This document shows, piece by piece, positions 1 to 40,560 of a DNA stretch of 40,560 bases. Made by a program: the position numbers and the translations under genes. Within the stretch, counting starts at the first letter, position 1. Each line of letters opens with the position of its first letter. The stretch is from Sulfurihydrogenibium sp. (lineage in GTDB: Bacteria > Aquificota > Aquificia > Aquificales > Hydrogenothermaceae). The notes under the pieces were generated by a model. That model was not told where the DNA came from, did no database searches, and saw nothing but the letters and a program-made list of their open reading frames with translations. The DNA lies in NCBI GenBank assembly GCA_002878035.1, contig PNIU01000008.1, positions 1 to 40,560 of the forward strand, given 5' to 3'.

Positions 1-11
1 AAGTAATATCT

Positions 12-35
12 AAAGGGGGCATACCAGCCCCCTTT
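12..35 (+). terminator. Probable rho-independent terminator of a gene upstream of the window
   Basis: Perfect 9-bp stem AAAGGGGGC (12-20) / GCCCCCTTT (27-35), 6-nt loop ATACCA, followed by T-rich tttctattatttattt. Confidence 0.75.
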
Positions 36-214
36 CTATTATTTATTTATCTTAAAATCTCTTAAATCTTATAATTCTAAAATAGAATCAATTTTAAATA
101 GATTCCTTCATACAATCTTCAAAATCAAAAAGTGGTAAAAAAACTCTCCAGTTTTTCTGAAAGTTTAGAAATTTTTTTGATTATTTAGATTTATTTATTA
201 TTTAATCAGATGAG

Positions 215-302
215 CGGAGGAGGAGGGATTCGAACCCCCGGAGGGCTGTCAACCCTCAAGTGATTTCAAATCACCCGCTTTCGGCCACTCAGCCACTCCT
301 CC
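215..302 (-). tRNA. tRNA-Ser (anticodon UGA)
   Basis: Minus strand GGAGGAG...CTCCTCC acceptor stem with G discriminator, D-arm TGGCTGAGTGGCCGAAAGCG, anticodon loop TTTGAAA (TGA), long variable arm, T-arm GGGGGTTCGAATCCC. Confidence 0.95.
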
Positions 303-315
303 GTAACAACTTAAT

Positions 316-344
316 AATATACACCAGAACAACCAAAAATTCAA
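316..344 (-). promoter_or_regulatory. Sigma70-like promoter for tRNA-Ser
   Basis: Minus strand TTGAAT (339-344) - 17 nt - TATATT (316-321), just upstream of the tRNA 5' end at 302. Confidence 0.6.
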
Positions 345-381
345 GTATAATATTAAAAACCTTTTTCTGTAAGGAGTCAAT

Positions 382-681
382 ATGCTTGGAGAAACAATTT
401 TAAAATACTGGAAGATTATCCTTGGAGTTGGTATTGTTATGGCAGTTGGAGGACTGTTTTTACAGTCTTCATCGTTAGTGTTTGGGAAAATAGTCGAATT
501 TTTTGGTTTTTCTCTAATAGCGATAGTTGCTTACGTCCTTGGTTATAAAAATGCTTCCGATGAAGCAGAAAAACAAATAAAAGCCGAACTTGAAAAACTT
601 GCAAAACAAGACATCAGATACAAATTTGCAGCAGATAGAGCAATCAAAAATCTAAAAGCACCTTTAAGTGGAAAAAAATAA
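382..681 (+). CDS. Small membrane protein (about 2 predicted TM segments), unknown function
   Basis: ORF with ribosome-binding site aaggag upstream; hydrophobic N-terminal half and charged C-terminal helix. Confidence 0.7.
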   Translation: MLGETILKYWKIILGVGIVMAVGGLFLQSSSLVFGKIVEFFGFSLIAIVAYVLGYKNASDEAEKQIKAELEKLAKQDIRYKFAADRAIKNLKAPLSGKK

Positions 682-698
682 CAACGGGAGAATAAAAG

Positions 699-2147
699 AT
701 GGAGTCTATGGTAATGTTGGAAAAAGAGTTTGACGTTGTGATAGGTTTAGAAACACACGTACAGATGAATACAAATACAAAAATGTTCTGTGGCTGTAAA
801 GTGGAGTTTGGAGCACCACCAAACACAAACGTATGTCCAGTTTGTCTTGCTCATCCGGGAACATTGCCTGTTATAAACAAAAAAGCCGTAGAATACGCAG
901 TAAAAGCAGCTTTAGCTCTAAACTGTAAGATTCATAACCTTTCCATAATGGCAAGGAAAAACTACTTTTATCCAGACTTACCAAAAGGATACCAAATATC
1001 ACAGTATGACAAACCTTTAGCTACAGACGGATATGTAGAGATAAAAGTAGGAGACTCTTTTAAAAAGATAAGAATACACAGATTACACATAGAGGAAGAT
1101 GCAGGAAAAACTATACACGAAGGAAGCTACTCTTACGTTGATTTAAACAGAGCTGGAACTCCACTGATGGAAATAGTCACCGAACCAGATATATCATCTC
1201 CAGAAGAGGCAAGGAAATACTTAGAAAAACTAAGAAACATAATGAGGTATATAGGCGTTTCTGAAGCCGATATGGAAAAAGGACAGTTAAGATGTGATGT
1301 AAACATATCTCTAAAACCAAAAGGAAGTGATAAGTTAGGAACAAAGGTAGAGTTAAAGAACATAAACTCTTTTAGATTCATAGTTAAAGCAATAGAGTAT
1401 GAAATAGAAAGACAGTCTAAATTATTGAAAAAAGGAGAAAAAATAATTCAAGAGACCAGACTGTTTGACCCAGAATCAGGAAAAACTTACACAATGAGGA
1501 CAAAAGAAGAAGCCCATGACTACAGATACTTCCCAGACCCAGATTTACTACCGATAGTCTTAAAAGACCAAGATATAGAAAACATAAAAAAATCTCTTCC
1601 AGAACTTCCAGACCAAAAATACCACAGATACGTAGAAACGTTAAACCTACCACCTTACGATGCGGAAGTTTTAACATCCGACAAAAACCTCGCAATTTAC
1701 TTTGAACAGGTAATAAGCATATTCCCACAAAATCCAAAAATAGTATCAAACTGGATACTAAACGAACTACTTGGCAAGTTAAACGATAAAGGAATAGATA
1801 TAGAAAACTCACCGATAACACCACAAAGTTTTGCAGAATTAATATCTTTGATAGTTGATGGAACAATCTCAGGTAAGATAGCAAAAGAAGTTTTCGATAT
1901 AGCCTTTGAAACAGGAAAATCTCCAAAACAGATAGTTGAGGAAAAAGGTTTAAAACAAATATCAAACGAAGACGAGATAAGAAACATCGTCAAATCAGTT
2001 TTAGAAAAACATCCTGCAGAAGTAGAAAAGTATAAATCTGGAAACGAAAAGATACTTGGATTTTTGGTAGGTCAAGTTATGAAAGAAACAAAAGGAAAAG
2101 CCAACCCACAACTTGTAAACAAAATACTGAGAGAGGAGCTTGCATGA
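699..2147 (+). CDS. gatB: Aspartyl/glutamyl-tRNA(Asn/Gln) amidotransferase subunit B
   Basis: [44 protein letters not shown] motifs. Confidence 0.97.
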
Positions 2148-3454
2148 TAAAAAGGTATACCAGAGAGAAAATGGGCTACATCTGGAGTGAAAAAAACAAA
2201 TACCAAAAATGGCTTGACGTAGAGATAGCAGTATGTAAAGCTTGGAATAAACTTGGTAAAATCCCAGACGATGCATTGAAAGAAATAATAGAAAAAACAC
2301 ATATAGATGATAAAACCGTAGAAAGAATAAACGAACTTGACAAAGTTTATAACCACGACGTTTTAGCTTTCGTAACTGCCATAGCAGAACAAGTTGGAGA
2401 AAACGGTAGGTATATACACCTTGGATTAACCTCGTCAGATGTTATTGATACAGCTTTAGCCCTCGTAATGAGAGAATCAATAGACCTTCTTATAGAAAGT
2501 GTAGATGAACTTTTAGAGATTTTAAAAGAAAAAGCATTCCAATACAAAGATACCGTAATGATGGGAAGAACTCACGGAGTCCATGCAGAACCTATGGTTT
2601 TTGGACTTAAGTTTGCACTTTGGTATGAAGAGTTTAAAAGAAACAAGAAAAGATTAGAAAATGCTAAAGAAGCCGTCTCCGTAGGAACAATATCTGGAGC
2701 AGTTGGAACATACTCAAACATACCACCACAACTGGAAGAGATAACTTTAAAAGAGTTAAACCTAAAACCAGAACCTGTTGCAAACCAAGTAATACAGAGA
2801 GACAGACATGCAGAATTTATGACAGCAATGGCAATAACTGCTTCTTCCTTAGAGAAGATAGCCGTTGAGATAAGACATCTGCAGAGAACAGAAGTTTTGG
2901 AAGCCCAAGAACCATTTAAAAAAGGTCAAAGAGGGTCTTCCGCTATGCCCCATAAAAAGAACCCTATAACCTGCGAAAGGATTACAGGTTTAGCAAGAGT
3001 AATAAGAGCAAACGCTATTCCTGCTATGGAAAACATAGCTTTATGGCACGAAAGAGACATATCACACTCTTCCGTTGAAAGAGTGATAATGCCAGATAGT
3101 GCAATCGCTCTGGATTACATTCTTCACCTGACAAAAAACGTGTTAAAAGACTTAGTAGTCTATCCAGAAAATATGAAGAAAAACATGGATAAATCAAAAG
3201 GCTTATACTTCTCTTCAAAAGTCTTAGTAGCACTTGTTGAAAAAGGACTATCCAGAGACCAAGCTTACGACATAGTTCAAAGAAACGCTATGAAATCTTG
3301 GGACACAGAAGGATTAATGTTTAAAGATGCTTTACTATCAGACCCAGAAGTAACCTCTTACTTGACAAAAGAAGAATTAGACAAAATTTTTAACGTTGAT
3401 GAATTTTTAAAAAATATTCCATACATATACGAGAGAGTTTTCGGTAAATTTTAG
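2144..3454 (+). CDS. purB: Adenylosuccinate lyase
   Basis: [32 protein letters not shown] signature; 4-nt overlap with gatB. Confidence 0.97.
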
Positions 3455-3468
3455 TTAGAGGTAAAAGA

Positions 3469-4782
3469 ATGAAATACTATATAAGGACTTTTGGTTGCCA
3501 AATGAACGTAAACGACTCTGAAAAAATGGCAGGAATACTTAAAACACTTGGCTACGAACCTGCCGAAGATTGGAGAGAAGCGGACGTTATACTCGTTAAC
3601 ACATGTTCCGTAAGAGAAAAACCAGACCAAAAAGTTTTATCAACCTTAGGAGAGTTTAAAAAAATAAAAAAAGAAAAACCAAACGCAGTAATCGGAGTAT
3701 GTGGTTGCTTAGCCCAAAGGGCAGGTTACGAAATACTCCAGAAAGCACCTTTTATAGATATGGTTTTTGGAACCACAAACATACACCACTTACCAAAACT
3801 GTTAGAAGAAGCCAAATCTGGAAACAAAGCAGTTGAGATATTAGAAGAGATAGACGAAAATGAAAACCTTTTAGACCAGTTTCCTACAGTAAGAGAAAAT
3901 AAATATACAGCATTTGTAACGGTTATAAGAGGATGTGATAAAAAATGCACCTACTGTATAGTCCCTACAACCAGAGGAAGAGAAAGAAGCCGTAGAATAG
4001 GAGATATACTTAGAGAAGTTCAATACTTAGTGGAAGACGGCGTTAAAGAGATACACCTGATAGGTCAAAACGTTACGGCTTACGGTAAAGACCTTGGAGA
4101 TGTAAAGTTCTGGGAACTTTTAAAAGCCGTTTCTGAAGTGGAAGGAGTAGAAAGGATAAGATTTACAACAGGCCATCCACGAGATTTAGACGAAGACACC
4201 ATAAAAGCCATGGCAGATATTCCGCAAGTGTGTGAAGCACTACACCTTCCAATCCAAGCAGGTTCAGACAGAATACTACAAGCTATGGACAGAGGTTACA
4301 CACAGAAAGAGTATCTTTACAAAATAGAACTTCTCAAAAAATACATTCCAGACATCGCTCTATCAACAGATATCATAGTTGGTTTCCCCGGAGAGACATA
4401 CGAAGATTACTTAGAAACGGTAAAAGTGATAAAAGAAGTAGAATACGACCAAGTGTTTGCATTTAAATACTCACCAAGACCCGGAACTCCAGCGGCAAAC
4501 CTTCCTATGACCGAAAACCCAGAAACCATATCAAAATGGTTAAACGACTTGATAAACATACAAAAAGACATAACTTTTAAAAAGAATTTACAATACGAAG
4601 GAAAAACAGTAGAAGTTCTTATAGAAGAGATAAACGAAGAAGGAAAGTTAACCGGAAGAACAAGAACGAATAAATTAGTGCACGTAGAAGGTCCAGAAGA
4701 ATACGTAGGAAAAATTGTAAACGTAACGATAGATAAAGTAAATAGATTTTCATTGGAAGGAAAAATAAACGGAGGCTTTTAA
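3469..4782 (+). CDS. miaB: tRNA-2-methylthio-N6-dimethylallyladenosine synthase
   Basis: FGCQMNVNDSE, radical-SAM RGCDKKCTYCIVPTTRGRERSR, C-terminal TRAM-like region. Confidence 0.96.
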   Translation: MKYYIRTFGCQMNVNDSEKMAGILKTLGYEPAEDWREADVILVNTCSVREKPDQKVLSTLGEFKKIKKEKPNAVIGVCGCLAQRAGYEILQKAPFIDMVFGTTNIHHLPKLLEEAKSGNKAVEILEEIDENENLLDQFPTVRENKYTAFVTVIRGCDKKCTYCIVPTTRGRERSRRIGDILREVQYLVEDGVKEIHLIGQNVTAYGKDLGDVKFWELLKAVSEVEGVERIRFTTGHPRDLDEDTIKAMADIPQVCEALHLPIQAGSDRILQAMDRGYTQKEYLYKIELLKKYIPDIALSTDIIVGFPGETYEDYLETVKVIKEVEYDQVFAFKYSPRPGTPAANLPMTENPETISKWLNDLINIQKDITFKKNLQYEGKTVEVLIEEINEEGKLTGRTRTNKLVHVEGPEEYVGKIVNVTIDKVNRFSLEGKINGGF

Positions 4783-4783
4783 A

Positions 4784-5272
4784 ATGATGATAGAAATGGA
4801 CGTTCAAGGAATAACATTAGACCCATTTTCTAACATGCCAGTATTAGTTTTAAAAGGAAAAGAAACGGACGATATTCTTACAATCTGGATAGGTGTTTTC
4901 GAAGCCAACTCTATAGCTATGCACTTAGAATGTATGACTTATCCGAGGCCTTTAACATACGACCTAATAGGAAACATAATAGAGTCTCTATCTTCTACAG
5001 TAGAAAAAATTTACATTCACTCCTTAAAAGATAACACTTACTACGCATCTATTATACTAAGAGACTCTAACGGAAACGAGATAGAAGTAGACGCAAGACC
5101 AAGCGATGCAGTAAACATAGCTTTAAGGTCTGGATGTCCAATATTTGTATCAACAGAAGTTTTAGATAAAGTGAAAAATTCGAACGGCTCAGGCTTAATA
5201 GATAAAGAAGAGATAAAAGAGTGGCTTGAGTCTCTAAAACCAGAAGATTTTGAAAAGAATATAGAATTTTAA
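4784..5272 (+). CDS. Bifunctional nuclease family (DUF151) protein
   Basis: [26 protein letters not shown]...; [16 protein letters not shown] motif. Confidence 0.88.
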
Positions 5273-6201
5273 AATTTTAATACAATAGCTCCCCAAGTTA
5301 AACCGGCACCAAAGGCTGTAAGTAATATATAATCTCCTCTGTTTATTTTTCCTTCTTTGTAAGCCTCATACATAGCTATAGGTATAGAGGCTGCGCTTGT
5401 GTTTCCATACTTTTGTATGTTTATGTAAACCTTATCTCTATCTACCTCTAACTTTTCAGCCAACGCATCTATTATCCTTACGTTTGCCTGATGTGGAATT
5501 ATCAACTTAATATCTTCCTTGGTTATACCTGCCTTTGCTAAGGCTTTGTTGCAAACCTGCTCCATAGACTTTATAGCAAGCTTAAAAGTTTCTCTACCTT
5601 GCATTCTTAACTTTTCTCCAACCTGACAGTGAAGTAGCTGCCAATGGGAACCATCAGATTTCATAACTGTTGAAAGTATGTCGCTATCATCATTAGATTT
5701 AGATAAAACAACGGCTCCAGCTCCATCACCAAACAGAACAGCCGTTGACCTATCAGACCAGTCTATTATCTTAGAGAAAACCTCACTTCCTACAAGCAAA
5801 ACGTTGTTAGCTTTCCCAGATTTTATAAAACTGTCCGCTATAGTTAAGCCATAAATAAAACCACTGCAAGCGGCTGAAAAATCAAAAGCCATAGGATTTT
5901 TACACCCAAGTTTATCGGATAAAAAGCATGCAGTAGAAGGAAATATCATATCAGGTGTAGATGTTGCAACTAAAACCAAATCAATGTCTTTTGGATGTAT
6001 GCCTGCCATATCCAAAGCTTCTTTTGATGCATTTAAAGCCAAATCACTGGCCTTTACCCACTCATCTGCAATATGTCTTTCTTTTATACCAGTTCTTGTT
6101 GTAATCCACTCGTCGGAAGTATCTAAGATTTTCTCTAAGTCTTGGTTTGTTAAGACTCTTTCGGGAACGAACATACCTATACCTGTTATCTTACTGCCCA
6201 T
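5269..6201 (-). CDS. fabH: 3-oxoacyl-[ACP] synthase III
   Basis: [39 protein letters not shown] catalytic motifs. Confidence 0.97.
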
Positions 6202-7258
6202 TTAACTCTCCAACCAGCTCTTCTTCTTTTCCTTTTCTAAGCTCTTCAGGAATGAGTAGGTTTATGTTGTCTAAAAGTTTTCTATTAAAGTCATGGTTAA
6301 CAAATTGGGACGCAAACTTTAAAGCATTTTTTATAGCTCTTTCATCAGCTCTACCGTGGGTTATTATGCAAGTTCCTTTTGTTCCTAAAAGGGGTGCTCC
6401 ACCATACTCTGCAAAATCAGCCTTTTTCTTAAACCGTTTCAAAGCAGGTAAAATCAAAGCAGCTCCAATTTTAGATATTAAACTTTTTTCTACCTCTTCC
6501 TTTATCATCTCAAGAATAATCATACCTAAACTTTCACTGGTTTTTAAAACAACGTTTCCAACAAAGCCATCACAAACGATAACATCAAAATCACCTGTGA
6601 ATATATCCCTACCTTCTGCGTTTCCTACAAAGTTAAGTTTGGTCATCTTCAAAAGAGGGTAAGTGTCCTTTACAAGTTCATTTCCTTTACCTTCCTCTTC
6701 ACCTATGCTTAAAATCCCAACTTTTGGATTATTGGAAGTCTGAAGTATTTCTTTTACGTAGGTATGACCCATTACGGCAAAGTAAAGAAGATGTCTTGGC
6801 CTACTGTCTACGTTTGCACCTACATCTATTAAAACTGTCCTGCTACCTTTCTTATTTGGAAATGCTACGGCTATACCCGGTCTTTCTATACCTTCAGCTG
6901 CTCCTATGATAAACTTTCCTACGCTCATAGCCGCACCTGTATTTCCGGCAGAAACAAAAGCAACTGCTCTGCCTTCCCTAACAAGCTTTCCGGCTATATG
7001 CATAGAAGAGTTTCTTTTTTTTCTTAAAGCTATAGAAGGAGCTTCATCCATCTGGATTACTTCTTGAGCATGGACTATTTCGATTGAAAGACCTTCTATA
7101 GATAGATTATTTTTCTTTATTTCTTCTTCGAGTATATCCTTATTACCTACGAGATAAACACCTATTTTGTTTTTGTTTTCTTTTACAAAATCTATTGCAC
7201 CTTTTATATTACAGAGAGGAGCGTAATCTCCTCCCATAGCGTCAAGGGCTATAAACAC
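6191..7258 (-). CDS. plsX: Phosphate acyltransferase PlsX (GTG start)
   Basis: [36 protein letters not shown] motifs; adjacent to fabH. Confidence 0.96.
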
Positions 7259-7435
7259 TTAGACAACCTCAATAACCTCTTTGTTTTTGTAGTATCCGCA
7301 GTGAGGACAAACTCTGTGAGGTGCTTTAGGTTGTCCACATTCAGGGCATAAAGACAACCCAGGCATAGATAACTTCCACTGAGCTCTTCTCATAGCAGTT
7401 TTAGCTTTTGATTTCTTCCTCTTTGGTACAGCCAT
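7259..7435 (-). CDS. rpmF: 50S ribosomal protein L32 (58 aa; absent from the supplied ORF track)
   Basis: Hand translation of minus strand: [60 protein letters not shown] aggagg upstream; located upstream of plsX. Confidence 0.95.
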
Positions 7436-7482
7436 ATTTCATAACCTCCTTAATTCAAATTTAAAACAAATATTATATCAGA

Positions 7483-8007
7483 TTACTTTAGAAGTTTTTG
7501 AAGTTTTGAGAAAGGTGACTCTTTTCTTCTCATCTTAACTTCACAGTCGCAAGTCTCTTCGTTTTTATTTATACCACAGTAAGGACACAAACCCTTACAA
7601 TCCTCCTTACACAAGACTTTCATTGGAGTATTGACTATAATCTCTTCTCTCACAAACTCATTTAAATTAAATTTTTCCTCATCTTCCAGATACTCGGAGT
7701 AAAGGTCCTCTTCGGAAAGTTCTTGGTCTTTTGGAAGTTTTTTAGTTAAAAGCACACTTTCTGTAAAATCAAACTTCTTAGGAAACACAGTTAAACATCT
7801 ATCACAACTCATGTTTATAGTAGTGTTTAAAGATATAGTTATAACGTAGCCATCTTTATCTTTTAATAAATGTAAGTTTACCTCAACATCTTTATCTTCT
7901 ACGTAATAGTTTTCTGGCAAGTCTAAGTCTTTCATAGGTATTTTTAAACTAAGCTCTTTAAATGGCTCTCTTTTAAGCTCCTCTTTTAAATTTAGATATA
8001 TAATCAA
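7483..8007 (-). CDS. DUF177 / YceD-family protein
   Basis: CDRC and CKEDCKGLCPYCGINKNEETCDCE C-terminal Cys motif; upstream of rpmF as in many bacteria. Confidence 0.85.
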   Translation of the reverse strand: MIIYLNLKEELKREPFKELSLKIPMKDLDLPENYYVEDKDVEVNLHLLKDKDGYVITISLNTTINMSCDRCLTVFPKKFDFTESVLLTKKLPKDQELSEEDLYSEYLEDEEKFNLNEFVREEIIVNTPMKVLCKEDCKGLCPYCGINKNEETCDCEVKMRRKESPFSKLQKLLK

Positions 8008-8049
8008 TTTTAGATTCTCCTTTTAAAATTTTTGCTATAATATAATACA

Positions 8050-8589
8050 ATGATTTTAAACGACAAGACTATCAGAAAGTATATAAGTGAAGGTTTACTG
8101 ATAATAGACCCTTTAGACGAAATCCAGATACAGCCATCTTCCGTAGATTTAAGGTTAGGTTACGACTTTCTGGTTTATCCAGATGATATCGAAGTTTTAG
8201 ACGTAAGAGACCCTTACTTTTCAAACAGGTTAATCAGACAGGAAGCATCTTTAGACGGTTTTATCATTAAACCTAAGCAGTTTGTTTTAGCAACAACGAT
8301 AGAGTATATAAAACTTCCAGATTTTATAACAGCATTTGTAGAAGGTAGGTCTTCCCTTGGAAGGCTTGGACTCTTTATAGAAAATGCAGGATGGGTTGAT
8401 GCAGGCTTTGAAGGAACTATAACCTTAGAGTTTTACAACGCAAACTCTGTCCCGATAAAGATATATCCAGAGATGAGAATATGTCAGCTTGTTTTCGCAG
8501 AGATGAAAGAGAAAGCAGAAAAACCTTACAGAGGAAAATACCAAGGTCAAAGAGGCACTACAGGCTCTAAAATATTTTTAGATAAGTAA
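8050..8589 (+). CDS. dcd: dCTP deaminase
   Basis: IQPSSVDLRLG, VEGRSSLGRLGLFIENAGWVDAGFEGTITLEF motifs. Confidence 0.95.
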   Translation: MILNDKTIRKYISEGLLIIDPLDEIQIQPSSVDLRLGYDFLVYPDDIEVLDVRDPYFSNRLIRQEASLDGFIIKPKQFVLATTIEYIKLPDFITAFVEGRSSLGRLGLFIENAGWVDAGFEGTITLEFYNANSVPIKIYPEMRICQLVFAEMKEKAEKPYRGKYQGQRGTTGSKIFLDK

Positions 8590-8591
8590 AT

Positions 8592-10010
8592 CTAACTTCT
8601 AAACTCTTCTGGGTTTACACCATACTTTTTTAAGAGTTTTTGCAAGGACTGTCTTTCTATGTTGGCAAGTCTCGCTGCTTTTGATATATTACCCTTAGTA
8701 AAAGAAAGTAGATTTTTTAAATATCTTGTAGTAAAGTCTATATCGTTTAACTTTTTTGCCAAATTGTAGTCAAAAATCATAGCTTTAGAGTTATCCTGTC
8801 CAGATATGTACGAAGGTATACAGGTTACGTCTATATACTCCTTTTTAGCAAGGGCAAGTATACAGGCTTCTCTAACCACGTTCTGAAGTTGTCTTACGTT
8901 TCCTTCCCAATTGTAGTTTATAAGAAGTTGTAAAGCTTCTTCTGTAAAACCTTTAATGTCAGTAGAGTAGTTTTTGTTAAAATCTTCCAGAAAGTGGTAA
9001 GCTAAAAGTGGTATATCTTCTCTTCTTTCCCTTAAAGGTGGAATTTCTATTTTTAAACCTTCCAGTCTAAAGTAAAGGTCCTCTCTAAACTTTCCTTCTT
9101 TTACAAGTTGTTTTAAATCTTTGTTTGTTGCGGCTATAACCCTTACATCAACTTTTTTTGATACAGTATCTCCTATCCTTCTAACTTCTTTATCTTGTAA
9201 AAATCTTAAAAATTTTGCTTGAAGGTCAAGGGGAAGTTCAGATATTTCATCTAAGAACACAGTTCCACCATCAGCCATCTCAAGTATACCCGGTCTATCA
9301 CTTTCAGCACCAGTATAGACACCTTTCTTAGCTCCGAAAAATTCTGATTCCATAACATCTTTTGATATGGTTGCACAGTTGATAGGTAAAAATATACGAT
9401 TTTTCCTATTACTTAACTGATAGATAGCCTTTGCTATAAGCTCTTTACCTACTCCACTTTCTCCGTAGATTAAAACCGTAAAATCAAAACTGGCAATTTT
9501 CTTTATATACTCTTTTATTTCCTGCATAGTTGGATTTACTGTGATTATACTGTCTAAAACTGACGAACTTTTTATAGCATTTAGATAGTTTTTGTAGTAG
9601 ATAGCATTTTTCTTCATTCTTGCAACTTCTATGGCTTGGTCTATAGTGTCCCAAACACTCTCTTGGTTAAAGTCTATAGGTTTAGAAAGATAGTCAAACG
9701 CACCGTGTTTCATACAGTCCACGGCAGTTTCAACAGTTCCGTAAGCAGTCAAAACGATAAAACTGCTTGTTTGATTATACTTTCTAACTTCTTTTAAAAA
9801 CTGGTCTCCACTCATTTGAGGCATCTTAAGGTCAGATATGATTAAATCGTAGTCATTTTGTTTCACCAACTCTACAGCTTCCTTAGGATTGGAAGATATA
9901 TCAACTTTATAACCTTCGTCTTCCAAAATTTCTTTAAAAGATACCAAGATATCTTCTTCATCGTCTACGACAAGTATGTATCCTTTACTGTTCATTTTCC
10001 TCACCCTCAT
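8592..10010 (-). CDS. NtrC-type sigma54-dependent response regulator (start may be the internal ATG at 9995)
   Basis: Receiver DDEED..SDLKMPQMSG, AAA+ GESGVGKELIAKAI, GVYTGA loop, C-terminal Fis-type HTH. Confidence 0.95.
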   Translation of the reverse strand: MRVRKMNSKGYILVVDDEEDILVSFKEILEDEGYKVDISSNPKEAVELVKQNDYDLIISDLKMPQMSGDQFLKEVRKYNQTSSFIVLTAYGTVETAVDCMKHGAFDYLSKPIDFNQESVWDTIDQAIEVARMKKNAIYYKNYLNAIKSSSVLDSIITVNPTMQEIKEYIKKIASFDFTVLIYGESGVGKELIAKAIYQLSNRKNRIFLPINCATISKDVMESEFFGAKKGVYTGAESDRPGILEMADGGTVFLDEISELPLDLQAKFLRFLQDKEVRRIGDTVSKKVDVRVIAATNKDLKQLVKEGKFREDLYFRLEGLKIEIPPLRERREDIPLLAYHFLEDFNKNYSTDIKGFTEEALQLLINYNWEGNVRQLQNVVREACILALAKKEYIDVTCIPSYISGQDNSKAMIFDYNLAKKLNDIDFTTRYLKNLLSFTKGNISKAARLANIERQSLQKLLKKYGVNPEEFRS

Positions 10011-12000
10011 AAAGTGGAAACTCTATAGTAAACTCAGTACCTTTTCCTTCCTCACTTTCAACATATATTTTACCACCGTGACTTTCCACTATTCTATAAC
10101 TTACCGATAGACCAAGTCCAGTTCCTTTTTCTTTCGTTGTAAAGAAAGGTTCAAATATCTTATCTATATACTGTGATGGTATACCAACTCCCGTATCCTT
10201 TATCTTAACAATGACTTTTTTGTTTTTCTTATCTTGCAGAATTTTAACGCTTATAGTTCCTTTATCTTCTATAGCTTCAATTGAGTTTATAAAAAGATTA
10301 ACAAAAAGCTGAACTAAGGCATTTTTATCTCCTTTTATATAGACTTTCTTTAAACTCTTTGAGAAAGTTATATGAGACTTTTCCGCCTGTAAAATAGAAA
10401 AATCTATAGCCTCTTCGATTACTTCTTTTAGGTCAACAATTTGAACTTTAGAGTAGTAAGGTTTAGTAAAATTCAAAAGTCTTTCTACTATATCGTTTGC
10501 CCTGTTTACGTTTCTTTCTATTCTTTCTATAATATCTATTAAATTGGCACTTTTTTCTTTACAATCCTTTTGAATTCTTCTTTTTAAAGAAAAAGCATTC
10601 TGATTTATAGCCGCAAGAGGATTTTTTACTTCGTGAGATATACCGGCTACTAACCTACCAACTACTGCAAGTTTTTCTGATTGTAGAATCTGATTTTCCA
10701 TCTCTTCTTTTTCTGTTATATCTTCAATGATCAAAACTATATTTTCTATATTACCTTCTTGACCTAAAATAGGTGATGCTTTTATTTCCCAGACTTTTTT
10801 GGGATGTTCTGAAACATAGAGTTTTTTTTCAAAGCTTTCTTTCGTTGCTATAACACTCTTTAAGTCGCTTTCTAAATCTTTAAATATATCAAAAACATCG
10901 AACAAATTTCCACTTTCTACATCTTTTCTCAACAAACTTTTTGCCAAAGCATTTATTAGTTCAATATCAAAATTTTCATTCAAAACAATTATTCCTATGT
11001 TTACAGATTCTATAGTTTTTTGAACTAAATCTCTTAATTTTATCTTCTCAAGTAGAAAATTAGTCTTTGCTATTGAAGTAGATATTGTGTTTGCATAAGT
11101 AATTAGAAACTCCATCTCTTCAGGTGTAAATTCAACCTTTGAGTAAACTCCTATCATACCTAAACTTTCATTTTCACTTCTTAAAGGTAAAAGAATAATT
11201 CTGTTATCTTCGTAAGAAGAAACAGTAGGTATTTCCATACTTGCATAAATTTTATAGTTAGGAAAGAAACCTTCCTTTTTTTGTATTTTTCCTTTTTCTA
11301 AGACCATAAATGCACCGCTGTAGCCAAGACTAACAAGTCCTTCTACTACTTTTTCAGCTATATCTGGAAGGGATATCTCTTTTACAGTGTATCCACTTAG
11401 TTTAAATAACTCTTTAAGTTTTTTATAGGCTGTTTGTAATTTTAACTCTAACCTCTCATACTCTCTTTTTATTTCACTGTCCATAGTTTTAACTAAATTA
11501 AGCTTAAACTTTTCTTTTTCTTCTTCTATCTTTCTAAGGTAAGAAAAAATCTCATAGAAACTTACTGCAACTATAAGCAAAGCTAAAGATAAAAACTCGT
11601 TAACATAGGATAAAACAATTTCAAATACGAGAAAAATATAAAATAAGGAAGTTAAATTTTGAATATTAAAAACAAAGTAAGGAAGAAAGGACAAAGGTAA
11701 GACAAGGTTTCTTAGAATTGGGAAATAATAACCAACAAAAGTTAAAATAAAGTAGTATACAAATAATCTTACTGCGTTTTTGGTTTCAAGTTTATAAAAA
11801 TGGTAGGATACAATAAAAAAAATTATGAAGGGAAAAAGTGTGATTTTATAGTTTCCTCTCTCAAGTCCTATTTCGAATATAGAAAGTATAAAAGCGGCTA
11901 AAATATAGTAAGTTCGTTTTTCTCTAAGTTCACTCTCTATATTCTTTACAAGGTAAAAAGTAAGAAAGTAAACTATCCAACCTGTTAGTAAAACCTCCAC
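9985..12000 (-). CDS. Membrane sensor histidine kinase (multi-TM, GAF-like, PAS-like, HisKA, HATPase_c)
   Basis: GISHEVKNPLAAI H-box, NLFINSIEAI, DTGVGIP, TTKEKGTGLGLSV; overlaps the NtrC-type regulator. Confidence 0.93.
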   Translation of the reverse strand: MEVLLTGWIVYFLTFYLVKNIESELREKRTYYILAAFILSIFEIGLERGNYKITLFPFIIFFIVSYHFYKLETKNAVRLFVYYFILTFVGYYFPILRNLVLPLSFLPYFVFNIQNLTSLFYIFLVFEIVLSYVNEFLSLALLIVAVSFYEIFSYLRKIEEEKEKFKLNLVKTMDSEIKREYERLELKLQTAYKKLKELFKLSGYTVKEISLPDIAEKVVEGLVSLGYSGAFMVLEKGKIQKKEGFFPNYKIYASMEIPTVSSYEDNRIILLPLRSENESLGMIGVYSKVEFTPEEMEFLITYANTISTSIAKTNFLLEKIKLRDLVQKTIESVNIGIIVLNENFDIELINALAKSLLRKDVESGNLFDVFDIFKDLESDLKSVIATKESFEKKLYVSEHPKKVWEIKASPILGQEGNIENIVLIIEDITEKEEMENQILQSEKLAVVGRLVAGISHEVKNPLAAINQNAFSLKRRIQKDCKEKSANLIDIIERIERNVNRANDIVERLLNFTKPYYSKVQIVDLKEVIEEAIDFSILQAEKSHITFSKSLKKVYIKGDKNALVQLFVNLFINSIEAIEDKGTISVKILQDKKNKKVIVKIKDTGVGIPSQYIDKIFEPFFTTKEKGTGLGLSVSYRIVESHGGKIYVESEEGKGTEFTIEFPLYEGEENEQ

Positions 12001-12020
12001 ATCTTTACCACTTTAATATG

Positions 12021-13154
12021 TTATTTGGTAACAACCTCTGTTTCTAAAGGTTCTTCCTGACCGGAAGGTATTCCTTCAACAAGCTCTCTTATAAGGTCTT
12101 TTACGTGGACAAGTCTTTTTATTCTATAACCGTTAGCTCCTGAGAAAAACAGACCTGTCTCAACTCTTCCAAGGTAAGCGTCTCCAAGTCTATCTGCTAT
12201 ACAGTATCCAACTTTTTTAGCTTCTTCTCCATGGTTACAAGGCACTACACAGTTAGATATACATTTAACCTCAGGGGCAGTACCTCTTTCTATATCTTTT
12301 ATCAACTTTGTAACTATACCTCTTGCAGGATAACCAACAGGAGATTTTAGAAGGACTATATCTTCCTTTTTGGCATTTATGATAACTTTTTTAAACTCTG
12401 GAGAAGCATCACACTCATAGGTTCCTACAAACCTTGTTCCCATCTGAACTCCAGCAGCTCCTTGAGATATGTACCACTCTATATCCTCTTTACTCCATAT
12501 TCCCCCTGCAACTATAACAGGAAAATCTCCCCACATATCCCTTTCTTTTAATACTTCAGGAAGGAGGTTTTCAAGTTGAAACTCTGGTTTAAAACAGTCT
12601 TCGTAAGGTATTCCTTGATGACCCCCAGAAAGAGGACCTTCTAAAACTACGGCATCTGGAAGTCTGTTATACTTTTTAGTCCAGTGTTTACATATAACTC
12701 TTAAAGCTCTCGCCGATGAAACAATTGGAACCAAAGCAACATCAGAACCAGCAGCATACTCTGGTAATCTTAAAGGTAGTCCTGCACCAGATATGATTAT
12801 ATTAGCACCAGCCTCTATAGAGTCCCTTACAACTCTGTCATAATCTGTGATAGCACAAAGTATATTAACGCCTATTATAGCCTTTTCTCCACCTGCTATC
12901 TCTTTAGCATCTCTTATTATACGTGTTAGAGCTTCTTTGTTATGTATGTATTTGCTACCTACAGGTCTTCCGTCTTTAAGCTTAACGTAGTTTGGATACC
13001 TGTATCCAGTTCCTACCGAAGAGACAACTCCAAGGCAGCCATACTTACTTACAGTTCCAGCCAGATTCTCCCACGATATACCTACTCCCATACCACCTTG
13101 AATTATTGGATACTCTATTTCATACTTTCCTATTCTTAAAGTAGGTAAAGCCAT
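12021..13154 (-). CDS. Nitronate monooxygenase / 2-nitropropane dioxygenase-like FMN protein
   Basis: YPIIQGGMGVGIS, SGAGLPL, LEGPLSGGHQG, VIVAGGI, GAAGVQMGTRF motifs. Confidence 0.87.
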   Translation of the reverse strand: MALPTLRIGKYEIEYPIIQGGMGVGISWENLAGTVSKYGCLGVVSSVGTGYRYPNYVKLKDGRPVGSKYIHNKEALTRIIRDAKEIAGGEKAIIGVNILCAITDYDRVVRDSIEAGANIIISGAGLPLRLPEYAAGSDVALVPIVSSARALRVICKHWTKKYNRLPDAVVLEGPLSGGHQGIPYEDCFKPEFQLENLLPEVLKERDMWGDFPVIVAGGIWSKEDIEWYISQGAAGVQMGTRFVGTYECDASPEFKKVIINAKKEDIVLLKSPVGYPARGIVTKLIKDIERGTAPEVKCISNCVVPCNHGEEAKKVGYCIADRLGDAYLGRVETGLFFSGANGYRIKRLVHVKDLIRELVEGIPSGQEEPLETEVVTK

Positions 13155-13183
13155 CTTAAAACTCCTTTAATTTTATTTAAAGT

Positions 13184-13576
13184 TTATTCTTCGTCTGGTA
13201 AGGCTTTTTTTGCTTTTAGTATGTTTAAAATCTGTGTGTAAAACTCCGGTTCTCCAAGTTGAAACGCAAGACTGTCTATAACATACCTATCTTTCTGTTT
13301 GTATCCTTTAGCTATATAATCGGCTACAAAGACGCCTGGTCTTCTCTTATGTTCGTAGGCAATTTGACCTAAAACTCCAATATCGTTTTTGTTTATTTTG
13401 TAAACAAAGTCAATACCTAATATGGTTTTAACGGCAAAATTTGCAAGTATGTGGTCCTCTAACGCCTTCCTTATAGCTTCTCTTTCATCTAACGTTTGAT
13501 TTTGTGATTCTTTACTATCCTGTGTTAAGTTTTCTTCGTCGTTGTTATCAAAAGTAAACTTTACAATCTTTGCCAT
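13184..13576 (-). CDS. Hypothetical protein, 130 aa
   Basis: Intact ORF packed between neighbours on the same strand; no family recognised. Confidence 0.7.
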   Translation of the reverse strand: MAKIVKFTFDNNDEENLTQDSKESQNQTLDEREAIRKALEDHILANFAVKTILGIDFVYKINKNDIGVLGQIAYEHKRRPGVFVADYIAKGYKQKDRYVIDSLAFQLGEPEFYTQILNILKAKKALPDEE

Positions 13577-13586
13577 CTATCCTCCA

Positions 13587-14852
13587 TCAGTAAAGAGGTT
13601 TTTTGTAAGTCTCTTTAACAAATAAAGTAGTTATAAAAACTATAAACGCAACTATGATAAGGTAAAAAACAATAGACAAAGGATTCTGAGTTTTAGATAT
13701 TAGATAAGTTGCTACCATAGGAACAGTTCCTCCAAAGATACCAAGAGCAGTGTTATAACCTACAGAAAAAGCTGTATTTCTAACGTCTGCAGGAAAAAGT
13801 TCTATCAAAAACGTAGGTAAAATAGCCATAAAACCAGATGATATTACCGCAAAAAGGACATGTCCCAAGACAACGTTTAAAACTTGTCCAGTTAAAATCA
13901 ACTTAAACAGAAATACAGACGCAACAGTATATAGAAACGTTGCCGAAAGAATTAAAGGCTTTCTTCCAACTTTATCAGACAGATGAGCCATAACTGGAAT
14001 AAGTACAGCTAAAACAAGCATAGCAAAACTGTTTATAAATAAAGCTTTTGACGGTTCTATATTTAAAACTTTTTGATAAAAGGTAGGCATATAAACAAAC
14101 AGCAAGAAAAAAGCCACACCTTGTAAAGAACTAAAAATAATAGCCAAAATTAACTCCTTTGGATGGTGGATAAATGTTTTTAAAAGAGGATTTTTTGATT
14201 TATTCTCTTCCTCTATAGCTAAAAATATCGGCGTTTCTTCTGCTTTTTTCCTAAGGTAAATTCCTACAAAAGCAAGAACTATACCAAATAAAAATCCTAT
14301 CCTCCAGCCAAACTCTTCTAAAGTATTTTTATCAAAGACAGCATTTAAAAAAGCTCCCATTAAAGAACCAAACATTATACCTATAACGGCTCCAAGTAAG
14401 TTTATACTTCCATAAAAACCTCTCCTTTCAGATGGAGCATGCTCTACAACAAAAGAAACGGAAGTTGTATACTCTCCACCTGTAGAGATACCTTGAAGAA
14501 TTCTTAAAAACACCAAAATAATTGGAGCTAAAATGCCTATTTCTTGGTAAGTAGGTAAAAGTCCTATTAAGAACGTAGGAATTGCCATTAGAAATATAGA
14601 CAAAATCAAAGCTTGCTTTCTACCGTATTTGTCACCTATGTATCCAAGTATAACTGAACCTAAAGGTCTAAAGAAAAAACCTACCGCAAAAGCTCCGAAA
14701 GAAGCTAAAAGAGAAACAGTCTCATTATCTGAAGGAAAAAATAATTTTGAAAGGACAACAGCTAAGTATCCATAAAGAGTAAAATCATACCACTCTAATA
14801 TGTTGCCTACCATTCCGGATAAGGCAACTTTTCTATATGAAGCTTTTTCCAT
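13587..14852 (-). CDS. MFS transporter, metabolite:H+ symporter (MHS/ProP-like) family
   Basis: GNILEWYDFTLYGYLA N-terminus, GDKYGRK, GISTGGEYTTS, about 12 hydrophobic segments. Confidence 0.9.
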   Translation of the reverse strand: MEKASYRKVALSGMVGNILEWYDFTLYGYLAVVLSKLFFPSDNETVSLLASFGAFAVGFFFRPLGSVILGYIGDKYGRKQALILSIFLMAIPTFLIGLLPTYQEIGILAPIILVFLRILQGISTGGEYTTSVSFVVEHAPSERRGFYGSINLLGAVIGIMFGSLMGAFLNAVFDKNTLEEFGWRIGFLFGIVLAFVGIYLRKKAEETPIFLAIEEENKSKNPLLKTFIHHPKELILAIIFSSLQGVAFFLLFVYMPTFYQKVLNIEPSKALFINSFAMLVLAVLIPVMAHLSDKVGRKPLILSATFLYTVASVFLFKLILTGQVLNVVLGHVLFAVISSGFMAILPTFLIELFPADVRNTAFSVGYNTALGIFGGTVPMVATYLISKTQNPLSIVFYLIIVAFIVFITTLFVKETYKKPLY

Positions 14853-14890
14853 TTACACTCTTCTTTAGTTTTTAAAAGATTATTATACCA

Positions 14891-15739
14891 TCAACCAAGC
14901 ATAGATGAAATCTTTTCAAAGTTCCCTGTCATAAGTAGTATGCCTATAAGTATGAGTAGAATTCCACCAACAATTTCTATAATAAGGAAGTATTTTCTAA
15001 CAACACTGAAAAACTTAAAGAATAGGTTTATAGCTGCAGCCGTAAGTATGAAAGGAATACCAAGACCCATAGAGAAAGCAAACAGAAGAAGCATACCTTG
15101 GTTTACAGTTTCCTGTTGAGATGCAACAAGTAAGATAGCTCCAAGTATAGGACCTATGCAAGGTGTCCATCCAAGAGCAAACGCAAGACCTACCAAAAAA
15201 GCTCCTATCGGACCCGGTGGTTTTTTCCTAACTTCCGTAGTTTTTTGTTCGTAAAGTATCTTATAAGCCCCTGAAAAGTAAAAAACGGATAGAGCTATAC
15301 CAAGTAGTAAAACAAAAAAGCCAGTTGAGAAATACTGTTTTGTTGTAAAAACTTCGTAGAGGTAGTAAACTATGGAAAGTCCAGACACACCTAAAACAAA
15401 CATCTTTGCCTTCTGAGACTGAAGAATACCAGTAAAGTGAATACCCAGAATTATAACTACTATAGCGGCTATTTTGGATATGACAGATTTATACTCCTGT
15501 AAAAACTGTCCAACAAACGTTGAGGCAGCTCCAAGTAGAGTAAATACCAAAGAAAAACCTAAAACGAAAGCAACGGCAGATAAAACAGTCTGCCAGTCTA
15601 TTTTTTTAGTAGAATCGGCAGAGGTTGCAGAAACCCCAGAAATGTATGCTATATAACCGGGTATTATAGGCAAAACGCAAGGAGATAAGAAAGCAACTAT
15701 TCCACCTAAAAATGCAGCCCATAAAGTCAAGTTTTCCAT
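14891..15739 (-). CDS. ccdA: Cytochrome c biogenesis protein CcdA-like thiol:disulfide transporter
   Basis: FLSPCVLPIIPGYI and GWTPCIGPILG Cys motifs; multi-TM. Confidence 0.92.
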   Translation of the reverse strand: MENLTLWAAFLGGIVAFLSPCVLPIIPGYIAYISGVSATSADSTKKIDWQTVLSAVAFVLGFSLVFTLLGAASTFVGQFLQEYKSVISKIAAIVVIILGIHFTGILQSQKAKMFVLGVSGLSIVYYLYEVFTTKQYFSTGFFVLLLGIALSVFYFSGAYKILYEQKTTEVRKKPPGPIGAFLVGLAFALGWTPCIGPILGAILLVASQQETVNQGMLLLFAFSMGLGIPFILTAAAINLFFKFFSVVRKYFLIIEIVGGILLILIGILLMTGNFEKISSMLG

Positions 15740-15741
15740 AC

Positions 15742-16215
15742 TTAAGCTCCTTGGTTGACTTGCTTGTCTATAGCTTCTTTTATTTTTTCTACAGGTTGCG
15801 GACCGATGAATATTTTTACAATAGTGTTATCTTTCCCGATTACGTAAGTTATTGGAGTTCCTATTATCCTATACTTTTCGTTAACTTGGTAGTTTCCTAT
15901 TAAAACAGGAAATGAAAATCCTATCTCTTTTTTTACATTTTTTATCTTTTTTGGGTCGTCAGTATCTATAACGATTCCATAAAACTTAACTTTTCCTTTG
16001 TACTGTTGGTAAAGTTTTTCTAAATCTGGAAGTTCCTTTCTACAGGAGTGGCAAGTGGTAGCCCAAAAGTTAAGAACAACAATATCATTTTTTAGGTCAG
16101 AAAGTTTTACTACTTTACCGTCTTCATCTTTCAGTTCAAAATCCGGCGCTTTCATCGCAGCAAATGAAAAGCTGTAAAGTAAGAGTATAAAAACAGTAGC
16201 GATAAGCCTTTTCAT
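15742..16215 (-). CDS. TlpA/ResA-like thiol-disulfide oxidoreductase
   Basis: Signal peptide, APDFELKDEDGK, NFWATTCHSCRKELP (CxxC), GTPITYVI. Confidence 0.92.
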   Translation of the reverse strand: MKRLIATVFILLLYSFSFAAMKAPDFELKDEDGKVVKLSDLKNDIVVLNFWATTCHSCRKELPDLEKLYQQYKGKVKFYGIVIDTDDPKKIKNVKKEIGFSFPVLIGNYQVNEKYRIIGTPITYVIGKDNTIVKIFIGPQPVEKIKEAIDKQVNQGA

Positions 16216-16250
16216 ATGCGAACCTCTTTAAAGATTTCTTAACACTTAAA

Positions 16251-16292
16251 GTTAAAAATATTTAACCACAAAGTATATGATTGCTATCATAT
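16251..16292. promoter_or_regulatory. Two inverted repeats upstream of the tlpA-like gene (candidate operators)
   Basis: GTTAAA-AATA-TTTAAC (16251-16266) and ATATGAT-TGCT-ATCATAT (16275-16292); perfect arms, centres 25 bp apart. Confidence 0.4.
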
Positions 16293-16295
16293 TTA

Positions 16296-19200
16296 TTAAG
16301 CTTCTCTAACTTCTACAAACTTCAGCAGTCTTGGGAAAAATAAAAGTAAAAGTAAAGTTCCTAAGAACATACCACCTACAACTACTACGGCTAAAGGTTT
16401 TTGCACTTGACTACCGACTCCATGGGATACAGCAGCAGGAAATAGTCCAACAGATGCCGTTAAACCAGTTATAAGTATAGACCTAAACTTTTCTCTAATA
16501 GTTTTAACTATAGCTTCTTCCTTTTCTAATCCAGACCTTATAAAGTTAGAGTATGTAGACAACATTATGTTTGCGTTTAAAACAGCTATACCGAGAATTG
16601 ATATAAAACCAACGGAAGCAGAAACACTTATAGGTTCTTTCCAAATAAGCAAAAACAGTAAACCACCGAAGAAAGCATAAAGCGGAGATAGTAATACTAT
16701 AAAAGTATTTTTTATAGAGCCGTTTATAATGAACAAAACTATAACTATCACAAACAACGTAAATCCTATTGATATCTTTAACCTTTGAAAAGCTTGTTGC
16801 ATCTGCTCAAACTGACCTGACCAAGTAATAAAGTATCCTTCTGGAAGTTTTACATCCTTTATGGCATCCTGGGCTTTTGCAACTGTTCCCGCTAAATCTT
16901 TAGACTCGACAGAAAACTTGATAGGTATGTATCTTCTGTAGTTTTCTCTGTAAATAAAAGATGCTCCAGTATCGTAGTATATGTTTGCCACTTTAGAAAT
17001 AGGTATAAAAGAGCCATCTTGAAGTATTATTGGAATGTCTTTAATATCTTCTATACTATCTCTATACTTATCTGGGAATTTTACTACAAGGTCAAAAAAT
17101 TTATCCTCTTCCATTATCTGAGTTACAAACCTTCCGTTTAAAGAAGATTGTATAACGTCTAAAATATCTTCTACGGTTAAGTTATACAAAGATGCTTTTT
17201 CTCTATCAACTTGAATTATTAAGTTTGGCTGACCGAGTTCTTCAAATATACCAACGTCCGTTATCCCCGGAACTTTTTTTATTCTCTCTGCAACTTCGTG
17301 AGCTTTTTGTGTAAGTATGTTTAAATCTGAGCCAAAAATCTTTACTGAGTTTTCTCCTTTTACACCGGACATAGCTTCATCTAAGTTGTCCTGTATATAC
17401 TGTGATAGGTTTATATCAAAGTTTGGAAACTTCTGCCTTATCTTTTCTCTAATCTCTTTTTCTAACTCTTCTTTTGTTATATTTCTGGGCCATTTATCGT
17501 AATCTTTAAGTTTAACGAAGTACTCACTGTTAAAAGGACCTGTAGGGTCTGTGCCATCTTCTGGTCTTCCAACTTGAAACTCTACCTGCTCTACCTCTGG
17601 AAAAGATAAAAATATATCTCTTATTTCCTTTGCATTTTCGTAAGATTTTTTTAGTGAAATAGTGTAAGGGAATATTACCCTTGCGTATATATTACCTTCA
17701 TCCATCTTCGGCAGGAACTGGGCTCCAAGGGATTTAAACAAAATTATAGCTCCAACAAAAACTATCAAAGTAGCAAGTATAGCCATCTTAGAACTAATTT
17801 TTTCTACGACTTTTAAGTATATCCTTTCAAGGATTACAAAAAATTTAAACTTTCTTTCATGGCTATTTTTCAAAAAGATATAGCTTGATGCAAGAAGGTA
17901 AGTAAACGTTAGAACAAGGGCAAAGATAAGAGCGTAGATGTAAGTTTTAGCCATTGGCATGAATATTTGAGATTCTGAGCCTTTCATCGTAAAAAGCGGT
18001 ATAAATGCCAGTAAAATAACTATCATAGAAAACATTATAGGTTTTGATATCTGGTCTATGTTTTCTTTTAGAGCTTGGAAGTGATTTTTACCTTCATCTT
18101 TAAGTCTAAAGTAGTTCTCTATAAAAATCAAAGGAATATCTACTATGATACCAAAGTCTATCGCACCTATAGATAGTAAGTTGGCAGATTCTTTATTTAT
18201 AGCCATAACAGATAGAGTGTAAAGTAGAGATATAGGTATTATAGATGCTACGATTAAAGCAGACCTTACTTCTCCCAAAAATATAAGTATAACAACTAAA
18301 ACTAAAATAATTCCTGTTATGGCTGTTTCAGTTATCTTGTGAATGACCTTATCTATAAGTTCTTGTTTATCGTAGAATGGAATAACTTTCACATCCTTTG
18401 GTAAAACATGGTTGTTTAGATAATCTATCTTTTCGTGAAGGGCTTTTAGGGCTGGTATACTTTTTTCGTTTTTTCGAAGAACAACTACACCCATAACAAT
18501 ATCATCGTTTCTGTTTAATCCTACGTATGCTGTCCTTGGCAGATGGGATATTTGAACGTCTGCTATGTTTTTAACCATTATCGGAATGTTGTTTTTGTAC
18601 CCAACTATAGTATTTTCAATATCAGATACACTTTTAATAAGTCCAATACCTCTTATGTTGTAGTACTGGTCTCCAAACTCTAAAACCTTACCACCAACGT
18701 TTATGTTACTTTTTGAAACTTGGTCTATAACTTGAGATAAAGGTATTTTGTATTCAATCAGTTTTTGTGGATGGACTACTATGGAGTAAGCTTTTACTGC
18801 TCCACCATAACTTGATACGGTAGCAACTCCCGGAACTGTCTGTAGATTTCTGGCAACAATCCAATCTTGTATAGTTCTAAGGTCTATTAAAGACCTGTTG
18901 CCTTTTACTCTGTATCGCATTACTTCTCCGATTGGGCTTGGGTTTATGGAAGGAGATACGTTAGGCGGTAAGTTTACCTGTGAGAGTCTGTTTAAGACTT
19001 CTTGCCTTGCATCTTTGTAAGTTACATCAAAAGAGAATCTACACTTTATATCAGAAAGTCCGTAAAGAGATATGCTGTAGATGTTTTCCAAACCGGGCAT
19101 ACCTGCAAGGGCAACTTCCAAAGGAATGGTTATCTGCTTTTCAACTTCCTCTGCAGACCTACCTTCATAAACTGTAACTATTTCTACTATAGGCGGAGAT

Positions 19201-19325
19201 GGGTCTGGAAAAACTTCTATATTTAGCTGCCTAACTATAAACAAAGAGGAAACTACCAAAATAAAGTTTATCAAAAGTATGGCAACCGCATTTTCTATAA
19301 CAAACCTAAAAATCTTATGCATCAT
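16296..19325 (-). CDS. RND efflux permease, heavy-metal (CzcA-like) type
   Basis: 1009 aa; TM4 SIGAIDFGIIVDIPLIFIEN preserves the CzcA-type Asp/Asp/Glu pattern; MDEGNIYARVIFP. Confidence 0.92.
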   Translation of the reverse strand: MMHKIFRFVIENAVAILLINFILVVSSLFIVRQLNIEVFPDPSPPIVEIVTVYEGRSAEEVEKQITIPLEVALAGMPGLENIYSISLYGLSDIKCRFSFDVTYKDARQEVLNRLSQVNLPPNVSPSINPSPIGEVMRYRVKGNRSLIDLRTIQDWIVARNLQTVPGVATVSSYGGAVKAYSIVVHPQKLIEYKIPLSQVIDQVSKSNINVGGKVLEFGDQYYNIRGIGLIKSVSDIENTIVGYKNNIPIMVKNIADVQISHLPRTAYVGLNRNDDIVMGVVVLRKNEKSIPALKALHEKIDYLNNHVLPKDVKVIPFYDKQELIDKVIHKITETAITGIILVLVVILIFLGEVRSALIVASIIPISLLYTLSVMAINKESANLLSIGAIDFGIIVDIPLIFIENYFRLKDEGKNHFQALKENIDQISKPIMFSMIVILLAFIPLFTMKGSESQIFMPMAKTYIYALIFALVLTFTYLLASSYIFLKNSHERKFKFFVILERIYLKVVEKISSKMAILATLIVFVGAIILFKSLGAQFLPKMDEGNIYARVIFPYTISLKKSYENAKEIRDIFLSFPEVEQVEFQVGRPEDGTDPTGPFNSEYFVKLKDYDKWPRNITKEELEKEIREKIRQKFPNFDINLSQYIQDNLDEAMSGVKGENSVKIFGSDLNILTQKAHEVAERIKKVPGITDVGIFEELGQPNLIIQVDREKASLYNLTVEDILDVIQSSLNGRFVTQIMEEDKFFDLVVKFPDKYRDSIEDIKDIPIILQDGSFIPISKVANIYYDTGASFIYRENYRRYIPIKFSVESKDLAGTVAKAQDAIKDVKLPEGYFITWSGQFEQMQQAFQRLKISIGFTLFVIVIVLFIINGSIKNTFIVLLSPLYAFFGGLLFLLIWKEPISVSASVGFISILGIAVLNANIMLSTYSNFIRSGLEKEEAIVKTIREKFRSILITGLTASVGLFPAAVSHGVGSQVQKPLAVVVVGGMFLGTLLLLLFFPRLLKFVEVREA

Positions 19326-20362
19326 TCACCCTCAATGTTGATTGCATTAAGAACAACTTTATCATCTTTACTTATTCCGTTTACAATAGCATAGTTGTTA
19401 TCTTCAGAATCACCGATAACATCAATCTCTTTCTTTACTAACTTGTTATCTTTCAGTAAGTAAACGAAAAACTTGTTATCTTTAAAGATGATTGCGTTTT
19501 TTGGAATTGATAGGTAGCCATCAAAAAGTTTGCTAACTTTTATACTTACAAACATATTTGCTTTTAAATTTTCTGTAGTGGAAGGTTTTATGTAAATTTT
19601 TACGGTTTTTGTGTCTGGGTCTAAAACGTCAGATATGTAAAACACTTTTCCAGTTATAGTAGTTTTATCATCTAAGATTATGTCTACTGTATCGTTGTTT
19701 GAGAAAAATTTAGAGTCTTTTTCGTAAACGTTTGCAACAACTATAAACTTTCTTTTATCTGCTATCTTGATGATAGGTTGGGAAGAGTCTGCCTGAACGC
19801 GCGAACCTATGCTTGTATCTATCTCGTAGATTACACCATCTATCGGAGATTTAAGGTAAAAGTCGCTGAAATTTTTTACATTTAAAAGTCTTTGTTTTTC
19901 TTCTATACCTTTTAACGTATACTCAAGCTGTTTTACGTTCATTTCTGAAGCTATAAGGTCATTTTTTGATATAGCTCCAACTTCATAAAGACTTTTATTA
20001 AGTTCGTAAATTCTCTTTGCTTCCTGTAGCTGTGCTTTCACAGAAAGGTAGTTACTCTGAATATCTGGTATATCTAAGGCTTTTATCTTTAAGAGAGTTG
20101 TTCCTTTGCTTACGTTATCACCAACCTTTACGTATATCGCATCAATCTGACCGTTTATAGGTGGACTTAAGTTTACAACACCATCTGGAGTAAAAGAAAC
20201 GTTGGCAGGAAAAATCTTTAAAACTTTAGAGTACTGGGTAGAAGGTGATACAGTTTGGTAAGTAACTGTGTTAGGTTCTGAAGGTTTAGCCGTTTCTTTA
20301 TTTTCATTACAGGAAAAGATTAGAAAAGCCAAAGCTGTTTGAATTAAAACTATCTTTCTCAT
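19322..20362 (-). CDS. RND periplasmic adaptor (MFP), probable lipoprotein
   Basis: Lipobox FLIFSC; biotinyl-lipoyl-like INGQIDAIYVKVGDNVSKGTTLLKI; overlaps the RND gene. Confidence 0.9.
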   Translation of the reverse strand: MRKIVLIQTALAFLIFSCNENKETAKPSEPNTVTYQTVSPSTQYSKVLKIFPANVSFTPDGVVNLSPPINGQIDAIYVKVGDNVSKGTTLLKIKALDIPDIQSNYLSVKAQLQEAKRIYELNKSLYEVGAISKNDLIASEMNVKQLEYTLKGIEEKQRLLNVKNFSDFYLKSPIDGVIYEIDTSIGSRVQADSSQPIIKIADKRKFIVVANVYEKDSKFFSNNDTVDIILDDKTTITGKVFYISDVLDPDTKTVKIYIKPSTTENLKANMFVSIKVSKLFDGYLSIPKNAIIFKDNKFFVYLLKDNKLVKKEIDVIGDSEDNNYAIVNGISKDDKVVLNAINIEGE

Positions 20363-21567
20363 CAGTAGTCTCCCGTTGCTAATTTTAGTTGATACAAGAC
20401 AGTGTAATAATCAATTTTTGCTTGAGTGTAGCTTTTTTGAAATTCTCTAAAAAGTTTGTAAGTATCAAGTAGTGTTAAAACGTTTATACCTCTAAGGGCA
20501 AAAGCTTTTTCAGTGTTTTCTTTTAGTTTCTTTACATCTTCATACTTAGATTTATACTCATTCATTATACTTTCTTTTGATTTTAAGGAATAGTAAAGCT
20601 GTCTTATTTCTGTTTTTACCTGCTCGATGGTTTTCTCGTAAAGGATTTTGGATTGGATTAAGTTTATCTTTGATTTTAAAATCTCACCTTGGTTTCTGTC
20701 AAAAATTGGTATAGGAACACTAAAACCAACTCCCAAAAACTGGTATTTTTCTGCTACTCCATCAAATTCTAAACCTACCGTAACGTTAGGTATTGCCATA
20801 GCTTTGTTTAAATCAACTTGCAGTTGAGACGCTTCAACGTTAACCTTACTACTTTTAACATCGTACCTTTTTTCAATGGCTTTCTCTATCAAAGAATCTA
20901 TATCTTCAAACTGCTGGTTGTAGGAAAACAGACTTTCTGAATTTATATCATCAAAATCTGACTTTATAAGAAACTTTAAGTACTCTTTATCTTTGTTGTA
21001 AGACTCTAAGTTGCTGTAGTAATCTTTTTGGTAATCTATCAGACTAAGTTTAAGCTTTTCGTAATCTAAAGCTGGTAAAAATCCTTTTTCATACTGTATT
21101 TTTGCTATTTCTAAAACTTTTTGAAAATCTTCCAAATTTTTCTTTGAGTTTTCAAGCTGAAGTTTATCGTATAGCAGTTGAGTGTAAGCACTAAGATAAG
21201 TGTTTATGTAATCTTTAAGAGATGATTTAAAGTTTAGCTGAGTATACTGTAGAAGTTTTTCTGCAAGTTTTATTCTTATACTTCTTTTGTTTGCCGTTTC
21301 AATCTCTTGGTCTATACGAAAGGAGTTTTGAGTGTTTGAACGGTCTGAAAAATTACGTATGTTGTAGTAAGTAAAGTTTGCCGTAAAGACTGGATTTGGT
21401 CTTAGTTTTGCTGTGATTATATCGGCTTTTGCTTTTTCTATCTCATTTTTTTGGACTAATATATCGTAGTTGTTGTTTATAAATGTGTTTAAACCTTCTT
21501 CAAATGTTAGCGTTTGTCCGAAGGTAAAAGAAGAGTAAATCAAAAACCCCAAAACGTATTTCTTCAT
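20362..21567 (-). CDS. TolC-like outer membrane efflux protein
   Basis: Signal peptide, long coiled-coil repeats, operon with MFP and RND. Confidence 0.88.
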   Translation of the reverse strand: MKKYVLGFLIYSSFTFGQTLTFEEGLNTFINNNYDILVQKNEIEKAKADIITAKLRPNPVFTANFTYYNIRNFSDRSNTQNSFRIDQEIETANKRSIRIKLAEKLLQYTQLNFKSSLKDYINTYLSAYTQLLYDKLQLENSKKNLEDFQKVLEIAKIQYEKGFLPALDYEKLKLSLIDYQKDYYSNLESYNKDKEYLKFLIKSDFDDINSESLFSYNQQFEDIDSLIEKAIEKRYDVKSSKVNVEASQLQVDLNKAMAIPNVTVGLEFDGVAEKYQFLGVGFSVPIPIFDRNQGEILKSKINLIQSKILYEKTIEQVKTEIRQLYYSLKSKESIMNEYKSKYEDVKKLKENTEKAFALRGINVLTLLDTYKLFREFQKSYTQAKIDYYTVLYQLKLATGDY

Positions 21568-21600
21568 ACATAACCCCTATTACAGAAAACTTAACTAAAG

Positions 21601-21606
21601 ATTATA
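21601..21606 (-). promoter_or_regulatory. -10 element for the first efflux operon
   Basis: Minus-strand TTGTATAAT (consensus TATAAT) about 34 nt upstream of the OMF start; -35 weak. Confidence 0.4.
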
Positions 21607-21639
21607 CAAAAGAAAAATTAAAAGAAAATTACAAAAATT

Positions 21640-22083
21640 TTAATCTTGATTTTTGTCTTTCGAGATAAGAGAGATTATTTGAGATTTTGATATCAGTGAG
21701 TTTGCAATGGAATTTTTTTCTTTGAGATTCTGTAAAAGTAGTAAGGTTGCTACAAAAACCATTATCCCCAAAAATCCACCCAAAACCCTATCTCCAATCT
21801 TTACTTTACGATGTTTGTATACAAACATCTTTAAAAACTTTTCCATTATTATAAAAAACCCTATAACTAACAAAACTATAACCACAAACGATAAAAAGTT
21901 AACTATAACAGGATTACCGTTGAAAAAGTTAGACAAAACAGAGCTAAAAGGTTTGTAAAACAAAGAACCTAAGAAGACACCACCCAAAAATCCCAAAAAT
22001 TTAAAAAAAAGATTTATAAAACCCCTATAAATACCCAGTAGAAAAAAGTATAAAAAAGCCAAAATAAGGATTAAGTCAATCAT
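21640..22083 (-). CDS. CvpA family membrane protein
   Basis: MIDLILILAFLYFFLLGIYRGFINLFFKFLGFLGG...; KIGDRVLGGFLG. Confidence 0.85.
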   Translation of the reverse strand: MIDLILILAFLYFFLLGIYRGFINLFFKFLGFLGGVFLGSLFYKPFSSVLSNFFNGNPVIVNFLSFVVIVLLVIGFFIIMEKFLKMFVYKHRKVKIGDRVLGGFLGIMVFVATLLLLQNLKEKNSIANSLISKSQIISLISKDKNQD

Positions 22084-22098
22084 AACAAACTTTCGGAA

Positions 22099-22545
22099 CT
22101 AACTTAACTTTTCTTTAACTATCCTACTTACAACGGAACCTTCAGCCCTTCCCTTTACTTTATCCATTACTGCTTTCATAACTTTACCCATATCTTTAAC
22201 GGAAGAAGCCCCTACCTCTTTTATAGTTTCTTCAACTATCTTTGTAAGCTCATCTTCCGATAGAGGTTGAGGTAAAAATTCTTGAACAACTTCTATTTCT
22301 TTTAGCTCTTTATTAGCTAAATCTTCCCTACCTGCTTTAGCATATTGCTCGTAAGCTTCCTTTCTCTGCTTTACGTATTTTTGCAGTATGGCTATAATTT
22401 CTTCGTCTGTTAACTCTTTTTTTGAATCTATCTGAACTTTTTTAATCTCGGATATAAGCATTCTGATAGTTGATAGTCTATCTTTATCGCCGCTTTTCAT
22501 AGCGGCTTTCATCTCTTCTTGAAGCCTTTTGAAAAGCTCCGCCAT
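22099..22545 (-). CDS. GatB/YqeY domain protein
   Basis: MKSGDKDRLSTIRMLISEIK, EFLPQPLSEDEL, DMGKVMKAVMDKVKGRAEG. Confidence 0.93.
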   Translation of the reverse strand: MAELFKRLQEEMKAAMKSGDKDRLSTIRMLISEIKKVQIDSKKELTDEEIIAILQKYVKQRKEAYEQYAKAGREDLANKELKEIEVVQEFLPQPLSEDELTKIVEETIKEVGASSVKDMGKVMKAVMDKVKGRAEGSVVSRIVKEKLS

Positions 22546-22546
22546 A

Positions 22547-22741
22547 TTATAACAACCCTTTTTTCTTTAGTGCTTTTATTAATCTTTTTCTTGCTGCTCT
22601 TTCTTTTCTCTTTCTTTTAACAGAAGGTTTTTCGTAAAACTCCTTTCTTTTATACTCAGTTAGTATACCTTCTTTCTCAACTATCTTTTTAAACTTCTTT
22701 AGAGCCTTCTCAAAATCTCCTTCTACGTAAACCGTCGCCAT
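22547..22741 (-). CDS. rpsU: 30S ribosomal protein S21
   Basis: [47 protein letters not shown]. Confidence 0.95.
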
Positions 22742-22804
22742 TAACCGTTATACCTCCTAAAATTTAATTAATCTTAATTATTTTAACACTAATCAAAAAT
22801 AAAT

Positions 22805-22841
22805 TGCAACCACAATATTAAAAATGTTAAAATTTTTAACC
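22805..22841 (+). promoter_or_regulatory. Candidate ilvE promoter overlapped by a dyad
   Basis: TTGCAA (22805-22810), 18 nt, TAAAAT (22829-22834); dyad GTTAAAA-T-TTTTAAC at 22827-22841. Confidence 0.4.
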
Positions 22842-22861
22842 AAAATCTTAGGAGGAAGTAT

Positions 22862-23770
22862 ATGGCTATAGTTTATTTTGAAAACAAGTTTGTAAACGAG
22901 GAAGATGCAAAGATAAGTATCAAAACTAACTCTTTTCATTACGGAACGGCAGTTTTTGAAGGTATAAGAGCTTACTACAATAAAGAAAACGACACTATGT
23001 ATGGACTTTTCTTCAAAGAGCATTATCAAAGGCTTTTTAAAAATATGAGAATACTAAATATGGAAATAGAAGAAAGTATAGATGATTTAGTTGAAATCAC
23101 TAAAGAATTGATAAAAAGAAATAACCACAAAGAAGATGTTTATATAAGGCCTATCGTTTACTACTCTGATTTAGCAATCGGTCCAAAGCTTATAGGTTAC
23201 ACTGCTAAAATTGCTATTTATACACTTCCACTTGGAGATTACATAGACACAAGCAAAGGTATAAAAGCAAAAGTTTCATCTTGGGTAAGGTTAAACGATA
23301 ATATGATTCCACCAAGATTAAAAGTAACTGGAGCTTACGTCAACAGTGCTTTGGCAAAAACGGAAGCTTTACTTTCTGGAGCTGAAGAAGCGATAGTCTT
23401 AAACAAAGATGGTTTCGTCTCGGAAGGTAGCGCTGAAAACATATTTATAGTAAGGGATGGAAAGCTTATAACTCCAGCTGTAAGCGATGATATCCTTGAA
23501 GGTATAACCAGAAAAGCCGTTATGGATATAGCCACAGATTTAGGAATACCAGTTATAGAGAGAAGTATATCCAGAACAGAACTCTACGTAGCAGATGAAG
23601 TGTTTTTCTGCGGAACAGGAGCCCAGATATCACCAGTTATTGAAATAGATAACATAAAGATAGGTAACGGAACAGTTGGAGAGATTACTAAGAAGATAAA
23701 AGATGTATACTTCGATGCAGTTAGAGGTAAGGTTGAAAAGTATAGAAGCTGGGTAGTTGAGATAAAGTGA
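22862..23770 (+). CDS. ilvE: Branched-chain amino acid aminotransferase
   Basis: FHYGTAVFEGIRAY, YVNSALAKTEAL, GSAENIFIV, EVFFCGTGAQISPV motifs. Confidence 0.96.
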   Translation: MAIVYFENKFVNEEDAKISIKTNSFHYGTAVFEGIRAYYNKENDTMYGLFFKEHYQRLFKNMRILNMEIEESIDDLVEITKELIKRNNHKEDVYIRPIVYYSDLAIGPKLIGYTAKIAIYTLPLGDYIDTSKGIKAKVSSWVRLNDNMIPPRLKVTGAYVNSALAKTEALLSGAEEAIVLNKDGFVSEGSAENIFIVRDGKLITPAVSDDILEGITRKAVMDIATDLGIPVIERSISRTELYVADEVFFCGTGAQISPVIEIDNIKIGNGTVGEITKKIKDVYFDAVRGKVEKYRSWVVEIK

Positions 23771-24345
23771 AAGAGTTTTTAGAAGTTTTTGAAAAAGACG
23801 TAAAATTTATTCAAGCTGATAAAGAAGTCTTTTACACTGATATAGGATACGGAGAGAAGTTTGTGACAATTTCTCTCTCCGTTTTTGACCAAGAAAGTCT
23901 GATTTTCTACTCTTCATTACAAGCTTTAAAAGAAATAATAAAAAGGTTTTTAAACATAAAAACACCAAAAGGTTTCAGAACCAGAGTTTTCATCTATAGA
24001 AGAGAAAAGTTTGAAAACTTTATAAACGCCTATCAATCTATAAACCTACAAAACATAATTTACAATATCAACATAGATTATGCCGGAACTGGAAGTAATA
24101 CGATAGGTATTTACAAAATGGAAGAAGACGACATAAAAAAAGTTATAAAAAGTATTGAAATAACCGACACCTCTATATCACTAATAAACATCAAAGAACC
24201 TTTAACTCCAAATTTAAAAAGTTTGGTCTTTTTGAAAGATGAAAATAACCTTCTGATTGAGAAACTGGATAAAAACTACTATGACAGTTATCTAATAAAC
24301 AAATGTGTAGTGTTTTTAACTAACTTCTTAAACAAGGTTATATAA
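23767..24345 (+). CDS. Hypothetical protein, 192 aa (GTG start)
   Basis: 4-nt overlap with ilvE and 1-nt overlap with the next gene; no family recognised. Confidence 0.75.
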   Translation: MKEFLEVFEKDVKFIQADKEVFYTDIGYGEKFVTISLSVFDQESLIFYSSLQALKEIIKRFLNIKTPKGFRTRVFIYRREKFENFINAYQSINLQNIIYNINIDYAGTGSNTIGIYKMEEDDIKKVIKSIEITDTSISLINIKEPLTPNLKSLVFLKDENNLLIEKLDKNYYDSYLINKCVVFLTNFLNKVI

Positions 24346-25193
24346 TGTTAGAAAATATAAACATTATTACAAAAATTTTAATTTCTCTTACACTTTTAGC
24401 TTATGTTTATTTTTTTGATTACGATTACAAAAAACCTCTTGTTGCTTTAATATTTGCCTACATTGTTGGTTCTTTTATACTAAATCCCATCTTAAAAAAC
24501 AGAATTTTAAAATTTTTCATCTATCTTTTGGATTTAGTAATGTTAAGCTACTTTTCATACGCTACTGGCAACAGTTACTTTTCTTTGTTTTACTTTCTTT
24601 TGATATTGCCAGAAAAAAACATAAAGGATTACATAATACTATCTCTTATTTCAATACCAACTATAGCTTATAACTTTTATCAGACAAACTTTTACGACTT
24701 TACTTACGTTGCCTTAGCTTTAGGTATAACACTATTTGGTATTAAGAACATTATCTTTAGTAAGAATTTAGAAGAAACGGTTGAAAGTTATGTATCAAAA
24801 ACTAAGGAAAGTTTTATAAATTATCTAAGATGCAAATCAAAGTCTGAGTTTTACCGTAAGTTTTACGATGTTTCAACAACGGTAAACCTATTTAAAAAAG
24901 GTAAAGTATCTCCGGAATACTTTGGAAGTTTTTTGTATAAGAATCTTAACGTAGACTGTGTTTTAATCTACGACAAACAATCTCAGGAGTGTTATACTTA
25001 CGGTTGCAAATATGAGTGTCAAGATATTTTTAATGAAAACCTTGAAGAAAAGATTTATATAAATGAATCAATTAACAACAAAACAGAAAATAAATACATC
25101 TTAGTAAAGTTTTTTGATGATTATATACTGCTTTTAATGTATAAAGAGTATATTTTAGATGAAGACGAGATTATTAATCTGATTGTGAGATAA
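24345..25193 (+). CDS. Hypothetical membrane protein: multi-TM N-terminus and soluble, possibly GAF-like, C-terminus
   Basis: About 5 hydrophobic segments in the first 140 aa, then a soluble domain ending DDYILLLMYKEYILDEDEIINLIV. Confidence 0.75.
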   Translation: MLENINIITKILISLTLLAYVYFFDYDYKKPLVALIFAYIVGSFILNPILKNRILKFFIYLLDLVMLSYFSYATGNSYFSLFYFLLILPEKNIKDYIILSLISIPTIAYNFYQTNFYDFTYVALALGITLFGIKNIIFSKNLEETVESYVSKTKESFINYLRCKSKSEFYRKFYDVSTTVNLFKKGKVSPEYFGSFLYKNLNVDCVLIYDKQSQECYTYGCKYECQDIFNENLEEKIYINESINNKTENKYILVKFFDDYILLLMYKEYILDEDEIINLIVR

Positions 25194-26520
25194 TCTTATC
25201 TTTTAAAAAGTCTACTACATACTTTATTTTTCTATCTTTTTCCATCATCTCTTCAACTTTGTTGCAAGCGTTTATAATCGTAGAGTGGTTTTTTTTCTTA
25301 AAGTAGTTTGATATAGAAGATAAAGACTCGTCCGTTAAGATTTTTGATAGGTACATAGCAATTTGTCTTGCCAGTGTAAGATTTTTGTTTTTCTTATCAC
25401 TTAGTAGGTCTTTTTTGTCTATGTTAAAGTAAATACATACTTCGTCGATGATAGTTTCTACAGAGATAGATTTTACACTATCTAAGTTTACTATATCTTT
25501 TAAAACAGTCTTTGCAGTCTCTATATTCAAAGGTTTGCCCATTATTTCACAGTAAGCTTTGAGTCTTTTTATGGCTCCTTCAAGTTCTCTTACGCTGGAG
25601 TTTAGAAACTTAGATAAGAAGATTACAACTTCCGTTGGTATTTCTATGTTGTACTCTTTGGCTTTTTTATTTATTATTTTAATTTTACTTTCCATATCTG
25701 GTTTTGTTATTTCGACTATAAGACCGCTGTTAAATCTACTTATAAGTCTTTTTTCTAATCCTTTAAGGCTGTTTGGTGGTTTATCTGAAGAAAGGATTAT
25801 CTGTTTACCTGTGCTGTAAAGTAGGTTAAACACGTGGTAAAACTCTATCTGGGTTCTTTCTTTTCCGATTAGAAATTGAATATCATCTACAAGAAGTAAA
25901 TCTACGTCTTTATACCTTTTTCTAAATTCCAAAATCATTCCCTTTTGTATGTAGGAAAACATTTCAGAGGCAAAGGTGTCGGCTGTAGTGTAGATTACTT
26001 TAGCACTCTGATTTTTTCTTAAAAGATGGTAGGCTGTTGCGTGTAGCATATGGGTTTTTCCAAGGCCAACATCTCCGTATATAAATAGAGGGTTAAAAAT
26101 TTTTCCAAGGTTTTCTGCTACTGCTATACATGACTGGTAGGCAACTTTGTTATGGTTTCCTACAACCAAGTTATCAAATGTAAATTTAGGGTTTAAGGTT
26201 AGGTATCCGTAAAACTCTTTACTTTCTTCCTGAAGTTTCTCTTTTCTGTTTCCTTCGTTAAGGTCTTTTAAGGATATTACCTTTATGTTAACTTCTTTTC
26301 CAAAAACTTCCTTTGCTGAAAGGTTTAAATCGTCGTATATATCCGCTAAAATCCAAGTTTTATAAACGTTATCTGGTGTGTATATGTAAAGGTTGCTGTC
26401 TTTGAATTCTACGTAATCTAAGCTGGAAAGTAAGGAGTAGGTGTTTTCATCGACTTTTCCTCTAAGGTTGGAGAGTATTTTGTCCCATATTTGGTTGTTG
26501 GAAAACTCCATACCTTCCAT
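25174..26520 (-). CDS. dnaA: Chromosomal replication initiator DnaA
   Basis: NPLFIYGDVGLGKTHMLHA, LLVDDIQFL, SSVRELEGAIKRL, NHSTIINACNKVE. Confidence 0.97.
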   Translation of the reverse strand: MEGMEFSNNQIWDKILSNLRGKVDENTYSLLSSLDYVEFKDSNLYIYTPDNVYKTWILADIYDDLNLSAKEVFGKEVNIKVISLKDLNEGNRKEKLQEESKEFYGYLTLNPKFTFDNLVVGNHNKVAYQSCIAVAENLGKIFNPLFIYGDVGLGKTHMLHATAYHLLRKNQSAKVIYTTADTFASEMFSYIQKGMILEFRKRYKDVDLLLVDDIQFLIGKERTQIEFYHVFNLLYSTGKQIILSSDKPPNSLKGLEKRLISRFNSGLIVEITKPDMESKIKIINKKAKEYNIEIPTEVVIFLSKFLNSSVRELEGAIKRLKAYCEIMGKPLNIETAKTVLKDIVNLDSVKSISVETIIDEVCIYFNIDKKDLLSDKKNKNLTLARQIAMYLSKILTDESLSSISNYFKKKNHSTIINACNKVEEMMEKDRKIKYVVDFLKDKIISQSD

Positions 26521-26661
26521 TTTATACCTTCTTTTATTGTTTTAGGGGTAAATATTATATTAAAAATTTTTAACGGATTATAAGCAAAATTTTTTGACTT
26601 GAAGAAATTTTATGGTAAAATATAAGGAGTTTATATTGAATTTTATAAATTTGACAATAAC

Positions 26662-26949
26662 TTAAATGCGGTAGTAAGATTTAAGAAAGTTTTTTAAATC
26701 TTCTCTTCTTTCGGTTATAACAAATACTTCCTGAACCGTTGAACCTTTCTTCATAAGAAGTTTGGCTCCTGTTTCTGTATCATACTGATATGTAATGACT
26801 TTTCTGCCACTTTGAGCTTTTGGGCTTGTGTATATTCTTCCCGGTATAATTGATTTAACAAGACCCTCTTCCACGAGGGTCTGTAGATCTTTTTCAAAGT
26901 CTTCTATAATTGAGTGTTCTCTTTTTATACCTTTTTTTCTGTATTTCAT
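26662..26949 (-). CDS. DUF2103-like protein
   Basis: HSIIEDFEKDLQTLVEEGLVKSIIPGRIYTSP...GAKLLMKKGSTVQEVFVIT resembles DUF2103 from memory. Confidence 0.6.
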   Translation of the reverse strand: MKYRKKGIKREHSIIEDFEKDLQTLVEEGLVKSIIPGRIYTSPKAQSGRKVITYQYDTETGAKLLMKKGSTVQEVFVITERREDLKNFLKSYYRI

Positions 26950-26950
26950 C

Positions 26951-27607
26951 TTAGAAAGGTTTTTCTGGGACGCTTTCCCAATCTTTTAAAAATCTTTCTA
27001 AACCGATGTCTGTAAGTGGGTGCTTTGTTAGTTGAGCTATGACACTGTATGGTATGGTTGCTATATCTGCTCCTATCATCGCAGATTCTAACACGTGTAT
27101 TGGGTTTCTGACAGAAGCTACGATTATTTCTGATTTAAACGAGTAGTTGTCTTTTATTGTTTTTATCTGTCTGATTAAGTCCATTCCTGTATGACTTATA
27201 TCGTCTAAACGACCTACGAAAGGTGATATGTAAGAAGCTCCAAGTTTCATAGCTAAAAGGGCTTGAGCTGGTGAAAATATTAAGGTTACGTTGGTTCTTA
27301 TACCGTTTCCTTCAAAATATTTTACTGCTTTTAGACCATCGCTTGTCATAGGTATCTTTATCACAACATTTTTTCCAAGCTTGGCTAACTGCTCTCCTTC
27401 TCTTACCATACCTTCAAAGTCTGTGCTTGCAACTTCAAGGCTTACCGGTTTATCTGGTATTTCTGCTAAAATCTCTTTGACTACTTCCATAAAAGGTCTT
27501 TTTGTTTTTGCTATTAACGTAGGGTTTGTTGTTACTCCATCTAAAAATCCAAGACTGTTTGCTTTTCTGATTTCTTCTATGTCTGCCGTGTCGATAAAAA
27601 ATTTCAT
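26951..27607 (-). CDS. Transaldolase / fructose-6-phosphate aldolase family
   Basis: [60 protein letters not shown]. Confidence 0.95.
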
Positions 27608-27620
27608 ATACCTATACCTC

Positions 27621-28904
27621 CTACTTTTTATAGTTATCGTAAAATCTTGTATTCAACCATTTGATATCAAACCATTCTATTGGGTTTACTTCTATACCGT
27701 CAACCAAGACTCCGTAGTGTAAGTGGTCTCCTACTGCTAAACCTGTTGCTCCCGTTTTTCCTATTAACTGACCTTTTTTAACTTTTTCTCCTTCTTTAAC
27801 GTTTATCTGACTTAGATGTGAGTATAGGGTATAGATACAAAGGCCATGGTCTATAATTATACTGTTACCGTATATTCCTAAGAACCCTGCAAAAACTACT
27901 TCTCCATTGTTGGAAGCTTTAACGTCTGCATTTTTTACAGATGCAAAATCAAAACCTTTGTGGTAGGCATCTGCTCCTTCTATTATTTGACCGTTGTATC
28001 TATATTTTCTGTAGTCTGCAAAGCCACCAAGCTTTGCCGAGTTTTCTAAGTAAATAAAGTCTCCTTCAAACATAGGGTAAAGGTTTTTACATTCGGAAGT
28101 TTTTTTATGTATTAGGTCTTCGTTTCTTTTTCTAACTTGAACGTTAACGTATCTAAACAGTTCTACAGGGTCTTGAATGTTTTTATCGGAAAGAGGTTTT
28201 ACCTTTGTTTGAATAAAGTTGTCATCTAAGTCTAAAATTGACTTTGCGTAGTTTATCCATTTAAAGTTTATATTTAAAGAGTGTGTGCTTTTATTGTCTG
28301 CGTAGTCTGAAACTGTAAGAGTTACTGGTTTTGGTGAGTCAAAGTAGTAAGGAAGGCTAAAAGGACATACATACTTCTGGTTTAGATTTAAACATTTAAA
28401 CGGAACATCTCCGACGTAAACTTGTGCATTTTTTATGTTTTCGTTGCTTTGGAAAAAGACAAAACCTGTTCCACCGTTTATCATATTTGATGTGTAATTT
28501 AATATGGATATGGTAGGTGGAGTAAAGTCAAAGGTGACATCTTTCGTAAAGACAGTCTTATTTCTTAGTAAAGAGTTATCTCTAACTTCCACTACTATGG
28601 AGCCTTTACCTTCCAGAATACCATACTTCTTGGGTTCAAGTTTTATAGTCAGGCTTTCTTCTTTCTTACCGTCTAAGTTAGCATCGTAAACTTTTATGCT
28701 TGTATTTCCTTGGTTTATGTAAACCTTAACGTCCTTTAATCCGGGTTTTTCGTCCTTAAGTAGTAATACTACGTTTGAAGATTGTCCTACAAAAGGGGCA
28801 CTTTTATACTCTACAGTAGGCTTTGAAAAGTTTAAAATACCAGAAAGAAATCCTAAAACTAAGATTAATAAAACCGCAACAAAAAGAAATACAACCTTTT
28901 TCAT
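27621..28904 (-). CDS. M23-family (LytM-like) peptidoglycan peptidase
   Basis: YHKGFDFA (HxxxD), [37 protein letters not shown]. Confidence 0.93.
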
Positions 28905-30455
28905 CTACACTCCTTCAGATATCCTTTTTTCCATGAAGGCTTTTCTTGCAACATACTTGTTGTAAGCGTCTATGTAGGCTTTAAGGCTTGCTTCTATAAT
29001 GTCTGTTGATGTGCCTTTTCCAGATGCTACGTAATCTGTATCATCAAACCTGACTAAAACTCTCACTTCTCCCATAGCATCTTTTCCAGAGGATAAGGAC
29101 CTTATAGTGTAATCTAAAAGTTTTCCTTTTATACCAAGGGCTTTTTCGGTTGCGTTGATTACACTATCAATAGGTCCATCTCCGCATGCCGTAGACACTA
29201 TCTCTTCTCCATCTTTCTCTAATTTAACTGTAGCCGATGGAATAACGTTATCTCCGCTTAAAACGTGGAAGTATTTAACTTTAACTTCGTTTTCAAAGAA
29301 GGAAAACTCTTCCAGTATGAGAGCTTCTATGTCTTCATCGAAAACTTCCTTCTTTTTATCTGCTAACTTTTTAAATTTTGCAAACAAAGTATCTATCTCA
29401 GAATCTGATAAGTTTGTGTATCCAAGTTCTTGTAGTCTTGTTTTAAAGGCGTGTCTTCCAGAGTGTTTACCTAAAACGATTTTTGATTTAGGCACTCCTA
29501 CATCTTCCGCTCTCATTATTTCGTAAGTTTCTCTATGGGCAAGGATACCGTGCTGGTGTATGCCGGCTTCGTGGGCAAAAGCGTTGTCTCCAACGATAGC
29601 TTTGTTAGGCTGGACGAAACTGCCAGTGATTCTACACAGTAATCTACTTGTTTTGTAAATCTCTTTAGTATTTATAGCTGTGTATATACCTTTGAAGTAG
29701 TCATGTCTTACTTTTATGGCCATAACTACTTCTTCCAAAGCCGCGTTTCCTGCTCTCTCTCCTATACCGTTTATAGTAGCGTGAACCTGTCTTGCTCCGT
29801 TTTTGACGGCTGCTAAAGAGTTTGCTACTGCAAGACCTAAATCGTTATGACAGTGGACACTGATAACGGCTTTGTCTATGTTTGGAACGTTGTTTTTTAT
29901 ATCGGCTATAAGCTGACCAAACTCTTCTGGAATAGCATAGCCTACAGTATCTGGAACGTTTATAGTTTTTGCTCCGGCTTTTATAACGGCTTCAAAAATT
30001 CTGTATAGAAACTCTCTCTCTGACCTAACGGCATCTTCGGCCGAAAATTCTACATCGTCAGTGTATTTAAGAGCATACTTTACGGCTTCTACGGCTCTTT
30101 CAACAACTTCGTCAGGTGTCATTTTCAACTTGTATTGCATGTGTATAGGAGATGTGGCTATAAACGTGTGTATTCTTCTGTTTTCAGTGTAGGATAAAGC
30201 TTCTCCGGCTTTGTCTATATCTGATTGTAAAGCCCTTGCTAAAGAACAGACTTTAGCGTTTTTGACTTCCTGAGCTACTCTTTTAACTGCTTCAAAATCT
30301 CCTTCAGAAGCTGCGGCAAAACCGGCTTCTATAACATCTACTCCAAGTTTTTCAAGTTGCAGAGCCATTTTAACCTTTTCTTCAACTGTCATAGAAAATC
30401 CGGGTGCCTGTTCTCCATCTCTCAACGTTGTATCAAATATGATTAATTTCTCCAT
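28905..30455 (-). CDS. leuA: 2-isopropylmalate synthase
   Basis: DTTLRDGEQAPGFSM, HCHNDLGLAVANS, GIGERAGNAALEE, HEAGIHQHG. The ORF-track start (30467, TTG) overlaps the SD TTGGAGG; ATG at 30455 is preferred. Confidence 0.95.
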   Translation of the reverse strand: MEKLIIFDTTLRDGEQAPGFSMTVEEKVKMALQLEKLGVDVIEAGFAAASEGDFEAVKRVAQEVKNAKVCSLARALQSDIDKAGEALSYTENRRIHTFIATSPIHMQYKLKMTPDEVVERAVEAVKYALKYTDDVEFSAEDAVRSEREFLYRIFEAVIKAGAKTINVPDTVGYAIPEEFGQLIADIKNNVPNIDKAVISVHCHNDLGLAVANSLAAVKNGARQVHATINGIGERAGNAALEEVVMAIKVRHDYFKGIYTAINTKEIYKTSRLLCRITGSFVQPNKAIVGDNAFAHEAGIHQHGILAHRETYEIMRAEDVGVPKSKIVLGKHSGRHAFKTRLQELGYTNLSDSEIDTLFAKFKKLADKKKEVFDEDIEALILEEFSFFENEVKVKYFHVLSGDNVIPSATVKLEKDGEEIVSTACGDGPIDSVINATEKALGIKGKLLDYTIRSLSSGKDAMGEVRVLVRFDDTDYVASGKGTSTDIIEASLKAYIDAYNKYVARKAFMEKRISEGV

Positions 30456-30523
30456 TGTATCCTCCAAGCTTTTTAAAAATAATTATCAATAAGGAAAAAA
30501 TATAATACCACAAAAAGATTATA

Positions 30524-33500
30524 TCAATGATTCAAAAGCCTTGCCAAAAAGTGGAAGAAAAGAGGTATTATTAGTAGATTTACGAATATGGCAAATAATA
30601 AACCTCCTATCATGCTTATAGCAAGGTCTTGAAGTATCTGGGTGCCACTTCCTATAGCTAACGCTATCGGTAGCATAGCAAAGGCGTTTGAAAGCATAGT
30701 CATAGTTATAGGTCTAAACCTACTTGCAGTTGCGTAAAGTATTCTATTTTCTATCTTTTCTTCTGGTGAATTTTTATAAAAATCAAAAATTAAGACGTTG
30801 TTGTTTATAACGATACTTAAGACTATAAGCATACCTATAAGTCCAGTTATATCAAGTGGCTTTCCAGTTATAAAAAGTGCCACTAAAACTCCAGTTAGGG
30901 TTAACACTACGGCAAGGAGAATGGATAACGTAATTTTAAAATCTACAAATAGAATCATAACAAAAATACCTATAAACGTGATGGCTGCTAAAATAACAAG
31001 CATTAAATTTTTGAATGATTCCTGTTGTTGTCTGTAAAATCCAGACACGACTGGCGTTATATCTGACGGTAGGTTTGCCTCTTGAATAGTTTGGTTTACA
31101 ACTTTCACGGCATCTGACATATTATTACCTTTAAACCTGACGGTAATAACGGCAACAGGAGATAGATTGTAGTGGGTAACTTCTGGAACATTACTTTTAT
31201 AAGAAACTTCTGCAACTTCAGACAAAGGTATAAACCTTCCAACTGTGTTTGAATAAACTTTCATACTTTCTGGGTTTAAAAACTGTTGTTTGTCTGTAGA
31301 AATTAATCTAAGGTTTATCACTTTTTCACCGTAAACGATATTTCCTACTACACTGCCCCAGTAAGCGTTGTAAAGTTGCTGGTAAAGGTCGTTTAAACTT
31401 AAGCCGTATATACTTTGAGCTTCTGGTTTTAACCTTATCCTTATCTCTCCAGAGGAGAAAGCCGTTTTTAGGTTTACTTCTTCCAGTAAAGGTTTTTCTC
31501 TTAGCATATCTCTTAGTTTAAAACCGTAGCTTACCAGTTTGTCAGGGTCGTAACCGTAAAGTAAAACCGATATAGGAGCTTCTTCCCCAAGAATATCTGC
31601 TAATCTATCCTCTATAACTTGTGGAAGGTCGAATTCTTCAAGGTTGTTAAACTTATCTTCTATCCTTTTTCTAACTTCTTCCTTTATCTCAAATATACTT
31701 CTGCTTTTGTTTTCCTTTAAAACTACCAAAAAGTCTCCAACGTTTGGCTGTTCTGTCACGTGTCCAAGGGAAGTGCCTATCCTTAAAGTCCAGTTTTTTA
31801 CTTCTGGAATCGAGTTTAAAATCTTTCCCATTTCCATAGCAGTTTTGTAAGACTCTTCTAAAGAAGTTCCGGCTGGAAGTGTAAAATCTACAACGAAACT
31901 TCCTTCATCCCACTTTGGCAGAAAAGTTGCAGGAATAGACCTGTAAAGTAGAAATCCTGATAACATTACAACAAAAACCAGCACTACGGCTATAAAGTCA
32001 TACTTAAAAAGTCTTTCTAAGAACTTTTCATAGCGTTTTTCCAATCTGGTTATAAAGTCTTCTTTACTTTCGAAACGGTTAGGTAAAAGTATGTATGCAA
32101 TTACTGGAACTAAAAAGATTGCAGCAATTTGAGAAACGATGTAAGTTAAAACTAAAACCAAAGCTAACTGTTTTAAAAATACTCCAACGACACCGGGTAC
32201 AAAAAGCAGTGGCAAGAAAACCAAAGTAGATATTAAAGTTGCACCGGTCATTATAGGAAGTATCTCTTTAGAACCGTCTATTATTGCCGTTAGTTTATCC
32301 TTTCCATACTTTAGATGTCTGTCTATGTTTTCAACTACGATTATAACGTGGTCTACTAAACCACCTATAGCGGCGGCCATACCACCGAGAGAAAATAAGT
32401 TAAAATCTAAACCTAAAACTTTTATACCTATAATCGTTATAAAAAAGACCATCGGAAGAATCAGTAAAGTTGCGAAGGAAATTTTAACTTTTCTTAAAAA
32501 GATAAACAGAATCACAACGGCTATAATGCTACCTAATACGATAGCATCTCTTACACTTTTTATAGACTCTTTTATAAATACAGAAGAGTCGTAAGATTTG
32601 TATATTTTAACTCCTTCTTTTTCTAAGCTTTTGTTTATAATGTCAATCTGCCTATCTACGTTTTGGATAACGGTTGTTGTATCTGCGTCCGGTTGTCTTA
32701 GTATGTTAAATACAACGGCATTTTTTACATTTGAAAAACCAGAAGTAGCCCTTGAAGGGTATTTAGAGTTTACGATGACGGCTACGTCTGAAAGGTTTAT
32801 GTATCTACCGTTAGAAAGTGGTATTTTTACATCTAAAAGTTTGTAAACGTCTTCAGGCTTTTGGTAGAGAGTGACTATATACTGTTTGTTTAATAAGTCA
32901 GAAACACCTAAAAAATCTATCTTAGTTTGGTTGTAAATTACAGATTTTAAGTAATCTAAGGAAATGTTGTAGTTGTTTAACTTGTCTGTATCGACTACGA
33001 TGTGAAACTCTTGCCATTGTGGGGCTTTTATCTCAAGGTCGTAAACGCCGGGTATTGATATTATCAAAGGTTTTATCTTGTAGTAAAGTATATCGGTAAG
33101 TTCGGTTTGTGATTTAGTGTCTGAACTTATAGCGTATATACCGATAGGATACATACTCGGAGTAGCCTGCCTTACAACTACCTTAGCCGTTGATGGTATA
33201 ACGTTTTTTAACTCACTTACCCTTGCTAAAACAAGCTGATATGCCGTAAACGGGTTTGTAGACCAGTTAAAGTAAAGGTTTATCTCTACCGAACCTATAG
33301 ATGTTTTAGAGACTATCTTCTCTACACCTTGAACCGTTTTAAGCGACTCTTCTGCAGGTTTTGTTATTTCAAGTAGCATCTGTTTTGTAGGAGTGTAACC
33401 GTTCTCTATTGCAACCTCAACCCTTGGAAAGTAAACGTTTGGAAATATATCCTTCGTTACAGAGTTAGACGTGTAATAACCAATAATACCAAACATTAAG

Positions 33501-33562
33501 AATATAAGTATAACTGCAACCTTTCTTCTAATAAGAAATACGAAAAAGTCTTTAGAATTCAT
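30524..33562 (-). CDS. RND efflux permease (second system)
   Basis: 1012 aa; TM4 SLGGMAAAIGGLVDHVIIVVEN; KWDEGSFVVDFTLPAGTS; two periplasmic loops. Confidence 0.92.
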   Translation of the reverse strand: MNSKDFFVFLIRRKVAVILIFLMFGIIGYYTSNSVTKDIFPNVYFPRVEVAIENGYTPTKQMLLEITKPAEESLKTVQGVEKIVSKTSIGSVEINLYFNWSTNPFTAYQLVLARVSELKNVIPSTAKVVVRQATPSMYPIGIYAISSDTKSQTELTDILYYKIKPLIISIPGVYDLEIKAPQWQEFHIVVDTDKLNNYNISLDYLKSVIYNQTKIDFLGVSDLLNKQYIVTLYQKPEDVYKLLDVKIPLSNGRYINLSDVAVIVNSKYPSRATSGFSNVKNAVVFNILRQPDADTTTVIQNVDRQIDIINKSLEKEGVKIYKSYDSSVFIKESIKSVRDAIVLGSIIAVVILFIFLRKVKISFATLLILPMVFFITIIGIKVLGLDFNLFSLGGMAAAIGGLVDHVIIVVENIDRHLKYGKDKLTAIIDGSKEILPIMTGATLISTLVFLPLLFVPGVVGVFLKQLALVLVLTYIVSQIAAIFLVPVIAYILLPNRFESKEDFITRLEKRYEKFLERLFKYDFIAVVLVFVVMLSGFLLYRSIPATFLPKWDEGSFVVDFTLPAGTSLEESYKTAMEMGKILNSIPEVKNWTLRIGTSLGHVTEQPNVGDFLVVLKENKSRSIFEIKEEVRKRIEDKFNNLEEFDLPQVIEDRLADILGEEAPISVLLYGYDPDKLVSYGFKLRDMLREKPLLEEVNLKTAFSSGEIRIRLKPEAQSIYGLSLNDLYQQLYNAYWGSVVGNIVYGEKVINLRLISTDKQQFLNPESMKVYSNTVGRFIPLSEVAEVSYKSNVPEVTHYNLSPVAVITVRFKGNNMSDAVKVVNQTIQEANLPSDITPVVSGFYRQQQESFKNLMLVILAAITFIGIFVMILFVDFKITLSILLAVVLTLTGVLVALFITGKPLDITGLIGMLIVLSIVINNNVLIFDFYKNSPEEKIENRILYATASRFRPITMTMLSNAFAMLPIALAIGSGTQILQDLAISMIGGLLFAIFVNLLIIPLFFHFLARLLNH

Positions 33563-34512
33563 TTAACTTTAACCTCATCACCATCTTTCAGATTACCTGA
33601 AACGATGACGAAATCTCCCTCATCTTTCATAACGTTAACTTTTTCTTTTAACTCTTTACCGTTTGACACCTTAAACACAAAAAAGCCTTTATCTTCCAAC
33701 ACCAGAGATTTTTTAGGAATTTTAAAGCCAGACAAACCATCTATATACAACGTTATACTCTGTCTGTAGTTTAAAGGTAAATCTATAACCTTCTCTGAAT
33801 AAGTTTTAACTTTAACAAGGTTTCCTTCGGAAACGGGAACTATCTCTTTTACGTTTAGAGTGATTAAATCATCGTTTAACTTTGCACTTAAAACTTTTTT
33901 AGATTTTATTAAGTTTAAATACTCGACTGGAACGTAAAGGTATAAAAAGTTTGAGTTTTGGTTGTAAACTGTAGCGATTGGGGTTCCTACAGTTACATAC
34001 TGACCTTCTGGAACGATGTTAAGAATATAACCTTCACAGTTAGAAAAAAGTTTAAAGTTGCTTTTTTGGATACTGTAGGTTTTTAGCTGGGCTTTTAACG
34101 TTTCAAGCTCTGATTTTTTTAGAGAAATACTGTTTTTAATATCTAAGATATCGTTTTTTGAAGCTAAACCTAAGTTGTAAAGGTTTTCGTAGTTTTCAAG
34201 TTTTTTTGTTAGGTTTTGTATCTCAGTTTGAGTAATCTCAATCCTTTTTACAGTTGATTGAATGTTTGAGTCTAAAAACTCGTTTTTAAAGCTACCTATC
34301 ACCTGTCCGATTTTTACTCTATCACCGACAGAAACGAAAGAATGAAAGTAACCTTCCGTTTTTGAAGTTATGGCACACTGCTTACCAGACTCTACCTGAC
34401 CTGAAACTTGAACCTGTATCTGTGTTTTAACAGGTATAACCTTAAAAGTATCCAAACCAAAAGAACCTTTAAAACTAAAAAACGTAAAAATTAAAAACCA
34501 TAAGAGTCTCAT
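33559..34512 (-). CDS. RND periplasmic adaptor (MFP)
   Basis: Signal peptide, TEGYFHSFVSVGDRVKIGQVIGSF, coiled coil; 4-nt overlap with the RND gene. Confidence 0.88.
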   Translation of the reverse strand: MRLLWFLIFTFFSFKGSFGLDTFKVIPVKTQIQVQVSGQVESGKQCAITSKTEGYFHSFVSVGDRVKIGQVIGSFKNEFLDSNIQSTVKRIEITQTEIQNLTKKLENYENLYNLGLASKNDILDIKNSISLKKSELETLKAQLKTYSIQKSNFKLFSNCEGYILNIVPEGQYVTVGTPIATVYNQNSNFLYLYVPVEYLNLIKSKKVLSAKLNDDLITLNVKEIVPVSEGNLVKVKTYSEKVIDLPLNYRQSITLYIDGLSGFKIPKKSLVLEDKGFFVFKVSNGKELKEKVNVMKDEGDFVIVSGNLKDGDEVKVK

Positions 34513-35726
34513 CTGTATATATCTCCTTTCACCAGATGCTCTAAAAGTTTAAAACTCATATAAGTGTTATACTTTGTCTGAACGTAGTTATTTTTTGCGT
34601 TTACGTAATCGTAGTAGTATTTGTCCAAAACGATGAAGTTTGCTACTCCCATCTTGTAGGCTTTTAAGTATTTTTCATAAACATCGTAAGATACCTGAAC
34701 TTGTTTTTCGTAAGTCTTTAGACTGTCTATACCATACAAAACAGACGTGTAAAGATTTTCAAGGTTTTGCTGTAAAGTTAGATTTTGTCTAAACTTTTGA
34801 ATATTCAGTATTCTGTCTTTAACAGAAAGACTTAGCAGTTTATACCTTAAGCCACCGTAAAAAAGATTAGAAGTAAAACCAACAGAAAATACGTTTTGGT
34901 TTCCATTACCGGTAGGGTCTTTGTTTATTTGTCTTTCATAGGATAGATAAAACTTAGGAATCCAGTAATTTTTCTCTTTTCTGTATTCAACTTCGTTTAT
35001 TTTTTTATCTAAATCGATAATTTTAACGTCTGGACTGTTTTTAAGATATATTTCTTTCTGGCTGTAAATCTGATTTAAATCTTCTTTGCTTAGATTGTAA
35101 GGTTCTACTGGTTTTATCTGGTCTAAACCAGAAACTATTTTTAAGATGTTGTAGTAAGATTCCATATACTTTTGATACTGTAAGAGATTTGCCTGCTCCG
35201 TTAAAAGTTTAAGCTGCCAGTTATCGTACTCTACCGCCGGAAATCTACCGTCTTTTACGGCTTCTTTTACAAAGTTTAAGATTTCTTCAACGTTTTTTAC
35301 TCTTTCCTGCTGAATATTTACAAGCTCAAAATACATACAGTAGTTTACGTAAGCCGTAAGAAGATTTTTAAACAAGGTTTCTTTCTCTTTCTCAGAAATT
35401 ACAACGGACTTTTCAATTAGTATTCTGTTTATTTCTTCATCGAACTTGCTTTTTCCAAAAATATCCATATCGTTAACAATCTTTAAAGATGTGATGTTGT
35501 AAGAAGGCACGGCTTGAGTATTGGAATGGGAAAAGCTTAAATCTGCGTTTATGTTTAAAAATCTGGTTGCAAAAAGGTCTTTGTAAAGAAGTTGGTAATA
35601 CTCTTTGTTGTTTTTTAAGTTTTCATCTACCAAAAAGTTTTTTTTAGCTGCCTGAAAAATATCCATAATCTCATCGGCTTTAACCGTATAAAACAAGGTT
35701 AAAATTAGTAAAATTAAGTTTTTCAT
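34509..35726 (-). CDS. TolC-like outer membrane efflux protein
   Basis: Signal peptide, coiled-coil repeats, context with MFP and RND. Confidence 0.85.
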   Translation of the reverse strand: MKNLILLILTLFYTVKADEIMDIFQAAKKNFLVDENLKNNKEYYQLLYKDLFATRFLNINADLSFSHSNTQAVPSYNITSLKIVNDMDIFGKSKFDEEINRILIEKSVVISEKEKETLFKNLLTAYVNYCMYFELVNIQQERVKNVEEILNFVKEAVKDGRFPAVEYDNWQLKLLTEQANLLQYQKYMESYYNILKIVSGLDQIKPVEPYNLSKEDLNQIYSQKEIYLKNSPDVKIIDLDKKINEVEYRKEKNYWIPKFYLSYERQINKDPTGNGNQNVFSVGFTSNLFYGGLRYKLLSLSVKDRILNIQKFRQNLTLQQNLENLYTSVLYGIDSLKTYEKQVQVSYDVYEKYLKAYKMGVANFIVLDKYYYDYVNAKNNYVQTKYNTYMSFKLLEHLVKGDIYR

Positions 35727-36508
35727 TTTTCAAAAAAATTTAAAGTTTCTCTAAAAACAGTCTCTCTTTCGTTATCTATCGTAATCATATGGTAGCTGTC
35801 TTTTAAAATCAAGAGTTTTTTCTCTGGAGAAGATACTTTTTCGTATATAGTGTAGGCACTTTTTACACTTGAGAGGTCGTCATACTGAGAATGTAAAACT
35901 ATAACAGGTTTTGTTATAGTTGGTAGTTCTTTAATCAAATGTTTTGAAAGTTTTAGAAGTTCTTTTATCGTAACGCCGGGGAATCTATCGTAAGCTACTG
36001 CATTTTTTGTTAAAAGACTTGATACTTTTTTCCTGACGGCTTCGTTTTTTATGCCATAAGGAAATTTCTCTTTAAAGTAGAAAAAATGTTTTACCGGAGT
36101 TGCTAAAACCAACGGAAGAAGCTTAACTGCCTTTGGTATGCTCCAACCATCAAGGTATAGTGTAGGAGACCAAGCTGCCACTTTTTTGACCTTTTCACTT
36201 TCTTTAGACAGAAGTAGTGAAAGCATACCACCTACACATAGACCTGCTACGTATATACTTTCATAATCGTTCTCTATCGTTTTTAAAAGTGTCCTTACAC
36301 TGTCTAACCAGTCTTGCCATTTTGTTTTTTTCAAGTCTTCCAAAGTTGTACAGTGTCCTGCCAGTATAGGACAGTAAACGTCGTAACCTTCTTGATTAAA
36401 CTTACCACCTATCCATCTAAGCTCAAAAGGACCACCTGTTAAACCATGAATCAGTATAAGTGCTTTTTTACCTTCACCTTTTAGTATGAAACCTTCCCTA
36501 TAACTCAT
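35723..36508 (-). CDS. Alpha/beta hydrolase (Est30/monoacylglycerol-lipase-like fold) with Cys in the nucleophile elbow
   Basis: LILIHGLTGGPFE, nucleophile elbow VAGLCVGGML, Asp SQYDDLSS, His SYHMITID. Confidence 0.9.
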   Translation of the reverse strand: MSYREGFILKGEGKKALILIHGLTGGPFELRWIGGKFNQEGYDVYCPILAGHCTTLEDLKKTKWQDWLDSVRTLLKTIENDYESIYVAGLCVGGMLSLLLSKESEKVKKVAAWSPTLYLDGWSIPKAVKLLPLVLATPVKHFFYFKEKFPYGIKNEAVRKKVSSLLTKNAVAYDRFPGVTIKELLKLSKHLIKELPTITKPVIVLHSQYDDLSSVKSAYTIYEKVSSPEKKLLILKDSYHMITIDNERETVFRETLNFFEK

Positions 36509-37871
36509 CTTTACTTACTCTGGAAAATAGTGCGTCTAAAAGTAAAACGGCAAGCTCTATCTCTTGGTCTGTTATCTCAAGAGAAGGTGCAAGGGTTAAA
36601 ACGTTTTTGTAATAGCCTCCAACGTCTAAAACTAAGCCGTAGTTCTTTCCGTTTACGTTTATGTTAGCCTTTAAACCTTCTTCAACTATTTTATCTGTTA
36701 GCCTTTTTGAAGGTGTATAACCATCTTTTTCACATATCTCTACTCTTAAAGCCAGTCCTAAACCGTCAACATCTCCAATAAACGGATACTTTTTCTTTAA
36801 ATCTTTGAGTAATTCTAAAAACTTCTTTCCTTTTTCTTCCACTATCTTTTCGTAATCTTTTTCTTCAATTAAGTTAAACACTTCTAAACCTGCTCTTACA
36901 CCTATAGGGTTAGATGAAAAGGTTGAGTGAGTGCTTCCCGGTGGAAATATATCTGGATTTATAAGCTCTTCTCTTGCCCACAAACCAGACAACGGGTTCA
37001 TTCCGTTAGTTAAAGATTTTCCAAAGACGATAATATCCGGCTTAACGCCAAAATGCTCTATACTCCAAAGTTTTCCAGTTCTGTAAAAGCCCATCTGTAT
37101 CTCATCACTTACAAGTAAAACTTTATACTCGTCAAGGACTGGCTTTATTCTTTTAAAGTAATCTTTCGGTGGTATTATATAACCACCAGTTCCTTGTATA
37201 GGCTCAATGTAAAATGCTCCAAACTCGCAGTTTTTAGTTTTTGGATTGCAAACGGTGTAATACTCACTTTCAAAAAGTTTCTCAAACTCTTTAGCACAGT
37301 AAAGGTCGCAGGTTTCTTTTTCTTTTCCGTAAGGACATCTAAAACAGTAAGGATAAGGAATAAAAAAAGCCCTGTCTGAAAAATGACCATATCTCTCTCT
37401 GTATCTATAACTGGAAGTTATGTTTGTAGCTCCTATGGTTCTTCCGTGATAACCGCCCATAAACGCAAAGTTTAGATTTTTCTTAGTGTAATTTCTCACG
37501 ATTTTTAAAGAATCTTCTATAGCTTGAGAACCTCCAACGTTAAAATGTACTCTTCCTTTTAAACCAAACCTGTCTTCAACAGATTTTGCTATCTTGTAAG
37601 ATAGAAGTATCTTCTCTTTTGTTAAAAACTGGGAAGCAAGCTGTCCTAACGTATCCATCTGGTTTTTTATGGCATCGTTAATTTTTCTGTTGTTGTATCC
37701 AAAGTTGCAGGCAGAGTACCACATCTGTAAGTCTAAGTATTCTTTCCCTTCCAAATCGTAAAGATAGCTTCCTTCAGACCTTGCAAAAATCTTAGGCGGG
37801 TTTAAATAATGGACAGTATCTCCAAAAGAACAGTACTTAGATTCAAGTTCTAAAAGTTCTTTTTCTGTCAT
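36498..37871 (-). CDS. Class III PLP-dependent aminotransferase
   Basis: NVGGSQAIEDSLKIVRNYT, GGYHGRTIGATNIT, PYCFRCPYG, SDEIQMGFYRTG, IVFGKSLTNGMNPLSG (PLP Lys). Confidence 0.93.
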   Translation of the reverse strand: MTEKELLELESKYCSFGDTVHYLNPPKIFARSEGSYLYDLEGKEYLDLQMWYSACNFGYNNRKINDAIKNQMDTLGQLASQFLTKEKILLSYKIAKSVEDRFGLKGRVHFNVGGSQAIEDSLKIVRNYTKKNLNFAFMGGYHGRTIGATNITSSYRYRERYGHFSDRAFFIPYPYCFRCPYGKEKETCDLYCAKEFEKLFESEYYTVCNPKTKNCEFGAFYIEPIQGTGGYIIPPKDYFKRIKPVLDEYKVLLVSDEIQMGFYRTGKLWSIEHFGVKPDIIVFGKSLTNGMNPLSGLWAREELINPDIFPPGSTHSTFSSNPIGVRAGLEVFNLIEEKDYEKIVEEKGKKFLELLKDLKKKYPFIGDVDGLGLALRVEICEKDGYTPSKRLTDKIVEEGLKANINVNGKNYGLVLDVGGYYKNVLTLAPSLEITDQEIELAVLLLDALFSRVSKDEL

Positions 37872-38508
37872 TTTTAATCTCCTCTTGAAGGTTTTTGATT
37901 ATATCTTTAAAGTTTTCAAATTTATAAACATCCTTTCCTACACTTTTTAAGTATTCGTAGAGTTTTCCTTTTGCAAAAACTTTTTCTACTTTAGTTGCAA
38001 CGCAAAAATCGGACCTCCCATCTCCTATGTAGTAAAGTTTTTCGTGATGTATGTTTTTTTCGTAGAATTTACACTTGCAGTTTCCCATTTTAGCACTACA
38101 GAAAGGATAGTAGTAAGGAAACTCTACCTTTAGACCTTCTTCTGTAAAGATTAACTCGTTAGATAAAATTAAATCTACTTTTATACCGTGTTTATCTAAA
38201 ATCTTCTCTATAAAGTATCTAAATCCATCGCTTATTATGAAAACTTTTCCGCTAAATGTCTTTACAAATTCCACAAAATCTTTAAAGTGTTCGTCTATCT
38301 CTACACTTTCCAAGAAATAATCTACCTTTTCTTTGTCTATATCTTTTACAAGGGATACCTGTTGAGAAAGACAGTCTAAGGAAGATATCTCACCTTTAAG
38401 CCACCTTTCCTCAACGTCAAGGTATTCTCTATCTGCAAAAACTTCTAAGAATGTATCCACCACATCTACTTTTGTAATAGTTCCGTCAAAATCACATAAA
38501 AAAACCAA
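37843..38508 (-). CDS. HAD-superfamily phosphatase (MtnX/SerB-like subclass IB)
   Basis: CDFDGTIT motif I, IISDGF motif II, KMGNCKC, GDGRSDFCVA motif IV. Confidence 0.88.
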   Translation of the reverse strand: MVFLCDFDGTITKVDVVDTFLEVFADREYLDVEERWLKGEISSLDCLSQQVSLVKDIDKEKVDYFLESVEIDEHFKDFVEFVKTFSGKVFIISDGFRYFIEKILDKHGIKVDLILSNELIFTEEGLKVEFPYYYPFCSAKMGNCKCKFYEKNIHHEKLYYIGDGRSDFCVATKVEKVFAKGKLYEYLKSVGKDVYKFENFKDIIKNLQEEIKNDRKRTFRT

Positions 38509-38533
38509 ACTCTTCTCCTTTTGTAGATTGTTT

Positions 38534-38567
38534 AAAGATTACTATGAGAATATTACAAAAAGATTAC
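38534..38567 (-). promoter_or_regulatory. Candidate OmpR-family response regulator boxes
   Basis: ATTAC (plus strand) at 38538-38542, 38552-38556, 38563-38567; exact AAAGATTAC repeat at 38534-38542 and 38559-38567. Confidence 0.5.
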
Positions 38568-38571
38568 AATT

Positions 38572-39897
38572 TTACGCTATAGTTAACTCTACAGTCGTTC
38601 CTTGGTTTACTACACTCTTTATATTTATCTTTATTCCAAGTATGTTTGAGTAAAGTTTGACGATGGAAAGTCCAAGTCCTAAACCTTCAGAATTTTCAGA
38701 TTTATAAAACTCATCGAATATTTTTTCTAACTTGTCTTCTTCTATACCTACTCCAGTATCCGATACAGTTAGTTTTACGGTTGAGTTTTCTTCGTAGGCT
38801 TTAATTTTGATTGTTCCGTTTTGTTTGTTAAAGTTGACCGCATTACTTATTATGTTTTGCAGTATCTCTTTAAACATAACTTCGTCAGTTTGGATAGTTA
38901 AGTTTTTATCTAAGTCTAACTCTACTTTTAGATTTTTTTCTTTTATCTTTTGGCTAAAGATTGATAGGACTTCTTTTACAACCTTATCAACGTTTACCTG
39001 CTTTATATCTGGATAGAATAGTTCCTTTGTTTTGTAAAGTTTGTTAAGTATCTGAAATATACTTAGAATGTATAAAGATATTTCGTGAATGTTCTTTAAG
39101 GTCTTTATATACTCTTCTTTTTCTCTATCTTTTCGTAGGGTTATGTCTATATCAGTGATTATTGTAGTTAAAGGGGTTTTTATCTCATGGGATAAGACTA
39201 CGATAAAATCTTTCTGCTTTTGGTAAAGTTCTTTAACTGTGTTTAACAGATTGTTGAATGTTTGTATTATCTTTTTAAACTCTTCAGAATACTTGTTGCT
39301 GTCTATTGGGGTTAGGTCTACAACGGACACATTTTCTATATCTTCAGAAAGCCTGTCTATATTTTTTAGATTTTTATCTACAGTGTAGTATATAAATCCA
39401 TTTAGTAATAAAATCGTAACTATGTAAAGTGTTATCAGTATGTCGTCGTATTTTTCTATTACTGATATGATTCTGTTGACATTTTTAGCGATTAAAACTT
39501 GATAATCTGGTAATTTAACGTAAATAAGTCTATAAACATTTTTCTCAATCTTTACGTTTTTTATCTCTTCATTTTCTAAGTTTTTTACTAAAGCGTTGAT
39601 GTTTTTATCTAAAACAGGGTCATTTTTTATGTTCTTATAAACAACTTGGCCATCTTTTAAGACGATTATACGGTATTTGTCGTTGTTAAAAATCTTTATA
39701 TCTTCAAGTAAGTCTTTGTCTTCTGATAGTTTTAAGATTTCTTCTTTTTTGCTTTCTAAGTCTGAATCTACATTTTGATACATCAAATCTTTTAAAAGCG
39801 AAAAAGAAACGTAGCTAAACAGTGATATTAAAACTACAGAACCTAAAAACAGTTGAATAACTATTTTCTGTTTTAAACTTCTATTCTTCAAAAACAT
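38572..39897 (-). CDS. Two-component sensor histidine kinase
   Basis: Two TM segments, VVLSHEIKTPLTTI H-box, ISNAVNFNKQNG, DTGVGIEEDKLEKIFDEFYK, GLGLGLSIV. Confidence 0.94.
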   Translation of the reverse strand: MFLKNRSLKQKIVIQLFLGSVVLISLFSYVSFSLLKDLMYQNVDSDLESKKEEILKLSEDKDLLEDIKIFNNDKYRIIVLKDGQVVYKNIKNDPVLDKNINALVKNLENEEIKNVKIEKNVYRLIYVKLPDYQVLIAKNVNRIISVIEKYDDILITLYIVTILLLNGFIYYTVDKNLKNIDRLSEDIENVSVVDLTPIDSNKYSEEFKKIIQTFNNLLNTVKELYQKQKDFIVVLSHEIKTPLTTIITDIDITLRKDREKEEYIKTLKNIHEISLYILSIFQILNKLYKTKELFYPDIKQVNVDKVVKEVLSIFSQKIKEKNLKVELDLDKNLTIQTDEVMFKEILQNIISNAVNFNKQNGTIKIKAYEENSTVKLTVSDTGVGIEEDKLEKIFDEFYKSENSEGLGLGLSIVKLYSNILGIKINIKSVVNQGTTVELTIA

Positions 39898-40555
39898 CGA
39901 ATATATAACCTAAACCTCTTATAGACTTTATATACTTGTGATTTTCATCTTCTATCTTACTCCTTAACCTTGATATGAGAACTTCCACAACATTACTATT
40001 TAGTTCGAAGGATATATCGTAAACTGCGTTGATAATATTCTCCCGTGTAATTATTTTCCCTTTGTTTAAGACAAAGTATCTTAAAAGTAAATACTCTTTG
40101 GCTGAAAGTTTAAGTGTTTGGCCAGATTTTTTAACGGTAGATTTTGCTAAATCTATTTCTAAGTCTCCGATGTTGATTATAGAAGATTTTATATCTTTAT
40201 CTCTTCTTAAAACTGCCCTTATCCTTGCTAAAAGTTCTTCAAAGTTAAAAGGTTTTGTTATGTAGTCGTCTGCTCCCAAATCAAGGGCTTCTATCTTACT
40301 TTTTATCTCATCTTTGGCAGTTAATATGATTATAGGCACTTTTACGTTTTTAGCTCTTAAGATTTTTATAACTTCTTTACCGTCTAACTTAGGAATCATA
40401 AGGTCAAGTATCACAACATCGTAATTTTGAGTGGATAGGTAGTTTAAAGCTTCCTCTCCATCGTAAACTAAATCTACAAGGTAATTTTCTTCTTCAAGTC
40501 CTTTCTTTATAAGCTTTCCTAACCTCTTCTCATCTTCAACTACCAGTATTTTCAT
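39881..40555 (-). CDS. OmpR-family response regulator
   Basis: VVEDEKRLG, VILDLMIPKLDG, LTAKDE, DYITKPF, winged-helix LSAKEYLLLRYFVLNKGKIITRENI. Confidence 0.95.
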   Translation of the reverse strand: MKILVVEDEKRLGKLIKKGLEEENYLVDLVYDGEEALNYLSTQNYDVVILDLMIPKLDGKEVIKILRAKNVKVPIIILTAKDEIKSKIEALDLGADDYITKPFNFEELLARIRAVLRRDKDIKSSIINIGDLEIDLAKSTVKKSGQTLKLSAKEYLLLRYFVLNKGKIITRENIINAVYDISFELNSNVVEVLISRLRSKIEDENHKYIKSIRGLGYIFDVFEE

Positions 40556-40560
40556 GGCTT

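Follow-up and report, generated by a model that had tools for sequence, protein, structure and literature searches.

Tripartite RND pumps of the AcrAB-TolC and Mex type, encoded by tandem genes for an outer-membrane factor (OMF), a periplasmic adaptor (MFP) and an RND permease with 4-nt overlaps and a linked regulator, resemble the locus described here. They differ from it in that here three metabolic enzymes, a HAD phosphatase, a class III PLP enzyme (AT) and an alpha/beta hydrolase (ABH), hereafter the trio, precede the pump in the same overlapping run, and in that the permease fits no NCBIfam subfamily, carrying D-H in TM4 and N-N-N in TM10. The CzcCBA/CusCBA pumps with CzcRS/CopRS come close in regulation, as the regulator and kinase here are nearest to those families and the sequence box ahead of the operon is common with a CzcA-type pump in the window; however, the pump of the six-gene operon is not CzcA, and the trio enzymes have no counterpart there. 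DevBCA-TolC is a dedicated exporter for heterocyst glycolipids. Like our locus, the DevBCA-TolC system (PMC6161253) links biosynthetic genes to a tripartite exporter, and DevC types occur near the trio elsewhere, but it is an ABC exporter, whereas the pump here is of the RND type. Finally, MtnX, GABA-AT/ArgD, BioA and PbfA come from the same superfamilies as the trio enzymes, yet every equivalog cut-off is missed by a wide margin, and the pathway partners of these proteins are not among the recurrent neighbours of the trio in the best 80 of at least 578 loci. Each enzyme family and pump class is already known; no description of the trio, of the wider cluster or of the union of trio and RND pump was found in a search of open-access journal articles.

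The window is the whole of contig PNIU01000008.1 (40,560 nt) of the hot-spring bacterium Sulfurihydrogenibium sp. (GCA_002878035.1; genome G000), and the view of the sequence upstream of the response regulator gene ends with the contig. Checked to the base, the six ORFs agree with the first-pass annotation in order, coordinates, (-) strand and overlaps (HAD-AT 29, AT-hydrolase 11, and hydrolase-OMF, OMF-MFP and MFP-RND 4 nt each), and Pfam concurs with its family names (HAD/Put_Phosphatase, Aminotran_3, Hydrolase_4, OEP, HlyD_2 and ACR_tran). Its description of the operon holds for the six genes but was incomplete, having missed the upstream regulator and kinase, the direct-repeat box and a second RND operon (Table 1). 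Response regulator and sensor kinase genes lie directly upstream of the HAD gene on the same strand, with a 63 bp gap between kinase and HAD. The HAD gene has a TTG start with a good ribosome-binding site, AAGGAGAAG, just 5' of it, and the start region is similar in genomes G003, G004, G005 and G006.

Table 1. Positions in the window of the operon, its regulatory genes and the second pump operon.
Feature	Position	Strand	Remarks
Response regulator	39881-40555	(-)	OmpR family, CzcR/CopR-like; Response_reg + Trans_reg_C
Sensor histidine kinase	38572-39897	(-)	CzcS/CopS-like; HATPase_c
Direct-repeat box TTGTAAT-N4-TTGTAAT	38552-38569	(-)	Ahead of HAD gene; probable response-regulator box
HAD-IB phosphatase, MtnX-like	37843-38508	(-)	221 aa, TTG start, all HAD motifs
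Class III PLP enzyme (AT)	36498-37871	(-)	Aminotran_3 9e-75; distinct subfamily
Alpha/beta hydrolase (ABH)	35723-36508	(-)	Hydrolase_4 1e-18
TolC-like outer-membrane factor (OMF)	34509-35726	(-)	OEP 6.6e-21
Periplasmic adaptor (MFP)	33559-34512	(-)	TIGR01730 RND_mfp 96.0 bits
RND permease	30524-33562	(-)	ACR_tran 1.9e-178; outlier of ACR_tran
Second RND operon OMF2-MFP2-RND2	16296-21567	(-)	CusA/CzcA type
Second direct-repeat box, one mismatch	21617-21634	(-)	50 bp ahead of OMF2

The HAD-AT and AT-hydrolase overlaps are kept at 29 and 11 nt in G003 and G006, and because of this conservation they are not a matter of chance. A terminator scan, in which matches were fewer than the shuffle mean, revealed no terminator-like site on the (-) strand at the gene junctions of the six-gene run; the single match on that strand, at 37008-36990, falls within the AT gene. 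The overlaps and terminator-free junctions are consistent with co-transcription of the operon.

The HAD protein is an MtnX-like HAD-IB phosphatase in the broad sense (TIGR01489, 114.9 bits, above the cut-off of 81.55). It is not a true MtnX of methionine salvage, scoring 91 bits with TIGR03333, far under the cut-off of 303, and an mtn cluster was not seen among the recurrent neighbours of the trio in the best 80 of at least 578 relatives. Residues D6, D8, T10, S93, K145, G162-D-G and D167 are conserved in 79–81 of 81 relatives, Cys144 is invariant and Cys137 is present in 80 of the 81.

The AT has the class III PLP fold, matching Aminotran_3 at 252 bits with an invariant PLP lysine, K285, and aspartate, D256, while reaching no cut-off among the NCBIfam models; BioA, for instance, is rejected at 201 bits against a TIGR00508 cut-off of 405, and across the trio enzymes, assignments to methionine salvage, biotin, GABA, arginine and phosphonate metabolism all miss their NCBIfam cut-offs. 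In E. coli GABA-AT, E211 is the glutamate switch and R398 binds the alpha-carboxylate. These positions align with T228 and T426 of the AT, both Thr in 88/88 members, in which R144, D256, K285 and T317 are also invariant. We therefore reject identification as a glutamate-dependent omega, ornithine or GABA aminotransferase, and use of the glutamate/2-oxoglutarate couple appears doubtful. The nearest PDB entries are amino-acid racemases and GABA transaminases, and the AT is close to neither. Most members carry four conserved cysteines (176, 179, 188 and 192), possibly a metal site. Across phyla, homologs remain 62–68% identical to the AT of the window with many positions invariant, and identity at this level over such distances suggests a fixed, specific reaction.

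The hydrolase is monoacylglycerol-lipase-like, with its triad present: Cys91 in the nucleophile box GLCVG, plus D210 and H240. Every Aquificota copy has Cys at this position; among 56 aligned proteins the nucleophile is Ser in 44 and Cys in 12, and we dropped Cys91 as a defining acyltransferase trait on account of the 44 with Ser. The 1930-aa fusion into which the hydrolase seems to run in G004 is an artefact, caused by 5 kb of N. For the AT and HAD enzymes, and for the hydrolase fold, there are solved homologs whose alignment covers most of the length.

The AT occurs in 11 of 136 Aquificota genomes and two of 30 genera, namely in six of the seven genomes of the window's genus and in five of genus g16. 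Wherever Aquificota neighbourhoods were read, the order HAD-AT-ABH is kept, and in G002 HAD is separated from AT by a transposase-like ORF. At least 578 AT relatives were confirmed outside Aquificota, and of the best 80 of these at least 578 loci, from which context was taken, 67 have HAD directly ahead of AT and 48–50 have a hydrolase close by. The AT tree includes members from Pseudomonadota, Myxococcota, Omnitrophota, Acidobacteriota, Chlamydiota, Gemmatimonadota, Verrucomicrobiota, Melainabacteria and Aquificota. The trio is found in at least nine bacterial phyla, and the conserved unit is the enzyme trio and not the trio plus pump.

By leuA, G000 groups with G001, G003 and G006 (94–95%), with G002, G004 and G005 at 89% and genus g16 at 63%. 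The ATs of G002, G004 and G005, however, are 92% identical to that of g16, which belongs to another family, and only 76% to those of their congeners, against leuA values of 63% and 89%. Their HAD and ABH proteins are 61–63% and 73–76% identical to those of g16, against 43–45% and 47% to those of the window. Given the 92% match to a different family, the trio of these three genomes moved horizontally; by these identities and the tree it was transferred as a unit between genera and is clearly a mobile cassette. A phage-borne cassette is not supported, as no AT relative was found in IMG/VR, and a role in anti-phage defence was likewise set aside, PADLOC having given no match for the three enzymes.

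In other phyla the trio keeps recurrent company. Among the 80 best loci we find FemAB/GNAT proteins in 28, KAS in 22, EamA pairs in 22–26, AMP-ligase in 15, an MGDG-synthase-like glycosyltransferase in 12 and response regulators in 29; other neighbours include an arginase-like protein, a DegT aminotransferase, CFA synthase, a desaturase and two-component systems. A Rhizobium plasmid carries, in this order, regulator, kinase, HAD, AT, arginase-like, EamA, desaturase, hydrolase, GNAT, EamA and CFA synthase genes. The series found in an Agrobacterium plasmid is HAD, AT, arginase-like, EamA, hydrolase, GNAT, EamA, TolC, ABC permease, ATPase and adaptor, and a divergent regulator-kinase pair lies upstream of HAD; the exporter of this cluster is a TolC-DevC-DevA-DevB-like set, and DevC-type exporters lie near the trio in 6 of the best 80 of at least 578 loci. 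From the families encoded, the setting of the trio in other phyla is lipid- and envelope-like. Searches of Aquificota genomes, the window's included, detected no FemAB-like or arginase-like genes while their positive controls worked, and DegT matches in Aquificota are generic partial ones. Aquificota seem to have a bare trio core, and since the lipid partners tested are absent from the genomes searched, the product here may differ from that made elsewhere.

Permease, adaptor and TolC-like factor are encoded together in the operon, as in an RND tripartite exporter, and the adaptor scores just above the TIGR01730 cut-off of 94.9. The permease, with 'GLVDH' in TM4 and 'INNN' in TM10, motifs common to the pumps of G004, G005 and G006, reaches no NCBIfam subfamily cut-off; it is not a CusA/CzcA heavy-metal RND protein (TIGR00914, 353.7 bits against a cut-off of 701), whereas RND2 of the second operon passes that cut-off with 752 bits.

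Within the genus, trio and pump adjoin in five of the six trio-bearing genomes (G000, G002, G004, G005 and G006). The sixth, G003, has no pump; the first part of the OMF gene and the last 26 RND codons are left where G006 has its pump, and by these remnants G003 is a genome that has lost it. The eight genes are laid out alike in G000 and G006, whose ATs are 92% alike, but the pumps of these two genomes are only 61/40/35% identical (RND/MFP/OMF); compared with the pump of G004, a more distant genome, that of G000 reaches 86/75/74%. In G002, G004 and G005 a pump of the G000 type stands beside the foreign trio, in the order pump then trio. These comparisons show at least one re-pairing of trio and pump through exchange of one partner, a pattern not to be expected from mere chance adjacency. 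Outside Aquificota, 5 of 43 loci have an RND gene close to the trio where 1.6 would be expected (Poisson P ~0.03 by loci), which is a weak enrichment, and the trio is without an RND pump in the g16 genomes read and in most of the 80 best loci. The proposal of the first-pass annotation that enzymes and pump form a coupled system thus stands within the genus but not as a general rule. It had named lack of co-occurrence in related genomes as grounds for refutation; this lack is found at the scale of family and phylum, but not at that of the genus.

The best NCBIfam match of the response regulator is cztR_silR_copR (232 bits, under the cut-off of 279), and that of the sensor kinase is cztS_silS_copS (171 bits, under 292.55). 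G003 and G006 carry orthologs of the regulator in the corresponding position with 74–75% identity, and the kinase is 53–55% identical in these genomes. The exact box has one copy in the G000 genome, just ahead of HAD, and both G003 and G006 have it at the equivalent position. In G003 and G006 the ortholog of the RND2 operon adjoins the response regulator gene and is divergent from it, and the box ahead of OMF2 of this CzcA-type pump is exact in G006, as a second copy, and has one mismatch in G003 and in the window. All exact sites in G000, G003 and G006 are at the operon locus, and apart from the site ahead of OMF2 no other site in the window comes within one mismatch of the box (chance expectation 0.10 matches). 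Only exact or synteny-conserved sites carry weight, because genome-wide counts of weaker sites in G000 are about those of a reversed-pattern control. One further, weaker site is conserved in G000, G003 and G006 ahead of small lipoprotein-like genes beside another kinase; thus it is uncertain which regulator is cognate to the box, and more than one may use it.

The most likely product of the trio is an amine-bearing envelope lipid or amphiphile, for which this genus would have added a dedicated exporter. In full, our main reading, to which we give a probability of about 0.45, is a regulated unit of two-component system, mobile trio and dedicated RND exporter whose product, an amine-bearing lipid or amphiphile, is exported. 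The sensor kinase would detect envelope or metal-related stress, and the response regulator would bind the TTGTAAT-N4-TTGTAAT box and induce the operon, and probably the CzcA-type pump too. In the chemistry and order of steps that we propose, the phosphatase would free a phosphorylated precursor, the PLP enzyme would install or rearrange an amine, the hydrolase would hydrolyse an acyl or ester bond or use it for acyl transfer, and the pump would move the product to the outer membrane or outside. Of the two ideas in the first-pass annotation, that a small molecule or lipid headgroup is made and exported remains the best guess, while processing of an imported or toxic substrate finds no support. 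More tentatively still, the trio could be central to an undescribed pathway that occurs in at least nine phyla and leads to an amine-bearing envelope lipid, with a PLP subfamily that has lost the glutamate switch and with RND or DevBCA exporters recruited by lineage.

Pump and enzymes might instead be co-regulated by one stress regulator with no common substrate, the enzymes remodelling the envelope and the pump clearing metals or toxics. The box shared with the RND2 operon, the metal-sensor affinities of kinase and regulator and the absence of an adjacent pump in g16 and G003 would all fit, but two different pumps fill the same operon position after the hydrolase gene, and the lineage of G002, G004 and G005 keeps pump and trio adjacent in another order, so that we consider this somewhat unlikely. 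The metal-type two-component system and the box common with a CzcA pump could also point to a small secondary metabolite with an amine group, such as a metal-binding compound, secreted by the RND pump, and the lipid-specific partner genes tested are indeed absent from the Aquificota genomes searched. Such a product is improbable in our view, given that the recurrent neighbours seen beside the trio include no metallophore synthase, NRPS or PKS and that its neighbours in other phyla are acyl-chain and membrane genes.

It is a little less probable again that a mobile trio simply landed beside pump genes, in a chance or selfish assembly with no common function. The mobility of the trio, its patchy distribution in Aquificota and the merely weak enrichment of RND genes near it elsewhere (the 5 of 43 loci) would fit such an assembly; the adjacency that recurs within one genus while partners are exchanged, and ABH-OMF junctions that overlap with both pump types, speak against it. 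As for the aminopentanetetrol phospholipid headgroup typical of Aquificales, phosphatase and PLP amination would fit an amino-polyol, and the lipid has been called diagnostic of Aquificae (PMC4318418). However, its reported occurrence covers Aquifex, Hydrogenobaculum, Hydrogenothermus and Thermocrinis (PMC3035279), yet the AT was found in only two of 30 Aquificota genera, and on this mismatch of distributions we reject the headgroup as close to refuted.

Returning to the amine-bearing lipid or amphiphile, the genus offers a natural experiment, with the same enzymes beside different pumps and the same pump beside different enzymes, which makes the question of whether the pump is the exporter directly testable. 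The trio is compact and strongly conserved, and it is also present in culturable Pseudomonas, Rhizobium, Agrobacterium and Bartonella. If it does make a new class of envelope lipid, a knockout combined with lipidomics in a laboratory strain would show that class.

The trio of genes for a HAD phosphatase, a class III PLP enzyme (AT) and an alpha/beta hydrolase is also found in other genomes of the genus. In G003, an OMF N-terminus and an RND C-terminus remain immediately 3' of the hydrolase gene (L011:11300-11600), and these pieces are leftovers of a deleted efflux pump. In G002 (L013:1237-7843), a 553-aa ORF, transposase-like in appearance, separates the HAD gene from that for AT, and next to the trio stands a truncated RND gene of 782 aa with one TAG.

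A CusA/CzcA-type pump operon is also present in the window. Its orthologs in G003 and G006 adjoin the two-component system in divergent orientation, whereas in the window about 18 kb lie between the two. The direct-repeat box (TTGTAAT-N4-TTGTAAT in its exact form) is in addition common to genes for small lipoprotein-like and secreted proteins of ~80 aa each, which adjoin another sensor kinase (loci L134 in G003, L135 in G000, the genome of the window, and L136 in G006); at L134 and L136 it takes the form of overlapping repeats.

Features of the window, with coordinates
Feature	Position	Remark
CusA/CzcA-type pump operon	16296-21567	own direct-repeat box copy at 21617-21634
AT gene	36498-37871	four Cys within residues 176-192

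The cysteines of AT, arranged as CxxC-x8-CxxxC, are kept in most members of its PLP subfamily, are not seen in the racemases or GABA-AT aligned with it, and possibly form a metal site.

On an Agrobacterium plasmid (L102) and a Rhizobium plasmid (L103), the trio lies inside clusters of ~10 genes, with arginase-like, EamA, GNAT, desaturase, CFA synthase or DevBCA-TolC-like genes as partners. These clusters look like a lipid pathway carried by conjugative plasmids.
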